NCBI GenBank assembly: GCA_947470855.1
Contig: CANIUQ010000005.1
Span: 1 to 64,000 of the forward strand
Direction of reading: 5' to 3'
From: Opitutia bacterium
GTDB lineage: Bacteria; Verrucomicrobiota; Verrucomicrobiia; Opitutales; UBA953
DNA: 64,000 nt
Shown here: positions 1 to 64,000 of the stretch, piece by piece
Position numbering within the stretch: position 1 is the stretch's first letter
Layout: each line of letters starts with the position of its first letter
Translations under genes and position numbers: made by a program
Notes under the pieces: model-generated
What the model was told of the DNA's origin: nothing
Databases searched by the model: none
What the model saw: only the letters and a program-made list of their open reading frames with translations

Positions 1-181
1 TAAGTTGATTGGGGTCGATAAACCCAAACCGCTGCGCAAAAGCCGTGTTAGCCATAATAAACTGGCCTCGGTCATTTTTAGCAAAAAATAATACCCCAGG
101 AAGGTGGTCGAAAAGATGACTTAAACTGGAGAGGTGAATCTCGTGAAGAGAATCGTCTATTGGGGCGTTTGACGGATTCAT
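1..181 (-). CDS. PAS-domain protein, N-terminus only (probable transcriptional regulator)
   Basis: The reverse strand opens with ATG at 181 and reads 60 codons to the window edge. Residues 20-58 contain LFDHLPGVLFFAKND followed by MANTAFAQRFGF, the pattern of a PAS sensory domain. From memory, verrucomicrobial AraC-type regulators often start with such a domain, so a C-terminal helix-turn-helix is plausible, but that part lies outside the window. There is no Shine-Dalgarno sequence; a 9-base inverted repeat touches the start codon. The gene diverges from the cytochrome c gene at 406. The PAS reading is fairly safe; the regulator role is inferred. Confidence 0.7.
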   Translation of the reverse strand, partial: MNPSNAPIDDSLHEIHLSSLSHLFDHLPGVLFFAKNDRGQFIMANTAFAQRFGFIDPNQL

Positions 182-201
182 ACAACTTTAAAAAAGTTGT
201 A
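181..201. promoter_or_regulatory. Perfect 9-bp inverted repeat at the start of the PAS gene
   Basis: TACAACTTT (181-189) and AAAGTTGTA (193-201) are exact reverse complements around a 3-base AAA centre. The repeat overlaps the ATG of the PAS-domain gene and lies in the 224-base divergent gap (182-405), which is otherwise very A/T-rich. It could be an autoregulatory operator. It could also be chance symmetry in A/T-rich DNA. No clear -35/-10 pair was seen in the gap. Confidence 0.35.
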
Positions 202-405
202 AAAAAGTAATCCATCGCATCGTCAAGCACGAAATATATTAACAATATAATAATTCTATTTTTTCACCTAAATTACACAAAAAGACAGTAAAAATAAAAT
301 TATGTCGTAATAATACTAAAAAATTTAACACAAATAAAAAGAGTAATGGTTAATTTTATCAATGGGTTTGCCGAACGAACATTCTTAATCATGTGTAATT
401 AAATC

Positions 406-864
406 ATGAACTTTTCATCGAAATGGATGCTGTCGCTCGCTTCACTTTTAGTAGCCAATTCTCTGATGGGTGCGCCCGACCCCGAGGTCATGAAGCGAGG
501 TGAGGCGGTTTATAATCGGACATGTATTGCTTGCCACCAAGCCAACGGACAAGGCATCGATCCCGTTTTTCCTCCCTTGGCTGGCTCGGAGTGGGTAGCA
601 AAAAATCCTTCCGTCATTGTTCGTAATATTCTTCACGGAGTGGCTGGGCCAATCACCGTCAAAGGCAAAGTTTACAATGGCATGATGCCTGCGGTTGCTG
701 GAGTTTCCGATGCGGAGATTGCCGATCTCACCACCTTCGTGCGCAACTCATGGGGCAATGCAGCTTCCGTTGTCACCGAAGAAGAGGTAAAAGCGATTAA
801 AGTTAAATATGCGGATCGCAAGACGCCTTGGACAGCCGAGGAACTTGATAAAGATTCCAAATAA
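406..864 (+). CDS. Secreted monohaem class I cytochrome c
   Basis: A 152-residue protein with an N-terminal signal peptide (hydrophobic residues 7-21, likely cleavage after Ala23). The haem-binding motif CIACH is at residues 40-44, and a candidate axial methionine is at 93 or 94 in the YNGMMP stretch. This gives a small periplasmic electron carrier with one c-type haem; its partners are unknown. It lies 119 bases before the ebo-type cluster on the same strand and might be co-transcribed. Cytochrome c is not one of the standard ebo genes, so that link is positional only. No Shine-Dalgarno sequence is visible before the ATG. Confidence 0.88.
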   Translation: MNFSSKWMLSLASLLVANSLMGAPDPEVMKRGEAVYNRTCIACHQANGQGIDPVFPPLAGSEWVAKNPSVIVRNILHGVAGPITVKGKVYNGMMPAVAGVSDAEIADLTTFVRNSWGNAASVVTEEEVKAIKVKYADRKTPWTAEELDKDSK

Positions 865-983
865 TCCATTTGTAATAAGTGGGGTGGCTTGACCGTAAGG
901 TTGTCTTGAGCAATCTTACATCAATGGCCCTACATGCATTGAGTACGATTGATTCAGTGAGAACAAAGGAGCAGGTTGCCGAT

Positions 984-1226
984 ATGCATTTCATGGAGGC
1001 ACGTTCCAAGCTTTTGGAATTAGCCGCATTTTTGGACCGTGTTGAACGCGCTACGGGTGCTCCTGATTATCGAATTAAGGGGCTGCAATCAGCTCTGCCG
1101 CTTTTACTTAAAGGTGGCACGGAACGAGTTGCCACCATTTTGCATCACTGGAGTGACCCGACGATCAACCCAGCCGACAAGGCTGAAACGAAGGTCGCCT
1201 CCGGCGTTTGGTCGGGCATAAAATAA
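984..1226 (+). CDS. Short unknown protein at the first (eboA) position of the ebo-type cluster
   Basis: About 80 residues, with an EARSKLLELAAFLDRVER helix near the start and an SDPTINP motif near the end. No signal peptide or membrane segment. The frame is open from ATG 879, but that extra stretch does not look protein-like. An AAAGGAG at 965-971 fits the ATG at 984 better, although the spacing is long (12 bases); ATG 993 is a further option. It directly precedes eboB, with 5 bases between stop and start. EboA proteins as I know them are much longer (over 200 residues), so identity with EboA is not shown: it may be a replacement, a domain remnant or a separate family. Confidence 0.6.
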   Translation: MHFMEARSKLLELAAFLDRVERATGAPDYRIKGLQSALPLLLKGGTERVATILHHWSDPTINPADKAETKVASGVWSGIK

Positions 1227-1231
1227 TTTTT

Positions 1232-2047
1232 ATGCGCTATATCGAACCACATGGACACATGGTCAGTCGCACTACCGACGACTATGAGTCTATGGCTTTA
1301 GCGGGCTGCGCTGCTATTTGTGAGCCAGCATTTTGGGCTGGATTCGACCGCAAATCGGCGGACGGATTTTATGATTATTTTTGCCAGCTGACGCGCCACG
1401 AGCCGAAGCGTGCAGCCAAATATGGTATCCCTCATTACTCCTGGTTATGTATTAACCCCAAAGAAGCCGAGGACCTCGGGCTGGCTCGTGAGGTCATGGC
1501 TTTGATTCCCCAATTTCTGCAAGCTCCGAACGTTCTCGGTATTGGTGAAATTGGTTTAAACAAAAACACACGAAACGAACTTAAAATTTTAGAGGCACAC
1601 ATCGACCTCGCCGTTCAACACCATCAATTGATTCTCGTTCACACACCACACCTTGAAGACAAACGCAAAGGGACTCGACTAATTGTGGATGCACTCAAAT
1701 CACACGGAAAGGTGAAGCCTGAGCGGGTGATTATCGATCACGTCGAAGAGCATACTTTTCGCGAAGTGGTGGAACAGGGATTCTGGGCGGGCATCACTCT
1801 TTATCCTGAATCAAAAGCCTCACCTCAGCGAGCGGTGGATATGCTGGAGACGATTTCGTCCCAGAATGTTTGGTTGAATAGCGCTTGTGATTGGGGACAT
1901 AGCGACCCGCTCGCCGTTCCCAAAGCCGCTTTGGAAATGCGTCGTCGTGGACATTCGGTCGAGGTGGTGGATCGGTTAATTTATCAAAACCCTCTCCAGT
2001 TTCTTTCGCAGTGTGCGAAGTTTAAGGACCCGGGTGTGATTGCTTAA
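1232..2047 (+). CDS. eboB: EboB-type TatD-like metal-dependent hydrolase
   Basis: 271 residues from ATG 1232. An upstream in-frame start at 1208 would overlap the previous gene, and the family begins right at the MRYIEPHGHM motif, so 1232 is preferred. Metal ligands of the TatD/amidohydrolase fold are visible: HGH at 7-9, Glu in GEIGLN, His in VHTPH, His in DHVEEH and Asp in NSACDWG. The HYSWLCINPKE segment and the family-specific ending fit the TatD-like subfamily found in ebo clusters. The substrate is unknown. Known ebo clusters are linked to moving secondary-metabolite precursors, such as the scytonemin monomer in Nostoc, to the periplasm. Confidence 0.85.
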   Translation: MRYIEPHGHMVSRTTDDYESMALAGCAAICEPAFWAGFDRKSADGFYDYFCQLTRHEPKRAAKYGIPHYSWLCINPKEAEDLGLAREVMALIPQFLQAPNVLGIGEIGLNKNTRNELKILEAHIDLAVQHHQLILVHTPHLEDKRKGTRLIVDALKSHGKVKPERVIIDHVEEHTFREVVEQGFWAGITLYPESKASPQRAVDMLETISSQNVWLNSACDWGHSDPLAVPKAALEMRRRGHSVEVVDRLIYQNPLQFLSQCAKFKDPGVIA

Positions 2048-2053
2048 ACGCGC

Positions 2054-3226
2054 GTGAGACTTTCCTCCGGACTCTCTTTGGCTTATTGCACCAACGTTCA
2101 TCGAGGTGAAAGCTGGGCTGAGACCTTTCATTCACTTAAAACTCATGCTCTTCGGGTTCGAGATCGAGTCGCCGCTGGCCGCCCCTTTGTGCTGGGCTTG
2201 CGTTTAAGCGATCAAGCCTCCCGTGAGTTGATTGAAGCAGGCGCCAGTCGAGAGTTTCGCCTTTGGCTAGAAAAAGAAAACTGCCTAGTCGCTGGAATTA
2301 ATGGTTTTCCCTTCGCCGCGTTTCATGGGCAGACAGTGAAAGAAAATGTTTTTGCCCCTGATTGGTGTCAGCCGGAACGGCTCACCTATACGCAAAGACT
2401 TTTTGATCTCTTAGGCGACTGGGGTTCGTTGGATGGTAGGGGAACGGTTAGTACTTTGCCTGGAACGTTTAAAGGGTTTGCTCGAGAGGTTGCTGCCCAG
2501 AAAACATTACGAAAAAATATTTTACAATGCGCGGAATTTTTAGCCCGCTGGCGTGATCGTACAGGTGTTGATTTCAAGTTGGCTTTGGAGCCCGAGCCTT
2601 TGGGGTTGATTGAGAATACTTCAGAAACAATTCAGTTCTTTGAGCAATTACGCAAAGAGGAACCCTCGGCGGGCTTGGTTGAGGAATTTGTAGGCGTGTG
2701 TTTCGATACTTGTCACTTCGCCTTGCAATACGAAGACGCAGCGATGGCGATTCATCGTCTCAATTCTTCCGGTGCTCCCGTGGTTAAGTTTCACTTGAGT
2801 TCGGCTTTGCGATTAAAGCCAAATGCCATAACACTAAAGCGATTATCAGCCCTGCAAGAACCAACCTATTTACACCAATGTTTGGGTAGAACAGCGCAGG
2901 GAGAAGTGGTCCGCTTTAAAGATATTCCAGAAGCCCTGATGGCAGTTCCTCGCCTGAATTCGCTCGAGGAACTGCGTGTTCATTTCCATGTCCCCGTTCA
3001 GGTTGAAGGTTTGATTGATGGATTATCTACGACGCGAGATTATCTGCAGTCGTGTTTGGATGTGATTGCGCAAACCCCTCAACGTTACCATGAGTTGGAA
3101 ATCGAAACTTATACCTGGGAAGTTTTGCCCTCTGCCTCGCGCGCGGATGATGTCGTCGATCAGATTGTCGCCGAATATCACTGGGTGCTTGATGAATTAA
3201 AGCTACGGGGTATTAACTCAGTCTAA
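2054..3226 (+). CDS. eboE: EboE-type TIM-barrel protein (xylose-isomerase-like)
   Basis: 390 residues from a GTG start. The opening LAYCTNVHRGESW is a hallmark of the metabolite-traffic protein EboE. Further TIM-barrel segments follow: NGFPFAAFHG near 80, LALEPEPLGLIENT near 175 (probable metal-binding Glu), GVCFDTCHFALQYED near 215 and IETYTWEVLP near 355. It resembles AP-endonuclease-2/sugar-isomerase barrels, but no reaction is established for EboE. It starts 6 bases after eboB and ends 6 bases before eboC, so it is surely in one operon. In the ebo clusters I know, eboE comes later; here it sits between B and C. Confidence 0.87.
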   Translation: MRLSSGLSLAYCTNVHRGESWAETFHSLKTHALRVRDRVAAGRPFVLGLRLSDQASRELIEAGASREFRLWLEKENCLVAGINGFPFAAFHGQTVKENVFAPDWCQPERLTYTQRLFDLLGDWGSLDGRGTVSTLPGTFKGFAREVAAQKTLRKNILQCAEFLARWRDRTGVDFKLALEPEPLGLIENTSETIQFFEQLRKEEPSAGLVEEFVGVCFDTCHFALQYEDAAMAIHRLNSSGAPVVKFHLSSALRLKPNAITLKRLSALQEPTYLHQCLGRTAQGEVVRFKDIPEALMAVPRLNSLEELRVHFHVPVQVEGLIDGLSTTRDYLQSCLDVIAQTPQRYHELEIETYTWEVLPSASRADDVVDQIVAEYHWVLDELKLRGINSV

Positions 3227-3232
3227 GTTGCT

Positions 3233-4207
3233 ATGTCCGCTCGATTAAAGGCATGGTTGGCGATTTCCCGTTGCTCCAATTTACCTACGGTTTGGTCAAA
3301 CATCCTTGTCGGCTGGATAGCAGGCTTTTGTTTTACCTACTTAAACACGGGAGCCGCGGGGAATCAGTCCAGTTTGCCTAATCCATGGTCGATGAGTTTA
3401 TGGATTCTTTTGCTCGGTGCTTCTTGTAGTTATGTCGGTGGCATGATTTTAAATGACCTTTGGGACCGAGATTGGGACGCCCTCCATCGTCCCGAGCGAC
3501 CAATTCCGTCCCAACACATTCATTCTCGCACTGCGGCTATCGTCGCTTCGGTTCTTTTGAGTTTAGGTTTCGTCTTTGCCATATCCATTTCTCCCGCTGT
3601 TAAACGCTGGGAAACGGCACTGGTGTCGGCGTTACTCGTTGTCGGTATCGTCGTTTATAATCGTTGGCACAAAGGGGTTTGGTTTGCGCCTCTTATCATG
3701 GGCTTATGTCGAGTTGCCTTGCCACTTTTAGGATTCTTATGTGCCACGCCATTCAGCGAAGGCACTCCTCATGGCTTTAGTGTTTATCTCACAACACTGG
3801 GTGCATTCACTTTTTTAATTACAGGGGTTGCGCGACATGAAGCGACTCATTCTTCTCCTTCTCGATGGGTTGAGGCGCTCTTTTTTCTCGTACCAATTCC
3901 TCTCGGTCTTGGCTTTTCTTTAAGTCGATCCGCAGTCTTCGTTTTTGCAGTCTACGGCTTTTGGATTTTATATTCTAATCTAAAGCACCCTCTGCCCCAT
4001 GGTGTCGGTGCGAGAGTCTCCAGTCGCTTAGCCGCCATACCTTTGCTGGATGGATTATTTTTGGCTCTTCTTTTCCCCTATTATCACGCCCAAATTGAGC
4101 GCTCGGAGAATTACGCACTCTTTGCGCAACTCGAGTTCGGATTCTTTATTCCCAGTTTTTGTTTCTTGCTTGCGCTCACTTGGCGGAGATGGATTCCATC
4201 GACATAA
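3233..4207 (+). CDS. eboC: EboC-type UbiA-like membrane prenyltransferase family protein
   Basis: 324 residues with about eight or nine hydrophobic segments. The first aspartate-rich motif of UbiA prenyltransferases is intact (NDLWDRDWD, residues 74-82), followed by the usual RPERPIP. The second aspartate-rich motif is not recognisable: the corresponding region near residue 200 reads GVARHEATHSS. I recall this as typical of EboC, which suggests either an altered substrate or a non-catalytic role in the membrane. UbiA enzymes couple a prenyl diphosphate to an acceptor in the inner membrane. Neighbours EboE and EboD lie 6 and about 69 bases away. Confidence 0.85.
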   Translation: MSARLKAWLAISRCSNLPTVWSNILVGWIAGFCFTYLNTGAAGNQSSLPNPWSMSLWILLLGASCSYVGGMILNDLWDRDWDALHRPERPIPSQHIHSRTAAIVASVLLSLGFVFAISISPAVKRWETALVSALLVVGIVVYNRWHKGVWFAPLIMGLCRVALPLLGFLCATPFSEGTPHGFSVYLTTLGAFTFLITGVARHEATHSSPSRWVEALFFLVPIPLGLGFSLSRSAVFVFAVYGFWILYSNLKHPLPHGVGARVSSRLAAIPLLDGLFLALLFPYYHAQIERSENYALFAQLEFGFFIPSFCFLLALTWRRWIPST

Positions 4208-4276
4208 TCGATTTTAAACAGAGATTTTGTGTTATTTTGGGGAACTGTACTTGTCCTTAAGCGTCTTACTCATTCA

Positions 4277-5446
4277 ATGAATAGTTCCACGATAATGGAT
4301 GACGCCCTTGAATTAGACTTTTCGGTTTCCTATCGTCACCGGATATTTTTTACCGAGGGTGCTTTTGGCTCAAAAAATCAGCTTTTAAAAAAACTGGTAG
4401 CGGAAGCAAAAGTCCTACCTGTTTTAGATGCTGGGCTAGTGGCTGCTCGCCCTCAACTCTTACAAGAGCTGGCTCAGTACGCCAAGTCTCAGTCCATCCA
4501 CTTTACTCGTTTGCCCCTTCTTTTAACGGGAGGCGAGGCGGCCAAAAAAGATTCGGCGGTGGTTAAGGAGGTTTTATCAGCCATTGAAGCCGATAAGATT
4601 TGTCGGCATTCGTACGTCCTCGCCATTGGTGGCGGGGCCTTTCTCGATGCGGTAGGATTTGCGGCGTCGACGGCCCACCGCGGGGTGCGATTAATTCGTA
4701 TGCCGACCACGACATTAAGTCAGGGAGACGCGGGAGTGGGAGTGAAAAACGGAATTAATTCTTTTGGGAAAAAAAATTTTACAGGTGCTTTTGCCGTTCC
4801 TGCGGCGGTCATTATCGATTCCGCTTTTCTCCGTACGCTCGATAAACGCGGATTACGTGACGGGCTGGTCGAAGCGGTCAAAGTGGCGCTTTTGAAAGAA
4901 GCGAATTTTTTCCAGACTTTGGAGAATGAAGCAGCCGCTTTAGCTTCAGGCGATCTCGCTGCTATCACTCGCGCCGTGCGACGCTCGGCGGAGTTGCATG
5001 CAAAGCATATTGCTTTGAATGGCGACCCTTTTGAGCAAGGTAGTGCTCGACCTTTAGATATGGGCCATTGGGCTGCACATAAGTTAGAATCGATCACTCA
5101 TCATCGACTCTCTCATGGTGAAGCTGTGGCTATTGGCTTAGCACTGGATGTGGTTACAGCTCGCGAGTTGGGCTTGATGGAGGCGGCTCTCGCGCAACGC
5201 GTCTTACATCTCTTGCATCAATTAGGATTCGAGACCTATTGTCCTGAACTTCTGCAAGCTGAGGGCAACGATCTCTGGACTGGATTAGAAGAGTTCCGTG
5301 AACACCTAGGAGGAGGGCTTTGCTTGGTTTTACCAACAGGTTTGGGGCAATCAAAAAATATTCATGAGCTAGAGCGAAAAATTGTTTTTCGCGCTGCGAA
5401 TGAATTAAAATCGATTCATCTCGGAACATGCGCCGTGCGGTCTTAA
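4277..5446 (+). CDS. eboD: EboD-type sugar-phosphate cyclase (3-dehydroquinate synthase-like)
   Basis: 389 residues from ATG 4277. A GTG at 4229 adds 16 atypical residues, and ATG 4295 is also possible. NAD-binding loop IGGGAFLDAVGF is at 117-128. The three metal ligands of dehydroquinate synthases can be assigned to Glu199 (GLVEAVK), His264 (DMGHWAAHKLE) and His280 (LSHGEAVAIGL). As a member of an ebo cluster it is probably not the shikimate-pathway aroB, although that cannot be excluded without locating aroB elsewhere. It likely cyclises a seven-carbon sugar phosphate or a related substrate. Its last 19 bases overlap eboF. Confidence 0.85.
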   Translation: MNSSTIMDDALELDFSVSYRHRIFFTEGAFGSKNQLLKKLVAEAKVLPVLDAGLVAARPQLLQELAQYAKSQSIHFTRLPLLLTGGEAAKKDSAVVKEVLSAIEADKICRHSYVLAIGGGAFLDAVGFAASTAHRGVRLIRMPTTTLSQGDAGVGVKNGINSFGKKNFTGAFAVPAAVIIDSAFLRTLDKRGLRDGLVEAVKVALLKEANFFQTLENEAAALASGDLAAITRAVRRSAELHAKHIALNGDPFEQGSARPLDMGHWAAHKLESITHHRLSHGEAVAIGLALDVVTARELGLMEAALAQRVLHLLHQLGFETYCPELLQAEGNDLWTGLEEFREHLGGGLCLVLPTGLGQSKNIHELERKIVFRAANELKSIHLGTCAVRS

Positions 5447-6792
5447 ATGTCGTTGGCCTTTCGGCGCGTGATATTGAATCGGGCTTGATGCCTCGTCTAT
5501 CGGCTCGAGCACGTCGCAGCGCATGGACTAAAATCAAACCCGCTTTCCCCGCCGTTACGTGCACCGCACAGTCTGATTACCTAACAGGCGTGAGACCTTC
5601 ACAGCATGGGATTGTGGGCAATGGATGGTACGATCGGGCGTTGAGTGAGGTGCATTTTTGGAAACAATCGAATCGATTAGTGCATGCACCCAAAGTTTGG
5701 GAAGTCATTCGAAAGCAACGTCCGCAATTTAAAACGGCCAACTGCTTCTGGTGGTATAATATGGGTACCTCGGCTGACTTGTCGGTTACTCCAAGGCCAA
5801 TCTATCAAGCTGATGGGGGGAAGATTTTTGATATCGCAAGTTTTCCTCCCCAACTCCGCCCCGCTCTGAAAGAAGCGTTAGGTGAATTTCCTTTTCATAC
5901 TTTTTGGGGTCCGCGCGCAGGGATTGAAGCGACGCAGTGGATTGCGGACGCAGCTTGCTGGATTGAAGAGAAGGAAAAGCCCGATTTAAATTTAGTTTAT
6001 CTGCCTTATTTAGATTACGATTTACAGCGTTACGGCCCCAAAGATGAACGCAGTCTACAAGCTCGACAAAGAATGGATGATTTGGTCTGCGATTGTGCAG
6101 AGCGTCTTGAGAGTCAAGGTGTCGAAGTGATGATTTTGTCTGAATATGGAATCACCGAGGTACATCGTGCGGTACCGTTAAATCGGTATTTACGTCAGCG
6201 GGGTTGGGTTGAGATTAAAGAAGAGTGCGGCCGAGAAACTTTAGACGTGATGAATTCTCAGGCCTTTGCGGTGGTAGACCACCAAGTCGCACACATTGTC
6301 GTACAAAATAAAACGATTTTGCCTGCGGTGAAGTCATTTCTCGCAACGATTCCAGGAGTCGAGCAAGTGTTAGACCAAGAAGAGCAGGCGAGGGAAGGAC
6401 TACGACACGAGCGTAGCGGGGATTTAGTCGTTGTGGCGGATTGGCAAAGCTGGTTTAGTTATTACTGGTGGGAGAATGATGCCCAAGCTCCCGACTACGC
6501 ACGCACCGTCGATATTCATCGTAAGCCTGGTTATGATCCAGCAGAGCTTTTGGTAGACCCTGCACTGCTTTCCCCTTGGTTGAAAACGTATTGGTTCTTG
6601 CTGAAGAAAAAACTGGGCCTACGGGCTTTGTTGGAACTCGTTCCTTTAGGCCATGCTGCCGTTCGAGGTTCCCATGGACGCATTCCAGAGGATTCCTTGG
6701 ATTGGCCTGTTTGTATTGTCGAAGCGAAAACGACGCTACCTCAGGAGTTATCCTCGACGCAGGTTTTTGATTTAATCAAAAGCGGATTTTAG
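5428..6792 (+). CDS. eboF: EboF-type nucleotide pyrophosphatase/phosphodiesterase-like protein
   Basis: 454 residues of the alkaline phosphatase/NPP superfamily. The probable nucleophile is Thr44 in FPAVTCTAQS, followed by YLTG and HGIVGNGWYDR. Later family blocks are present: FWWYNMGTSADLSVTPRP, VYLPYLDYDLQRYGP and LSEYGITEVHR. In the first strand, where many NPP enzymes carry a metal-binding Asp, this protein has Asn7 (LNVVGLS), so metal binding may differ. No signal peptide, so it is predicted cytoplasmic. The start overlaps eboD by 19 bases. It ends the cluster; purC follows convergently after 12 bases with no obvious terminator. Confidence 0.83.
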   Translation: MRRAVLNVVGLSARDIESGLMPRLSARARRSAWTKIKPAFPAVTCTAQSDYLTGVRPSQHGIVGNGWYDRALSEVHFWKQSNRLVHAPKVWEVIRKQRPQFKTANCFWWYNMGTSADLSVTPRPIYQADGGKIFDIASFPPQLRPALKEALGEFPFHTFWGPRAGIEATQWIADAACWIEEKEKPDLNLVYLPYLDYDLQRYGPKDERSLQARQRMDDLVCDCAERLESQGVEVMILSEYGITEVHRAVPLNRYLRQRGWVEIKEECGRETLDVMNSQAFAVVDHQVAHIVVQNKTILPAVKSFLATIPGVEQVLDQEEQAREGLRHERSGDLVVVADWQSWFSYYWWENDAQAPDYARTVDIHRKPGYDPAELLVDPALLSPWLKTYWFLLKKKLGLRALLELVPLGHAAVRGSHGRIPEDSLDWPVCIVEAKTTLPQELSSTQVFDLIKSGF

Positions 6793-6804
6793 TTCAGGCG
6801 TGTC

Positions 6805-7701
6805 TTACGCGGTCAGTTGCTCGAGACATTCCGCATAAAGGGCCTGCGTTTTGGCGACGATTTCATCGGGTAATCGTGGCCCAGGTGCTGTCTTATTCCA
6901 AGGTTGAGACTCGAGCCAGTCGCGAACGAATTGTTTATCGTAAGAGGGTTGAGCGCGACCTGGTTGCCAGGTTTTAGCTGGCCAATAGCGCGAAGAGTCG
7001 GGCGTTAAAACTTCATCAATTAAAACCAAAGAGCCATCGGCAGCTGTACCAAATTCAAATTTAGTATCGGCTAAAATGATTCCTGCTTTAGCCGCACGCT
7101 TTGCCCCCATTTCATAAAGAGCAATCGAGGCATCATGGACTTTGCGATAAATACTTTCGCCTAAAATTTCTGCACAACGTTGGCGAGTAATCGCTTCATC
7201 GTGACCTTCGGCTGCTTTGGTTGAAGGAGTGAAGATAGGTTTAGGCAGTTTAGATCCATCGGTCAGGCCCGAGGGCAGTTGATGATCGAGAATCGCTCCC
7301 GAGCGAAGGTATTCTTTGTAACCACTGCCAGCGAGATAGCCACGAACAACGGCTTCAACGGGAAGAGGCTTTAATTTCCTTACCAGCATGGATCGAGGAA
7401 TCAGTGACTCATGGCCGCGGAGGGCTTTGGTTAAACTCTCTAAGTGATGCGGAACCAAGTGAGTCGGAAAAATTTCTTTGGCTTGTTCAAACCACCACAG
7501 GCTAATTTGTGTTAAAAGAATTCCTTTACCAGGAACGCCATTGGGCATCACGACATCGAATGCCGAGAGGCGGTCGGTTGCGACGATGAGATAATTTTCT
7601 CCTAAATCAAAGACTTCACGCACTTTGCCTTTGGCTTTTAAAGGGAAGGGTAGGCCGGTTACGGTCATCAAGGCTTCCTTGGGCAAAGGGGGCGTTTTCA
7701 T
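6805..7701 (-). CDS. purC: Phosphoribosylaminoimidazole-succinocarboxamide synthase
   Basis: 298 residues, the long single-domain form of SAICAR synthetase. Visible blocks include GKVREVFDLGENYLIVATDR with LSAFDVVMPNGV (residues 25-58), VVRGYLAGSGYKEY, GHDEAI, ILADTKFEFG and LIDEVLTPDSSRYW. It catalyses the ATP-dependent joining of CAIR and aspartate in purine synthesis, in the cytoplasm. ATG 7701 is used; an in-frame ATG 11 codons later is possible. A good promoter lies directly upstream (7716-7745), giving a leader of only about 8 bases. It converges with eboF. Confidence 0.95.
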   Translation of the reverse strand: MKTPPLPKEALMTVTGLPFPLKAKGKVREVFDLGENYLIVATDRLSAFDVVMPNGVPGKGILLTQISLWWFEQAKEIFPTHLVPHHLESLTKALRGHESLIPRSMLVRKLKPLPVEAVVRGYLAGSGYKEYLRSGAILDHQLPSGLTDGSKLPKPIFTPSTKAAEGHDEAITRQRCAEILGESIYRKVHDASIALYEMGAKRAAKAGIILADTKFEFGTAADGSLVLIDEVLTPDSSRYWPAKTWQPGRAQPSYDKQFVRDWLESQPWNKTAPGPRLPDEIVAKTQALYAECLEQLTA

Positions 7702-7715
7702 TTTATCTTTAACTA

Positions 7716-7745
7716 TAGATAGAGAAGAGGCAGACAGTTGGGCAA
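7716..7745 (-). promoter_or_regulatory. Sigma-70-type promoter of purC
   Basis: On the minus strand TTGCCC (7745-7740) is followed after 18 bases by TATCTA (7721-7716). The predicted start of transcription is near 7709, only about 8 bases before the ATG at 7701, so the leader is too short for a normal Shine-Dalgarno site. Confidence 0.5.
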
Positions 7746-7803
7746 GGAGAAGCCATCAGTTTCTGCATTGTGAGCGAAAGGTTTCGTTCTTACGATTCAA
7801 CGA

Positions 7804-8268
7804 GTGTCTATTTTAGCGACTATTCTCCGGCACCCCGATGAAAATTTGGCGAAGTGCACACTCCAACCAATCGTTGGTAGATCTGAGTTCCATTTCCTAA
7901 CCGCCCAAGGTGACTTGGTTTTCGATGGTACGGGCATGCTTTTGCTCGAGGTTGGGGCTCCTCTTTTATCTTCCGCTGATGCCGGAAGACAATTGCTGTT
8001 ACTGGATGCTAATTGGAAACACATTCCTCAGATGCGAAAACGCATTGTCGGTCAGCCAGTCCCTCGTTCGCTACCTGCGATCTCGACCGCCTATCCAAGG
8101 AGAAATAAAGCAGCAAAGGATCCCTGTCAGGGGTTGGCTTCTATCGAGGCGCTCTATTGGGCGCTAAGACTTTTAGGTCACGATGACCCATCGCTTCTGC
8201 GTCATTATCATTGGAGACAGGAGTTTTTAGAAAAGGTAGAGGAGTTTGCCCAAAATGGAGTTCGCTGA
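7804..8268 (+). CDS. Tsr3/TDD-superfamily-like protein (putative aminocarboxypropyltransferase)
   Basis: 154 residues from GTG 7804. LLLLDANWKHIPQMRKR near 80, then LP, AYPRRNK and GLASIEALYWALRLLG, match the C-terminal half of Tsr3 (DUF367) and the related DTW proteins. The ending HYHWRQEFLEKVEEF resembles the Tsr3 tail. Those families move an aminocarboxypropyl group from S-adenosylmethionine to rRNA (Tsr3, in eukaryotes and archaea) or tRNA (TapT-type DTW, in bacteria). The DTW motif itself is replaced by DANW, so the Tsr3-like reading is preferred; the RNA target is unknown. The gene overlaps the following TatD hydrolase by 14 bases. Confidence 0.6.
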   Translation: MSILATILRHPDENLAKCTLQPIVGRSEFHFLTAQGDLVFDGTGMLLLEVGAPLLSSADAGRQLLLLDANWKHIPQMRKRIVGQPVPRSLPAISTAYPRRNKAAKDPCQGLASIEALYWALRLLGHDDPSLLRHYHWRQEFLEKVEEFAQNGVR

Positions 8269-9052
8269 TGCCCATTGTCATTATCAATTCGCCGAATTGC
8301 CTTACTCGGCAATTGAACAGGCTCGGCGCGACGGAGTGACATGGGCGATGGTTAATGGCAGTGCGCCAGCGGATTGGCCTGATGTACTGGCCTTATTTCA
8401 ACGTGACCCCAGAAATTTGCCAGCCTTTGGCCTGCATCCTTGGGATGTGCCTTCCGCTCCACCTGATTGGCTGGAAAGCTTGCACCGGTTTCTCGTTTCA
8501 ACGCCCGAGGCGACTGTCGGTGAAGTAGGTTTAGATCAGTGGGTAAAAGATTATAATATCGTCGCTCAGGAAAAAGCGCTACGTGCGCAACTGGCTATGG
8601 CTGTGGAACTAGATCGCCCAGTTAGTATTCATTGTGTCAAAGCGATAGAGCCCTTGTTGGGCATTTTGCGTCGCGATGCTTTACCGAAACGAGGGTTTTT
8701 AATGCACAGCTGGAATGGCCCAGTGGAATTAGTGCCCGAGCTTGTCTCACGGGGAGCTTATTTTTCTTTTAGTGCGCACCATTTACAGACACGGAAAATT
8801 CACCTTCGCCAGCAATTCACTTCGGCGATTCCCTTAGAGCGTATTTTAATTGAGACAGATGCGCCGGCGTTATGTCCCGCTCCTGAATTTCGACTGCATT
8901 CCTTGCCCCTTGCTCCCGATGGATCGGAGTGCAATCATCCCTCAAATTTAATCATTAATAATCGAGAGTTAGCGATAACGCGCGGAATCAGCCCAGAGGT
9001 TGCAGCTGCTGAAACTCTGAAAAATTTTAAACGACTATTTCTGCATCGCTAA
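8255..9052 (+). CDS. TatD-family metal-dependent hydrolase (putative deoxyribonuclease)
   Basis: 265 residues from ATG 8255, preferred over a TTG at 8246 because GAGGAG lies about 11 bases upstream, one of the few Shine-Dalgarno-like sites here. Metal ligands: His7 and His9 (DAHCH), Glu in VGEVGLD, His in SIHCV, His in FLMHSW and Asp in IETDAPA. TatD enzymes are cytoplasmic Mg-dependent nucleases or hydrolases. This copy is shorter in motif detail and distinct from EboB at 1232. It overlaps the Tsr3-like gene by 14 bases and converges on tcdA with an 18-base overlap. Confidence 0.85.
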   Translation: MEFADAHCHYQFAELPYSAIEQARRDGVTWAMVNGSAPADWPDVLALFQRDPRNLPAFGLHPWDVPSAPPDWLESLHRFLVSTPEATVGEVGLDQWVKDYNIVAQEKALRAQLAMAVELDRPVSIHCVKAIEPLLGILRRDALPKRGFLMHSWNGPVELVPELVSRGAYFSFSAHHLQTRKIHLRQQFTSAIPLERILIETDAPALCPAPEFRLHSLPLAPDGSECNHPSNLIINNRELAITRGISPEVAAAETLKNFKRLFLHR

Positions 9053-9817
9053 AAGGCTAAGGCGAATGGCTTCGCCAGCTGCCGCTAAACCAAAACTTCC
9101 GGAGAGGTGAGCCGCCGTGCCGTATCCCCATTCGCAATTCGGATGCAAATCTTCTCCTTCGGGGATTTCTCCTCCAGGTAAATCGGCACAATCCGTTGGT
9201 TGGATAAACGGCTCATCGGACCAAATCGCAGAAATATTGAAATTGCCCTTACGTGGGAAACCAAAGTTTTGCCGAAGTCTTTTTCGGACCAGCATTAACA
9301 AAGGGTCATCGCGTGAGGCGGTTAGATCTGTGACTTTAATGCGCGTAATATCCATTCGACCTGCACAACCGCCTACGCTGACCAATGGAATTTTTTTGTG
9401 ATAAGCTTCGTTGATTAGACAGCATTTAGGAGAAAGAGCATCGATGGCATCAATGATGACGCCATTAAAATCAGCCAATAAATCACCAACGTTATTTCGT
9501 CCAGCAAAGGTCTCTTTCGTTTGAATTTGAATTTCTGGGTTAATGCTTTGAGCACGCTGAGCGATGGCGACGGTCTTTAGTTGGTTGTAGTTGGTTGTGA
9601 TAGCGTGGAGTTGTCGGTTGGTGTTTGAAATACAGACAGTATCTCCATCGATAAGAGTAAGTTTTCCCACTCCTGAGCGAACTAGGGCTTCCGCTGCCCA
9701 AGAGCCAACTCCTCCAAGTCCCACCACCATAAAATGGCTTTGGGATAAATGCTTTAAGCCCTTTTGACCATAGAGACGGCCAATACCAGCGAAGCGTTGG
9801 ATATAATCAGGGGTCAT
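9035..9817 (-). CDS. tcdA: tRNA threonylcarbamoyladenosine dehydratase (TcdA/CsdL-type)
   Basis: 260 residues from ATG 9817; an upstream ATG at 9883 would add a 22-residue atypical stretch running into the divergent gene. MTPDYIQRFAGIGRLYG is the usual opening. The E1-like nucleotide-binding site GLGGVGSWAAEALVRSG, the IDGDTVCISNTNRQ block, SVGGCAGRMD and the glycine-rich HLSGSFGLAAAG tail are all present. The enzyme uses ATP to cyclise t6A37 in tRNAs to ct6A. It converges with the TatD hydrolase gene, overlapping by 18 bases, and diverges from the gene at 9911. Confidence 0.9.
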   Translation of the reverse strand: MTPDYIQRFAGIGRLYGQKGLKHLSQSHFMVVGLGGVGSWAAEALVRSGVGKLTLIDGDTVCISNTNRQLHAITTNYNQLKTVAIAQRAQSINPEIQIQTKETFAGRNNVGDLLADFNGVIIDAIDALSPKCCLINEAYHKKIPLVSVGGCAGRMDITRIKVTDLTASRDDPLLMLVRKRLRQNFGFPRKGNFNISAIWSDEPFIQPTDCADLPGGEIPEGEDLHPNCEWGYGTAAHLSGSFGLAAAGEAIRLSLLAMQK

Positions 9818-9910
9818 AGACAAAACAGAGTTTTTGGGGATGAAAGCGTTTGGTGAATGCTTCAAGGCTTGAATGACTGCCAAAGTTGGGGATGCTCGGG
9901 CATCGTCGCA

Positions 9911-10420
9911 ATGTCCGACTCAAGTCCCAAAGTTCCTGAAATCATCAAAGCCCCCTCATCCCCCCTGTGGTTTGATATCGGTATGTGGGCTGGATTCGCG
10001 ATTTTTATCGGATTATCGATTTCGTTTGGGTTCGTTTTGCGCGATCATTTGCGGGTCGATGAGGTGGTCGAAGTCTTTCGAAAGTGTCGTAAGCCACTCA
10101 TTCAATATCGTTTAGAAAAAGAGGCATGGCCTGCTTCATTCGATTTAAAAAATCCGCCAGCCGATGTGCAGCCATATAATTTTTCTGCCGCAATTCGCCG
10201 GCCTATGGAAAATTGCGCTGTCCCCGGTACATGGCGATTTGTCGCTGATTCTTCAGCGGGTAAAGATAAAGCCTTTGTTGTGTTTGAGGCAGCTGATTCG
10301 GGTGTTTCTACCCGACGTATTCTTCAGTTAGTCGATGAACGATTAGACGATGGAGTTCCCGATCGTGGTAAGTTTATTATCAACGGTAACCGCGGAACCT
10401 TTACGCTGAAGGGCGAGTAA
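9911..10420 (+). CDS. Membrane-anchored hypothetical protein, pseudopilin-like tail
   Basis: 169 residues from ATG 9911; the frame is open back to 9857, but that part overlaps the tcdA leader. There is one membrane helix at about 19-43 (MWAGFAIFIGLSISFGFVL), then a soluble domain. The ending VDERLDDGVPDRGKFIINGN resembles the tail of small pseudopilin-like proteins common in Verrucomicrobiota, but there is no prepilin-peptidase site, so this stays a hypothetical protein facing the periplasm. It converges on prfA with a 20-base overlap. Confidence 0.7.
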   Translation: MSDSSPKVPEIIKAPSSPLWFDIGMWAGFAIFIGLSISFGFVLRDHLRVDEVVEVFRKCRKPLIQYRLEKEAWPASFDLKNPPADVQPYNFSAAIRRPMENCAVPGTWRFVADSSAGKDKAFVVFEAADSGVSTRRILQLVDERLDDGVPDRGKFIINGNRGTFTLKGE

Positions 10421-11492
10421 TTGCCTCGGCCCGACTGCGTAAATCCGCTTCGTAGAGGGCATCGACCAGTTCATCTAAATCTCCCTCCAGAACTTGTTCG
10501 ATGCCGTGGACCGTTCGATCAATGCGGTGATCGGTAATGCGGTTTTGCGGGAAATTATAAGTGCGAATTCGCTCCGAGCGGTCTCCTGACCCAATCATGG
10601 TTTTACGGGCATCGGCTCGGGCTTCTCGTTCTTTGCTACGGGTTAAATCGAGTAAGCGTGAACGCAGGACGCGAAGGGCTTTTTGGCGGTTGCGTAATTG
10701 CGAGCGTTCGTCGGCGCAGTAGACCATTAGCCCTGTTGGTTTATGAATAATCTGAACGGCAGATTCGGTTTTGTTCACGTGCTGTCCACCCGCACCGCTG
10801 GCTCGTGCGACAGACATTTCTAAGTCCTCGGGCTTGAGTACAACTTCAGCTTCCTCGGCTTCAGGAAGAACTGCCACCGTGGCAGCCGAAGTGTGTACTC
10901 GACCTGAAGCCTCGGTCGCGGGAACGCGTTGTACGCGATGCACGCCAGCTTCGTGTCTTAAAAGTGCGGTTGCACCCTCGCCTTCGACGAGAAGAACGGC
11001 TTCACGCACTCCGCCTAAATCGCTATGAGAAAGGGATAAGAGTTCATGTTTCCACCCCTTTTTTTCCGCAAAACGAGTATAGGCTCTTAGTAACTCTGAA
11101 GCGAATAGTGAAGCTTCCTCCCCGCCAGTGCCTGCTCGAATTTCAATCAGGGCATTTCGTGAATCATCGGGATTAGGTGGCACGATGGCCCGCACGAGTT
11201 GCTCGCGTGCCTTTTCGACTTCAGGGGTTAGTCGTTTGATTTCATCCTCGGCCATCCGTCGGATTTCGGGGTCGGATTCGTTGGCTAGGACTTCGGACTC
11301 GGCGAGTTCCTTTTCTAGGCGATTGAGGGTATCATCGGCTTTGACCGCCTTGGAGGTAAAGCGTAACTCAGCACCAAGGGCAGCGGCTTTGCGATTGTCC
11401 CCAAAGGTGGCTGGATCAGCCATAATCGCTTCGAGCTCCGTCAAACGACGACGGAGGCTAGAAATATCGGGTCTCAGAGGTTTTTCGGCCAT
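10401..11492 (-). CDS. prfA: Peptide chain release factor 1
   Basis: 363 residues, full length for RF1. The peptidyl-hydrolysis GGQ motif is at 235-237 (GAGGQHVNKTES), and the stop-codon-reading PAT motif of RF1 (UAA/UAG) is at 191-193. N-terminal helices, the IRAGTGGEEASLF block and the C-terminal NFPQNRITDHRI block are present. It releases finished proteins from the ribosome. A glutamine methyltransferase gene often follows prfA in bacteria, but here the next gene is convergent and unrelated; a PrmB-type methyltransferase lies at 50358. Confidence 0.96.
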   Translation of the reverse strand: MAEKPLRPDISSLRRRLTELEAIMADPATFGDNRKAAALGAELRFTSKAVKADDTLNRLEKELAESEVLANESDPEIRRMAEDEIKRLTPEVEKAREQLVRAIVPPNPDDSRNALIEIRAGTGGEEASLFASELLRAYTRFAEKKGWKHELLSLSHSDLGGVREAVLLVEGEGATALLRHEAGVHRVQRVPATEASGRVHTSAATVAVLPEAEEAEVVLKPEDLEMSVARASGAGGQHVNKTESAVQIIHKPTGLMVYCADERSQLRNRQKALRVLRSRLLDLTRSKEREARADARKTMIGSGDRSERIRTYNFPQNRITDHRIDRTVHGIEQVLEGDLDELVDALYEADLRSRAEAITRPSA

Positions 11493-11516
11493 GAAAGAGT
11501 TATTGGGAATCGGGAC

Positions 11517-11545
11517 TTGGACAGAACCGTTCTATCGTTTATCTA
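11517..11545 (+). promoter_or_regulatory. Promoter of the HAD hydrolase/ftsK unit
   Basis: TTGGAC (11517-11522), 17 bases, then TATCTA (11540-11545). Predicted transcription start near 11552, about 53 bases before the ATG at 11606. It lies in the divergent gap between prfA and the HAD gene. Confidence 0.45.
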
Positions 11546-11605
11546 ATGGATGCATGGTGACACCCACCGCAAGCCCTTAACACCAAACACTTTCTTCACT
11601 CCCTT

Positions 11606-12631
11606 ATGTCCTCAAAGGAACCCACGTTACGCGGTAGCCATGTTCTCACCTGTATTTGGGACTTCGATAAGACGCTCTGTCCTGGCTATATGCAAACTCC
11701 TCTTTTCCGAGCTTTTGGGGTGGATGAGGAGCGATTTTGGAAGGAAACAAATTTATTACCTGGTTTGTATGCTCGTAAAGGCATTCGTACCTCGAAGGAC
11801 TCGGTTTACCTCAATCATTTACTCAGCTATGTAAAAAATGGCTCGATGAAGGGATTAACGAACCGTCGTTTGCGAGAGTTGGGAGCAGAAATTGAATTGT
11901 GTCCTGGGCTTCCAGATTTTTTCCCCGCCTTAAAAGATTACGTGCGTGAGTTAGGTCAAAAACAGAACATCGAAGTTACACTCGAACATTATGTCGTGAG
12001 TACGGGTTTGGCAGAAATGATTCGTGGCACCTCTTTGGCAGCACATTGTGATGGCATTTACGGTTGTGAATTTTTGGAGCATCCACTCCCTCCGCACTTT
12101 TCGAAACAGGATGAACTTGAACTAGAGTTGCCGACGGAAATATCGCAAGTGGCAGCGATGGTAGATAATACCATTAAGACACGGTTCCTTTTTGAAATTA
12201 ACAAGGGCTCAAATAAAGATAGCGCGATTGACGTCAATGCGGTGGTTCTTCCCGAAGATCGACGCGTGCCTTTTTCAAATATGATTTATATCGCTGACGG
12301 ACCGAGTGACGTTCCCTCGTTTTCGCTCATCCGTAAAAATGGTGGCAAGGCATTCGCTGTTTATGTGGCGGCGAACGAGGCCGAGTTTGCTCAAAACGAT
12401 GCTTTGTTGCAGGCAGGTCGAGTCCATGGCTATGGCCCCTGTGATTATTCGCCTCCCTCTTTCACGCCTAAATGGATTCGGCATGCCCTTGCCGGAATGG
12501 TTGAGCGTCTCGTGCAAGAACGCTCTCATGCTTTAGCAACCCGAGTGACTCGACCTCCTCGACATTTGCAGACTGACCCCGTCGTCAAGCGCGACGATGT
12601 TGCTAAACAAGGAAATCTTTTTAACGAATAA
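11606..12631 (+). CDS. HAD-superfamily hydrolase
   Basis: 341 residues. The nucleophile motif is WDFDKT (Asp19 and Asp21), and the fourth HAD motif is seen as IADGPSDVPSF near 230. A large insertion with FLEHPLPPHFSK lies between them. No signal peptide or membrane helix, so it is a cytoplasmic phosphatase or related phosphotransferase; the substrate cannot be told from the sequence. It is longer than a simple HAD phosphatase because of a C-terminal extension of about 80 residues. ftsK follows after 5 bases and is probably co-transcribed. Confidence 0.82.
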   Translation: MSSKEPTLRGSHVLTCIWDFDKTLCPGYMQTPLFRAFGVDEERFWKETNLLPGLYARKGIRTSKDSVYLNHLLSYVKNGSMKGLTNRRLRELGAEIELCPGLPDFFPALKDYVRELGQKQNIEVTLEHYVVSTGLAEMIRGTSLAAHCDGIYGCEFLEHPLPPHFSKQDELELELPTEISQVAAMVDNTIKTRFLFEINKGSNKDSAIDVNAVVLPEDRRVPFSNMIYIADGPSDVPSFSLIRKNGGKAFAVYVAANEAEFAQNDALLQAGRVHGYGPCDYSPPSFTPKWIRHALAGMVERLVQERSHALATRVTRPPRHLQTDPVVKRDDVAKQGNLFNE

Positions 12632-12636
12632 TTTGT

Positions 12637-15165
12637 ATGCCTGCCCCTGCTCGTAAGCGCTCAACTACTTTAGCTCGTCCAGCCAGTGAGAGTCGACCTC
12701 TCTTAGCCGTCACCTTGGCTCTTGTGGGGGCCTTTTTGCTCGTTGCACTGTTGTTTCACAATTCACGCGATGTTTATCTTTTCCCTGAGTGGATTGAAAA
12801 GACTTTTAGTCTCCCTATTGATTCTTCAGTTGCTTTAGAAAATAATCCCTGTGGTGCCTTTGGGGCTACGGTAGCGATTTTTTTATTCAGTCTTTTCGGG
12901 TTCACCTCTTTCTTAGTCCCCGTCTTTCTTTTTGCGGCAGCTTGGTTTGCCTTGAATCATCGCGCACACACTCTTTGGCCAACCAAAGTGGCCCTGATGT
13001 CGGCCTGCGTTCTTCTCGGTACGCCCATCTTAACTTTGTGGTTAGGCTCTCAGACAGGGGGGGCTTTTGATCCGCGTGGCCCTGGCGGTGTTCTGGGCGC
13101 TTTTTTATTTTCTAATCTATTTCAGCCTGTTCTCGGTGATTACGGAGCTTGGATTTTAGTTTTTCCTTATGGATTTTGCTTATTAGGTGCTTTGGCCGAT
13201 GATCCCAAAGCTACTTTAGCCTCATGGATTTCTGAATGGCGAGATGCTTTGGGTGCTTGGAATGCAGAGCGACGTGCCGCCGCGAAGAAGGTAGCTTTAG
13301 AGAGACAGAAGAAAATTGCCGAGCTCGCCGAATTGCGTCGCGTGCAACAACAGGTTAAGGGTGCGGCGGTAGCCGTTAGTCCAGCACTCGTCTCTGCGCC
13401 TAAAGTTGAGCCCAAGCCAGCTCCCGTAGAAACTCCAGCGGAGACTGTGGCTTTGGTTGATGCCAAGGATGTAAAAATAACTCCGGAACTTAATCCGGTT
13501 GAAAACACCGAGCCCAAACCCGAGCCCAAGCCCGAGCGTGAGCTAAAACCTCTCGACCGAGGAGGAAAGGTGGTCGTTGTGAAACCAGCACCAATAGAAA
13601 AAGCCAAAGGCCCAACGGTGCGGCGCAGTGGTAATTACGAATTCCCCTCCATTAAGTTGTTAAATGCACCAACAGCTAATCCTGGTTTGCCTGCCGAAGA
13701 TTTTAAGAAGCGAGCGGAAGATTTGATTCAGACTTTAACGCAGTTTAAGGTTTCGGTGGTTCCCGTAGATCCCGAAAATGGCATCGACGTGGGCATCCAA
13801 CAGGGTCCTTCGATTACGCGTTATGAAATCAAGCCAGCTCCAGGAGTGCGTGTAGAGAAGATAGCGAATCTCTCTAACAACATCGCGATGAATTTGGAGG
13901 CGGAGTCGGTCCGTATCCTCGCTCCTGTTCCAGGAAAAGGAACGGTGGGCATCGAGATTCCTAATCGCCATCGCAAGGATGTGCTTTTGCGCGAGATTTT
14001 AGAATCGGCTGCTTGGGCTAATTCCACGATGGAAATTCCAGTAGTTCTCGGTGTTGATAGCGTGACGAATAAGCCAGTGATTCAAGATTTGGCTAAAATG
14101 CCGCACTGCTTAATCGCTGGTGCCACGGGTCAAGGAAAGTCCGTTTGCATTAATTCCTTCATCGTCTCCATGCTCTACCGCTGCACTCCAGAAGATTTGC
14201 GCTTTATCATGGTAGATCCGAAAGTCGTGGAACTACAGATTTACAGTAAGTTGCCGCACTTGCTTATTCCGGTGGAAACCGATCCCAAGCGCGTTCCCTC
14301 GGCCCTCAAGTGGTTAATCGCCGAAATGCAACGTCGTTACAAAATTTTTGCCAAGGTAGGTGTCAAAAATATCTTAGGATTTAACACGAAAATTAAAAAT
14401 GAAGCGGGCAAGCCAAAGCAGGAAGAGTTGTCGCTGAGTCCAGATGAGCAATCGGCAGCCAAGGAAGCAGCCGAACGTGCGGTGGATGATGGCATTGTTA
14501 TTCCCACAGAAAGATTGCCTTACATTGTTTGTATTATCGACGAAATGGCCGACCTCATGATGGCTGCTGCTCAGGATGTTGAAACATCGGTGGCACGTTT
14601 GGCCCAACTCGCTCGAGCCGCAGGCATCCACTTAGTTCTCGCCACCCAACGTCCCTCGACCGATGTCATCACAGGTTTAATTAAAGCCAATCTGCCGACA
14701 CGTATTGGTTTTAAGGTTTCTTCTTACATCGACTCGCGGACGATTCTCGATCGCAGTGGCGCCGAAAGTTTAGTGGGCCGTGGCGATATGCTTTTTGTTC
14801 CCCCTGGAAGTGCTTCCTTGCAACGTGTGCAAGGTGCTTATGTCGGCGAACAAGAGGTTGCTGCGATTGTGGAATTCATTCAGGAAAAGAATGGTTCCCC
14901 AGAATTTGCCCAAGAAGTGGTTGAAGCGATTAAAGAAGGCGCGAGCGAAATTGAAGGCGAAGAGGGAGCGGGCGATGGGGATGATCCGCTGGTTGCCCAA
15001 AGTTGGGCTATTATCAAAGAGACCAGACGGGCTTCCGTTTCGATGCTACAGCGTCGACTAAAGTTAGGCTATAATCGAGCGGCTCGCATTATGGACATTC
15101 TTCATGAAAGAGGCTACGTAGGTCCAGAAAACGGTTCGAGTCCCCGAGAAATCCTCGGAGACTAG
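12637..15165 (+). CDS. ftsK: DNA translocase FtsK/SpoIIIE
   Basis: 842 residues. Four membrane segments lie in residues 20-190. A Pro/Glu/Lys-rich linker follows (about 230-330). The alpha/beta motor has Walker A GATGQGKS at 495-502 and a Walker B region IVCIIDEMADLM near 633. The C-terminal winged-helix gamma domain, which reads DNA polarity, contains SVSMLQRRLKLGYNRAARIM. It pumps chromosomal DNA through the closing division septum. The linker is short and the membrane part is standard. There is no Shine-Dalgarno sequence before the ATG, 5 bases after the HAD gene. Confidence 0.95.
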   Translation: MPAPARKRSTTLARPASESRPLLAVTLALVGAFLLVALLFHNSRDVYLFPEWIEKTFSLPIDSSVALENNPCGAFGATVAIFLFSLFGFTSFLVPVFLFAAAWFALNHRAHTLWPTKVALMSACVLLGTPILTLWLGSQTGGAFDPRGPGGVLGAFLFSNLFQPVLGDYGAWILVFPYGFCLLGALADDPKATLASWISEWRDALGAWNAERRAAAKKVALERQKKIAELAELRRVQQQVKGAAVAVSPALVSAPKVEPKPAPVETPAETVALVDAKDVKITPELNPVENTEPKPEPKPERELKPLDRGGKVVVVKPAPIEKAKGPTVRRSGNYEFPSIKLLNAPTANPGLPAEDFKKRAEDLIQTLTQFKVSVVPVDPENGIDVGIQQGPSITRYEIKPAPGVRVEKIANLSNNIAMNLEAESVRILAPVPGKGTVGIEIPNRHRKDVLLREILESAAWANSTMEIPVVLGVDSVTNKPVIQDLAKMPHCLIAGATGQGKSVCINSFIVSMLYRCTPEDLRFIMVDPKVVELQIYSKLPHLLIPVETDPKRVPSALKWLIAEMQRRYKIFAKVGVKNILGFNTKIKNEAGKPKQEELSLSPDEQSAAKEAAERAVDDGIVIPTERLPYIVCIIDEMADLMMAAAQDVETSVARLAQLARAAGIHLVLATQRPSTDVITGLIKANLPTRIGFKVSSYIDSRTILDRSGAESLVGRGDMLFVPPGSASLQRVQGAYVGEQEVAAIVEFIQEKNGSPEFAQEVVEAIKEGASEIEGEEGAGDGDDPLVAQSWAIIKETRRASVSMLQRRLKLGYNRAARIMDILHERGYVGPENGSSPREILGD

Positions 15166-15201
15166 ATTCAGTCACCGACACCCAATTTCAACCGATAGGA
15201 T

Positions 15202-15786
15202 TTAGGGGCGTGCAGGCTCGCTCGCTGGCTGACTACTCACGGGCTTTTCCTCTTTCAAAGGAAGGGTCTCTTTGGCGATTTTAACAGCTTCCTGGACCAT
15301 TTCCTTGCCACTTTGCAGTGGCATATTGATTTCATTACTACCGATGGCATTGAGTTTTGCCACTTCTTCCAGGGCCAGACGAGCGGCTTCGTTGGCAATT
15401 TGTGTAGCAGAATCAATCGTTGCCTCCAAATTTTCAGTCACCGCAGGCAGGCTTTCAGCATTAGGCTTTATTTCTTCTGCGACAAGAGGCTTAGCGGCTT
15501 CTTTAGTTTCCTTTGAGCTTTTTTTGGAAAGTTCTTTTTCTGAATCACTGGCTGTTTTGGATTTCGAAGAGCGCTTAGAGTTACCTTCCTTTTTCTTTTC
15601 ACCTTTTTTTAGCGCTTCACCAAGATTATCCATCGCCTGATTAAGATTTTCTGTCTCTTTGTTTGTAGGAGCAGGCGGATTATTTGATGAATTCGCTGCT
15701 GATTCAGAAATGCTGGCAGGGGCTTTCCCTGCGGGGGATGCACCTTCTGTTGTGGCCAAAATCAGTGCTAGAATTAAACTCTTCAT
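15202..15786 (-). CDS. Secreted Lys/Glu/Ala/Ser-rich hypothetical protein
   Basis: 194 residues. A signal peptide (MKSLILALILATTEGASPA) is followed by low-complexity sequence rich in Lys, Glu, Ser and Ala, then an amphipathic helical C-terminal half with repeated EAVKIAKE-like and EAARLALEEVAKL patterns. No known domain recognised. It is probably exported and partly disordered. The 3' end lies 36 bases from the convergent ftsK stop. It diverges from the carbonic anhydrase gene across a 173-base gap that holds a structured region. The antisense frame at 15272-15640 is judged a shadow. Confidence 0.62.
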   Translation of the reverse strand: MKSLILALILATTEGASPAGKAPASISESAANSSNNPPAPTNKETENLNQAMDNLGEALKKGEKKKEGNSKRSSKSKTASDSEKELSKKSSKETKEAAKPLVAEEIKPNAESLPAVTENLEATIDSATQIANEAARLALEEVAKLNAIGSNEINMPLQSGKEMVQEAVKIAKETLPLKEEKPVSSQPASEPARP

Positions 15787-15860
15787 GTGATGTAAAATGC
15801 CTTACAACGACAGACTCGACAATAAGATACTATGGTCAGGGTCTCTTTTACGATCGCTAG

Positions 15861-15940
15861 AAGCGTTATTGTCTAAAGTGGGTGTGCCACTTTGGTTTGT
15901 GGCAGGTTTTGCAAGGTGAAAGGACTTGCCAATAACGCTT
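15861..15940 (+). promoter_or_regulatory. Candidate structured RNA leader (three-way junction) before the carbonic anhydrase gene
   Basis: Outer helix: AAGCGTTATT (15861-15870) pairs exactly with AATAACGCTT (15931-15940). Inside are hairpin 2, AAAGTGG (15875-15881) with CCACTTT (15887-15893) and loop GTGTG, and hairpin 3, 15901-15910 with 15921-15930, which needs three G-U pairs and so favours the plus-strand transcript. GTCTAAA (15871-15877) also matches TTTAGAC (15943-15949), which lies 11-17 bases before the ATG at 15960; this would form a pseudoknot or an alternative helix. It may be a cis-regulatory RNA of the anhydrase gene. A small inverted-repeat element is an alternative. Confidence 0.45.
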
Positions 15941-15959
15941 GATTTAGACGTCTTACTTC

Positions 15960-16610
15960 ATGCCCGAAACGAAAAAACTTTTTGCGTTAAACCGCGCGTG
16001 GTCAGATGAGTTACATCGGCAAAACCCTGATTTTTTCCAAAAATTATCCCAGCAACAAAGCCCGCGTTTCTTGTGGATTGGGTGTTCTGATAGTCGGGTC
16101 CCCGCTAATGAAATTGTTGGTCTTCTTCCAGGTGAACTTTTCGTGCATCGCAATGTGGCGAATGTAGTCGTTCATACTGACTTAAATTGCCTCTCGGTAC
16201 TCCAGTATGCGGTTGATGTATTGAAGGTGGAGCACGTGATTGTCTGTGGGCACTACGGTTGCGGTGGAGTGCAGGCGGCACTTGAGCAACGTAAGTATGG
16301 ATTAATCGATAACTGGTTGCGCCACATTCGGGATGTCCACGATAAGCATACGCTTATTGTTGAATCTGTTTTAGGTCCCGCAAAGTTGGATACGCTTTGC
16401 GAATTAAATGTAATCGAGCAGGCGTTGAATGTTTGTCAGACGACGATAGTTCAAGATGCTTGGTCTCGTGGACAAAAGTTAAAAGTCCATAGTTGGATTT
16501 ATGGATTGAAAGACGGACTCTTAAATAACTTGGGCATGAATGTGACTCAACAAGGGGAAATTGCATCGGTTTATCATGAGGTGTTAGCCCGATATCGAGC
16601 TAAGGCCTAG
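15960..16610 (+). CDS. can: Beta-class carbonic anhydrase
   Basis: 216 residues. The zinc ligands are at the positions known from E. coli Can: Cys42 and Asp44 in GCSDSR, and His98 and Cys101 in CGHYGCGG. Arg46 of the Asp/Arg pair is present. It interconverts CO2 and bicarbonate in the cytoplasm, supplying bicarbonate for carboxylases such as the acetyl-CoA carboxylase encoded at 51328-53208. Length is normal for the class. The start codon lies 20 bases after the structured leader, and there is no Shine-Dalgarno sequence. Confidence 0.95.
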   Translation: MPETKKLFALNRAWSDELHRQNPDFFQKLSQQQSPRFLWIGCSDSRVPANEIVGLLPGELFVHRNVANVVVHTDLNCLSVLQYAVDVLKVEHVIVCGHYGCGGVQAALEQRKYGLIDNWLRHIRDVHDKHTLIVESVLGPAKLDTLCELNVIEQALNVCQTTIVQDAWSRGQKLKVHSWIYGLKDGLLNNLGMNVTQQGEIASVYHEVLARYRAKA

Positions 16611-16665
16611 TCATTAGGGTGCAAAGGCGATTGGCTTTCCTGAGAGCAGGGGCTTGTTTGCCCAG

Positions 16666-17346
16666 ATGCTTGCAGAGGATAGACCGAGAGAACGATTGGT
16701 GCGTTTAGGCCCAAGGGCTTTACTCGACTCTGAATTGTTTGAGCTGCTTATCGGAGTGGGAACACGTGGTGCCTCGGCTCAGCAGGTTTCACGTTCGCTT
16801 TTGATGGAAGCGGGTGGGCTAACTTTGATGGCTGGTTGGGAAGTCGTAGACTTTAAGCGTGTTCGTGGATTAGGCCCAGCGAAGGCGGCAGAATTAGCTG
16901 CGGCGATGGAGTTAGCACGCCGTTTGCGCGAGCGTACTCAAGATCCGGGCGATAAATTAGATACTCCCGCCAAAGTTTGGTCACGATTAGAGCCTATCAC
17001 TGCTGGGCTCTCTGTGGAAAAGTGTTGGGTGCTGTGTTTGAATCGGCGTAACCGTTTGATTGCTTTACAGGAGATTAGTTCGGGTACAGCGACGAGCTCT
17101 TTGCTTCACCCTCGTGAAGTTTTCCGACAGGCCTTACGTTATGGTGCACCCGCTGCAATTGTTGCTCATAATCATCCTAGTGGAGATCCTTCGCCCAGTT
17201 CCGCAGACCGTGCCGTCACAAGACAACTCGCAGAAGCTGGGCGCATTCTGGGGGTTGAACTTCTGGATCACGTTATTGTCGGTCGCCCCGAATCGGATCC
17301 AACAGGGAAGGGGTGGTTTAGTTTTGGTGAGGCTGGATTACTTTGA
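16666..17346 (+). CDS. radC: RadC-family JAB-domain protein
   Basis: 226 residues from ATG 16666; a TTG at 16654 would add four residues and is equally possible. An N-terminal helix-hairpin-helix-like part (DRPRERLVRLGPRALLDSELF, VRGLGPAKAAEL) precedes a JAB/MPN domain with HNHPSGDPSPSSAD and the upstream glutamate in LQEISSG, so the JAMM metal site is complete. RadC proteins are common, and their link to DNA repair is weak; the metalloprotease-like activity is unproven. It lies on the plus strand just before the minus-strand 6S-like RNA and recA. Confidence 0.88.
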   Translation: MLAEDRPRERLVRLGPRALLDSELFELLIGVGTRGASAQQVSRSLLMEAGGLTLMAGWEVVDFKRVRGLGPAKAAELAAAMELARRLRERTQDPGDKLDTPAKVWSRLEPITAGLSVEKCWVLCLNRRNRLIALQEISSGTATSSLLHPREVFRQALRYGAPAAIVAHNHPSGDPSPSSADRAVTRQLAEAGRILGVELLDHVIVGRPESDPTGKGWFSFGEAGLL

Positions 17347-17355
17347 CGAAGTCCT

Positions 17356-17526
17356 CGTTAAAAGAGTTCCCCCGCCTGTGCCGATTCCGATTTGGAGCTC
17401 CAGTATTTCCTGGATTAAGGTGGGCGGTATATTGCCACGGCTCGGACGAGGCCGGTCGGGTTACACCTCCCTTTGATTATGTTCGTAGGGTACGGAGGCT
17501 GCCGCGGGTGTCGAACACTGCAGGGG
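17356..17526 (-). ncRNA. ssrS: Probable 6S RNA
   Basis: Read on the minus strand, the region folds like 6S RNA. A closing stem includes GTTC (17516-17513) with GAAC (17369-17366) and CCCGC with GCGGG. A bubble follows. The terminal arm begins GGGAGGTG and ends CCCACCTTAAT (17424-17414), close to the conserved block of alphaproteobacterial 6S as I remember it. A small hairpin TCCAG/CTGGA (17414-17399) sits on the 3' side of the bubble, as in 6S. Length is about 170 nt. It has its own promoter. 6S RNA binds the sigma-70 RNA polymerase holoenzyme and tunes transcription in slow growth. The ends are approximate. Confidence 0.65.
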
Positions 17527-17532
17527 ACGATT

Positions 17533-17561
17533 AATCTACCTCTTTTTTCGGATAAAAGCAA
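17533..17561 (-). promoter_or_regulatory. Promoter of the 6S-like RNA
   Basis: Minus-strand TTGCTT (17561-17556), exactly 17 bases, then TAGATT (17538-17533). Predicted start near 17526, right at the beginning of the closing stem. It lies just downstream of the recA terminator, so the RNA is expressed independently of recA. Confidence 0.6.
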
Positions 17562-17572
17562 GTCAGGGTCGC

Positions 17573-17603
17573 CAAATAAAACGGGCCGCACTGAGTGCGG
17601 CCC
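17573..17603 (-). terminator. Intrinsic terminator of recA
   Basis: GGGCCGCAC (17583-17591) and GTGCGGCCC (17595-17603) form a 9-bp G/C-rich stem with a TGA loop. On the minus strand it is followed by GTTTTATTT, a U-rich tract, 28 bases after the recA stop. Confidence 0.85.
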
Positions 17604-17630
17604 GGGCTATAGCAGCCAACAACGATTTAA

Positions 17631-18716
17631 TTATTCTGCGCTTACGCCTTCGCCAGCTCCCGCTCCGAGCGTCATTCCCCCGACGACTTGTACTTTATCG
17701 AGGATGGTCTTTTGTAATTCATCGAGAACCTTGGGATTCTTCATTAAATATTCTTTTGCTGCTTCGCGACCTTGGCCGATGAGTTGACCATTGTAAGCAA
17801 TCCAAGCGCCTTTCTTTTCAAGAATCTTGTGCTCGATGCCAAGATCAAGCACAGAGCCCGTGCGGGAAATTCCTTCATTATACATGATATCGAACTCACA
17901 CTCAGTGAAAGGTGGGGCGACTTTGTTTTTCACGACTTTAATCTTCGTGCGGTTGCCGATTACTTTGCCAGAAGGCTCTTTAATTTGTCCAATCCGACGT
18001 ATATCAATACGGACGGAAGAGAAGAACTTAAGCGCACGACCACCGGGAGTGGTTTCGGGGCTGCCAAACATGACACCGATTTTTTCGCGGATTTGGTTGG
18101 TGAAAATGACAACGCAGTTGGTGCGACTAATCGCAGCGGTGAGACGGCGCATTGCCTGACTCATCATGCGAGCTTGAACACCAACGGTGGAATCTCCCAT
18201 TTGCCCATCGAGTTCTTGCTTGGAAACCAGCGCAGCCACGGAGTCGACCACGATGACATCAACAGCCCCTGAGCGGATTAAGGTTTCTGCAATGTTAAGA
18301 GCGTCCTCGCCAGATTCTGGTTGGGAAACAAGTAGGTTGTCTAAATCAACTCCGACAACTTTGGCGTAGCGTGGATCGAGAGCGTGTTCAACATCAATAA
18401 AGACGGCGTTGCCTCCTTGGCGCTGGATTTCAGCGATGATGGAAAGGCAGAGAGTGGTTTTACCAGAGGACTCTGGACCGAAAATTTCTACGATGCGTCC
18501 GCGCGGTAGGCCGCCTACGCCTAGAGCCAAGTCAATCGCAACTGAACCGGTCGAGACGGTGGAGATTTGCATCTTTGTGGCATCTCCCATCCGCATGAGT
18601 GTCCCGTCGCCATATTGTTTATTGATAGCCGAGAGGGCTAAATCGAGTGTCTTGCGTTCAGCGGTTTGAGCTGAGGCTTTTTCTTTGGCTGAGGATTCCG
18701 TCTTGGTGGATGACAT
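17631..18716 (-). CDS. recA: Recombinase RecA
   Basis: 361 residues, normal length. Walker A GPESSGKT is at 80-87, Walker [11 protein letters not shown] is near 155, and the [20 protein letters not shown]-type L2 region and MMSQAMRRL are present. It forms filaments on single-stranded DNA for strand exchange and triggers LexA self-cleavage. No intein. An SOS-type operator (18776-18787) and a TATCAT -10 box lie upstream, so DNA-damage induction is expected. The gene is monocistronic, with its own terminator and the 6S-like RNA downstream. Confidence 0.97.
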
Positions 18717-18750
18717 ACGTGTAATTTGGTTGAGAATGCCAAAGTGGCAA

Positions 18751-18756
18751 ATGATA
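18751..18756 (-). promoter_or_regulatory. Probable -10 box of recA
   Basis: Minus-strand TATCAT at 18756-18751, 19 bases downstream of the SOS-type palindrome, whose TTGTTC half could serve as the -35 region. Predicted start near 18744, giving a leader of about 28 bases without a Shine-Dalgarno sequence. Confidence 0.4.
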
Positions 18757-18775
18757 CACCGCTGGCAAGTAAAAT

Positions 18776-18787
18776 GAACAAATGTTC
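18776..18787. promoter_or_regulatory. LexA-type SOS operator at recA (GAAC-N4-GTTC)
   Basis: GAACAAATGTTC, extended to TGAAC-AAAT-GTTCA (18775-18788), is symmetric in its arms and sits 60 bases upstream of the recA ATG over the likely -35 region. GAAC-N4-GTTC is the LexA-box pattern of Gram-positive bacteria. For Verrucomicrobia I recall a published TGTTC-N4-GAACA motif, which this is not. Confidence 0.6.
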
Positions 18788-18818
18788 ACTATTTTCTTTT
18801 ACCTAGTCCTTTGTGGGG

Positions 18819-18839
18819 TAAAACCCCTTATTATAAGGG
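18819..18839 (-). terminator. Intrinsic terminator after the D,D-carboxypeptidase gene
   Basis: CCCTTAT (18825-18831) and ATAAGGG (18833-18839) are perfect reverse complements. On the minus strand the hairpin is followed by GGTTTTA. An overlapping GGGG-TAAAA-CCCC hairpin (18815-18827) may extend it. It lies 15 bases past the stop at 18854 and separates this gene from the recA promoter. Confidence 0.6.
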
Positions 18840-18853
18840 TATTTCCTCTAAAA

Positions 18854-19825
18854 TTAGAAAATATCGTCCAAGAAATCCCAGAAATTTTCTTCCTTAGAAG
18901 AAGGTTTGGAGATGGCCAATCTGGCTAGGGTGCTTGCCGTGGGAAGGGCTTTGGGTGGTTCAACTCTCGCAAGTTCAGTTAAGCCTTTCGACATTAATTC
19001 AGCGGCCAATCGATCACGTGCACGTTGAGAGGGTTTAGCGCCCTGCTCACTTTTGCATCCGAGCACGACAGCGATAACTCGGCGCCCATTTACTTTAGCC
19101 GTGGTCACGATGGAGGCGTTAGCGGCTACAGTCCAACCGGTCTTTAGGCCATCGCACCCCGAGAAAGAGTCCAGCAGATGATTATGATTATTCAGGTAGA
19201 CGGAACGTGGTCCAGGACGGAACAGGTAATCTTTTTTGGCTGAGAGATTGAGAGCTTCGGAGAATTGGCAGAGCGTTTGGGCGAGTTTCGTTAAGTCGCG
19301 AGCGGTTGTGGTGTCGTGCGGTCCTGCTCCGTCAGTTAAGCCATGGGGTGTGACAAATTGAGTGCGACTCATGCCGAGTTGTTGGGCACGTCGGTTCATG
19401 CGTTGCACGAAGCTTTGCACAGAACTTTCTCGATGGAGAGCCAGAGCAACCGAGGTGTCGTTTGCTGAGTGAAGCATCATTGCATGAAGCAGTGCCTCGG
19501 TAGAAAAGGTTTCACCTGGGGCGAGCCATACTTGAGAGCCGCCCTGACGGGCAGCTTCGGCGGTAATGGTGATAGGTGTGTTGAGTGATGTTTTCCCTGC
19601 TTGGATATCTTCTAAAACCAGCAACAGCGTCATCAGTTTTGTGACGCTGGCTGGATGTCCTAAAAGATCGGCCTGTTTTTCCAGAAGCACATTGCCTGTT
19701 TCCGCCTCGATGCAGATGGCTCCATCAATCGAGACGCCAGTTTCAAGACTGATTGGTTGATTGGGGCGTGCTTGGCAGGGGATGAAACATCCGAAATAAA
19801 AAGCAAAGAAGCAAAGCCGGCGCAC
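18854..19825 (-). CDS. D-alanyl-D-alanine carboxypeptidase (PBP5/6 family)
   Basis: 323 residues with a signal peptide (about 1-19). The penicillin-binding motifs are complete: SVTK at 60-63 (nucleophile Ser60), SAND in the HSANDTSVAL block, and KTGW near 222. It trims the terminal D-Ala from peptidoglycan stem peptides in the periplasm. The C-terminal part is short and lacks a clear amphipathic membrane anchor, unlike E. coli DacA; some family members are processed differently. Followed by an intrinsic terminator, so it is monocistronic. It diverges from the SixA-like gene. Confidence 0.92.
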   Translation of the reverse strand: MRRLCFFAFYFGCFIPCQARPNQPISLETGVSIDGAICIEAETGNVLLEKQADLLGHPASVTKLMTLLLVLEDIQAGKTSLNTPITITAEAARQGGSQVWLAPGETFSTEALLHAMMLHSANDTSVALALHRESSVQSFVQRMNRRAQQLGMSRTQFVTPHGLTDGAGPHDTTTARDLTKLAQTLCQFSEALNLSAKKDYLFRPGPRSVYLNNHNHLLDSFSGCDGLKTGWTVAANASIVTTAKVNGRRVIAVVLGCKSEQGAKPSQRARDRLAAELMSKGLTELARVEPPKALPTASTLARLAISKPSSKEENFWDFLDDIF

Positions 19826-19892
19826 GGCAATAGTGCTTGGGAAAATTTTTGTTTCAGCAAGTCAAATTCCCGCGCATATTAATGATTAGAAA

Positions 19893-20372
19893 ATGAAAAT
19901 TTTCCTCATCCGACATGCCCATGCTCTATCAGGTGAACCTGATGAGTTGCGTCCGCTTTCTTCCAAAGGGAAAAAGCAAATGGCTGGCTTGTCGCCTTCC
20001 TTGGTTAAAAGAATTGCTCGTGAAGTTTCTGTCCTTGAGCACAGTTCGCTTCAGCGTTCAGGTCAAACCGCTCAACTTCTCAAGAAGCACTTTCGTCTAA
20101 AGCAACCGCTGCAGTTGCTCTCAGGGATTTCCCCTGAGAGTTCTGCCGTAAAAACGGCACAGGTTTTGTCTCGGTCTCGGCGTTCGCGATGTATTATTGG
20201 ACACAATCCGCATTTAGCGAGATTGGTCGGGCTTTTGCTTGGCTTAAAGCAAGGCGAGGGGGGTATTTATTTTCGAAAAGCCGCGATAGTTGCTTTGGAG
20301 CGAACAGCGGTTCCTCAAACAAGGCACCCTTGGGGTTCTTGGCGTCTTCTCTGGATGTCCACGCCCGATTAG
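19893..20372 (+). CDS. SixA-like histidine phosphatase
   Basis: 159 residues. The opening FLIRHAHAL carries the RHx motif of the histidine phosphatase superfamily (His8 as the phospho-acceptor), EHSSLQRSGQTAQLL is the second conserved block, and IIGHNPHLARL holds the second catalytic His. SixA removes phosphate from histidine in phosphotransfer proteins and has been linked to HPr/PTS regulation. An HPr gene lies at 28981, but no functional tie is shown here. The last 4 bases overlap the convergent gene at 20369. Confidence 0.85.
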   Translation: MKIFLIRHAHALSGEPDELRPLSSKGKKQMAGLSPSLVKRIAREVSVLEHSSLQRSGQTAQLLKKHFRLKQPLQLLSGISPESSAVKTAQVLSRSRRSRCIIGHNPHLARLVGLLLGLKQGEGGIYFRKAAIVALERTAVPQTRHPWGSWRLLWMSTPD

Positions 20373-21439
20373 TTGGGCTGGAAGGAGGCTTGGGCTGAGA
20401 CGGGAATAAACTGAGGGTTGGTTCCAAGAAGGAGGCTTTTTAGATAATCCCAGTCACCCGCATGAATGTCGCGATCCATCACGACTTCGACTTGAAACTC
20501 CTTGGGGCTTTGGGGGTCGAGCCCGTAGTAGACAGCCCAGAGAGGTCTGCCACTCGTGGGTAACATACTAAAACGAATGTCTCCCACGGCGATGCCATTG
20601 GCCTCTCGTTCATAAGCGTTCCAGCCTTGAGTGAAATGAGAGAAATCGTGAATGATGTCATCGGCAAAAGAACCGCGAGGAGGGTTGCCTGCAGATTGTG
20701 CTGTCCAAGCGACACGCTTATCTCCTGGCGCGATTTGAGCTTCGTTAAAAGGAACAACGCGCACGGCGCCTACTTGCCAAACGCCTTCGTTTAGCCAGAT
20801 GCCGCGCCAGAGAATGAGGTTGGTAATTGTGGGTTTGACCGCGATTCTTTCGGGGGTAATTTTCTGTTCAGCGAGCCACAGTTGTAGGCTACTTTCTGCT
20901 CGATAGTGCTGATACATTCCCAGTCCAGCATAGGCGCAAAACCAAAGTAGGCCAGCAGAGGCTAGGGGTTTGGATTTTTTGATAAGAGCAATGATGACAC
21001 AGGCCAGAAGTGGCAAAGTGGCAAAGAGATCAACGATGGGTAAGCAATCCCAGGCATAGCGGGTTTCGTTGAACGGCCAAAGGAGCATGGTGCCATAGCT
21101 GGTACAACCATCGCAAAGAAGATGGGTCATCACGCCGGCAAAACTGGGGATTAGAAGATCTTTCCAGTGGACGCCTGGTTTATTGATTTGTCGAAAAAAC
21201 CACGCGGTAAAGATCGAACATAATAACATCCAAATAGGAGCAAAAATGAGACTGTGGGTAAAATGACGATGCCAGCGGAAGGAGACAAGGGGGTCATCTG
21301 CATTGCGAATGAAGATGTCCAAATCGGGTGCTTCAGCGGCAAGCAGGGCAGCCACGGCGGCTGCAGGCAAAGAGGCTCCTTTGCGGACGGTTAAAACACC
21401 GACCGATAACCCCAAGGCAGCATGGGTTAAATTATCCAT
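20369..21439 (-). CDS. YdjM-like membrane-bound metal-dependent hydrolase family protein
   Basis: 356 residues. MDNLTHAALGLSVG is the typical opening, with His/Asp residues in APDLDIF, HRHFTHSLIFAP and LLCDGCTSYGTMLLWPF that mark this membrane hydrolase family (metal-binding His and Asp). Four or five membrane helices lie in the first 190 residues. The C-terminal 160 residues form a soluble domain of unknown role. The reaction of the family is unknown. It ends against the SixA-like gene and diverges from the SGNH hydrolase gene. Confidence 0.85.
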   Translation of the reverse strand: MDNLTHAALGLSVGVLTVRKGASLPAAAVAALLAAEAPDLDIFIRNADDPLVSFRWHRHFTHSLIFAPIWMLLCSIFTAWFFRQINKPGVHWKDLLIPSFAGVMTHLLCDGCTSYGTMLLWPFNETRYAWDCLPIVDLFATLPLLACVIIALIKKSKPLASAGLLWFCAYAGLGMYQHYRAESSLQLWLAEQKITPERIAVKPTITNLILWRGIWLNEGVWQVGAVRVVPFNEAQIAPGDKRVAWTAQSAGNPPRGSFADDIIHDFSHFTQGWNAYEREANGIAVGDIRFSMLPTSGRPLWAVYYGLDPQSPKEFQVEVVMDRDIHAGDWDYLKSLLLGTNPQFIPVSAQASFQPN

Positions 21440-21556
21440 TTTAACTTAATTAATGTGATTATTTGAGATAGCGAAGTCGAAGCTGAATTTTTTTATTATT
21501 TAAACGCCATTTTTTCTCGAACTTAGGGTCAATTTAGGTGTTTGAATTGGTGAAAC

Positions 21557-22882
21557 ATGCGCTCTCTTTGTTTTTTGTTTTTACCAGTTTTGTGTCTTTC
21601 GGCCTTGGCGGCAGAGAAAGCGACGACCGAGTTTACTTTGGTGGATGCTCAGGAGTGTCGCCCGCGTAACGGGTTGCCTCATGTTTTGGAAAAGGCTAAA
21701 TCGACAGGTGCGATTGTTTCAGGCTTAGGTCATCCCATTAAAGTAGCCTATTTAGGTGGATCGATAACGGCTCAAGCGGGTTGGCGTACTAAAACCTTTG
21801 CCTTTTTAAAGAAGCAATTTCCTGAGGCTAATTTTCAAATGATTAATGCCTCGGTCGGCGGAACGGGGTCAGACGTCGGCGTGTTTCGTTTGCAACAAGA
21901 CGTCCTCGCTTACGAGCCCGATTTGTTGTTTGTTGAATTTGCGGTTAACGATGGTGAATTGCCTCCACAGCAAATTATCCGCTACATGGAAGGGATTGTC
22001 CGCCAAACGCGGAAAGCTTTTCCAACTTGTGATATCTGCTTCATCTACACGATTGGTCGCGGACACACCGCAGATCTTGTCCAAGGCAAGTTTCCGATTT
22101 CTGCCAGTGCGATGGAGAAAGTGGCTGATTTTTACGGCATTCCGTCCATTCACTTAGGCCTAGAGGTTGCTCGTTTAGACAAGGAGGGGCGCATTTTATG
22201 GCGAGCTCCTTTGCCTAAGACGGATGAAGAGAAGGAAGCGTTGGGCGATAAAATAGCTTATTCTCCTGACAATGTGCACCCCCACCCTGAGACGGGTCAC
22301 AATATGTTTATGGACGCTTTTAAGCGAGCTTGGCCTGAAATTGTAAAAGCCTCCACCAATAAAGAACCTTACACTTTGAATAAGCCGCTCGATGAAAAAA
22401 ACTACGAAGCGGCACGGATTGCTCCGATTTCGAAAGCGAAGTTTTCTCCTGGTTTAAAATGCGAGAATCTGGCGGAAGATAAAGACGAAGAACTTCGCGA
22501 CTACGCTCGTCGCATGCCAACCGTTGTGAAGCTAACTAAGCCAGGTCAGTTCATTTCTTTCCGATTCAAAGGAACGCACGTTGCCATTTACGATATCATT
22601 GCTCCCTACACGGGTAAGGTTGCTGTCACATTAGACAAAGGACCCCCCAAAATTTTTACTCGCTTCGATAGTTATTCCGACAAGCCACGCGTGAATTATT
22701 TCACCATTGCTGCGGATTTACCTGACGCGGTTCACGAGGTAAAAATCGAGTTAATCGCCGAAAAGGTGGATAAGGCCAAAATCTTGAGTGAGCGCAAAAT
22801 CACCATCGATAAGCCACAGGTTTATGCTCCGCATTATTTTTACCCAGGTAGCCTTTTGGTGAAGGGGGAGATTTTGCCCTGA
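21557..22882 (+). CDS. Secreted SGNH/GDSL hydrolase
   Basis: 441 residues. Signal peptide about 1-19. The catalytic serine is Ser69 in YLGGSITAQ, the Gly block is NASVGGTGSDVG, the Asn block is VEFAVND, and the Asp/His pair is in SPDNVHPHPETGH. A C-terminal beta-rich domain of about 150 residues (FISFRFKGTHVAIYDI) follows. It is probably a carbohydrate esterase acting outside the cytoplasm on acylated polysaccharides. The next two genes, a sugar epimerase and a DUF1080 lipoprotein, fit a small polysaccharide-use group, although this is inferred from gene order. Confidence 0.85.
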   Translation: MRSLCFLFLPVLCLSALAAEKATTEFTLVDAQECRPRNGLPHVLEKAKSTGAIVSGLGHPIKVAYLGGSITAQAGWRTKTFAFLKKQFPEANFQMINASVGGTGSDVGVFRLQQDVLAYEPDLLFVEFAVNDGELPPQQIIRYMEGIVRQTRKAFPTCDICFIYTIGRGHTADLVQGKFPISASAMEKVADFYGIPSIHLGLEVARLDKEGRILWRAPLPKTDEEKEALGDKIAYSPDNVHPHPETGHNMFMDAFKRAWPEIVKASTNKEPYTLNKPLDEKNYEAARIAPISKAKFSPGLKCENLAEDKDEELRDYARRMPTVVKLTKPGQFISFRFKGTHVAIYDIIAPYTGKVAVTLDKGPPKIFTRFDSYSDKPRVNYFTIAADLPDAVHEVKIELIAEKVDKAKILSERKITIDKPQVYAPHYFYPGSLLVKGEILP

Positions 22883-22970
22883 TCGAAACTGGATTCTCGA
22901 TAGCCCAGCCTTGACCGCTTCTTTATCTATCATCAGTTTTTAAACCCTAACACCCAACCTATCACCCATC

Positions 22971-23822
22971 ATGCGCTTCGGACTCAATACCTTCCTTTAC
23001 GCTTCTCCCTTCACCAATAAAGATGTTTCGCTCTTTAAGAAATTAAAGAAGTGGGGCTTTGATACAGTGGAAATTGCTATCGAAGACCCTTCGCATGTCG
23101 ACCCGGCTTTCTTGAAAAAGGCTTCTGCTGATGCTGGGATTGCGATTGGTTCGATTTGTGCAGCGATGGGCCCTGGTCGCGATTTTCGTGGAAGCGCGAA
23201 AGATCAAAAAACTTCGATGAAGTATCTAACCGCTCTGGTTGACCAAGCGGCTAAGATGGGCTGTCCTCGCATCATCGGCCCTATTTATTCGGTCGTTGGT
23301 CTAATTGGTGCACATGATGATAAAACGAAGGCAAAGCATTTTAAATTAGTGGTTAAGAATCTGAAGAAGCTAGCTAAGCATGCGGAAAAGAAAGGCATCG
23401 AACTTTGTGTTGAGCCCCTCAATCGCTTCGAAACAGATTTCTTGAACACCACCGATCAAGGATTGAAATTAATCAAAGCAGTCGGATCGAAAGCGGTGAA
23501 GCTCCACTTGGATACATTCCACATGAACATCGAAGAAAAGAATCAAGCGGATGCGATTTTGCGTGCGGGCAAACACCTTGGTCACTTCCATGCTTGCGGT
23601 ACCGACCGCGGAACCCCAGGCGGAGATTCATTAGACTGGAAACCGATTGTGGCCGCCTTGAAGAAGGTTGGTTATAAGGGCGATATTGTTATCGAATCCT
23701 TTACCACCGACGTTAAGGTCATTGCACGTGCCGCTGCGATTTGGCGCAAGATGGAGCCCAACCGCGATGACATTCCTGTTAAAGGATTGAAGAACATGCA
23801 CCGCGTTTTTGGTAATAAATAA
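22971..23822 (+). CDS. Sugar phosphate isomerase/epimerase (tagatose-3-epimerase-like)
   Basis: 283 residues of xylose-isomerase-like TIM barrel. The four metal ligands of the ketose 3-epimerases can be placed at Glu148 (CVEPLNRFE), Asp181 (HLDTFHMNIEE), His207 (GHFHACGTDRGTPG) and Glu242 (VIESF). No signal peptide, so it works in the cytoplasm. The likely reaction is 3-epimerisation of a ketose or a related sugar acid. The ATG follows a C-rich leader with no Shine-Dalgarno sequence. The DUF1080 gene follows after 8 bases and they likely share a transcript. Confidence 0.88.
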   Translation: MRFGLNTFLYASPFTNKDVSLFKKLKKWGFDTVEIAIEDPSHVDPAFLKKASADAGIAIGSICAAMGPGRDFRGSAKDQKTSMKYLTALVDQAAKMGCPRIIGPIYSVVGLIGAHDDKTKAKHFKLVVKNLKKLAKHAEKKGIELCVEPLNRFETDFLNTTDQGLKLIKAVGSKAVKLHLDTFHMNIEEKNQADAILRAGKHLGHFHACGTDRGTPGGDSLDWKPIVAALKKVGYKGDIVIESFTTDVKVIARAAAIWRKMEPNRDDIPVKGLKNMHRVFGNK

Positions 23823-23830
23823 TTTTAAAC

Positions 23831-24571
23831 ATGAAATTCACTACTGCTTTTATTGCCTCAGTGGCGCTTGGTTTGGTTGGTTGCGCTGTGCAAAATACTG
23901 CACCCGCATCGGCTCCTGAAGCCAAGGTGCTTTTTAATGGTAAAGACCTCACGGGCTGGGCTGGGTTAGACTACTGGTCTGTTCGTGATGGCGTGATTAC
24001 TGGACAAAGCACAGCGGAGCGTCCTCTCAAATCAAACACCTTCTTGGTTTGGCAAGGAGGAGACGTGGCTGATTTTGAATTAACCTTCAAATATAAGGTC
24101 GTCGATCAGCATAGCAAGTCAGCGGGCTTTGGCAACTCGGGCGTTCAGTATCGTAGTTGGATTGTCGAACCAAAGCACTTCGTCGTGGGTGGTTATCAAG
24201 CAGACTTCGAATGTGGCACGACTTGGTCTGGTATTCTTTATGAAGAAAAAGGCCGCGAGATTTTAGCTAAGCGTGGCGAGAAAGTGGTAATCGAAGAAGG
24301 CGTCGATGCTAAACATCCTAAAATCACAGTGGTTGGTCAGTTGGGTAAATCAGAAGATATCCAAGCAGTGATTAAGCCTGCCGATTGGAACGATTATCGC
24401 ATCGTGGCCAAAGGAAATCACCTTCAGCATTTCATTAATGGTGTGCAAACCGTTGATGTTGTCGACCGGACGGCTTTTGGTGCTAAAAAAGGTGTTTTAG
24501 CTCTGCAGTTGCACGGCGGAGACCCGATGATGGTTCAGTTTAAAGATTTGGTCTTAAAAGAAATTAAGTAA
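23831..24571 (+). CDS. DUF1080 lipoprotein (3-keto-disaccharide hydrolase-like domain)
   Basis: 246 residues. A lipoprotein signal ends in LVGC with Cys18 as the lipidation site. The rest is one DUF1080 domain: LFNGKDLTGWAG near 36, GDVADFELTFKYKV, GNSGVQYRS, GGYQADFE, WNDYRIVAKGNHLQHFINGV and LALQLHGG. This jelly-roll fold is abundant in Planctomycetes and Verrucomicrobia, and some members act on 3-keto-glycosides. It forms a unit with the upstream epimerase and is closed by a strong terminator. Confidence 0.9.
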   Translation: MKFTTAFIASVALGLVGCAVQNTAPASAPEAKVLFNGKDLTGWAGLDYWSVRDGVITGQSTAERPLKSNTFLVWQGGDVADFELTFKYKVVDQHSKSAGFGNSGVQYRSWIVEPKHFVVGGYQADFECGTTWSGILYEEKGREILAKRGEKVVIEEGVDAKHPKITVVGQLGKSEDIQAVIKPADWNDYRIVAKGNHLQHFINGVQTVDVVDRTAFGAKKGVLALQLHGGDPMMVQFKDLVLKEIK

Positions 24572-24591
24572 TCACCATCCTTCTTTTTGCC

Positions 24592-24623
24592 AAAGGCCAT
24601 GGAAGCACTCCATGGCCTTTTTT
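24592..24623 (+). terminator. Intrinsic terminator after the DUF1080 gene
   Basis: AAAGGCCATGG (24592-24602) and CCATGGCCTTT (24610-24620) form an 11-bp stem with a 7-base loop, followed by a run of six T (24618-24623). Confidence 0.92.
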
Positions 24624-24650
24624 GTTGATGATTTAATCTCTGGGTGTCGC

Positions 24651-24677
24651 TTGACCCACTCCAGTTTCTGCTAGTGT
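24651..24677 (+). promoter_or_regulatory. Promoter of the SDR gene, predicted leaderless
   Basis: TTGACC (24651-24656) and TAGTGT (24672-24677) with a rather short 15-base spacer. Seven bases after the -10 box comes the ATG at 24685, so transcription would start at the start codon. No Shine-Dalgarno sequence. Confidence 0.4.
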
Positions 24678-24684
24678 GAATTGA

Positions 24685-25380
24685 ATGAGTAAAAACTTTG
24701 CGCTAATCGGAGGCACCAGTGGCATTGGTTTAGCGACAACCCAACACCTGCAGCGCGAAGGACATCAACTTTATCTGGCGGGAAGACATGAGGCGGTTGC
24801 TCAATCGATGGGGTTACCGTTTCAGTTTTTTGATGCACAAAATCCAGTACCCCTGACTTGGCCGGAAAAATTAGATGGTTTGGTTTATTGTCCAGGTACA
24901 ATCCAATTAAAACCATTTCATCGGCTGACATCGGAAGACTTCTTAAAAGATTTTCAGATTAACTGTTTAGGTGCAGTGGCCGCTCTGCAATCAGCGTTGC
25001 CAGCTCTAAAGGCTTCGGGCAAAGCGTCGGTGGTTCTCTTCTCAACCGTGGCCGTTGTTCAGGGCATGCCTATGCATGCGAGCATTGCGACGGCGAAAGG
25101 TGCGGTGGAGGGATTAACCCGAAGTTTGGCCGCAGAATGGGCTCCTTTAATCCGTGTTAATGCGATCGCCCCTTCTTTAACCGATACTCCATTGGCGGGG
25201 AATTTGCTTAACTCGGATTCCAAGAAAGAGGCTGCCGGCAAGCGACATCCGTTACAGCAAGTCGGCAAGCCTGAGGATTTGGCTTCTTTGGTTGCTTACC
25301 TACTTTCCGATGCCTCGTCCTTTATGACTGGTCAGGTGTTGTCGGTTGATGGTGGGCTTTCCTCTGTGCGACTCTTTTAA
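24685..25380 (+). CDS. Short-chain dehydrogenase/reductase lacking the usual catalytic tyrosine
   Basis: 231 residues with a Rossmann fold. The nucleotide-binding loop is GGTSGIG (9-15), catalytic Ser is Ser120 (LFSTVAV), and the lysine is Lys138. The tyrosine of the YxxxK motif is replaced by Ile134 (ASIATAK). The C-terminal block GKPEDLASLVAYLLS and FMTGQVLSVDGG is typical. From memory, other bacterial SDRs with a HAxIAxAKGAVEG signature form a distinct subfamily, so this is unlikely to be a sequencing error. Function unknown; a role without classical reduction is possible. Confidence 0.82.
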   Translation: MSKNFALIGGTSGIGLATTQHLQREGHQLYLAGRHEAVAQSMGLPFQFFDAQNPVPLTWPEKLDGLVYCPGTIQLKPFHRLTSEDFLKDFQINCLGAVAALQSALPALKASGKASVVLFSTVAVVQGMPMHASIATAKGAVEGLTRSLAAEWAPLIRVNAIAPSLTDTPLAGNLLNSDSKKEAAGKRHPLQQVGKPEDLASLVAYLLSDASSFMTGQVLSVDGGLSSVRLF

Positions 25381-25416
25381 AAAGATAAGCCCGAAAACGT
25401 TTCCGCTTTCGGGCTT
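25377..25416. terminator. Terminator between the SDR gene and the pyruvate dehydrogenase operon
   Basis: AAGCCCGAAA (25387-25396) and TTTCGGGCTT (25407-25416) form a 10-bp stem. On the minus strand it is followed by ATCTTTTT, so it should end the pyruvate dehydrogenase transcript. It may also serve the SDR gene, although the T-run on the plus side is weak. Confidence 0.8.
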
Positions 25417-25436
25417 AAGTTTAGGAATCTCGGCGA

Positions 25437-26720
25437 TTACAAGATAATCGAAGTGGGAGCTTCGAGAATTTGTTTTAGGGCCTGCAGGAATTGGGCTCCA
25501 TTGGCTCCATCGACAACGCGGTGATCTCCAGAAAGGCCGATAACCATGCGCTGTCCGACAACGATACGATCCTGTTCATCGACTACAGCTTTTTTAATGG
25601 TGGCTCCGACAGAGAGAATCGCCGCATTGGGCATATTAATGATACCGAAAAATCCAGAGATTCCATACATACCAAGATTGGTCACCGTGAAGGTAGAGCC
25701 GGACATTTCAGCGGGCGTTAATTTTTTGCTACGAGCTTTGCCAATCAGAGCCTTGGCCTCGAGGGCGATTTCTTTGAGGGACTTTGAATGGGCATCGCGT
25801 ACGACCGGAGTGACCAATCCATCTTCAAGTGCTACGCCAAAGGCGAGGTGTACCGCAGAATGTTGGCGAATACTGGTTCCCGCCCACGAGGCATTAACCG
25901 CAGGCACTTGGCGAAGCGCTTCCGCTGAAGCCTTAAGAATGAAATCATTAACCGAGAGCTTGAGAGCTTTTTCGCCACCCGCATCCGCCAAGCGTTTGTT
26001 GATTGATTCACGCATTGCCAGCAAAGGAGCAGCATCGATTTCCACCTCGAGGTAAAAATGGGGAACGGTGGTTTTTGATTCAATCAGACGACGAGCAATC
26101 GTTGCCCGCATATTACTGACAGGTACATCGGTGTCGTCTTGGATGCCTTTTCCGTCTGATGGCTTCGCTACGGCCACGGAAAGTGGAGTTGCTGGAGCGG
26201 TGGCTGCGGGGATTGATGTCGCCGCGACAACATCGCGGCCGACGATGCGTCCATCTGGACCTGTTCCTGAAAGCTTGGCGAGATTGAGGGCTGCTTTCTC
26301 CGCCATGCGTTTAGCGTAGGGAGAGGCTTTGGTTCGCGTTGCATCGCTCTTCGCTGTTACAGGGGCTGGACTGGAGGCAGGAGCCTCGGGAATACAAGGA
26401 ATACCGGTACTTTCTGGAATAGCAGGAGTCGGGCTGGCTTTGGGAGGAGTGCTTTTGGTTTTGGGGTCAGGGGCTTCCTCTCCTTTTTTGCCAATCGCAC
26501 AGATGGGATCGCCGACAGGCAGTTGTGAGCCTGCTGGAGCGTAAATTTTTAAAATGGTTCCAGGGACCGTGCAGGAGAGTTCCATCGTGGCTTTGTCGGT
26601 TTCGACTTCAGCCAAGATATCACCAAAAGCGACGGTCTGACCTTCTTTAATATTCCATTTTACCAAAGTGCCGACCGACATCGTGTCGGACAGTTTTGGC
26701 ATATCAATAATTTCGGCCAT
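25437..26720 (-). CDS. pdhC: Dihydrolipoamide acetyltransferase, E2 of pyruvate dehydrogenase
   Basis: 427 residues. One lipoyl domain with Lys43 in ETDKATM, a Pro/Ala linker, a peripheral-subunit-binding domain (ASPYAKRMAEKAALNL... GPDGRIVGRDV, about 130-170), and a catalytic domain ending in SGDHRVVDGA with His400 and Asp404. It transfers the acetyl group from lipoate to CoA and forms the complex core. Third gene of the E1-alpha, E1-beta, E2 operon; no E3 gene is seen in the window, so the dihydrolipoamide dehydrogenase must be encoded elsewhere. Confidence 0.95.
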   Translation of the reverse strand: MAEIIDMPKLSDTMSVGTLVKWNIKEGQTVAFGDILAEVETDKATMELSCTVPGTILKIYAPAGSQLPVGDPICAIGKKGEEAPDPKTKSTPPKASPTPAIPESTGIPCIPEAPASSPAPVTAKSDATRTKASPYAKRMAEKAALNLAKLSGTGPDGRIVGRDVVAATSIPAATAPATPLSVAVAKPSDGKGIQDDTDVPVSNMRATIARRLIESKTTVPHFYLEVEIDAAPLLAMRESINKRLADAGGEKALKLSVNDFILKASAEALRQVPAVNASWAGTSIRQHSAVHLAFGVALEDGLVTPVVRDAHSKSLKEIALEAKALIGKARSKKLTPAEMSGSTFTVTNLGMYGISGFFGIINMPNAAILSVGATIKKAVVDEQDRIVVGQRMVIGLSGDHRVVDGANGAQFLQALKQILEAPTSIIL

Positions 26721-26739
26721 AGGAAGAGTGTAGGGGAAA

Positions 26740-27717
26740 TTAGGCTAGGACTTTAAGGGCTGCTTCGACGACGCGAGCAGGGTAGGGGAGCTGTAAGTCC
26801 TCCATGCGTTTGCAGTAGATTTGCGGAGCATCGATGGATGAAACGCGGCCGATCGGAGCATCCAAGTCATCAAATGCGCGGGCTTGAATGAGGTAGGCAA
26901 CTTGGGCGTCCACGCCACAGAAAGGCTTGTTTTCTTCAACTAAGAGTGCGCGATGAGTTTTCCGCACAGAAGCTAAAATCGTTTCTTCATCGAGGGGACG
27001 AATGGATCGTAAATCGACAACCTCTACACTCACGCCGTGTTCTTTTTCTAAAATTTCGGCAGCTTTCAGTGAAGTGATGACGGCACGACCATGGGCAACG
27101 ATGGTAAGATCGGATCCCTCGCGCTTGATATCAGCGACCCCGATGGGAACAATGTAATCTTCATCGGGCACTTCACCTTTATCATTATAAAGAATCGTAT
27201 TCTCCATCACATAAACGGGATCGTTGTCGCGAATCGCAGCCTTTAATAATCCTTTCGCGTCGTATGGACTTGCTGGACAAACCACCTTGATGCCAGGGTG
27301 TGAAGCGAGAATCGCTTCGGGCGTGTGCGAGTGAGTAGCTCCGACGTTGGTTCCACCATTCGCTGGTCCGCGAATAACAATCGGGCAGTGAATGAGCCCG
27401 CCAGACATATAACGAATGTTGCCAGCGTTATTAACGATTTGGTCAAATGCCACATAAGAGAATGACCAGAACATGAGTTCCATGACTGGGCGAATACCCA
27501 ACATGGAGGCACCAATTCCTAGTCCGATAAATCCTGCTTCAGAGATGGGCGTATCAACAATGCGTTTAGGGCCAAATTCTTTGAGCAAACCTTCGGTTAC
27601 TTTGTAAGCGCCATTAAACTGAGCGACTTCTTCGCCCATAATCACGACATTTTCGTCGCGTTTTAATTCCTCGCGCATGGCAGCGCGTAGGGCTTCTCGG
27701 TAAGAAATAACAGGCAT
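26740..27717 (-). CDS. pdhB: Pyruvate dehydrogenase E1 component, beta subunit
   Basis: 325 residues, standard length. Blocks SYREALRAAMREEL, GEEVAQFNGAYKVTEGLL, DTPISEAGFIGLGIGAS, FWSFSYVAFDQIVNNAGNIRYMSGG and a C-terminal VEVVDLRSIRPLD are typical of the transketolase-like beta chain. Together with E1-alpha it forms the thiamine-diphosphate active site that decarboxylates pyruvate and acetylates the E2 lipoyl group. It lies 19 bases before E2 and 20 bases after E1-alpha in the same operon. Confidence 0.95.
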   Translation of the reverse strand: MPVISYREALRAAMREELKRDENVVIMGEEVAQFNGAYKVTEGLLKEFGPKRIVDTPISEAGFIGLGIGASMLGIRPVMELMFWSFSYVAFDQIVNNAGNIRYMSGGLIHCPIVIRGPANGGTNVGATHSHTPEAILASHPGIKVVCPASPYDAKGLLKAAIRDNDPVYVMENTILYNDKGEVPDEDYIVPIGVADIKREGSDLTIVAHGRAVITSLKAAEILEKEHGVSVEVVDLRSIRPLDEETILASVRKTHRALLVEENKPFCGVDAQVAYLIQARAFDDLDAPIGRVSSIDAPQIYCKRMEDLQLPYPARVVEAALKVLA

Positions 27718-27737
27718 GAAAGTGATGAGTTAAAAGT

Positions 27738-28865
27738 TTATTCAAAAATAATCGTACCACGGCTGGTGGTTTGTGGGCCGCGGTTATCTTCTTCCCAGTA
27801 GATGTGCTTGGTGATGTCTGCGACTGTGGGGTCGGGTGACTCGTCGGCAAAAACTGCCGCCGCATCTGCTTCCTCCATTGCGGATTGATTGATAGATTCA
27901 ACCAATTCCTTGGTCAGAACTTTAGCGAGAAGTAATTCCTTTTCGAAAAGGAAAACGGGATCTTTTGTTTCTCGGTAAGTCTTAATTTCTTCTTTGTCGC
28001 GATAGGTCTTATCTGGGTCAGCCATGGAGTGGCCGAAGTAGCGATAGGTGAAAATTTCCAAAACGGTGGGTTTGGATTTTTCATGAGCTCGTTTGAGTGC
28101 CTCGGAGGTTTTGGCACGAACTTCATAGACATCGTGACCATTGATGATATCCCAATCCATACCATAGCCCTCGGCTCGTTTCGCCAGACAGCCAGGATGT
28201 GCGGATGAGCGTTCCTGTGAAGTGCCCATGGAATAGCCGTTGTTTTCGATTACAAAAATAACCGGCAAATCCCAAAGGGCGGCGAGATTGTAGGCTTCAT
28301 GAACGGCGCCTTGATTCACAGCTCCATCGCCCATGTAAGCGAGGCAGGAGCCTTTGAGTCCGCGATATTTCACTGCATAGGCTAATCCAGTGCCAAGGGG
28401 GGCTTGTCCGCCCACAATGCCGTGACCACCCCAGTAGTTTTTGTCGGGAGCGAAATAGTGCATCGATCCACCTTTACCTTGAGAGCAGCCAGTAATTTTT
28501 CCCGTCAGTTCGGCCATACACTCATTCATGCTCATTCCGACCATGAGGCCATGGCCATGATCTCGGTAGCCAGTAATGACATGATCATTCTTTCCGAGTA
28601 GTGAAATCGTTCCGGCAGCGACGGCTTCCTGGCCGACATACAAGTGTAGAAACCCTCCGATTTTACCTTGTTGGTAGGTGCGGATGCATCGCTGTTCGAA
28701 ATGGCGAATGCGCACCATCTTTGTATAAAGTGCGATTTTCTCCGCCGAAGTGAGAGCAGCGTTGACGGGGTGTTGAGCAAATTCAGAAGGCCCAGCGGGA
28801 CGCTTCAATGACTCAGGATGGGTGAAGGCGGTGGATTTAGCCACGGTGGTTAGTTTGTCATCCAT
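27738..28865 (-). CDS. pdhA: Pyruvate dehydrogenase E1 component, alpha subunit
   Basis: 375 residues from ATG 28865; a TTG at 28877 adds four residues and is less likely. The thiamine-diphosphate motif begins with MGDGAVNQGAVHEA and ends with FVIENN. The GQEAVAAG, GYRDHGHGLMVGM and GKGGSMHYF blocks, and the phosphorylation-loop-like YRYFGHSMADPDKTYR, identify the heterotetrameric E1 alpha chain. It decarboxylates pyruvate to feed acetyl-CoA to the TCA cycle and to fatty-acid synthesis (accB/accC at 51328-53208). First gene of the operon, divergent from HPr. Confidence 0.95.
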   Translation of the reverse strand: MDDKLTTVAKSTAFTHPESLKRPAGPSEFAQHPVNAALTSAEKIALYTKMVRIRHFEQRCIRTYQQGKIGGFLHLYVGQEAVAAGTISLLGKNDHVITGYRDHGHGLMVGMSMNECMAELTGKITGCSQGKGGSMHYFAPDKNYWGGHGIVGGQAPLGTGLAYAVKYRGLKGSCLAYMGDGAVNQGAVHEAYNLAALWDLPVIFVIENNGYSMGTSQERSSAHPGCLAKRAEGYGMDWDIINGHDVYEVRAKTSEALKRAHEKSKPTVLEIFTYRYFGHSMADPDKTYRDKEEIKTYRETKDPVFLFEKELLLAKVLTKELVESINQSAMEEADAAAVFADESPDPTVADITKHIYWEEDNRGPQTTSRGTIIFE

Positions 28866-28980
28866 TGGAGGGGGCAAGGCGTTAAGGTCAAGCGAACCTG
28901 CTGAGGAAGGGGATTAGACTTGACCCCAGCCCCGGCTCGGCACCCTTTCTTATCTTTATCTCGCTCCTCACCCACGTTCT

Positions 28981-29268
28981 ATGGAAGAAAACTCTGAGGT
29001 CCAAACTCGCGAATTCACGGTCCAAAATCGGATGGGCATACATACCCGTCCTTCGGCCCAAATTGTCCGTTTGGCCAATCGCTACCCCGAATTAGAGGTT
29101 TCGGTGACGAAAGATGATGAAGTTGTTAACGGAAAGAGTATAATGGGTCTTATGATGTTAGCCGCCGGACAGGGGTCTCGTCTCAAGTTCTCAGTTAAAG
29201 GGAAGGATGCAGAAGCTTTTTTAAATGAAATGGAGGCCTTGTTTGCGCGGAAGTTCGATGAATCATAA
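28981..29268 (+). CDS. ptsH: HPr-family phosphocarrier protein
   Basis: 95 residues. The phosphorylated histidine is His21 in MGIHTRPSAQ, and the regulatory-serine block is NGKSIMGLM with Ser53, so HPr kinase control is possible. LAAGQGSRLKFSVKG is also typical. HPr carries phosphate from enzyme I to sugar transporters or acts as a regulator. No enzyme I, HPr kinase or PTS permease gene lies in the window. It diverges from the pyruvate dehydrogenase operon across a 115-base gap that contains a TTGACC, without a clear -10 box. Confidence 0.92.
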   Translation: MEENSEVQTREFTVQNRMGIHTRPSAQIVRLANRYPELEVSVTKDDEVVNGKSIMGLMMLAAGQGSRLKFSVKGKDAEAFLNEMEALFARKFDES

Positions 29269-29276
29269 GATTTCCT

Positions 29277-30476
29277 GTGCTCTCTTTCCTCTCAAGTCTG
29301 CTCTTTGCGAGTTTGCTCGGTGTCGCGACACCGCCTCCAGTAACTATTTCTGATGCGGAAGTCCCTAAATATCTAAATAATTTAGAGCTTTCTGAATGGG
29401 GTCGATCTAAGCGCCTTTTTGAAGCTGGACAATCACGCCTACAAAAAGGTCAGAGCATGATGAATGCTCCAGTTATTAGTTTAGAGGGTTCTTTTAAAGA
29501 GTCTCCCGAAGTTGTCAAAGCACGTGCTCAGAAAGTGATTGATGAGGGGCAGACTCAAATGGCTCAAGCGGCGACTTCCTTAGGTCGACTTCGTAGTGTG
29601 GCTAATGCACGTTTTCTTGAGGAAACAAAAACAATTACTCTAACAGGGGAGTCGGATTTTCGTAAATGGGATATTGCCCTTTCTCTTTCGGCAGTCCGAT
29701 TGCAAAAAGCCTCGCGAGACATGGGATTCAAAGAAAACCATCTCGTTGGGTCGATACAGTTTCTCTTTGATAACAGGGGTCTGCGTAGCAGGTCACTAAC
29801 CGATGCCTTGCGTACGACCTGGAATAAACTCGATGCAGGGTTTTTGGCCAATCAGCCTTTGGGTGGCTATCGACTTACTTCAGGTCCAAGTTCGCGCCAG
29901 CCACCTTCTTTGTCGTCGGATTGGAAAACTCCGCGAGGTCCACGGGAGACATCAATCATCTGGGCGGAGTTATATTCTATCTCCCCTGATAATAGTTCGG
30001 CTCTCCTCTTTGTTTGTTTAGCCGATGCATCCACGATGCAGGTGGTTGCTTCCGAATTCTATTTAACAACCTTTGGTCCAACTATTTCGACCTCTAAATA
30101 CAAATCGGCTCGTTTTTATTTGCGGGACGAAAAGAGTTTTTTACCCCGACTTTCAAAAGCGGGAGGGGTTAATACGAGTTTGGCAAACCAAAGAATGGGA
30201 GAGTCGATTTTACGGCAGATTTTGGTTCGCTTTCCTGAAATTCGAATCACTTCGAGAATCTCGCTAGCAGCTCTTTTTTCTGAGGTAGAAGAGGGATGGG
30301 ATATGGGAATGACGAAGAGCCAATTAGGTTTTTCGGCTGATCCGCAGGGGCAGGGCGAAGCGAAGTGGCTCTACTTAGTGCAAAAAAAAGCTTCGCTAAG
30401 TTCTGCCAATTTAGAAATTGTCGGCCCGCTGACTTTGGAATTGGAGCCTCTTGAAACATCAAAGTCTAAGCCTTAG
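29277..30476 (+). CDS. Secreted hypothetical protein
   Basis: 399 residues from GTG 29277, 8 bases after HPr. A signal peptide covers about 1-17 (MLSFLSSLLFASLLGVA). An N-terminal helical region (about 40-110) is rich in Gln, Lys and Glu; the remainder is mixed alpha/beta with no recognised domain. Short gap to HPr suggests co-transcription, but no functional connection is evident. The last 11 bases overlap the convergent deformylase gene. Function unknown. Confidence 0.7.
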   Translation: MLSFLSSLLFASLLGVATPPPVTISDAEVPKYLNNLELSEWGRSKRLFEAGQSRLQKGQSMMNAPVISLEGSFKESPEVVKARAQKVIDEGQTQMAQAATSLGRLRSVANARFLEETKTITLTGESDFRKWDIALSLSAVRLQKASRDMGFKENHLVGSIQFLFDNRGLRSRSLTDALRTTWNKLDAGFLANQPLGGYRLTSGPSSRQPPSLSSDWKTPRGPRETSIIWAELYSISPDNSSALLFVCLADASTMQVVASEFYLTTFGPTISTSKYKSARFYLRDEKSFLPRLSKAGGVNTSLANQRMGESILRQILVRFPEIRITSRISLAALFSEVEEGWDMGMTKSQLGFSADPQGQGEAKWLYLVQKKASLSSANLEIVGPLTLELEPLETSKSKP

Positions 30477-31053
30477 GCGTTTTTTTCTTCAAAGCCTTTA
30501 AGTTGGCCACGGTCTGACGTTGTAATTTTTTTACTTTGGTTGTGACGAGGATTTGGTGTGCCCGTGTCATTCGATCGATAAATAAAACACCTTGGCAGTG
30601 GTCGTACTCGTGTTGCAGGCAACGAGCCAGAAGCCCTTCTGCCTCTAAGGTGTGTGGCTTACCTTGGGTGTCTAAATAGGAGACGCGAACTTTTTCAATA
30701 CGCTCTACTTCTCCCGTGATTCCTGGAAAAGAGAGACAGCCTTCCGAACAAATTTTAGAGGGGCCCTCTAAAATCGTCAGCTTAGGATTGGCTAATGCAA
30801 GAGGCATCACCATGTTGGCTGGCACATTTTTGCCATCAAGGTTGATGGGATGTGCAGGGTCATCAACATCGACGACGAAGAGCTGTAGGGCTAATCCAAA
30901 TTGCGGGGCGGCGAGCCCGATGCCATTGGCCTCGTGCATGGCTTTAATCATTGCATCTCCCGTAGTAACTAAGGATGGGCCGAATGCATTAATGTCTTCG
31001 CCACGCGTACGAAGAATGGGATCGCCATAAAGACGAATGGAGTCGGAAGCCAT
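30466..31053 (-). CDS. def: Peptide deformylase
   Basis: 195 residues from ATG 31053. The frame is open to 31128, but the extra 25 residues look like untranslated leader, and homologues start near IRLYGDPILRTRG. The three motifs are present: GIGLAAPQFG, EGCLSFPG (metal-binding Cys) and HEYDH (two metal His and catalytic Glu). It removes the formyl group from N-terminal methionine of nascent proteins. The C-terminal tail is Lys-rich. Convergent with the gene at 29277, overlapping by 11 bases. Confidence 0.93.
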   Translation of the reverse strand: MASDSIRLYGDPILRTRGEDINAFGPSLVTTGDAMIKAMHEANGIGLAAPQFGLALQLFVVDVDDPAHPINLDGKNVPANMVMPLALANPKLTILEGPSKICSEGCLSFPGITGEVERIEKVRVSYLDTQGKPHTLEAEGLLARCLQHEYDHCQGVLFIDRMTRAHQILVTTKVKKLQRQTVANLKALKKKTPKA

Positions 31054-31091
31054 ACCTTCCACTCTAAGATAAATAAAAAGCGTTAAACAGA

Positions 31092-31622
31092 TTATTTTTC
31101 TGAAGTCCCGTAGGTTCCTTTTTCGCAAGCACGGACGAAAATTTCGGTTTTTTTACGAATCTCATCCCATTTTTCTCGTAATTCTTGGGATTCATCGGGT
31201 GTGACTTGATGATCCTCTACGATGCTTACAATGCGTGCGATGAGTAAGCTATATTCTTTTACCAAAGTGTGTGATGCCGTCGGTAACTTATCAGGGTTGG
31301 ATTGAACTTCGTCGCGCTGAAAATGACCCCCCGCTTTTTGAGCTAACCAATCGAGGATGCGTTCGTCACCAGTTTGGGTAATCAGGGTGGCCACGCGATC
31401 GAGGGGGTTGGATTGTGTTTTGCCCCGAGGGTTGGGCTCTCGCCATTTATACAACATCGAGGTAGACACACCCAAGGCTTGGGCAATCGAGCGATGGGCT
31501 TGAAGTTGCGAAGAGGCTAATGTGTGGGTGGATTTTTTACCTGCCAGTAGCAAAGCCTCCTGAATGACCTGATGGGATTCTTTAATGTGTTTATGGCGGA
31601 GATTTTTTGCTTTGGCAGGCAT
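31092..31622 (-). CDS. Helix-turn-helix protein of CII-like type, probable regulator
   Basis: 176 residues from ATG 31622; a TTG at 31634 is less likely. A helix-turn-helix is visible at about 47-66 (HRSIAQALGVSTSMLYKWRE). The following DERILDWLAQKAGGHF segment is like that found in phage-CII-type and other small regulators. The C-terminal third is helical (SQELREKWDEIRKKTEIFVRA) and may mediate oligomer formation. No neighbouring phage genes, so it is probably a chromosomal regulator; target unknown. It lies 38 bases upstream of the deformylase start, same strand. Confidence 0.62.
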   Translation of the reverse strand: MPAKAKNLRHKHIKESHQVIQEALLLAGKKSTHTLASSQLQAHRSIAQALGVSTSMLYKWREPNPRGKTQSNPLDRVATLITQTGDERILDWLAQKAGGHFQRDEVQSNPDKLPTASHTLVKEYSLLIARIVSIVEDHQVTPDESQELREKWDEIRKKTEIFVRACEKGTYGTSEK

Positions 31623-31767
31623 TGTTAAAATCAAAGTGGGAGTGGATAATTTTTATATTAGAAATTTAATAAATTTAAATTACGGGGAAAGATTAATTTT
31701 TGAAACGCTTTTCGTTTATGCTCAAGGGAATCGACTTGCTTTTTAAAGTGAAGTTTGGCTGAAAGTA

Positions 31768-32055
31768 ATGCAGGAGCTTATGTTCGACGATTCCTTTTTA
31801 TTTTTCTGTGGGCTTGTGCTTTTTGCCTTAGGGATAGTTGCTTTGCTTATTCGATGGAAAAATCATCGTCGAGCCAAACAGGGTAAATTATTTCGTTCTT
31901 TAGCTAAACAATCAAGACCTCGAACTTCTCGCGATGGTTTTTCTCGGCGTAGATTTAGAAACAAGCGTCATCGCCGCAGACATCGAGATTCCCATGACAG
32001 ATTTTCGACGGATTCTGATGACAATAAAGACGATTTTTCGGATTATCGTGGTTAG
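31768..32055 (+). CDS. Small membrane protein with basic tail
   Basis: 95 residues. One membrane helix (about 6-27: SFLFFCGLVLFALGIVALLI) followed by a very basic Arg/His/Lys-rich tail ending in an acidic Asp-rich stretch. ATG 31768 is used; ATG 31780, which begins MFDDSFLF, is possible. No domain recognised. It stands alone between the divergent helix-turn-helix gene and the convergent metal-transporter operon, overlapping the latter by 4 bases. The 145-base upstream gap (31623-31767) is A/T-rich and holds nothing else recognisable. Confidence 0.6.
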   Translation: MQELMFDDSFLFFCGLVLFALGIVALLIRWKNHRRAKQGKLFRSLAKQSRPRTSRDGFSRRRFRNKRHRRRHRDSHDRFSTDSDDNKDDFSDYRG

Positions 32056-32864
32056 ACTCGCCGAGTGAATAGCCTCGCTGCCAGGTAGGGAATCATGTAA
32101 CAAATGACAATGGCTGCACCTGAAGGAAGTTCGGCGAAATAAAAGGATAGGTAGAGTCCAGCGATGCCACTGAGAATGGCTACTCCTATTCCCCAACACA
32201 TGACTTGAACTAAATTTTTCCCCAGTAGGACGCCTGTGGCTGAAGGAATAATAAAAAGTGCGGTGGTTAGAAGGGCGCCAACGAGACGAACTGACGCAAC
32301 CGCCGCTAGGGCGATTAGCATTAGTAAAATGACCCGAAGCAGTGCTGGTTTAGCTCCGATGAGTTGAGCATACTCTTCATCAAAAGAAGCCAATTCTAAC
32401 TCTTTATGAAGTAAACGCAGAGAGAGTAAAATAATGGCAGTGGTTAAACTGATAATCCAGAGGTCGTTTTTATCCACTGCTAAAATACTGCCGAACAGTA
32501 GACTCGTGAAATCCCGCCACGCATGACTTAAGGAGATGAGCCCAACGCCAACCGCAAACATAAAAGAGAGCATAATTCCGATGGCGCTATCTTCGGAAAT
32601 TTCTTTTTTTGAGGAAAGCCAAGCTATCCCTGTAGCGGTGATAAGGGCGGCCCCGAGAGCTCCCCAGTATAACGAAAAGCCAAGTAAGATGGCTGCCGCT
32701 ACTCCAGGAAGAATTGAGTGGGTGAGGGCGTTGCTGATAAAAGCCATTCGACGTAGAATGATGTAAGCGCCTAAACACCCAGCAGTAGTGCTACTCAGCA
32801 AGATGGCTACCAGAGCTCGCAGAAAAAAATCTTCCCGCAAGGGTTGGATAAAGAAATCAATCAT
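32052..32864 (-). CDS. znuB: Zn/Mn-type metal ABC transporter permease
   Basis: 270 residues from ATG 32864; an upstream start at 32885 would enlarge the overlap with the ATPase gene. About eight membrane helices. The LGAYIILRRMAFISNALTHSILPGVA block and EEYAQLIGAK cytoplasmic loop mark the ZnuB/TroC/MntB class. It forms the channel for divalent metal import together with the ATPase at 32857 (overlap 8 bases) and the binding protein at 33633. Zinc is favoured over manganese only weakly, so the symbol is provisional. Confidence 0.85.
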   Translation of the reverse strand: MIDFFIQPLREDFFLRALVAILLSSTTAGCLGAYIILRRMAFISNALTHSILPGVAAAILLGFSLYWGALGAALITATGIAWLSSKKEISEDSAIGIMLSFMFAVGVGLISLSHAWRDFTSLLFGSILAVDKNDLWIISLTTAIILLSLRLLHKELELASFDEEYAQLIGAKPALLRVILLMLIALAAVASVRLVGALLTTALFIIPSATGVLLGKNLVQVMCWGIGVAILSGIAGLYLSFYFAELPSGAAIVICYMIPYLAARLFTRRV

Positions 32865-33633
32865 GGCGATGGGGGTGTCCCGCACAGGCGTGCAGTGTTT
32901 TTAAGGTCCCGTGATTGAGTTCAAGAATGCAATCAAATCGTTTCAATTCGGCGGGATCATGGGTGGCCATCAATACCGTGAAGCTATTTTGTGAGTGAAA
33001 AAGAAAAGATTCTACGATTTCCCGACTACGCGTATCGAGGGCCGCAAAAGGCTCATCCAGCAGAAGAATTTCCGCACCTTGCACCGTTGCACGTGCGAGC
33101 AAGGTGCGTTGGAGTTGCCCGCCAGAAAGTTGGTGTACTGGGCGATCGGCTAATTCTTTTAAGTCTAAAAGGTCGAGGGCTTTATCGATGGCAGCTTCGC
33201 CATGATGACATTCTTCAAACCATCCGTGATGAGCATAGGTTCCCATCTGTACGCAGCGGCGAAGTTGCAATGGGAAGAAGGGCGTTAATTGCGGTCGCTG
33301 GGCTAAATATGCGATACGACTCCGGCCGAATTGAGGGGCAACACCGAGTAGATTGACGGTGCCTTTTGTTAGAGGGTTTAATCCTGCGAGAGTTCTTAAG
33401 AGGGTCGATTTACCTGAACCATTGGGGCCAATGAGTGCCGCGCGACAGCCACAAGGAATCGAGAAATTCACATCGCGAAAGGCGAGCGGAAATCCAGGTT
33501 GTGCTGAGCAGGCAAGATTTTCGGCCTCAATCGCCACGCCGTGGCAATCGACTTTTTTCTCTTTGGCGTAAGGAACTGCAGGCAAAATTGCCGACAAAGG
33601 ATTTTCAAAAATAGAAGGTAGAAAATTGCGCAT
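32857..33633 (-). CDS. znuC: Zn/Mn-type metal ABC transporter ATP-binding protein
   Basis: 258 residues. Walker A GPNGSGKST at 69-77, Q-loop region AYLAQRPQL, signature LSGGQLQRTLLAR, Walker B ILLLDEPFAALD and the H-loop ATHD. An N-terminal extension of about 30 residues precedes the domain. It powers the metal import system encoded with 32052 and 33633, overlapping each of them (8 bases and 1 base). Assignment to metal uptake rests on these neighbours. Confidence 0.88.
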   Translation of the reverse strand: MRNFLPSIFENPLSAILPAVPYAKEKKVDCHGVAIEAENLACSAQPGFPLAFRDVNFSIPCGCRAALIGPNGSGKSTLLRTLAGLNPLTKGTVNLLGVAPQFGRSRIAYLAQRPQLTPFFPLQLRRCVQMGTYAHHGWFEECHHGEAAIDKALDLLDLKELADRPVHQLSGGQLQRTLLARATVQGAEILLLDEPFAALDTRSREIVESFLFHSQNSFTVLMATHDPAELKRFDCILELNHGTLKTLHACAGHPHRHD

Positions 33634-34484
33634 TACTTTTGCAGGCCTTCGGCTAGTCGGCGTGCGTTTAGGAGCATCATGGATGGCCAGGTGTCGCCCT
33701 CTTTGCCAGGTGGTTGAAGATACTCGAAAGAAAGAGGAATCGGGGGTGGTAGTTTCGTGTCTTCGGCGAGTCTTTGGGCGATTTCATTATTTTGCCCCTC
33801 GTCAAAAGTGATGAGGCGAATTTCTTTCTCACGAATGACTTTCAATAGATCGGCATAATGTTTGGCCGAGGGTTCGCAACATTCAGCCGTGTTGCTGATA
33901 AGAATTGTTTCGGCGACCTTTAAACCAAAATGATCTGTAAAGGGAGCAAGGCTATCGTGTTGGCTGAGAATGATGCGGTGATGAAGGGGTATTGGCGCGA
34001 AAATAGCCGCTATTTTTTTATCTGTGTCCTCAATTTCTTGGATCAAAGCTTGGAGTGATGCTTGCGATGCCGCCTGATCTAAAGGAAATGATGCCTGTAA
34101 ATGGGCGTGTATCTCGATAACCATGCGTTTTGCTTGCGCTGGGTTAATCCAAGAGTGTAGCCATTGGGGCTTGGCATTGGGTGCCAGCCAAAGGATTTTT
34201 GCTTTCTTTGGGTTAGCTTTGACCCAGTCCTCTAACCAAGGTTCAAGGAGGGGGTTGATGGCAATGATAACGCTCGCCTCGGCTAAGGCTTTAGAATCAC
34301 GGGGATTTAAGTGATAACCATGTAGCTCTCCTCCGCTCATTATCAACGACTTACGTTTAATATCTGGAGCTATTTTACTCACCCAGTAATCGATCACCGT
34401 AAATGAAGAAACAACCTCGGTTTGACCCCAGGCTTTGACTGCAAAACAGGTGAAAATACTCAAAAATAGGACAAATATCCTCAT
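33633..34484 (-). CDS. znuA: Metal ABC transporter substrate-binding protein (ZnuA/TroA-like)
   Basis: 283 residues with a signal peptide (about 1-20). Metal-site candidates: His55 (GGELHGYHLNP), His in WLHSWINP, His in LSQHDSLAPF and Glu/Asp in FDEGQNNE. There is no long His-rich loop of the kind often found in zinc-specific ZnuA, so manganese cannot be ruled out. It binds the metal in the periplasm and hands it to the permease. First gene of the operon; an inverted repeat at 34517-34531 just upstream may be its operator. Confidence 0.83.
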   Translation of the reverse strand: MRIFVLFLSIFTCFAVKAWGQTEVVSSFTVIDYWVSKIAPDIKRKSLIMSGGELHGYHLNPRDSKALAEASVIIAINPLLEPWLEDWVKANPKKAKILWLAPNAKPQWLHSWINPAQAKRMVIEIHAHLQASFPLDQAASQASLQALIQEIEDTDKKIAAIFAPIPLHHRIILSQHDSLAPFTDHFGLKVAETILISNTAECCEPSAKHYADLLKVIREKEIRLITFDEGQNNEIAQRLAEDTKLPPPIPLSFEYLQPPGKEGDTWPSMMLLNARRLAEGLQK

Positions 34485-34516
34485 TTAGATATTGGGTTAG
34501 CGGGAAAGGTGTTAAA

Positions 34517-34531
34517 TGCAATCATTTTGCA
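34517..34531. promoter_or_regulatory. Candidate metal-regulator operator upstream of znuA
   Basis: TGCAA-TCATT-TTGCA, a 5-5-5 inverted repeat, 33 bases before the znuA ATG in the divergent gap. A second TTTTTGCATTTGC follows near 34556-34568. Position and symmetry suit a Fur-family (Zur or Mur) repressor, but the sequence does not match a consensus I know. Confidence 0.35.
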
Positions 34532-34601
34532 ATAAACCCTCGCTTAGCCCTGCCGTTTTTGCATTTGCCACAGGTTATTTAGGACTTACCCATAGAGACT
34601 T

Positions 34602-35291
34602 ATGCGTTTATTAAAGGCCATTTACAGCTGCCTGCTGGTGTTGGTTTTTCAACTGAGTGCTTTGAACGCAGAGACGGCTGTGAATAACGCTAATGTTCCG
34701 ACCAAGCCATCGGTGACCGTTCATGATGTAAAATTTTTGCAAACTAAGTTGGGCGGACAGGTCAATTTTTCCAACCGCATGCAGGTTGAAGTTGGAGCGA
34801 ATAACAATTCTGATCCTAAGGCCCCGAATAAAAAATGGGTGGATAAAGTGAAAGTCACTGTCACCCAAATTTATAAAACCGACTCGAAGAAATTTGAAGA
34901 TTGGAATTACTACCGTGCCTCCGCGACGATTTTAACTTTAGAGGTTGGAGCTTCAAATTCTCGCTCGGTTTTGTTTTATCTGCCGAGTGATATCGTGAAG
35001 CGCGATCGTCTCAGCAAGGAACCAGATTATTATTTTGTACAACTCGAAGTGAACGGCAAAGAGGAGCCTCTTTTTGATGCCAAGGGTTTGGTCATTCCTG
35101 AGCAAGCTCGGGGCATACACAAAGATTTACTTTTAAAATCTAATTTCGATCCTGCGAAAGAAGCGGCAGACCGAGGAGTGCTTAATAATCCAGGTGTTCT
35201 GCGACCACAGTATCTATTGTCTTATTTTGATACAAAAGGATGGGTGCCTGAGTCTCCCGAGTTTATTCGTGAAGACGCCCCTTCCCGCTAA
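34602..35291 (+). CDS. Amuc_1102-family pilus-like protein
   Basis: 229 residues with a signal peptide (about 1-23), exported. The body (VTVHDVKFLQTK, MQVEVGANNNSD, KVTVTQIYKT, DYYFVQLEVNG, LRPQYLLSYFDTKGWVPE) corresponds to the Amuc_1102 family described from Akkermansia muciniphila, known to adopt an OB-like fold as I recall. It opens a five-gene locus in the same order as the Akkermansia genes. It is probably a periplasmic part of the pilus-like assembly; the exact role is unknown. Confidence 0.8.
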   Translation: MRLLKAIYSCLLVLVFQLSALNAETAVNNANVPTKPSVTVHDVKFLQTKLGGQVNFSNRMQVEVGANNNSDPKAPNKKWVDKVKVTVTQIYKTDSKKFEDWNYYRASATILTLEVGASNSRSVLFYLPSDIVKRDRLSKEPDYYFVQLEVNGKEEPLFDAKGLVIPEQARGIHKDLLLKSNFDPAKEAADRGVLNNPGVLRPQYLLSYFDTKGWVPESPEFIREDAPSR

Positions 35292-35321
35292 TTTCAACAG
35301 CGAATATTGTCTTTCGACTGC

Positions 35322-37016
35322 ATGAGTCAGAAAAAAAGCCTTATTGTTAATCTTGCCGCATCACATGTTTCCATTTCGGCTTTTCGTGCTGAAGCGGGGA
35401 AGTTGATTTTGGAGCAATTCTTTACGCGAGATTTAGCTCCAGGTTTGGCGGATGACGATTGGCTGAATGAGGCGGTTACAGCCGTAAGTTATTTAGTATC
35501 GGCGAACAAAATTTCTGGGCGAGTAACCATCATTGCCCCGAGTTTTCTTCTGCTCCAAAAAACTTTAAAGGTGCCGCAAGTTGAGCCGGAACGGCAGGCG
35601 CAGATTGTCGCTTTTGAGGCACAAAATAATATCCCTTATCCTTTGAATGAAGTCATTTGGGATAGTCAGGTTATCTCCTCTGATGGAGTGGAGGCGGAAA
35701 TCCTGCTTTTTGCATTACGCACCGAAGTGGCTAGTAAGATTGCGCATTCCATTGCGGCTACCGGCTTGCGACCATTGTCGATTCAGGCTGCACCACTTCT
35801 TGATGCACAAGCCGCACAGTTGGCGGGGTTAGCCCAAGAAGAAGAGTCCTTGATTGTTAATGTCGGTGCTCGCTCAACGGGTTTGAGTTTTATTGGGCCT
35901 GCTGGTTCTACGATTCAAACGGCTAATATTGGGGGAAATCTTCTCACCCAAGGTGTTTCAGATAATACTGGGCAAGCTTTTCTTAATGCCGAGGCGCTCA
36001 AGATTGGATATTTCAATGGCGTGATTCATTTGCCCGAATCCGATCCACAAATCGCGATTCTCCAAGCCAATGTGCAAAGTTTTATCCGTCGTCTCTCGCA
36101 AGACATCAATCGACGATTAATTAATATTCGCCGTGGGGCTGGAGCGCGCCAGCCAACTCGTATTTTGTTAACTGGGCGAGGTTCACGAGTGCCGGGGCTT
36201 TCTGAACATCTGACCGAGTCTCTGCGTTTGCCGGTGGAAGATTTTAATCCTGCCCCTGCGGTCAAGATTGATGCGGGAGTAAACCCGCAATATATTCAGC
36301 AACATCTCTTGCAGATTTCAGAAGTGATCGGTGAAGCCGCTCGATTGGTTTTACCGAAAGCAACAGGGGTGAATTTAATTCCACGTGATATTGCCGCGCA
36401 GATGGTTTTCGATGCGCGTAAACCTTTACTCATTCTTGCCTCCGTCCTCGTAGCCATTTCGCCTTTGCCTATTTGCCATGCTTACTACTCTGCCAATCAG
36501 TATAATGAGGAGCAAATGGCAAAGGTTAAAGTTAAAGCGGATGCCCTTTTAAGCCATCAACGAGAATTAAAGACAACGCGCGAGTCTGCTAATTCGGTTT
36601 GGGAGGTGAATAAGAAGTTGGAATTTGTTTTCGACCAATCTCCGAATTGGGTGAACTTCTTAGTTGATTTACAGGATCGAATTAAAGCGAGTTCAGATAC
36701 ATGGGTTGAAGATATTCGGGTGAAGCGAGAACAAGCGGTGGCCACCCCTGTGCTCGATGGCGAAGTTGCTCCACCCGCTCCTCCATCCGTGACAAAGGTC
36801 ATTGTGACCGCACGAATTCTTTTGAATAAAATACCACCTGGTCGACCCTTTAACGCCCAAGAGTTTAACGAGCGAGAGGTTGCTTTAGTTGAAAGTTTAA
36901 AGCGGTCGCCTTTCGTTGCTGATATCCCCTCGGACGAAATTAAACCAGAGTATAGTGAGCCAAATATTCCGCGGGTCACTTTTACCTTAGTTATAAAACA
37001 GGAGAAAGCTCTGTGA
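35322..37016 (+). CDS. Amuc_1101-family PilM-like protein with fused PilN-like part
   Basis: 564 residues from ATG 35322; a TTG at 35307 is possible but less likely. Residues about 5-350 form an actin-like PilM/FtsA fold (LIVNLAASHVSI, VPQVEPERQAQIVAFEAQNNIPYPL, LIVNVGARSTGLSFI, ILLTGRGSRVPGL). At about 368-390 is one membrane helix, followed by a coiled coil and a periplasmic domain like PilN. In most bacteria PilM and PilN are separate proteins; here one chain spans both sides of the inner membrane. It is followed 8 bases later by the Amuc_1100-like gene. Confidence 0.82.
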   Translation: MSQKKSLIVNLAASHVSISAFRAEAGKLILEQFFTRDLAPGLADDDWLNEAVTAVSYLVSANKISGRVTIIAPSFLLLQKTLKVPQVEPERQAQIVAFEAQNNIPYPLNEVIWDSQVISSDGVEAEILLFALRTEVASKIAHSIAATGLRPLSIQAAPLLDAQAAQLAGLAQEEESLIVNVGARSTGLSFIGPAGSTIQTANIGGNLLTQGVSDNTGQAFLNAEALKIGYFNGVIHLPESDPQIAILQANVQSFIRRLSQDINRRLINIRRGAGARQPTRILLTGRGSRVPGLSEHLTESLRLPVEDFNPAPAVKIDAGVNPQYIQQHLLQISEVIGEAARLVLPKATGVNLIPRDIAAQMVFDARKPLLILASVLVAISPLPICHAYYSANQYNEEQMAKVKVKADALLSHQRELKTTRESANSVWEVNKKLEFVFDQSPNWVNFLVDLQDRIKASSDTWVEDIRVKREQAVATPVLDGEVAPPAPPSVTKVIVTARILLNKIPPGRPFNAQEFNEREVALVESLKRSPFVADIPSDEIKPEYSEPNIPRVTFTLVIKQEKAL

Positions 37017-37024
37017 GCTGAATC

Positions 37025-38089
37025 ATGAACGATTTTAAAAAGAATCCCATTTTTTATTCAGTCATCACCCTGCTGGCAGGGCTGTTCTTGGCCGGAATCT
37101 GGTTTGTCTATAGTTTAAGTTCAGCTCAGGCAGCGAGCGCCAAGAAGTTAACCATGGAGGTAAATAAATACCGCAACTTGATTGCTGGTTATAAATTTAT
37201 TCCAGAGGCTAATCCTGTTTCCCTTACTCCCGTTAATGTAGAATCAGCGCGATCGGATAAAAATGAATTAATTAATCATCAGGCCAAATTACGCATGGCT
37301 ATTTCTGGCCCACAGGAATTGCGTATTTTAGGAAAAGAAAAAATGACTAATACCGAACTCGTTGCTTTGATGAAGCAATCGGTCGATGAATGGACGAAGA
37401 GCGCCAACGATCAAGGTATTCGACTGCTTACGGGTGAAAATAAATGCGATTTTGGTTTTCGCCGCTACATACGCAATGCTGGCTCATCTCCTCGGGGAAA
37501 ATTCGCAAAAATTGATCAACAGCGACTCATTATCGATTTCCTTTACAAGTTGTTAGCCGATTCTCGCTCTGAAGCTGGTGGGGCAACGCGCACTCCGCTT
37601 TTATTGATATCGATTGATCGCGAGCCTATTGAAATTTTAGAAGCGAACCCCACGGGCGAAGTTCCTCGATTTGAGGCAGACGAATTTACGCCTACGCGTT
37701 CATTCCGTCAGGATAAATACGTCGAAACTCTCTCTTTCCGTCTTAAATTTGTTTCACAAACTTCTACGCTCCGGACTTTTCTTAATAAGTTGCATGACAC
37801 TGGTCGACCCTTTGCCATTACCTCGATTGAGGTGAGTACTCCCACTCCTGAGGTGGTAAAAAGTTTAGGTGGTAATGTGGTTATTGATTCGGCTGCCTCA
37901 GCCACTCCGACTGCTGTCCCTGCCTTTTTCATGGATGCAACCTTGGCTAATTCTTCAACGGGAACGACGCCAGCTGCACCTGAACGAAAAGTGGTTATGC
38001 GCCAATCACCTTCAGAATTCACCATTCAATTGGATTATCTTTTTGCTCCCGAAGATAAGCCTGCCACCACTGGAGAAACGAAAAAATAA
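37025..38089 (+). CDS. Amuc_1100-family pilus-like protein
   Basis: 354 residues. One N-terminal membrane helix (about 9-30) followed by a coiled-coil stretch and a periplasmic domain with two ferredoxin-like halves, as in PilO. Position between the PilM-like and Amuc_1099-like genes identifies it as the counterpart of Amuc_1100, the Akkermansia protein studied for TLR2 signalling. Sequence similarity to the Akkermansia protein cannot be measured here. Function in this organism is presumably structural, in the pilus-like machine; immune effects need not apply. Confidence 0.8.
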   Translation: MNDFKKNPIFYSVITLLAGLFLAGIWFVYSLSSAQAASAKKLTMEVNKYRNLIAGYKFIPEANPVSLTPVNVESARSDKNELINHQAKLRMAISGPQELRILGKEKMTNTELVALMKQSVDEWTKSANDQGIRLLTGENKCDFGFRRYIRNAGSSPRGKFAKIDQQRLIIDFLYKLLADSRSEAGGATRTPLLLISIDREPIEILEANPTGEVPRFEADEFTPTRSFRQDKYVETLSFRLKFVSQTSTLRTFLNKLHDTGRPFAITSIEVSTPTPEVVKSLGGNVVIDSAASATPTAVPAFFMDATLANSSTGTTPAAPERKVVMRQSPSEFTIQLDYLFAPEDKPATTGETKK

Positions 38090-38103
38090 TAACCGCTGAC
38101 TTC

Positions 38104-39024
38104 ATGAATTCTCGTAAAGATATCAGTTTTGTTCTGGGTGCGGTTAGTTTATTTGTTTTGGCGATTTTGGTTTGGGGTTCGCTTTATCATGGTTGGTTTC
38201 CCAGCTTAGCTAAGCCTCTGATTCCTAAGGACATGGAGGGGCCTAAAGATATCGTCGAGTTATCAGAAAATCCCCAAGGGTCACTCTATCCGGACACCCC
38301 TCGAATTAACGTGAAAGATGGGGTTAAAACTTGGCCCAAACCTGAAGAAAATGACGATGGCTGGGATTACGATTTGTTCACAACGATTGATATCGCCTGG
38401 GATTCTCTGCAGGGCGAGTACGTTCCCATGTCGCGCAAGGTCATTCCGACCCCGCCTTTTGGGGTGGCTTTGGTTAAATTGGCCCACCCCCGTTACCCTT
38501 ATGTCCTTCGCTCCAGTATGGCAGCCAAGTCTGGCAAAGAAGAGGATCGGGAGTTCACCATTGAAAACGTCGAGACCAAAACCTTCTATGAGCGGTGCAA
38601 GTTGAAGCGACCTATCGACCCTAAATTGCCTATTATTCCTCAATCTTTTAAGGTCGAAAAAGGCCCCGACGGGTTTCCGCGTAACATCCTAACCTTGAGA
38701 GACAATCTTCTAAACCGAACCATCGTTATCGACGATATCAAGCCCGTAGAGTTTAAGGATACTTTAGATATCGTCTTAGTCTCGACCTCTGACCCCTCTA
38801 CGACTTGGACCTTCCACGAAAAAGGGGCAAAATTTACCTATCAATTAGCCGATTACGTCATCAAAGACATTGACTTAGATAACAAGACCGTGACCGTTGA
38901 TAAGACCTTCATACCCGTGCCCAAAAAGGGACTTAAGACTTTCACTCAGACCCTGAATCTGCCATCGTCCACCGACACAAAGTTGTCTCCCCCTTCGAAA
39001 GATAAAGCTAAAAAATCTCGCTAA
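38104..39024 (+). CDS. Amuc_1099-family pilus-like system protein
   Basis: 306 residues. N-terminal membrane helix at about 8-30 (FVLGAVSLFVLAILVWG), then a periplasmic part rich in beta strands with WDYDLFTTIDIAW, GVALVKLAHPRYPYVLR and NLLNRTIVIDDI. It corresponds in order to Amuc_1099; no general bacterial counterpart is recognised, although PilP would be the expected neighbour of PilO and PilQ. It likely links the inner-membrane platform to the secretin. Gap to Amuc_1100-like gene 14 bases and to the secretin gene 20 bases. Confidence 0.78.
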   Translation: MNSRKDISFVLGAVSLFVLAILVWGSLYHGWFPSLAKPLIPKDMEGPKDIVELSENPQGSLYPDTPRINVKDGVKTWPKPEENDDGWDYDLFTTIDIAWDSLQGEYVPMSRKVIPTPPFGVALVKLAHPRYPYVLRSSMAAKSGKEEDREFTIENVETKTFYERCKLKRPIDPKLPIIPQSFKVEKGPDGFPRNILTLRDNLLNRTIVIDDIKPVEFKDTLDIVLVSTSDPSTTWTFHEKGAKFTYQLADYVIKDIDLDNKTVTVDKTFIPVPKKGLKTFTQTLNLPSSTDTKLSPPSKDKAKKSR

Positions 39025-39044
39025 TCATAAACTTTCAAACTCCG

Positions 39045-41972
39045 ATGAAATCCAATTCACGTCTCGCCCTTGCCTCGGTAGCCTTGGTTACCGTTGTCAC
39101 CTTTGGCACACTTGCCGCTCAAGAAGGCGACCAGGTCACTAATAAGACGCAATTGCTCTCCGAGGCCTTGAAGGCCCGTGAAGAGGGTGATCTCAAATTA
39201 GCTCGTGAACGTTATCAGCAGTTACAAAAAATCGATCCTACCGATGAGGCTGCTCGAGAAGGTTTGGCATCGGTCAATGCCGCCCTTGCTGCTTTATCTG
39301 GAAACAAATCTGTGACGGTTAGGAATGGTTCTCTTTTAGATGAGGTGGCGAGTAGTCAGCAGAATCTCTACCGCGAAGTTACCCAAGCGGTTGCCCTCGC
39401 TCGTCAGAATGCTGCCCAAGGTAATTATGGAGCTGCTTTACGTATTCTAGATGGGGCCGCCAATGCCTTGCCTAACAACACCGCTTCTCAATCTTACCGC
39501 GATGAAATTTCATTAGCTCGCCAAGACGTCTTGCTTCGTCGTGGTGCCGGCGATCAAGAAGCACAGGAGGCTCGGGCCCGTAGTGAATTTGAGCGTATCG
39601 CTCAACTTAATGAATCTCGAGTCCAAGCCGCTTCGGATTTGATTGATGAGGCGGAAGGTTTGTTGGCTGACAATAAGCTTAATGAAGCTACTGAGACTTT
39701 AAACAGAGCCAAAACAGGATTACCCAGCAACGTTGCTACCGCTCCTGTTGTTGAGCGTATTAAAACAACCCGCTCGGCTATTCTCTCACGTCGTGCTTAC
39801 ATGGCGATGGACGCCACCGACATGACAGCGGCCGAAGGTTATGTTAAGGAATTTGAATCTCTCAACGGTGCTGACGACTCTGCCTCGGTCATGTTGCGCG
39901 AAGAACTAACCGCTCGCAAATCCGATCCCGCTTACCGCAATATTAAAGAAGTTTCTCCAGGGCTCACCGCCAAGGATGAAAAAGTGCAAGAGCTTTTGGT
40001 TAAAGGTCGCGCCCGCTACCTTTACGGAGACTACACGGGTGCTCTCGAAACCTACCGTGAGGTGCTACAGTATCAGCCCAATAATTCTGAGGCAAAAGCC
40101 TTCCAAGTTCGCATTCGTCAGACCATCTCTGAAAATTCTGGATTATGGAATCGTAGCGTAACCAAGGGCAAATTATTCGAAACTCTCGATGAAGCATGGA
40201 AGCTGCCTGAGTTGTATAATCGTGAAGTTTCTGGTGTTACTGGCAGAGTCGAAACGGATCCAGTTCTGGAAAAACTCCGCTCTATCAGTGTGCCCGAAAT
40301 CAACATTCGCGATATGCCACTCGACCGAGCGATTAGCCAGTTGATTGTTGTTTCCCAGTCTTACGACAAAGACAATAAAGGGGTAAACATGGTCGTGATT
40401 GATCCCGAGCATAAAAATCCCTCGGTCAATCCAATCACCTTACGAGGTGTCTCCCTAGAAAAGGCACTCGATATTATTACTAAACAGGTCAATTTCACTT
40501 ATGAAATCAGACAGGGTATTATTGAAATTCGTCCTGACACTGGTTCGAGCGATTTGGAAACAGAGTTCTTCCCTCTTAACCCATCGGCTATTAGCAAAAT
40601 CACCGGAAACTTTTCAGGTGCTGGTGCGGCCGCTGGTGGTGCGGCGGCTAGTCCCTTCTCAGGTGGTGGCGGAACGGGTGCTGGTGCAACCGATACCGAC
40701 CCACGCAATGAAGCGATTAAGAACTTCTTAATTCGTTCAGGTGTCTCTTTCGACGCCACAGGTGCTCAGCTTAACTTCGATGGTGCTAATTTAATTGTTA
40801 CACAAAATCGAAAGAACTTAGAGCGCATTCGTAATATTATCCGTCGCTATTCCGACATTAAGCAGGTTCAAATCGAGGCGAAGTTTATCGAAGTTACCGA
40901 GAGTTCCTTGAACGAATTGAGCAGCAATCTTCGTTTGTCCACAGGTAACACGATTCGTGCCCAATCCAACCTTCGTTCCGCTAACCAAGTTTTTGGTAGT
41001 GCCGTAACAAATTCAAACGGCCTTATCTTGGTCGATGGAGCTGAAACCTCTGTTCCTAACCAACCCCCAAAATTCCCTACGCCTAATTACGGCGGAACCG
41101 AACCTAATTTTGGCGGTGCTACAGGGTGGAATGGTGCCACAGGAAACTATGCTGGCAGGATTGGTACGATTGGGTCGTACGACCTCTCTATTTTCATCAG
41201 GGCACTAGAGCAGAATAGTGGTTCAGACCTGATGTCGGCTCCTAGCCTCACGGTAATGGATCAAAAGACGGCCGTCATCAAGGTTGCCCAGTTATTGCGC
41301 TATCCTCAGTCCTATAGCGATATTCAGGCACAGGTCGGTTCTCAATCTGGTGGCAGTGGTGGAGGTGGTACCGGTGGTGGTGGAAACTCCGTCGCTGTTA
41401 CTGCTGGAACACCTCAAGACTTTACTGTTGAGAACGTGGGTGTGACGCTCGAAGTCACTCCCGCAGTCAGCACTGAGTCCGATACCATCGGGCTTATGCT
41501 CAAGCCTCGTGTCACTGAGTTCGAAGGATTTGTTGAGTATGGTGGTACATCCGTGGCAATCTCAGGTACCATCACCGTCACCGTTCCCTCTGGTTTCTTC
41601 CAACCAATCTTCTCTGTTCGCGAAGTACAAACCGAGGTCACTGTCTTTGATGGTGCAACGGCTGTCATCGGTGGATTAACCCGCGAGGAAGTGAAGACGG
41701 TTAATGACAAAGTTCCCGTCCTTGGCGACATTCCAGTCGTGGGCACCGCTTTCCGTTCCACCAGTAAGTCGACGGTCAAGAAGAACCTCATGATTTTCGT
41801 GACCGCTAATTTGGTCTCTCCTGGTGGCTCGACCCAACGCAATAACTTCCCTGGAATGCGTGCAGGCTCGACCTTCTCGAACCCTGTTATCATCTCCCCA
41901 GGTGGTGCGGTTTATCGTGAGCCAATCGAGGCGACAGAAACTCCCTCGGGTTCATCGAGTTCGGGTCAGTAA
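39045..41972 (+). CDS. Amuc_1098-family type IV pilus outer-membrane secretin
   Basis: 975 residues with signal peptide (about 1-24). Residues about 30-360 are helical TPR-like repeats (AREEGDLKLARERYQQL, ARYLYGDYTGALETYREVLQ). An STN/N0-like domain follows (INIRDMPLDRAISQLIV, LRGVSLEKALDIITKQ), then N-domains with Gly-rich loops and the secretin barrel. The classic secretin signature VPVLGDIPVVGTAFRS lies near 885. It forms the outer-membrane ring through which pilus or substrate passes. It ends the five-gene locus and is followed by a strong terminator. No ATPase or pilin gene lies in the window. Confidence 0.88.
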   Translation: MKSNSRLALASVALVTVVTFGTLAAQEGDQVTNKTQLLSEALKAREEGDLKLARERYQQLQKIDPTDEAAREGLASVNAALAALSGNKSVTVRNGSLLDEVASSQQNLYREVTQAVALARQNAAQGNYGAALRILDGAANALPNNTASQSYRDEISLARQDVLLRRGAGDQEAQEARARSEFERIAQLNESRVQAASDLIDEAEGLLADNKLNEATETLNRAKTGLPSNVATAPVVERIKTTRSAILSRRAYMAMDATDMTAAEGYVKEFESLNGADDSASVMLREELTARKSDPAYRNIKEVSPGLTAKDEKVQELLVKGRARYLYGDYTGALETYREVLQYQPNNSEAKAFQVRIRQTISENSGLWNRSVTKGKLFETLDEAWKLPELYNREVSGVTGRVETDPVLEKLRSISVPEINIRDMPLDRAISQLIVVSQSYDKDNKGVNMVVIDPEHKNPSVNPITLRGVSLEKALDIITKQVNFTYEIRQGIIEIRPDTGSSDLETEFFPLNPSAISKITGNFSGAGAAAGGAAASPFSGGGGTGAGATDTDPRNEAIKNFLIRSGVSFDATGAQLNFDGANLIVTQNRKNLERIRNIIRRYSDIKQVQIEAKFIEVTESSLNELSSNLRLSTGNTIRAQSNLRSANQVFGSAVTNSNGLILVDGAETSVPNQPPKFPTPNYGGTEPNFGGATGWNGATGNYAGRIGTIGSYDLSIFIRALEQNSGSDLMSAPSLTVMDQKTAVIKVAQLLRYPQSYSDIQAQVGSQSGGSGGGGTGGGGNSVAVTAGTPQDFTVENVGVTLEVTPAVSTESDTIGLMLKPRVTEFEGFVEYGGTSVAISGTITVTVPSGFFQPIFSVREVQTEVTVFDGATAVIGGLTREEVKTVNDKVPVLGDIPVVGTAFRSTSKSTVKKNLMIFVTANLVSPGGSTQRNNFPGMRAGSTFSNPVIISPGGAVYREPIEATETPSGSSSSGQ

Positions 41973-41993
41973 AATAAAAATCTAAGTTAAAGC

Positions 41994-42028
41994 AAATCAG
42001 CCCACCAAATGGTGGGCTGATTTTTTTC
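41994..42028 (+). terminator. Intrinsic terminator after the secretin gene
   Basis: AAATCAGCCCACCA (41994-42007) and TGGTGGGCTGATTT (42010-42023) form a long perfect stem followed by a T-run ending at about 42027, 22 bases past the stop codon. It closes the pilus-like operon. Confidence 0.93.
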
Positions 42029-42062
42029 TCGAACCGATGATGGGCTGTGAGAGACTGGTTGG

Positions 42063-43007
42063 GTGCGCTGGTTATTGATCGATGGATTTAACCTCGTCTT
42101 TCGCAGTCATTTTGCGATGGAGCGGTCCAACCTGCGCCGAAAGCATGACCGGTTTCCTACCGGCGCCTTACATGGCTGGATGAAGTCGTTGCAAGATTTG
42201 AGAGATAACGAAAAGCCAGATCGAGCGGTAGTGTTCTTTGATTTAGGTGGATCGGAGCGACATCTATCAGTGTTGCCAGATTACAAGGCACAACGCGATG
42301 AGACCCCTGAAGATATCGTTTTACAACTGCCTGAAATCAAACGCTTGACCTCACTGCTTGGCTTTCAGGTTGTGGAGAAGCATGGGGTTGAGGCCGATGA
42401 CTTGATTGCGACGGCAGTTCACCACTTATCCGCTAAAGGCGATGAGTGTATTATTGTGAGTGCTGATAAAGATTTTGGACAATGTGTGGGAGGAAATGTG
42501 CTCCAACTAACACCACCTCCGACCGCCAACCCAGCTTTGGGCTGGCGCAAGTTAGACGCGATGGGTGTGGAAGAGAAGTTTGGCGTACCTCCAGCGTTGA
42601 TTGCCGATTATTTGGCTTTGATTGGCGACCAATCGGATAACATTCCTGGAATCAAGGGCGTTGGTCCTAAGACGGCGGTAAAATGGCTAAAAGAGCATGG
42701 TAGTCTAGAGGCTATTTTAGCGGCCGCTGATCGCATCGAGCCAGCACGTTTTTCAGAGTCAATTAAGACCGAGGCTGAACGTATTAGAGCGAACTTATCT
42801 CTGGTTCGCTTTCAGACTCATTTTGGTTTCGCGGTCGAGGAATTACCCAAAGAAAATGTTTCAGCTGTCATGGATTTTCTTTCGAACATGGAAATGCACG
42901 CCACGCTTCGACGTTACAAAGAGAGACATGGATTGGCCACGACTGATGAAGTGAAGCCTATCGAACGTCGTTCGCCTCCCTCGGCAACGCAGGGAGAACT
43001 TTTTTAA
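42063..43007 (+). CDS. 5'-3' exonuclease (Pol I N-terminal/FEN-like)
   Basis: 314 residues from GTG 42063. Metal-binding acidic residues appear in LLIDGFN (Asp7), VEADDLIAT and SADKDFGQ, and the helix-hairpin-helix GDQSDNIPGIKGVGPKTA follows. It is a stand-alone 5'-3' exonuclease domain of the kind fused to DNA polymerase I in many bacteria, so it likely removes RNA primers and flaps. Whether this organism's polA lacks the domain cannot be seen here. The C-terminal part is short. Followed by a terminator that serves the minus-strand operon. Confidence 0.9.
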   Translation: MRWLLIDGFNLVFRSHFAMERSNLRRKHDRFPTGALHGWMKSLQDLRDNEKPDRAVVFFDLGGSERHLSVLPDYKAQRDETPEDIVLQLPEIKRLTSLLGFQVVEKHGVEADDLIATAVHHLSAKGDECIIVSADKDFGQCVGGNVLQLTPPPTANPALGWRKLDAMGVEEKFGVPPALIADYLALIGDQSDNIPGIKGVGPKTAVKWLKEHGSLEAILAAADRIEPARFSESIKTEAERIRANLSLVRFQTHFGFAVEELPKENVSAVMDFLSNMEMHATLRRYKERHGLATTDEVKPIERRSPPSATQGELF

Positions 43008-43033
43008 AGAAAAAGCCCGCCGAAATGGCGGGC
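43008..43033 (-). terminator. Intrinsic terminator of the 46728-43060 operon
   Basis: GCCCGCC (43015-43021) and GGCGGGC (43027-43033) form a 7-bp stem. On the minus strand it is followed by TTTTTCTTT (43014-43006), 27 bases past the stop at 43060. The plus-strand side has no T-run. Confidence 0.85.
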
Positions 43034-43059
43034 CTTAAGCTTTAGTCTAGAGTAAGACT

Positions 43060-43884
43060 TTAGTCCTTCTTTGCCTTGGCTGTTTCGGTTTTAGATTTTT
43101 CCTTATCAGGCGAACTGCCAGAGGCCTGCTGTTTGCTTTGCAGGTATTTTTCTAGTTCTTCTTTGGTTAGAGCCACCCAGAAGTCCCCTGTTAAGGGTTC
43201 AAAAATGATATTATTAGTGAAAATTCCATAGGTCTTACCGATGAAATCGGCGTTTGTTTTGAGAGACTCAGTTACTTTCTCAATTTCCTCTTGGATTTTC
43301 TTTTTGGCCTCGGGGTCATTCGTTGATTGCTCAGCTGCACGCAATTGAATGAGGCTGTTTTGCTGTGCTTGCACAATTTGTATATTGCGCTCGAGCACGG
43401 GAATTTGTCCGCCAGTTACGGTTGAGAGTAAGACCATTTTGGTGTTACCACGGGAAAAAATATCCGACTCCTTGAAGTTTGGATTTTTACGTACCTGATC
43501 AATTTGCTCGTCGGTGACAGGGGTGAGCAAATGGATAGAGGTGTTTTGAATAAAATGGGGACGAATAGCGACGTGATCGGCTTTGAACTTATAAACTTTT
43601 TCGAAGACAGCGTCTTTTTGATTAAAATCCCGAAGTTCAGTTTCGCGTGCTTTAGTCAGAGCGTCTTTTTCCGAGGCTGTAATGGCTTCTTGAATGCGTT
43701 GAGCTAGATGTAAGATACGGTGTGCTTGTTCTACCATGATGCGAAGATCATTGGTAAACCGAGCCAAGGTGTCTTGAGCTGAGATCGAAAGGTATTTGTA
43801 AAACACCTTGCCATCGATTTGCATCAAGTTGGGGTCAACCTCTGCGGCCGAGGGAGAGGCAGGGGACTTGGTTTCAGTAGTCAT
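43060..43884 (-). CDS. Coiled-coil hypothetical protein, paralogue of 43890-44741
   Basis: 274 residues, no signal peptide. Charged helical segments (residues 60-90 and 165-200) flank a core with IQNTSIHLLTPVTDEQIDQV and a C-terminal IIFEPLTGDFWVALTKEELEKYL. The layout and several motifs match the upstream neighbour (VRVLTALSDEDYKKF; TTEAKLYTLLTDEEKKGL), so the two are paralogues; this copy has lost or never had the signal peptide. The Lys/Glu/Thr-rich tail may be disordered. No domain recognised. Five bases separate the two genes. Confidence 0.72.
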   Translation of the reverse strand: MTTETKSPASPSAAEVDPNLMQIDGKVFYKYLSISAQDTLARFTNDLRIMVEQAHRILHLAQRIQEAITASEKDALTKARETELRDFNQKDAVFEKVYKFKADHVAIRPHFIQNTSIHLLTPVTDEQIDQVRKNPNFKESDIFSRGNTKMVLLSTVTGGQIPVLERNIQIVQAQQNSLIQLRAAEQSTNDPEAKKKIQEEIEKVTESLKTNADFIGKTYGIFTNNIIFEPLTGDFWVALTKEELEKYLQSKQQASGSSPDKEKSKTETAKAKKD

Positions 43885-43889
43885 AGGGA

Positions 43890-44741
43890 TTATTTTTTCT
43901 CAGGGGTTGCTTCCGACTTAGAATCTTTGGACTGAACTTTTTCGTCTAAGCCCTTTTTTTCTTCATCCGTGAGTAAGGTATAAAGTTTTGCTTCAGTGGT
44001 TTGGATAGTGAATTCGTTAGGCATTTCGAAGCCGCGGTTTTTTTGGAATTCCTCTAGGCTCTTGTTCACTTCGATCTGGGTGTTCTTGATTGCTTCTTCG
44101 ATTTTCTTTTTGTCTTCGTCTTTTGTAAAGCGTGGCTGGGCATCGATGAGTTGTTGCTGGGCGCGTTTGGTTTCTAAAACTCGGCCAACTTGCATCTTAA
44201 ATGTTTCGACTTCGGCTGGGCCTTTAATGCTGTCTCGAATCTGGAATTTTTTATTCTCCCCAAGGGTGACCACGCTATCGGCTTTGAAATCTTTGGCGCT
44301 AGAGAACTTTTTGTAATCTTCGTCAGAGAGGGCGGTCAGGACCCGAACTGCGGTGGGCACAATGATGTATTGGCGTGTCAGGTCGAAATTGTATGTTTTT
44401 GCCATCTTGCTGTTGTTTTCGGTGAGCTTGGCAAGTTGGGCTTCAAGTTGCTTGGTGCGGGCCTCTTTTTCGGGTGTGGTAATCGCAATATCGGCTAATT
44501 GCTTGGTAAGTTCGGCCTGCTTGCGTTCGGCGGTAATGGCCTGGGTGTCTTTTTCAAAGGCAACAAACTCTTCGGCTGAAGTGATTAGTTTAACCAAGAC
44601 AAAACGTCGCCCGTCGGCATCGAGAACTTCGACCTGAATTGATTTAGGCGCCTCACTTGTGGCAGGGGTGGCTGGTTTAGGGTCAGCCGCCTGACTCACG
44701 ATGGATAGCAATGAACTGACCAACAAGAGAAGTTTCTTCAT
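43890..44741 (-). CDS. Secreted coiled-coil hypothetical protein, paralogue of 43060-43884
   Basis: 283 residues with a signal peptide (about 1-18: MKKLLLLVSSLLSIVSQA). A heptad-rich coiled coil (about 65-115) is followed by a core with VRVLTALSDEDYKKF and a second helical part with IEEAIKNTQIEVNKSLEEFQ. It resembles the downstream gene through most of its length. The two may pair across a membrane, one exported and one in the cytoplasm, but this is speculation. No domain recognised. Part of a minus-strand operon with the CvpA-like and kinase-like genes. Confidence 0.72.
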   Translation of the reverse strand: MKKLLLLVSSLLSIVSQAADPKPATPATSEAPKSIQVEVLDADGRRFVLVKLITSAEEFVAFEKDTQAITAERKQAELTKQLADIAITTPEKEARTKQLEAQLAKLTENNSKMAKTYNFDLTRQYIIVPTAVRVLTALSDEDYKKFSSAKDFKADSVVTLGENKKFQIRDSIKGPAEVETFKMQVGRVLETKRAQQQLIDAQPRFTKDEDKKKIEEAIKNTQIEVNKSLEEFQKNRGFEMPNEFTIQTTEAKLYTLLTDEEKKGLDEKVQSKDSKSEATPEKK

Positions 44742-44800
44742 GGTTAGATTTAATGGGGTTTTTTAACCTAGTGAATGACCTCCCTTGAGACCAGCCCAAA

Positions 44801-45628
44801 TCATTTAAATTGGCGTTTGGCGGGCTCAGAAGACTCTATAATCAGATCTTCAATCTCAAGCTGGGCCACTTTCCTCTGTAGACTTTCATCTGCCAGAACT
44901 GCTTGAACCTTGGGATGAGAAATAAAATCACTTAAGTTATTGTCATTCAATAGTTTAATAACATATTTATCCTCAATTGCCGCCATGAGAGAGGCGTGGC
45001 GACTGATTTCATTCATTTTAGGGTTTTTCGTTAACTTAGCTCGGGCTTCAGGCGATTGGGCGATAGAGCGGATGCCTTGAATGAGTCGCTGGGTTCGTTC
45101 GGGGAGAGGGGACCACTTCTTAATCCAAGCAGTATATGGGGTCTCGGCTAAATCATTGCGCAGGGAGACAATCCAGTTCGGATGGGGTTTTTTTGTTGGC
45201 TCCCAGAGTTCGATAACCGCAGCCAAGGTAACGGTTAGTAGAAAAAGAATCGAAAAATAAAGCATGCCCGTCCAGCAGCCCACAATGGATCCGAAGATAG
45301 GACTCTCGGCCTCTTCGCTCTTGGGAGATTCTTTCCCTAGCCACCAAATGACACCGTAAAGAAAAAGTCCAGAGACACAGCCTAGAAAAAGGCTGCCGAC
45401 AAAACCGCGAAGTAACCAAGGGAAAGAAGTTTCTTCGAGAATCCAAAAACCGAATTCGCGTCCATACATCCAACCTAGAAGTAAACCTGCCGTGAGTGAA
45501 AATGGACCAGCACATTGCCGAAGGGGTCCGCGTTGAAAGCCCCGCCAAGCCCCGCGAATCATTAACCAAAGAAAAAATAGCCCAGCGAGAATAAGAGTCC
45601 AGGGGGTAGAGGTAGGAAAATTATCCAT
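44801..45628 (-). CDS. CvpA-like membrane protein
   Basis: 275 residues. About four membrane helices in residues 12-140, with the loop IRGAWRGFQRGPLRQCAGPF between the first two, which resembles CvpA-family proteins. The C-terminal half is cytoplasmic or periplasmic, helical and charged (about 170-275). The CvpA family has poorly defined roles in envelope and biofilm functions. The gene begins 2 bases after the phosphotransferase gene, so they are translated as a pair. The CvpA assignment is moderate. Confidence 0.62.
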   Translation of the reverse strand: MDNFPTSTPWTLILAGLFFLWLMIRGAWRGFQRGPLRQCAGPFSLTAGLLLGWMYGREFGFWILEETSFPWLLRGFVGSLFLGCVSGLFLYGVIWWLGKESPKSEEAESPIFGSIVGCWTGMLYFSILFLLTVTLAAVIELWEPTKKPHPNWIVSLRNDLAETPYTAWIKKWSPLPERTQRLIQGIRSIAQSPEARAKLTKNPKMNEISRHASLMAAIEDKYVIKLLNDNNLSDFISHPKVQAVLADESLQRKVAQLEIEDLIIESSEPAKRQFK

Positions 45629-45630
45629 CT

Positions 45631-46728
45631 TTATGTCTCGTCAATGAGCCGGCAGATTTCGGTTTTTTTCTGTTCAATTTTTTCGGTTAATTTGAATTGT
45701 ACCCACGCACGATGTAAATTCTGACCGGGCTGTTGAACTTTAAAGTAAACATCTCCCTCAAGATGATCGATCAAGAAGCGTAAGCCTAATTCTAGAGTCA
45801 TGGTGTGTATTCCGATCCACAAGAAAGGCTTAATCGAGTTGAGATTTGTTTCGGTGGCCGAGGCCGAATAGCCCCTGTAAAAGGCTTGAAAAAGTTCGCA
45901 GTCGAAGTCGATAAGTTCGACGTCCGTGCTCTCTTCGCCCGCAGGGTTGCAGATAGAACGCGCCGCATCACCAAAATCATGAGGGGTGAGCCCTGGCTGA
46001 ACGGTATCGAGGTCAATCAGACAAACCCCTTTGCCTGTTAGAATATCAATCATGACATTCCCTAACTTTGGGTCGCCATGTGTAATGCTTGTTTTAAGTT
46101 CACCTCGCACGTTTACTTTTTCGAGGGTATCTAAGGAGTGCGCACGTCTTTGGATAAATTCAATCGCTTTGCGAGTGGCGAGAGACGCCTTGCTTGTTTC
46201 TTCGGCTGTGGTTGAATTTAAAACGTCTTGGAATTTTTTGAGATAAGCCGAAGTGTGGTGGAAGCCAGGAAGTGTTATCTGCATCTTGCTCGTCGAGAGA
46301 TTATCAACAAGAGTGTGAAATTCTCCCAGAACGGATCCAGCCTCATGCGCATGTTCGAGGCTTTGCACTACTTCAAAAGTGTGTGCGCCCTCAACAAAAG
46401 TCAGAGCTCGCCAGAGATTACCTCCTGGTTCGAGGATGTAATCTTCTCCCGCTTTTGTTTTAATGATTTCAGGAAAGCGCCAATGCGATTGCCCAACCTC
46501 GCTGAGTTGTTGGTAAAAATGTGTGTTGAGTTCACGCAGGTTGTGCATGATGCGTTCTGGCTGAGGAAAAACCTCTTTCCGAATTTCTTGAATAATAATG
46601 CGCTGCTCATCCATCCCGTCGCGAAAAACCCCTAAATAAGTATGATTGATGTTTCCGGCGCCAAAAGGTCGCATCGTGAGTAGCCTTCCTGGGACAGCAA
46701 ACTGGGATGCAATGAAGTCGGCACGCAT
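45631..46728 (-). CDS. APH-fold phosphotransferase (NahK-like sugar kinase)
   Basis: 365 residues. Kinase-like fold: [14 protein letters not shown] glycine-rich region near 20-34, catalytic loop [13 protein letters not shown] near 214, and metal-binding DLDTVQPG near 238. [14 protein letters not shown] in the hinge fits N-acetylhexosamine 1-kinase-type enzymes. Likely role: ATP-dependent phosphorylation of an amino sugar or similar small molecule, in the cytoplasm. First gene of the minus-strand operon ending at 43060. It diverges from tRNA-Thr at 46837. Substrate assignment is tentative. Confidence 0.78.
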
Positions 46729-46763
46729 AAGCTATCCCCTAAATTGGGGTCGATTTTTGAGGT

Positions 46764-46786
46764 GGCGAGGGGATTTCTGCCTCGCC
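46764..46786. repeat. Hairpin (inverted repeat) upstream of tRNA-Thr
   Basis: GGCGAGG (46764-46770) and CCTCGCC (46780-46786) are perfect reverse complements with a 9-base loop, in the gap between the minus-strand kinase gene and tRNA-Thr. It may be an operator or part of the tRNA promoter region; no terminator role is obvious because no plus-strand gene precedes it. Confidence 0.4.
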
Positions 46787-46836
46787 AAGGCTTGATTTTA
46801 ATTTTTCGGAGCTCATGGTTTTTAGTCCCTTGCGAC

Positions 46837-46912
46837 GCCACCTTAGCTCAGCTGGTAGAGCATCTCATTCGTAATGAGAATGTCGCCGGTTCAAATCCGG
46901 CAGGTGGCTCCA
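46837..46912 (+). tRNA. tRNA-Thr(CGT)
   Basis: Full cloverleaf: acceptor GCCACCT/AGGTGGC, D arm GCTC...GAGC, anticodon stem TCTCA/TGAGA with loop TTCGTAA (anticodon CGT), T arm GCCGG-TTCAAAT-CCGGC, discriminator T at 46909, and an encoded CCA at 46910-46912. It lies 59 bases before folE2 on the same strand. The promoter is not clear; a TTGATT about 45 bases upstream is only a weak -35 candidate. Confidence 0.97.
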
Positions 46913-46971
46913 TCGCAGAGGAAAGTTGCCCCTTTATTTGCCTATCTACCTTAAACTGTCTTCTTCAAGTG

Positions 46972-47934
46972 ATGAGCCGACGCATCAAGCCCCCCGCCCT
47001 AAGTCGCGACCTTTCCCGTCGTTACGATAAGAGCTTTAAGGCTGACGATGCCTATCGCGCCACTCTGCCAGATATGCAAAATAAGGATGCTTCGCAAATT
47101 CATGGTGCGAATGTGCCCATTCAGCATGTCGGGATTTCGGGTTTTCGTTTACCGATGTTGGTTAACTCGCGTGACGGCAAGCCTGTGCCCTTGGAGTGTA
47201 CAATCACGGGATCCGTTTCCCTCGCAGCCGATCGCAAGGGGATTAATATGTCCCGTATTATGCGCACCTTTTACGAATTTAAGGATCGGGTGTTATCGCA
47301 TGAGTTGCTCGAGGAAATTTTACTTCGCTATAAAAAAGATCTCGAATGCAGTCGGGCCCGTATTCTCGTTGAAATGCGCTACCCACTGTTACGTCCTTCG
47401 TTGCGTTCAGGTCTAGAGGGATGGCAGTATTATCGCGTTATTCTCGAGGGTACAATTGATGACCTTGATCGTCTTCGTCGCTATGTTCATTTCGATTTCG
47501 TTTATTCCTCGGCCTGTCCTTGTTCGGCGGAACTGACCGAGCACGCTCGCGAGGAGCGTGATGTCTACGGCATCCCTCATTCTCAACGTTCGAAGGCACG
47601 AGTAGTAGTCGAGGTTTCTCCTGGTAAATCTCTCTTTGTTGAAGATATGCAGGAGTTGTGTTTGGCGGCTCTGCAAACGGAAACTCAAGTGATGGTGAAG
47701 CGCGAAGATGAACAAGCTTTTGCTGAACTGAATGGGGCCTATTCCAAGTTCGTCGAAGATGCTGCCCGCCTTGTTTATGAACAGTTTGATCGCGATTTGC
47801 GCATCCGCGATTTCGTCATCGCCTGTTCACATTTGGAGTCCTTGCACTCACACGATGCCGTCTCGGTTATCAACAAGGGATTACCAGGTGGGCTTTCGGC
47901 TGATTTTGCCCAATTTAGAGACCTCATTTGCTAA
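46972..47934 (+). CDS. folE2: GTP cyclohydrolase FolE2 (type IB)
   Basis: 320 residues from ATG 46972. The frame is open further back to 46744, but that extension runs through tRNA-Thr and is not coding. The active-site block [19 protein letters not shown] with its zinc-type Cys, the [14 protein letters not shown] segment, and [13 protein letters not shown] mark FolE2. It makes dihydroneopterin triphosphate from GTP for folate and related pterins. Zinc-independent FolE2 often replaces FolE1 when zinc is scarce, which would fit the nearby Zn/Mn-type importer, but co-regulation is not shown. Confidence 0.93.
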
Positions 47935-47946
47935 CTCTCTGTCGGC

Positions 47947-47975
47947 TTGCCCACTCCCTGGGAGCCGTCTAGGTT
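47947..47975 (+). promoter_or_regulatory. Promoter of tRNA-Arg
   Basis: TTGCCC (47947-47952), exactly 17 bases, then TAGGTT (47970-47975). Predicted start near 47982, a few bases before the tRNA at 47985. It shares the TAGNNT -10 form with the 6S-like RNA promoter. Confidence 0.6.
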
Positions 47976-47984
47976 GTCCAGAAC

Positions 47985-48062
47985 GAGGGGGTAGCTCAGT
48001 TGGATTAGAGCAGCAGCCTTCTAAGCTGCGGGTCGAGGGTTCGAGTCCCTCCCTCCTCGCCA
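47985..48062 (+). tRNA. tRNA-Arg(TCT)
   Basis: Acceptor GAGGGGG/CCTCCTC with one G-U pair, D arm GCTC...GAGC, anticodon stem GCAGC/GCTGC with loop CTTCTAA (anticodon TCT), T arm GAGGG-TTCGAGT-CCCTC, discriminator G at 48059 and an encoded CCA at 48060-48062. It reads AGA and AGG codons. Its own promoter lies directly upstream. Confidence 0.97.
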
Positions 48063-48087
48063 TTTTAGATGAAAATTTTAAGACGAC

Positions 48088-48116
48088 TTGCTCGAATTCC
48101 GATAAACTCCTAGTGA
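48088..48116 (+). promoter_or_regulatory. Promoter of the GYF/Yip1 gene, predicted leaderless
   Basis: TTGCTC (48088-48093), 17 bases, then TAGTGA (48111-48116). Six bases later is the A of the ATG at 48123, so the transcript should start at the start codon. No Shine-Dalgarno sequence precedes it. Confidence 0.45.
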
Positions 48117-48122
48117 GTTGTT

Positions 48123-49004
48123 ATGCAAATACACATAGCACGAAATACCACTCCTTTGGGTGTCTATAGTCAGGAAGAGGTGGTTGATGCCTTAAACAAT
48201 GGTCAACTGATGCTGACAGATTTGGCTTGGCGAGAGGGTATGCCAACCTGGGTTCCGCTCGCTGACTGGCCAGAATTTAAGTCCGTCATCACTGCTTCGC
48301 CGTTTATCTCTTCCGCCTCAGGGTCGGATGGAGCAGGCACTACCGTTCCTTGGGAAAAAGCAAAATCTCTCGGAATGTTTTGGGCCACAATTAAAGGAGC
48401 CATTGTAGATCCCAAACAAACTTTTGCAGCTGGGAGATTTAAATTCTCCGATTACATTCTTTTTTCCTATCTCGGAGTGTTGTTCTATCTTCCTTTTGCC
48501 CTTTATGGTCAGTTGCAAAGCCCTCACCTTAATCAGCAGATTGCTGATTTGCTAAGGAGTTTTAATAATCCAGCCCTCGATTCGGCGATACAAGGTTTAC
48601 TGGAATCAGCAGAGCAACCAGTTTATTACGGCATCGTTGGCTTTTTGTGCTTTGCTGTGATTTATCCATTTGTTTTAGCCGCAGGTGGGCTCTTGCAATG
48701 GTTGGGGCTTAAAATTTTGCGGCAAAAAGTCTCCATCGAGCAATCGATGGTATCTTCCATTGTCGGAGTTGCAGTTGCCAATCTTTGCTTTGCTCCCTTT
48801 GTGCTAACGATGAGTGTCGCATGGCTTTATCTTGCACTCATTGTTTTACTTTGGATACCAATCTTGGTTCTGCACTGTCGTGCTTCGGCTGCGGTGATAA
48901 AGGTTAGTCCAGGAATTTTGTTTTCTTCTTGGATCATTCTCGGCCTAATTTTCTGTTTGTGCTGCTGCTGTTTTATTGGATCACTCGGCTTTCTTTTCCG
49001 TTAA
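48123..49004 (+). CDS. GYF_2-domain/Yip1-like membrane protein
   Basis: 293 residues. N-terminal GYF_2 (DUF4339) domain: residues 1-55 with TPLGVYSQEEVVDALNNGQL and AWREGMPTWVPLADWPEF. A Ser/Gly linker leads to about five membrane helices in a Yip1-like domain (residues about 95-290). The pattern, a peptide-binding GYF_2 domain on a membrane domain, is widespread in Verrucomicrobiota with no firm function. Next gene (DUF2752) begins 11 bases downstream, suggesting co-transcription. Confidence 0.8.
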   Translation: MQIHIARNTTPLGVYSQEEVVDALNNGQLMLTDLAWREGMPTWVPLADWPEFKSVITASPFISSASGSDGAGTTVPWEKAKSLGMFWATIKGAIVDPKQTFAAGRFKFSDYILFSYLGVLFYLPFALYGQLQSPHLNQQIADLLRSFNNPALDSAIQGLLESAEQPVYYGIVGFLCFAVIYPFVLAAGGLLQWLGLKILRQKVSIEQSMVSSIVGVAVANLCFAPFVLTMSVAWLYLALIVLLWIPILVLHCRASAAVIKVSPGILFSSWIILGLIFCLCCCCFIGSLGFLFR

Positions 49005-49015
49005 TTTCCCCACCG

Positions 49016-49438
49016 TTGATCAAGTTTGTTCGCAGACCTGCTTATCCTGGTGAATTTAACCACGAGTTCATTTGGCCTATCGTTTTTATTGGTGGAGGTA
49101 TTTTTGCTGTAGTTTTTTTCTCTTTGGGTGGAGAGACTCCCCGGTGTGTTTTTCATCATTTAACGGGTTTGCCCTGTTTGGGATGTGGTGGCACACGCTG
49201 TGCACGCAGTCTAGTGCAGGGACAGCTTTGGCAGGCGTTTAAATTTCACCCAGGATTTTTCATCTTTTGTTTAGGTGCCTTGGCGTGGACTGTTTACTCG
49301 CTTGTTTTTTGGTTCCGTCGAGATAACCGACGACTGCGTTTTTTTACAGAGAATCGCCATCGCTGGCTCTGGTGTGTTTTGGGTTTAATGGGTATCGCCT
49401 TACATTGGTCATGGCAGTGTTATTATCTCCTGCGTTGA
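49016..49438 (+). CDS. DUF2752 membrane protein
   Basis: About 140 residues from TTG 49016, 11 bases after the previous stop. The frame is open back to 48929, but that would overlap the GYF/Yip1 gene by 76 bases. The cysteine-rich signature CVFHHLTGLPCLGCGGTRCARS, followed by AFKFHPGFF, marks DUF2752. Three membrane helices are visible. DUF2752 and GYF_2 proteins are often found together; the function is unknown. The start choice is uncertain. Confidence 0.75.
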   Translation: MIKFVRRPAYPGEFNHEFIWPIVFIGGGIFAVVFFSLGGETPRCVFHHLTGLPCLGCGGTRCARSLVQGQLWQAFKFHPGFFIFCLGALAWTVYSLVFWFRRDNRRLRFFTENRHRWLWCVLGLMGIALHWSWQCYYLLR

Positions 49439-49439
49439 T

Positions 49440-50384
49440 ATGAGGTTTTTGCTCAAAGTTCTCGGCTGGTTATTGCTCGGGGTCGTTTTTTCACTGGCAG
49501 CGCTTTTGGCTATCTACTGGTTAGTTGAGCGTCCGCAGAAAATCGCCATCGAGCAGCAGACACTGAATGTCATCGATCATGTGAGGGAAGATGGCACCAC
49601 GCCAGATAAGGTCATCGCGGCTCTCGATCGGTTCGCGGATAAAACAGAGGCTATCAAAGGAGATATTGTTCCCGCTCCACTTCCCGCGGAGAATGCATTT
49701 GCTCCTTACGGAGAGCCTGCCGACCGATGGGGATTAAAGCATCTTGTTAATCGAGGTTATTCGGTCGGCTATGATGATCGTTTACCCTCTCCGCGTTGGT
49801 CTTCCTACCGCGTATTTCCTCATCAAGGCGGACGATTGCCACGTCCTCCGACTTTTTATGTGGATGAGCGCACACAAGCACGTGTGAGTACTGCTGAGTA
49901 TACTCGGTCTGGCTATGATCGCGGACATTTAGCTCCCAATTATGCGATTTCTGTTTGTTATGGAGCCGAGGCTCAGAAAGAAACTTTTCTACTCTCCAAT
50001 ATAGTTCCGCAGTTACACGCCTTGAACGCGGGACTTTGGAAAGACATCGAAGCTCGCATCATCCATCGCTATGTTGAACGCTATGGTGAAGTCTGGGTGC
50101 AGGTTGGGCCTATTTATTCCCAGAGTCCTCCCCGAAAAATGGGGCGTATTCCTGTGCCTGATGCTTTCTGGATGGTGATATCCGAATACGAACATCAGCA
50201 GAATGGAATTCGGGCCATTGCCTTTTTAGTTCCCCATGAAGAAAAGTGGCGAGATCGTGAACTCACGCGCTACGTCGTTAGTATTCGTAAAATTGAATCA
50301 CTAACCGGACTGGATTTTTTCCCTCAACTCCCCGTCGCGACGCAGAATCAATTAGAGCTAAATCCTGCGCCGCGTGCGTGGTGA
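49440..50384 (+). CDS. DNA/RNA non-specific endonuclease (NUC1 type), membrane-anchored
   Basis: 314 residues. N-terminal membrane helix (about 5-25) that could be a signal anchor, then the nuclease domain. The catalytic DRGH motif is in SGYDRGHLAPNYAI (near 158), and the Asn-containing helix SNIVPQLHALNAGLWKDIE follows. These beta-beta-alpha-metal nucleases cut DNA and RNA without sequence preference. An exported or envelope-bound form would serve nutrient scavenging or defence. Start ATG follows 1 base after the previous stop. Convergent with prmB, overlapping by 27 bases. Confidence 0.88.
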   Translation: MRFLLKVLGWLLLGVVFSLAALLAIYWLVERPQKIAIEQQTLNVIDHVREDGTTPDKVIAALDRFADKTEAIKGDIVPAPLPAENAFAPYGEPADRWGLKHLVNRGYSVGYDDRLPSPRWSSYRVFPHQGGRLPRPPTFYVDERTQARVSTAEYTRSGYDRGHLAPNYAISVCYGAEAQKETFLLSNIVPQLHALNAGLWKDIEARIIHRYVERYGEVWVQVGPIYSQSPPRKMGRIPVPDAFWMVISEYEHQQNGIRAIAFLVPHEEKWRDRELTRYVVSIRKIESLTGLDFFPQLPVATQNQLELNPAPRAW

Positions 50385-51311
50385 AACTGTTCGGGCTTTC
50401 TGCAGATCACTTGCTTGGATGAGTGCTACACAATCCATTCCGTCAGCAGTGCTGAGCCAAAGCATCGGAAGCTTAGGCCACGCTTTCTCCATTTTTTTTC
50501 TCAGTCCTCCAACCTCGATAACTAAAATCCCTTGGGGTTGTAGAAGAGAAGTGGCTTGAGTTAAGAGTTTGCGAATGACATCAAGTCCATCCTTGCCAGA
50601 GACAAGTGATTGTTTTGGTTCTTTTTTAAACTCTGCTGGAAGCCGTCGGTAAATCCCCTCTGGTTCATAAGGTGGGTTACTGATAATCAGATCATAACGA
50701 GGTCCACCCTTGAGGGCGGTCATGGTGTCGGTATGATGAAGCTTAATTCTTTTCTGAAGTCGGTGCTTAGTGACGTTGATTTGTGCGACTGCTAGGGCGT
50801 CGTGAGACAAATCAGTCGCATCGACTTTGGCTCGAGGAAATTTTTTGGCGAGCAATACGGCTAAGCAACCCGAGCCTGTGCAAACATCGGCGATTCGCTT
50901 GATGGAATCAGAGGGCGGCAGCCAATGTGGAATGACCTCGGGAATTAATTCTACGAAGTAGGAACGTGGAATAATTACGCGAGGGTCGACCGAAAAGGAC
51001 AGTCCGCCCAGCCAAGCTTCTCCCACGAGATAGGCCGTAGGCGTTCGGTCGAAAACGCGGCAATCAAGGAGCTCAACAAAGCGATTTTTCTCCTTCTCGC
51101 TGAGGGGTCGTTGAAAGCAGGTGGGAAGTTTTTCCCAAGGTAATCCCGTGGCTGCCCCTAGGAGTGTTAAGGTCTCTTCTTGTGCGTTACTAAAGCCCTG
51201 TCCATGAGCTACGTGACTGGTAGCCAAAAGACGATTGGCGAAGCGAAGATAATCTCCTCCCGTTATCAGTCGTGCTGAAGGTGAAGAGGGAAGGCGCAAA
51301 CGCGCACTCAT
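50358..51311 (-). CDS. prmB: Protein (glutamine-N5) methyltransferase, PrmB type
   Basis: 317 residues from ATG 51311; an upstream start at 51404 would overlap accC. Motifs: IADVCTGSGCLAVLLAK for S-adenosylmethionine, DLIISNPPYE for the substrate glutamine. The surroundings (AYLVGEAWLGGLSFSVDPRVIIPRS and LPAEFKKEPKQSLVSGKDGLD) match PrmB, which methylates ribosomal protein L3, better than PrmC, which methylates release factors. In that case the release-factor methyltransferase lies elsewhere. Located 16 bases after accC. Confidence 0.82.
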   Translation of the reverse strand: MSARLRLPSSPSARLITGGDYLRFANRLLATSHVAHGQGFSNAQEETLTLLGAATGLPWEKLPTCFQRPLSEKEKNRFVELLDCRVFDRTPTAYLVGEAWLGGLSFSVDPRVIIPRSYFVELIPEVIPHWLPPSDSIKRIADVCTGSGCLAVLLAKKFPRAKVDATDLSHDALAVAQINVTKHRLQKRIKLHHTDTMTALKGGPRYDLIISNPPYEPEGIYRRLPAEFKKEPKQSLVSGKDGLDVIRKLLTQATSLLQPQGILVIEVGGLRKKMEKAWPKLPMLWLSTADGMDCVALIQASDLQKARTVSPRTRRRI

Positions 51312-51327
51312 CGGGAGGGCAAAGTCC

Positions 51328-52704
51328 TCAGGTGAGAGGAGCGGCTGACCAAAGTTCCTTCGGTGTACGCTCGAAGAAATCTTCGAGGTATTTTGTCGTT
51401 GCACCGCCTTGACGGAAGACTGGATCTTTCATGATAGCACGACAAACAGGAATGGTGGTATGGATACCGCGAATAATGTATTCACCGAGGGCACGATGCA
51501 TGCGATCCAGTGCCTTTTGGCGGTTGGCACCAACCGAGATTAACTTAGCGACCATCGAATCGTAGGTCGGAGGAATGGTGTAGCCCGAGTAGCAGTGTGA
51601 GTCGACGCGAACACCGTGTCCACCAGGAGAGTAATAAAGGCCAATCGTGCCTGGGCTTGGAGCAAAATTACGGGCAGGGTCCTCAGCGTTGATTCGGCAC
51701 TCGATGGCGTGGCCTGTAATCTTGATGTCCTTTTGGCTGAGCTCTAACTTTTCTCCGCAAGCGATGAGAATTTGTCGGCGGACTAAGTCCAAATCAGTAA
51801 CTTCTTCGGTTACCCCGTGTTCAACCTGAATACGGGTATTCATTTCCATGAAATAGAATTTACCGTTTTTATCGACGAGAAACTCGATGGTTCCAGCGTT
51901 TTGATAGCCAATCGATTCAGTTAAGCGCACCGCAGTTTTGCCCATTTCTTCCCGCAACTTAGGGGTGAGGAATGGAGAGGGTGACTCTTCGATGAGTTTT
52001 TGGTGACGACGTTGGACGGAGCAATCGCGTTCCCCTAAGTGTAAGACTTTACCATGCTCATCGGCCAACATTTGGAACTCAATATGTCGAGGTTGCTCGA
52101 TATATTTTTCGATATAGACGGCTCCGTTTCCGAAAGCTTTTTCGGCTTCTGCCCGAGCACTTTCAAATTCTTTGGCAAACGCAGCCGCATTGTGGACGAT
52201 GCGCATACCTTTACCGCCACCACCTGCGACAGCCTTGATGATAACTGGGAAGCCAATACGTTGAGCTTCTTTGACTGCTTCGCGTTGGTTATCAACGGGA
52301 CCGTCAGTTCCGGGAACCGTTGGAACTTTAGCTTTGGCCGCCGTTTGGCGAGCAATGGCTTTGTCGCCCATTAAGCGAATGGCTTCAGGGCGAGGTCCGA
52401 TAAATTTAATATTAGCCGAAGCGCACTTTTCTGCGAAGCCGGCGCGTTCGGAGAGAAATCCGTAACCAGGGTGAATGGCATCAACATTGGTGATTTCAGC
52501 GGCAGAGATAATCCGGTCTTCGCGAAGATAAGAGTCTTTACTCGCTGCAGGTCCGATACAAACCGCCTCATCGGCGAGTTGGACGTGCATCGATTGCTCG
52601 TCCGCTTGAGAATAAACCGCCACCGTCTTGATGCCCAACTCACGGCAGGCACGAATAATGCGAAGGGCGATTTCGCCGCGATTGGCGATAAGGATTTTAT
52701 TCAT
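51328..52704 (-). CDS. accC: Acetyl-CoA carboxylase, biotin carboxylase subunit
   Basis: 458 residues, normal length. ATP-grasp fold: [20 protein letters not shown] at the start, [10 protein letters not shown] near 160, [47 protein letters not shown] and the C-terminal DSMVAKLI. It carboxylates biotin on BCCP with bicarbonate and ATP. Follows accB by 15 bases in the same operon. The carbonic anhydrase at 15960 could supply bicarbonate. Confidence 0.97.
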
Positions 52705-52719
52705 CGGAAAATTCGGGAA

Positions 52720-53208
52720 TCAACCGACCTTCACGCGGAAGAGGGGCTGGCCGAATTCCACGGAGGTTCCATTGGCGACGAGGCATTCAACCACGGTTCC
52801 TGCGACTTCAGCAGGAATTTCATTCATCACCTTCATGGCTTCAATGATGCAAACAACGGTGTCGACCTTAACGGGAGATCCTACAGCCACAAAGGGTGGG
52901 TTCTCAGGAGAAGGGGTTGCGTAGAAGGTGCCAACCATCGGCGAATTGATGGTCTTGATATTGGGGTCTACAACTGGAGCGGCTGGAGTGCTGGGAGTGG
53001 CTGGTACAGCAACGACAGTGGCTGCTACTGCCTGAGGAGCCACGGGGGCTGGGGCAGGGGCTGATGCCACTGTTGCAGGGGCAGAAGCGATACGCCCATG
53101 GGCATCCCGCTTAATCCGCAGCTTAAATTCTTGGTCCTGGATTTCGAACTCGGATAGGTCCGACTTCTTCATTAAATCCACGACTTGTTTAATCTTATTT
53201 AGGTCCAA
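52720..53208 (-). CDS. accB: Acetyl-CoA carboxylase, biotin carboxyl carrier protein
   Basis: 162 residues from TTG 53208. The frame is open to 53268, but GGAGG at 53221-53217, 8 bases before this TTG, and the typical [12 protein letters not shown] opening decide the start. A Pro/Ala-rich linker (about 55-85) leads to the biotinyl domain with EAMKVMNEI carrying the biotin lysine. It carries CO2 between the biotin carboxylase and carboxyltransferase. Located 63 bases after the AsmA-like gene. Confidence 0.93.
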
Positions 53209-53271
53209 GGTTGTATCCTCCAAGAGGGGGTTTCCTTTTAGATACAATGGCTTGGGGCCATAAATCAACCA

Positions 53272-56013
53272 TCATTCCGATAATTCACTGGGAATTTTAC
53301 CTAAATTGTTGCCTAATCGAGACTTAAATAAGAATGATAATAATGGTATTGAGCGGGTTTTGGGGGCGGAAATGGGTCCGTAGATGTTGACTCTGGTCTG
53401 ATCGGCGAGAAATCGGTTCACATTTAGGACCTCAAGCGGGTTAAATTCGCTTTTTTTGGGTATAGAGAACACCCCTTCAAAGTCTAAATTCGAGTTCACA
53501 AGGTCGACTTCCCCGGCCATTTCCAAGAAAGACTGCGGGCCCGAAATTAAGATGTTGGGGAAGTAAGCCTTGCCCTCGAGGCAACCAAAATCCCCTGTCG
53601 CTTGGACAAGATTGTAGGTGGTGGCATTAATGCCAACCACTTCAAGGACCGCCGAAAGTCCACCCAGTATACGAACTTTTTCCAGTTCAGGGTTTCGTAG
53701 TGAAAAGTTACCTAAGCCTCGGATGTACTCAGGTTTCGCGAGGTTGATTTTTCCCTCAAAATTAAAATTAAGAAAAGTTAACTCTTTAGGAGCTTTTTTA
53801 ACTGTTAAAGTTTTGGGGTTTTCAGAAGAGGCGGCGAAACTCTCAAAGAGAGGAATCAGCATTTGAGAATCGCAGTTGGAAAGATTAATGGAGAAGGCCG
53901 GATCCTGATTTTCTTCGTCGCGCAGTTTGAAACGAGCAGTTCCGTTTGCCAAACCCATCGTCGATTCGACGGTTAAAATTTTATTTTTCTGAGTTAGGTT
54001 TAATTTTAGATTTTCGCTTTCGACGCCCCAAGCCTGGAAGGGAGAGGGGCAAAGCAGCGAAGCATCGATAGCGAGATCTTCCCCTTTTTGCACTCCGCCA
54101 ATATTTAGTTTGGCTTGGGGGGGTAGTTTTAGGCCACGTAAAAATTCCCCCGTTTTTTTATCAGCGCAATGGGCCGCAATCCATGGTTGAAGATTGCCCG
54201 ATAATTGAATGAAGGGCCCATTTTCTCCCACGGGCTTTCGCCAATCCCAAATTGCGGAGCCGTCCATCCACCCATCCACTTCAGGGTTCGCCCCTGCTAA
54301 CTTGTGTATGCCGATGTAAGTTGTATCGGGATTGGCATCGACACTGATTTCAACGGAGTGAAAGGGGGTTTGTAAAAACTGAAATTGATCTAAGCGCACG
54401 CGACCTTGCGTGATGGCATCTTCAACACCCCAGTGACCTGAAACGTCAATTGTCGCATAGGGGTTGCTGGTTAAGGCGAAGTAATGCCATAGTGAAACCC
54501 ACCAATCACCGAGAACTTGGTCGAGGCAACTAGGGTGAAGTTCGCCGAACAATCTTAGACTATAGGCACCGTTTTTTTCCAAGGAAAGATCGGCTTCGCC
54601 GCGGACGGAGGCTAACTGTAAATCACGAAGTAAAAGGGCATAGGGTGTGCGATGCGGGTCGTAATCGAAATGGGCCGTTAGGGGCATATCGCGTTGTGGA
54701 GCAATTGCCTGAGTGCTTAAGCCCATGGCTTTTAAACCAGAGAAAGCAATGTCGCCATCGACGCACCCCAGCTTTTCTCCCTGCTGAATATTGACATCGG
54801 CTAAACCGATAACCCCGTTTAACTCGATGCCTGCTTCTTGTAGGCTATTTTTTATTTCGGGAAAACGTAGTAGGTCTTCTACGTCAATCTGTGCCCGTGT
54901 GATTTCAAAAAGGAATTGATCGACAATATCATCCTCCTCTGCCGGTTGCCAGAGGATCTGCCCACTTGCAAATGAACGATGGGAGAATAAATCGATGTCG
55001 ACTTGGGTGTAGGTTTTTGAGCCTTTGGGATGAATCTCAATCGTGGCCTGAACTTCTTTAATTTGATTGTAGGAAAAATCAGCAACGATGATTTCCCCTT
55101 GAGTTTCTGGCCACGCATTCGTGCCTTGTAACTTAAATTCTAAATAGCGAGCTGCGTATTTTTGATAAACGAGATTAGCGGCTTCGCCTTTCAACTGCCA
55201 AGTGTGCAACTGGCCTGCTGGATCGAGTTGGGCATGCAGTTGAAAGTTAAGTTCCCGAGCTTGTATCAGAGTGGGTAGACTGGGTTGTGGTTGATTACCT
55301 AATACCAATCGACAGCTGAGTTGAGAGCTTCCTTGATTTTCGCTCAAGGCTTGCAGATGCAAAGACGCACCTCCTGCCCGATCGGCAATAAGCGTGGTTT
55401 GCTCCAGACTTTTCAGCACTTGTGTTACTTGAGTGGCGAGAGAGGTAGGTGATGTTTGTGGTCTCGATGATGGCGTGAGAACACCGATAGGCATTTTGCC
55501 CTCCGCAGAAACGACGAGATCGCCCGCACGGAGGAAAAGTCCCGAACTGGTGAGCCAAGCACCTTCTTTTCTTATTTCACCTCTTATGTCTTCGATGATT
55601 AAACGGCGTTGGCCGGTTTGGGAGGCAGCGGCAGGACACCAGACTTTTCCACCTCGTAAGTAAAATCGGTTAGGGAGAATTTTCCCTCTTCCGAGGTGCC
55701 AGAAGTTGAGATTCACCTCAGCCCTTTCGACGGTGAGAATCTCACCAGTTATAGGCTCAATCTCGAGCGTTAAATCATCAGCAGCTAGGCTTAAATCAGG
55801 CAGAATCCAAAAGTTGCGAGCCTGTAGAACAATCCCTTCCTTTTGTAATTTTTGACTGAGTAAAGAGACGACGCTCTCAGGGATTCGCCAACCTCCATCT
55901 CGGGCACTTACCCAGAGTAAAAAAATTTGTACAAACAGAAGTACCCCTAGACCGACTAATCCAAGTCGACGAAACCATAGATAAAGAGGTGAATGCTCAG
56001 AGGAAGAGCTCAT
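53272..56013 (-). CDS. Large AsmA-like envelope protein
   Basis: 913 residues. One N-terminal membrane helix (about 15-35), then a long beta-rich periplasmic region with repeated strands (ADDLTLEIEPITGEILTVERAEVNLNFW; EVDLVNSNLDFEGVFSI) like AsmA/TamB/YhdP proteins. The C-terminal RVNIYGPISAPKTRSIPL tail fits the AsmA_2-type end. These proteins bridge inner and outer membranes and move lipids. The start overlaps the DUF4340 stop by 4 bases. The exact subfamily cannot be told by eye. Confidence 0.7.
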   Translation of the reverse strand: MSSSSEHSPLYLWFRRLGLVGLGVLLFVQIFLLWVSARDGGWRIPESVVSLLSQKLQKEGIVLQARNFWILPDLSLAADDLTLEIEPITGEILTVERAEVNLNFWHLGRGKILPNRFYLRGGKVWCPAAASQTGQRRLIIEDIRGEIRKEGAWLTSSGLFLRAGDLVVSAEGKMPIGVLTPSSRPQTSPTSLATQVTQVLKSLEQTTLIADRAGGASLHLQALSENQGSSQLSCRLVLGNQPQPSLPTLIQARELNFQLHAQLDPAGQLHTWQLKGEAANLVYQKYAARYLEFKLQGTNAWPETQGEIIVADFSYNQIKEVQATIEIHPKGSKTYTQVDIDLFSHRSFASGQILWQPAEEDDIVDQFLFEITRAQIDVEDLLRFPEIKNSLQEAGIELNGVIGLADVNIQQGEKLGCVDGDIAFSGLKAMGLSTQAIAPQRDMPLTAHFDYDPHRTPYALLLRDLQLASVRGEADLSLEKNGAYSLRLFGELHPSCLDQVLGDWWVSLWHYFALTSNPYATIDVSGHWGVEDAITQGRVRLDQFQFLQTPFHSVEISVDANPDTTYIGIHKLAGANPEVDGWMDGSAIWDWRKPVGENGPFIQLSGNLQPWIAAHCADKKTGEFLRGLKLPPQAKLNIGGVQKGEDLAIDASLLCPSPFQAWGVESENLKLNLTQKNKILTVESTMGLANGTARFKLRDEENQDPAFSINLSNCDSQMLIPLFESFAASSENPKTLTVKKAPKELTFLNFNFEGKINLAKPEYIRGLGNFSLRNPELEKVRILGGLSAVLEVVGINATTYNLVQATGDFGCLEGKAYFPNILISGPQSFLEMAGEVDLVNSNLDFEGVFSIPKKSEFNPLEVLNVNRFLADQTRVNIYGPISAPKTRSIPLLSFLFKSRLGNNLGKIPSELSE

Positions 56014-57851
56014 CGACTGGGCGTATCTAAAAGAGGTAGGAGGATTTCAGCTAAAGATGGATCGAGTAAGAAGTTATCGCTATCAGATTCGTCCTTTAAG
56101 AGCAGGGCTGAGCCACTTAAGGGAGCTGAGCAAAAATAAGTGCGAAAAGATTCGGCTGCTCCAGTTGCCCCTGCGGCGGCTTGGTCAGTGATACGCAATT
56201 CATAGATCCATTCTCCAGCTCCGATTTCTCGTGTGGGGAATTCGATGGCTTTTACCTGAGCAAAGGCGCTGGCTAAACGTCGACTGAGATTTGTATCGAG
56301 CAGTCCAGTACCCATCCAATTTCCCTCGGGGCTGAGCCGCGCTTCTCCTAGAACTTTATTATCTTGTCGGCGAATTAATCTAAGTCCGCTGACTTTGGCA
56401 CCAGCCGTGAGTTCAGTGACGATACGACTACGCCAGTATTGTGGAGCAACATTTAAATGGTCATTCTTGAGTAATGAGATTTCACAGACGGCGGCAAAAG
56501 CTGAACCTTTTTGATGAACAATGAGAGAGCTTGTTGGGTGATTTTCAGGTGCAGGATAGAAAAAGATAACCACTCGCTCACCGCCAAATTCAACCTCAAC
56601 TTTCTGTGAAGGTTTTGCGGTAATGGTGTTGGCAGGGATGAGCCAAGGGCCGGCTTGATCCCCCAACTTTCCTGGTTGTCGTAAGGCTCGCAGTTGGCTG
56701 AGCGCAGTTAAGAAATCGGTGGCCTTGGTAGCGTTGGCTTCGCGTCGTTGGGTGGCGGTTGAGCCTGGAGCGACAGGGATTTCCCAGCGGGCTTCTCCCG
56801 AGGATGATTCTAATCGGTGTAAAGTAATGGAACGTCCGCCTGAGGTAATAGTAAACCCGGTCGCCAATTCATAATCGAAATCGGTTGGACGAGTTGAGTT
56901 CAAAGTTTCGCGCGGGTTAAACCATTCCGTCAGGTTTTGGGTATCGAGTAAAAATACCGACTCATTTTCTTCTAATTTTGCCCAGCGCTGAGAGGTGCTA
57001 CCTAATTTAGTTTTTCCTAATAAAAGTACTTGGCGACGGGAATTTCCTTCCACCCCAATGCGCCACTCGGGAGTAGCCAATCCCGTTTCTTCCTGTGGGC
57101 TTTCGACAAAGGTAATGGCTTTCGAATTGAGTAAATTGGTGATCGATTTGTTCGCTCTTTCGCCATCCGCTAAGTGGTCGAAGGGTGCTTCAAAACGCCA
57201 CTCGGGCCCCTGATTGCGATGACCGACGCGGTTTCTTTCTTCTAACGTCAAAGTCGTTAATACGTCGCTTTCGGAAGTTTTTTGACGAACGGAGATCGTT
57301 CGTGCTTCGAATTCATTAATTTCAAAAACCTTATCGATTCGATAGGTTTCAGGTTTGGCGTCCAATGCCGCAGCTAGTGCATCTCCCAAGGGGATAATTT
57401 TTTCACCATTGGGAATGAGCAAAAAAGTCTGACGCGTGTCTTTGTTTTCGCCAATTTTAACTTCAACGACGTTTCCCGTTTCTGCGGTCGTTTTTAAAAT
57501 CCAACGCGGCTTTTCTAGGCCATAAACGGAGAGATTGCCTGAACCAACTTTTGCTTCGGTCGTAGAAAATCCTTTTTCTGCATCCACATACCTTACTTCA
57601 TCTAAAAGACGTTGCACGGCCCAGAGGTTGGCCGGCCAGGTGTAAGGGGTCGTCACGTACCAATAGCCATTCTTTTTTTCAAGGTTCAGCTTTTTTTCCT
57701 GATCTACGAGTTCAATTTTAGCAATTGTACTGGAGAATAAAAAGTTTTGTGTAATCGGCGCTGGCGCATGTTGACGAGTCGATTTCCAGACTAAACCAAA
57801 GGCTAGTAGATTGGCGACGATGAGAATGAGAGTTGAGCGGGCAATCCGCAT
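56010..57851 (-). CDS. DUF4340 protein of the Gld-like ABC system
   Basis: 613 residues from ATG 57851; a start at 57890 would overlap the GldG-like gene. One N-terminal membrane helix (about 4-20), then a soluble region with repeated halves: FLFSSTIAKIELVDQEKKLNLEKKNGYWYVT (N-terminal) and similar strands further on (TTLTLEERNR, GFTITSGGRSITLHRLES). This is DUF4340, found next to GldG-like proteins in bacteria including Verrucomicrobia. It probably sits in the periplasm with GldG. Start is 7 bases after the GldG-like stop. Confidence 0.85.
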   Translation of the reverse strand: MRIARSTLILIVANLLAFGLVWKSTRQHAPAPITQNFLFSSTIAKIELVDQEKKLNLEKKNGYWYVTTPYTWPANLWAVQRLLDEVRYVDAEKGFSTTEAKVGSGNLSVYGLEKPRWILKTTAETGNVVEVKIGENKDTRQTFLLIPNGEKIIPLGDALAAALDAKPETYRIDKVFEINEFEARTISVRQKTSESDVLTTLTLEERNRVGHRNQGPEWRFEAPFDHLADGERANKSITNLLNSKAITFVESPQEETGLATPEWRIGVEGNSRRQVLLLGKTKLGSTSQRWAKLEENESVFLLDTQNLTEWFNPRETLNSTRPTDFDYELATGFTITSGGRSITLHRLESSSGEARWEIPVAPGSTATQRREANATKATDFLTALSQLRALRQPGKLGDQAGPWLIPANTITAKPSQKVEVEFGGERVVIFFYPAPENHPTSSLIVHQKGSAFAAVCEISLLKNDHLNVAPQYWRSRIVTELTAGAKVSGLRLIRRQDNKVLGEARLSPEGNWMGTGLLDTNLSRRLASAFAQVKAIEFPTREIGAGEWIYELRITDQAAAGATGAAESFRTYFCSAPLSGSALLLKDESDSDNFLLDPSLAEILLPLLDTPSR

Positions 57852-57858
57852 AAGGGCC

Positions 57859-59379
57859 TTAACTTCTGCGACGCCAGAAGGAAATCGCAAGCCCGACTAC
57901 ACAGACAATGAGGGGAATGATGCTGAATCGCAGGGCTAAGGCCCAAAAATCGGAAGCCGTGGCATTGACTTGATAGGCCGTGGAGGCTCGGGAGGGGAGG
58001 GATACCGCTCGATCACGGTCCGACAGCCAAGCGGCACATTGTAAAAGGAAGGCTTGATTACCCCCACGATTCAGTCGTGCATTGGCTGCGATTTCGGAGG
58101 TGCCAATAACGGCAAGTCTACCTCCAGTGCTGCTCGCTCCTTTACTAATGCCTGTCGCACGTTCGGCAGCGGAAGCGATGCAAATGGGTCCAGCTTGGTC
58201 TCGGTCGGGGTCAAAGCGAAAAGGCTTACGGCGTGTTTCTGTTTCACCCCAAGAGTTGTCAGAAGCGAAGATGAGAGGAGTGACGGATAAAGTGCTGTCG
58301 GGTGGACTACCTTCATCAAAACGAGCAGGCCGCAGACGAGTGGCGATGAGTGGAAGGTCTTGTTCCTTTAAAACGCGGGTAAGGGAGTGGGGTTTGTCGG
58401 TCAGTCGTCGCAAAGCAATATCGCCATCGGTTGTCCGAGAGGCAGGGTCGGGTTCCTGCAACTCAGCATCAGGGGAGAAGATAGCCCATTCGGCTAATAC
58501 AGGTTCCAGTCCATGTGGTTTTCCTGGATCCAAAAGAATCAAGACACGTCCATTCTTTTCATATAAGTAACTGCGCAATCTTTCTGTCTCTGCTGGAGAA
58601 AAAGCGGTTTGTGGACCAGCGACTAAAATCATTGAGGCATCTCGCGGTATTTCGGTAATCGTCAGTAGGTCGAGAGGCCGAACGATAAAATTACGATTTC
58701 GCAACTGACGGGAAAGAGAAGACATTCCTCGCCAAGGATTAGACTCTTCAATACCCAGTTCGCCGTGTCCGCGAGTGACATAGCAAATCGCTGGTTTGTC
58801 TTCCGTAACCTCTAGTAATCCTGATGTAATGGCTTCTTCACCGCGAAAAACGAGACGTTTGTCGGCTGACATCTCAAAGAATTCATTTCCATTAATGTAC
58901 TTAGCTCGATTGCCACAGGTAAGAATTAAAACCGTATTTCGACCAGGTGGACCGTGTTGTGCAGCGACTTCCGCTAATCGCTCTTGATTTAATCCCGCAC
59001 TAATTTGGGAAACACTGAACCATTCGGCGTCCTCACGACCAGCCTCGAGTTTGTAAGATTCGAGCAGTTTGCTGATTTGCAGGCGTAGTGGTGCGTCGCC
59101 TTCATTGAAATTATCGAGGAGAATGAATGCCTGTACCCAATTTTTATTTTTCTTATTTCCCGTCGGGCTTTTTCTTCCTGCCAGACGAATGGTTTCGACG
59201 GATTCAGTAGCCAAAGAATGTCGTCGATCAGCGGTCAGGTCTTTTCGAAAACGAAATTCAACTTGAGAGGCGAGGTAGTTAATTGCGACGGCTAAACCAA
59301 TCGCTAAAACGACTTGGGCTAAACGATTAAAGCGCCGAATGGGGCGAACGTGACTAAAATCATCCCGAAAGTCCGACAT
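57859..59379 (-). CDS. GldG-like ABC-system auxiliary protein
   Basis: 506 residues. A membrane helix near the start (about 21-40), a periplasmic ABC_transp_aux-type domain (FILLDNFNEGDAPLRLQISKLL; GEEAITSGLLEVTEDKPAICYVTRGHGELG; MILVAGPQTAFSPAETERLRSYL), and a C-terminal membrane helix (about 479-500). GldG is part of the Gld ABC system in Bacteroidetes; related sets in Verrucomicrobia have no known function. Follows the permease by 1 base. Confidence 0.85.
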   Translation of the reverse strand: MSDFRDDFSHVRPIRRFNRLAQVVLAIGLAVAINYLASQVEFRFRKDLTADRRHSLATESVETIRLAGRKSPTGNKKNKNWVQAFILLDNFNEGDAPLRLQISKLLESYKLEAGREDAEWFSVSQISAGLNQERLAEVAAQHGPPGRNTVLILTCGNRAKYINGNEFFEMSADKRLVFRGEEAITSGLLEVTEDKPAICYVTRGHGELGIEESNPWRGMSSLSRQLRNRNFIVRPLDLLTITEIPRDASMILVAGPQTAFSPAETERLRSYLYEKNGRVLILLDPGKPHGLEPVLAEWAIFSPDAELQEPDPASRTTDGDIALRRLTDKPHSLTRVLKEQDLPLIATRLRPARFDEGSPPDSTLSVTPLIFASDNSWGETETRRKPFRFDPDRDQAGPICIASAAERATGISKGASSTGGRLAVIGTSEIAANARLNRGGNQAFLLQCAAWLSDRDRAVSLPSRASTAYQVNATASDFWALALRFSIIPLIVCVVGLAISFWRRRS

Positions 59380-59380
59380 A

Positions 59381-60142
59381 TTATTCTTTGCCCTCCACAG
59401 CGATTACGGAAAGTCCTAAACACAGAAAAGTTCCCGTGAGATAGAGAATGAGTGGTCGTGAATCAAGAATGCCTGAAGCAAAGTCTTCTAGGTGACCAAA
59501 GGTGCGCAAGTGGGCGGCGGGTTCGCGCAACCAGCCTAGCCATGTCCAACTCTCAATGGGCAACGATTCAATCGCACCACCCGCGGCGGTAAGTCCTAAT
59601 AAAGTGATAAAAGTTAAGAGAGCAGCGAGGGTAGCACTTCGTGTTAAACAACTGCAGAGAATCCCAATCGCTACGTGTAAAAGTCCGCTGACTACAATGA
59701 AACAGAGTCCTCCCCAGAGTGTGGCTGGATCGCCCAATCGAGTATCGCTGGGCGTGCCTAAACGAGCTGCGGTTAGTAAAGGAAAGGGTAAAAAGGCTAA
59801 CCAAAAAACCACCCAAGTAATCCATGCGGAGAGAAATTTCGCCCAAACAATAGCGGCTGTACTGGCCGTGGTGGTGAGAAGGGCCGAGAGTGTACCTTGT
59901 CTCCTTTCTTCGGCAAAACTTCGCATGGTGAGTAAAGGAAGTACGCAAAGAAGAGGGAGCCAGAATAGTCGGAAAGTGGCCTCGACGGGAGTCCAAGGCT
60001 GAGGTGCACGACTGCATTCAAGAATAGCGAACCAGTGGATTGTGCCCACGAGGATTAAAAACAAGGCTGCTGCTGCCCAGTTGCTCCAAGTGAGAAAAGC
60101 GGTTCTTAATTCATGCCAGAGTAATGTACGGAAGTGATGCAT
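59381..60142 (-). CDS. ABC transporter permease (GldF-like)
   Basis: 253 residues. Six membrane helices with MRSFAEERRQGTLSALLTT after helix 2, the typical ABC-2 permease EERRxGT motif. It forms the membrane part of the Gld-like ABC system with the ATPase at 60142. The ATPase stop and the permease start share one base (TAATG). Transport substrate unknown. Confidence 0.87.
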   Translation of the reverse strand: MHHFRTLLWHELRTAFLTWSNWAAAALFLILVGTIHWFAILECSRAPQPWTPVEATFRLFWLPLLCVLPLLTMRSFAEERRQGTLSALLTTTASTAAIVWAKFLSAWITWVVFWLAFLPFPLLTAARLGTPSDTRLGDPATLWGGLCFIVVSGLLHVAIGILCSCLTRSATLAALLTFITLLGLTAAGGAIESLPIESWTWLGWLREPAAHLRTFGHLEDFASGILDSRPLILYLTGTFLCLGLSVIAVEGKE

Positions 60143-61131
60143 TAGGGTCGGCTCCTTTCACTGGGTGAGCGACGGGTGGCTGCGATAAAGATATCCTCTA
60201 GACCACAATGTTGTTCAGCAATTTCTCGAAGAGGAATGCCAGCTTGAATGAGTGAACCAGCCAAGGTTTCGCGGGCGGGCGATTGCGAGGGCATCGTGAC
60301 TTGGTAGCGATTCCATCCTCCATCCACCTCGCCGATTTTTTCAATGGTGGATGATTCTTCGATTTTCAAACAAAGAGCACTTAATTCGCTCAAGGAAGCT
60401 CGGGAGAGAATGTGAAAGACAGAGTCGGGTAGGAGTTCTCGACGCAGGTCTTCTGTTTTTCCCTGAGCCACGAGCCGTCCACGGTTGATAATGACGACCT
60501 TGTCGCAGACTTGCTCGACTTCGTGCAAGATGTGGCTCGAAATTAAAACCGCCATTTCCCCACGCAGAGAACGAATCAAATCACGAATGCCTAAAATTTG
60601 ATGGGGGTCGAGGCCGATCGTTGGTTCGTCTAGGATAACCACTTTGGGTTTGGCTAGCAGGGCATCGGCAATACCGACTCGCTGACGAAATCCTTTCGAG
60701 AGTTGTCCAATTAAACGACCAGAGGCACGACGAACTAAGTCACAATCTTCCATTACTTTACGAACTCGATCGGCAACCTCTTTAGGGTCCACGTCCTTCA
60801 ATCGTGCACGCAGAGAGAGATATTCTTCGACCTTCAAATCCTCGGGAAGGGGATTATTTTCGGGCATATAGGCCATGTGCCGTTTAGACTCGGTTGGATT
60901 TAAGGCGACGGATTCCCCCCAAATATAAGCCCTGCCAGAAGTGCCAGCCATCGTTCCAGAAAGGATACGCATGGTGGTTGATTTGCCTGCTCCATTAGGG
61001 CCTAAAAAACCAACAATCTCTCCTGGTGCGACGGAGAAAGTGAGATCCTCAATCGCCACGAGATTTCCGTAACGTTTCGTTAAGGATTCCGCCGCCACGG
61101 CGGCTTTTGGCTGTGGCGAAGATTCAGCCAT
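60142..61131 (-). CDS. ABC transporter ATP-binding protein (GldA-like)
   Basis: 329 residues. Walker A GPNGAGKST (about 41-49), signature LSKGFRQRVGIADALL, Walker B KVVILDEPTIGLDP and H-loop SSHIL. The C-terminal extension of about 90 residues is like that of GldA and other ABC-2 ATPases. It energises the Gld-like system with the permease, GldG-like and DUF4340 proteins downstream. It starts 7 bases after the YfgM-like gene. Confidence 0.9.
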   Translation of the reverse strand: MAESSPQPKAAVAAESLTKRYGNLVAIEDLTFSVAPGEIVGFLGPNGAGKSTTMRILSGTMAGTSGRAYIWGESVALNPTESKRHMAYMPENNPLPEDLKVEEYLSLRARLKDVDPKEVADRVRKVMEDCDLVRRASGRLIGQLSKGFRQRVGIADALLAKPKVVILDEPTIGLDPHQILGIRDLIRSLRGEMAVLISSHILHEVEQVCDKVVIINRGRLVAQGKTEDLRRELLPDSVFHILSRASLSELSALCLKIEESSTIEKIGEVDGGWNRYQVTMPSQSPARETLAGSLIQAGIPLREIAEQHCGLEDIFIAATRRSPSERSRP

Positions 61132-61138
61132 CTTGGAT

Positions 61139-61879
61139 TTATCGCACGGCAGGCTTATCTGCCGGAGGTGTGGGAACGGGGTTTAAAAGAGAAGGCTCGG
61201 TACGGACCAACCAATTTTTTTCATCCGTCCAAACGTGGTTAGGTAGCAAACGCTTGTCCATTAGGTTAATCCATTTTGAAGCATTGGCAGAGTCTCCTCG
61301 CTGTAAGGCGGTATTGGCCAAAATAATCATCGCATATCCACGAAGTGTGTCGGGTGCAGTTTTATCATCGGCGATGGTAGCCAATGAGGTTTCGGCCTCT
61401 TTCTCTCCTAAGTCGAGACGTGTTAATGCCGCATAGAGTCGTGCTCGAGTCGCTAAGGCTTTTAGCAAAGGAGAGTCGCCAGCTGCCTGCGCTAAAGGAA
61501 TGACTTCGTCATAGGTCTTGGCCGCCTCAACCAGCTTCGCCTTTTGGCGGAGTTCATCAGCCACTTCGAGCAACGCCACAACTGACAAAGGTTCGCTAGG
61601 GTGGATAGCGCTAAAGAGGCGTTTAGCGGCAGTGTCCTTACAAGCATTGTAAGCATCGCCGACTTCTTGGCGTTTGGATTGTTGCCAGAAATAAAAAGCT
61701 AAGAAAGCGAGAATACCTATAATCACGGAGGTGGTGCCACGAACGATCAGAGTCTTGTTGCGTTCCCAAAATAGCCAGAGGCGGTCTTCCGCATCCGCTT
61801 GAGCAAAATCCTCGTCCACTACCACCAAATTTCGGTCATCGTCTTTCATTGCACGCTTTTTGGTACTATCTTCAGCCAT
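61139..61879 (-). CDS. YfgM-like tetratricopeptide membrane protein
   Basis: 246 residues. A charged N-terminus (DDDRNLVVVDEDFAQADAEDRLWLFWERNK), one membrane helix at about 50-68, then a TPR-type helical region (LLEVADELRQKAKLVEAAKTYDEVIPLAQAAGDSPLLKAL). YfgM-like proteins interact with the SecYEG translocon. Probable first gene of the long minus-strand operon reaching to prmB. Upstream AAGGG lies close to the ATG. Confidence 0.75.
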   Translation of the reverse strand: MAEDSTKKRAMKDDDRNLVVVDEDFAQADAEDRLWLFWERNKTLIVRGTTSVIIGILAFLAFYFWQQSKRQEVGDAYNACKDTAAKRLFSAIHPSEPLSVVALLEVADELRQKAKLVEAAKTYDEVIPLAQAAGDSPLLKALATRARLYAALTRLDLGEKEAETSLATIADDKTAPDTLRGYAMIILANTALQRGDSANASKWINLMDKRLLPNHVWTDEKNWLVRTEPSLLNPVPTPPADKPAVR

Positions 61880-61980
61880 ATTCCCTTAACCCTTAACAAG
61901 GAAAGCCAAGTGTCAACCCCCTCCTCCCCATCCTCTGGGCTTGTTTCCTGCCCCGAGCTCATAAGGATGGGTTTAATCTC

Positions 61981-63909
61981 ATGAGCGACCCACTTTCTGT
62001 TCTATCGGCCTTAAAAGCGGCTAAGTCCAAGAATCAAATTTCCTCCGCCTCTTTTGCGAATGCTAAACTCTGGCTCGAATCGGATGGCCTTCCACAGGAA
62101 ATGATTGAAGCCATGGCTGATTTAGTCACCCAATCTGCCTGGGCTGAAATCGAAGACCGTTTTTATAAAGGAATTGCCTTTGGCACGGGCGGTATGCGGG
62201 GGCGGACGGTGGGTCGGGTTAGTGCCGCCAATGAACGAGATGCTAATGGATTGCCGATTCGTGCGGGAGTGGGATCGGCTTATTTAAATGACCTTAATAT
62301 TCTCCGAGCGGGTTTAGGTTTATGGCGTTATGTTTCGGCACAAACTGCTAAACCTAAAATAGTTATTGCTCACGACGTTCGTCACTTTTCCCGTCACTTC
62401 GCCGAATTACTGGCCTCGGCTTGGACGCAATGGGGAGGGGAAGCCTTTTTGTTTAGTGGCGCGCGCTCCACTCCACAGTTAAGTTATACGCTGCGTCATC
62501 TGCATGCGGAGGCTGGAGTTGTTATTACAGCGAGCCATAATCCATCTCACGATAATGGATTTAAGTGTTACCTTAGTGATGGCGGTCAGGTAACTCCACC
62601 TGCCGACGTTTCCATCGTCGAATGGGTCAGAAAAATTGCTTTAAGTGATGTCGCTCCGTTTTTGAAAAAAGATTTGAGCGCAGTACAGTCCGTACCTCCT
62701 TCTGCCGAGGATGCATACCTGAGTCGCTTGGCCAACTTGGTTGTAAACCAAGAGACTCTCTCGCGTCATGCTCCTAAAGTCGTTTATACTAATTTACATG
62801 GTACTGGTGATGTTATGGTCGTACCCGCTTTGCGACGAATTGGCTTAGAGCCTCAAATGGTCGAAGAGCAGCGCGAGCATGACGGTCGATTCCCCACGGT
62901 GCCTTCTCCCAATCCTGAAAGTCCCGCGGCCTTTGTTCTGGCCATAAAACTCGCTGAAGAAGTTGGAGCTGATCTTGTTTTAGCGACTGACCCCGATGCT
63001 GATCGGGTAGGGGTTGCCTGTCCTGTGCCCGAGGGAGGATATCGACTTCTTTCCGGCAATGAAGTCGCAGCATTGTTAACCGAATTCCGTCTCTCTTCTC
63101 TGGAAGATGCTGGAATGTTGCCTGCGGGTGGAACAAGTTCGGCCGTTGTTTTAAAATCGTTGGTCACCACTCCACTCGTAAAAAAAATCTGTGACCGCCA
63201 CGGTGTGCGTTGCTTAGAAACCCTCGTTGGGTTTAAATGGATTGCTCGTAAATTAGAAAAATGGTCACAAAAATTATCAGCGGCAACTGGCACTGAGACG
63301 GAATCCCTTCCCTTGGTTCGTCGAGTTCCATTGGTTCTCCGCCATTCTACTTTTTTTGTACTCGGTGCGGAAGAGAGCTATGGCTATTTGTCTGATGAGA
63401 TGATTCGCGATAAAGATGCGAATGGGGCGGTCGTGATGCTCTGCGAATTCGCCGCTGTGCTTCGTTCTCGTGGGCGAACTCTTCTCGATGCTTTAGATGC
63501 TTTGCATCTAAGTTACGGAGCTCATCACGAAGATTTAATTAATCTTTCTTTTGAAGGAGCGGAGGGAGCGGCGGCTATTCGACGTATTGTTTCTTCGTGG
63601 CGTAAATCTCCCGCCAAAGAAATCGATGGAGCAAAGGTGGTAAAAATAACCGATTATGAGGCTGATGAAGTTTTCGATGCCGAAGGTGAACGCGTTCCTG
63701 CGGAAGAGTTCTTAGTGATTGATTTAGCGGACGAAAGACGTGTTGCTGTTCGTGCTTCTGGTACCGAGCCCAAGGTGAAATTTTATACTTTTGCCTCAGT
63801 TAAAGTGGAGGAGGCTGATGATCTGAAATCCGCTCGAGAACGGGCTCGCCAAGCGACGGCCTCTTTGAGACAATGGCTAGAGTCAGACGCTAAAAAACGC
63901 GCCAAATAA
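61981..63909 (+). CDS. Phosphoglucomutase/phosphomannomutase family protein
   Basis: 642 residues, the long form. The phosphoserine motif is in TASHNPSHDNG (near 180), the metal-binding loop is TDPDADRVGVA, the sugar-recognition loop is EESYGYL, and the C-terminal phosphate loop is RASGTEPKVKFY. GGMRGRTVGRVSA near the start is also characteristic. It moves phosphate between C1 and C6 of a hexose, connecting glycolysis to sugar nucleotides or glycogen. ATG follows an AAGGA at 61961-61965. Its stop overlaps the next ATG by one base. Confidence 0.93.
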   Translation: MSDPLSVLSALKAAKSKNQISSASFANAKLWLESDGLPQEMIEAMADLVTQSAWAEIEDRFYKGIAFGTGGMRGRTVGRVSAANERDANGLPIRAGVGSAYLNDLNILRAGLGLWRYVSAQTAKPKIVIAHDVRHFSRHFAELLASAWTQWGGEAFLFSGARSTPQLSYTLRHLHAEAGVVITASHNPSHDNGFKCYLSDGGQVTPPADVSIVEWVRKIALSDVAPFLKKDLSAVQSVPPSAEDAYLSRLANLVVNQETLSRHAPKVVYTNLHGTGDVMVVPALRRIGLEPQMVEEQREHDGRFPTVPSPNPESPAAFVLAIKLAEEVGADLVLATDPDADRVGVACPVPEGGYRLLSGNEVAALLTEFRLSSLEDAGMLPAGGTSSAVVLKSLVTTPLVKKICDRHGVRCLETLVGFKWIARKLEKWSQKLSAATGTETESLPLVRRVPLVLRHSTFFVLGAEESYGYLSDEMIRDKDANGAVVMLCEFAAVLRSRGRTLLDALDALHLSYGAHHEDLINLSFEGAEGAAAIRRIVSSWRKSPAKEIDGAKVVKITDYEADEVFDAEGERVPAEEFLVIDLADERRVAVRASGTEPKVKFYTFASVKVEEADDLKSARERARQATASLRQWLESDAKKRAK

Positions 63910-64000
63910 TGAAATCTCTCCCCCTTCTTTTTTTGAATGTCGCCTGCTTAACGGGTTGTGCGATTCCTGAGAATGATCCTTCTTTCCGTGCGGAAAAATC
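63909..64000 (+). CDS. Lipoprotein, N-terminus only
   Basis: 30 codons to the window edge. ATG 63909 overlaps the phosphomutase stop (TAATG). A signal peptide with lipobox LTGC (Cys17) indicates an outer-membrane or envelope lipoprotein. The mature part begins AIPENDPSFR. Function cannot be told from the fragment. Translational coupling with the mutase is likely. Confidence 0.7.
   Translation, partial: MKSLPLLFLNVACLTGCAIPENDPSFRAEK

Follow-up and report, generated by a model that had tools for sequence, protein, structure and literature searches.

An Amuc_1102-1098-type operon of an Opitutales bacterium probably specifies the alignment complex of a retractable type IV pilus and its outer-membrane gate

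Organization of the locus

Homologues of the Akkermansia muciniphila Amuc_1098-1102 genes (MUL2) stand side by side in the genome of a freshwater Opitutales bacterium (1.36 Mb, 96% complete, assembled in 35 contigs), while no pilin gene, T2SSE ATPase or A24 peptidase is found in the window, the whole 64,000-nucleotide stretch of DNA analysed here. This raises the question of which machine the five genes encode and from where its remaining parts would be supplied. The locus comprises five co-directional open reading frames on the + strand, spanning 34602-41972, the limits given in a preliminary description of this DNA. All five frames are intact and the intergenic gaps measure 30, 8, 14 and 20 bases with gene 2 begun at the ATG at 35322, a start that was preferred to the TTG at 35307 because proteins of the family start with MSQKK. 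A strong terminator ends the five-gene operon. Promoter-like sites within the operon occur at chance level only. By inspection, the upstream neighbour is a znuA-like coding region with a divergent start, and the downstream neighbour is an unrelated 5'-3' exonuclease-like gene. The five-gene arrangement is not a product of chance, because it recurs intact in dozens of loci. The genes and their recognisable parts are as follows.

34602..35291, + strand: gene 1, Amuc_1102-like exported protein, 229 aa (open reading frame; hhalign to Akkermansia-type 1102)
35322..37016, + strand: gene 2, Amuc_1101-like, predicted PilM-PilN fusion, 564 aa from the ATG at 35322 (NF045709, 4.6e-75)
35334..36347, + strand: PilM (actin-like ATPase) domain of gene 2 (PF11104, 6.7e-17; Foldseek 5eou and 2ych)
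36366..37013, + strand: PilN-like part of gene 2 (profile match to PilN, 3jc8_Na; predicted secondary structure)
36372-36383, + strand: NLIP motif in the PilN-like part, at the PilM/PilN junction
about 36426-36482, + strand: one transmembrane segment of the PilN-like part, following the NLIP motif
37025..38089, + strand: gene 3, Amuc_1100-like, predicted PilO-family inner-membrane protein (NF038287, 2.7e-7)
about 37061-37117, + strand: transmembrane segment of gene 3, followed by a coiled coil and a periplasmic domain
38104..39024, + strand: gene 4, Amuc_1099-like protein in the PilP/GspC position (hhalign to Akkermansia-type 1099)
38122-38178, + strand: transmembrane segment of gene 4, followed by a flexible linker
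about 38392-38958, + strand: β domain of gene 4
39045..41972, + strand: gene 5, Amuc_1098-like secretin (PilQ), 975 aa (NF042912, 3.4e-109; PF00263, 2.9e-32; TPR and STN matches)
39138..40100, + strand: TPR region of the secretin (Pfam TPR-type matches at residues 32-94, 116-146 and 319-362)
41202..41816, + strand: secretin pore domain (PF00263)
41994-42023, + strand: intrinsic terminator at the operon end (13-pair stem, loop of 4, T tract), 22 bases past the secretin stop codon

Further along the window, at 43060-44741 on the - strand, two adjacent lysine- and glutamate-rich proteins of similar size (274 and 283 aa) are encoded; on inspection they look like divergent paralogues, and the upstream protein has a signal peptide-like start.

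Relation to the Akkermansia locus and spread across the phylum

The preliminary description had recognised, in the Akkermansia order, an Amuc_1102-like protein, a PilM-like protein, Amuc_1100- and Amuc_1099-like proteins and a TPR-carrying secretin, and NCBIfam and profile-profile comparisons support this reading. Genes 2, 3 and 5 matched the NCBIfam families of Amuc_1101, Amuc_1100 and Amuc_1098 at 254, 30 and 366 bits, below the NCBI equivalog cut-offs of 650, 180 and 750 bits, respectively, and are, as judged by sequence, homologues of these families and not NCBI equivalogs. Genes 1 and 4 gave no direct NCBIfam family match. Profile-profile comparison (hhalign) of their products with the positional partners from Akkermansia and related loci returned probabilities of 94-98%, whereas cross controls did not exceed 0.3%. 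One of the compared loci was attributed to Akkermansia because its 1102 protein matches the Amuc_1102 structure (PDB code 7dsz) at 4.4e-138. The Opitutales locus and MUL2 therefore present the same five homologues in the same order (1102-1101-1100-1099-1098) and the same orientation, with a PilM-like 1101 and a TPR-bearing secretin common to both. Differences involve the lower scores of the Opitutales proteins relative to the equivalog cut-offs, the lack of a calcium-type repeat in the Opitutales 1099, and the position of coaE, which lies on another contig beside pilB (L042:5855-6484) in the Opitutales genome, whereas in Verrucomicrobiales-type loci, that of Akkermansia included, it directly follows 1098 (L186-L192).

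The closest named relatives of the window are freshwater Opitutae/Opitutales MAGs. The five-gene order is kept in nearly all loci of testable length, within the same genus, in several families of the order and, beyond it, across further orders and classes of Verrucomicrobiota; in these more distant loci most 1102 and 1099 genes were identified from their position and then profile-checked. In an even sample of the phylum, 257 of 288 genomes display an Amuc_1101-family match with an E value below 1e-20. This count contradicts the notion of a locus that is rare outside Akkermansia. Synteny of MUL2 across Verrucomicrobiales has been published (PMC13174399, 2026), with 1099 and 1100 called uncharacterised, and a TPR-bearing secretin was described in Akkermansia and other Verrucomicrobia (Ottman et al. 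2016, PMC4960237). Considering these reports and the phylum-wide spread, occurrence of the locus outside Akkermansia, which the preliminary description had pointed out, is neither surprising nor new. The locus is real and not unusual in its phylum, where it belongs to the core machinery of the envelope; what the present analysis adds is the PilM-PilN fusion, the PilO assignment, the single-secretin argument and the 1099 repeat difference. A 0.9-Mb genome of the same order (G042, locus L059) carries 1101 and 1100 homologues with neither 1099 nor 1098 adjoining, and a PilB-like gene a few kb off.

Gene 2 and gene 3: a probable PilM-PilN fusion and a PilO-like protein

On the evidence of family profiles and a structure prediction, the protein encoded by gene 2 is a PilM-PilN fusion. 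Columns 29-342 of the 1101 family profile align with Myxococcus PilM (8.6e-41) and the adjoining columns 348-477 with Myxococcus PilN (3jc8_Na, 1.9e-4). The predicted structure, with a mean pLDDT of 85, adopts the PilM fold, and a Foldseek search with this model gave PilM:PilN1-12 (PDB code 5eou; 2.6e-24) as top match and PilM-PilN (PDB code 2ych) at 1.2e-21. The PilM fold is followed in the model by a transmembrane segment, a coiled coil and a periplasmic domain of α-β-β-α-β-β topology. Some members of the 1101 family gave Pfam T2SSL/GspL matches, and two relatives matched Pfam PilN.

The protein encoded by gene 3 scores only with the Amuc_1100 family, and its family profile recovers the Amuc_1100 structure (PDB code 6lad; 2.1e-9). 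The relation to PilO appears at the level of the family. A Pfam scan of Amuc_1100 family members placed one above the PilO cut-off (9.5e-6), and the PilO Pfam match obtained in the genome search of a distant genome (G100, locus L200) sits inside its Amuc_1100-family gene; Opitutales members gave chance-level Pfam matches only, PilO being seen only with the distant ones. On inspection, the N-termini of the family comprise a short head and a transmembrane segment with no conserved cleavage site, as expected of a membrane-anchored protein. By descent, Amuc_1100 looks like a part of a pilus frame that groups with PilO. Presence of a classical PilO did not separate genomes with 1101 from those without (p 0.56).

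These assignments bear on the best-known member of the locus, since work on Amuc_1100 treats it as a probiotic factor exposed on the cell surface and immunofluorescence puts it outside Akkermansia cells (PMC5332112). Likeness to PilO leads to the expectation of inner-membrane anchoring, in conflict with the published location. The PilO descent of Amuc_1100, together with the PilM and PilN descent of its neighbour, would predict a periplasmic, inner-membrane-anchored protein and makes the surface claim testable. Moreover, the locus fills the PilN and PilO gaps in genomes for which standard Pfam annotation yields neither, as in the present genome, which has no PilN, PilO or PilP Pfam match throughout. 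No paper stating the PilM-PilN fusion or the PilO assignment was found in a literature search whose coverage of subscription journals was thin.

Gene 4: a PilP-like candidate and the calcium-type repeat of its homologues

The 1099 sequence displays no PilP match, and a profile search of PDB chains gave nothing useful; Pfam matches of the Opitutales 1099 members were at chance level only. The predicted model (pLDDT 77.5) found its best VIA-align fold match, among 990 chains aligned, in Neisseria PilP (PDB code 2ivw; Z of 7.1 against 4.6 for the next chain), a weak match with an rmsd of 10.2. Foldseek returned no match at E ≤ 0.001, and GspC was not among the matches listed, an absence that carries no weight against it. 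Taken together, the position of the gene, the layout of transmembrane segment, linker and β domain and the fold match are suggestive of a PilP-like protein.

A TSP3/EF-hand-type DxDxDG repeat is present in all 16 non-Opitutales 1099 members checked (L186-L203, L205), seven of which also match Pfam TSP3_bac, in contrast with none of the Opitutales 1099 set scanned. Opitutales members lack DxDxDG at the repeat site, the single match (L110) lying elsewhere in the protein, and the 1099 of the window has none. This repeat lies outside the published definition of MUL2. Its loss in Opitutales would be the simpler reading, because other classes carry it. A tentative and rather doubtful extension is that a PilMN-O-P-Q complex is common to the phylum, with Amuc_1100 as its inner-membrane PilO and 1099 as a PilP-like bridge, and that loss of the calcium module in Opitutales would leave secretin docking calcium-responsive in gut and marine relatives and not in the present organism.

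Gene 5 and gene 1: the secretin and an exported protein

The secretin shows no AMIN match and carries the N-terminal TPR region in its place. It scores 142 bits with GspD and 110 bits with PilQ, and no other secretin is encoded in the genome. Amuc_1098 of Akkermansia is an outer-membrane protein (PMC4960237). In several distant verrucomicrobial lineages (L193, L195, L198, L199, L203, L205), two tandem secretin genes are found downstream of 1099, with three in L203. The 1102 protein comprises an ordinary signal peptide and a soluble domain, its single hydrophobic stretch being N-terminal. The prepilin signal (GFxxxE) is absent, no Pfam family matches, and a sequence search of PDB chains with the 1102 profile gave nothing useful.

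Motor, peptidase and pilins elsewhere in the genome

The absence of a pilin, an ATPase and a peptidase from the surroundings, noted in the preliminary description, holds for the whole window; its proposal that the machine is assembled with distant genes is supported by their presence on other contigs. One contig (C14) carries the gene row coaE, pilB, pilT, pilB, pilC. C19 has a second pilT and C1 the prepilin peptidase gene, and N-methyl pilin-like genes, four in all, are distributed over C15, C20 (two) and C30. Each of the two PilT proteins clears the cut-off of the PilT/PilU family. Type II and type IV models give the PilB and PilC proteins roughly equal scores, none of which reaches its cut-off, the PilC-like protein scoring best with GspF and GspE being level with PilB.

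Across the phylum sample, strong PilB is absent from eight of the 288 genomes, and strong 1101 is absent from all eight (Fisher 7e-9); as these genomes fall in two families only, the co-occurrence represents about two independent losses. A further 23 genomes (including G058, G083, G086, G135, G182 and G174) have strong PilB without strong 1101 and may rely on a different alignment complex.

Proposed architecture and alternative explanations

From these data we infer, with a probability of roughly 0.77, that the products of the operon form the alignment complex of a retractable type IV pilus together with its outer-membrane gate, physically assembled from a PilM-PilN fusion, a PilO homologue of the Amuc_1100 family, the 1099 linker, a TPR-bearing PilQ and the exported 1102. 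The cytoplasmic PilM part would couple the PilB/PilC motor to the envelope, and the periplasmic PilN and PilO parts would pair into an inner-membrane frame, which 1099, in the role of PilP, may bridge to the secretin. Pili would extend and retract through the secretin, with PilB, PilT, PilC, the peptidase and the pilins supplied from the other contigs and 1102, exported without a prepilin signal, as a putative accessory protein. The set resembles the type IVa PilMNOPQ systems of Myxococcus, Pseudomonas and Thermus in PilM/PilN homology, PilO family, secretin, PilB/T/C/D and pilins. It differs from them in that PilM and PilN are fused, no PilP is recognisable by sequence, the secretin carries TPR rather than AMIN and an additional exported protein, 1102, is present. 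Assignment to a standard system with full pilMNOPQ content, named in the preliminary description as contrary to its view, is reached in part: equivalents of PilM, PilN, PilO and PilQ are found, in a fused and divergent set whose PilP is assigned tentatively. Against a pilus stand type II scores that are at least equal, the missing AMIN domain, the weakness of the 1099-PilP match and the reported surface location of Amuc_1100, along with the narrow base of the PilB-1101 co-occurrence in two families and the state of the genome, 96% complete in 35 contigs.

A less likely alternative is a type II-like secretion system that exports folded enzymes, with a fused GspL, GspM, GspC and GspD encoded here and GspE-, GspF- and GspG-like proteins elsewhere. 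GspL has the same fused layout and is the equivalent of PilM-PilN, T2SSL matches occur within the 1101 family, the 1099 layout is also GspC-like, the pilins are GspG-like in appearance, and the secretin, ATPase and PilC-like protein score with type II models at least as well as with type IV models. In contrast with a type II platform, the cytoplasmic domain is PilM-like rather than GspL-like, its PilM match being strong, and the genome encodes two retraction-type PilT ATPases; GspD, GspE and GspF all remain below their cut-offs, and no type II model reaches a curated one. A secretion system of its own, the other option raised in the preliminary description, is unlikely. Still less probable is a dedicated apparatus for glycan attachment or uptake with its own surface structure, in which 1102 would be pilin-like and Amuc_1100 surface exposed. 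Such a reading draws on the description of MUL2 as a pilus-like attachment locus whose 1102 resembles an archaeal pilin (PMC13174399) and on the finding of Amuc_1100 outside cells, and is opposed by the ordinary signal peptide of 1102, the PilMN- and PilO-like nature of 1101 and 1100 and the co-occurrence of the motor genes. Attachment may instead be the job of the pilus itself. The small genome and scattered pilin genes might also recall a relic operon in a reduced genome that no longer makes a pilus, a very improbable explanation given five intact frames, a 1101 protein 51-93% identical to those of close relatives and a complete motor set.

The type IV pilus proposed here would probably be used for attachment to particles or glycans, by analogy with what has been proposed for relatives. 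DNA uptake is also allowed by a ComEC-like protein on the same contig: just past the end of the window, at G000:C5:68559-69413, a competence protein of this type (PF03772, 1.2e-51) is encoded, a hint of DNA uptake.
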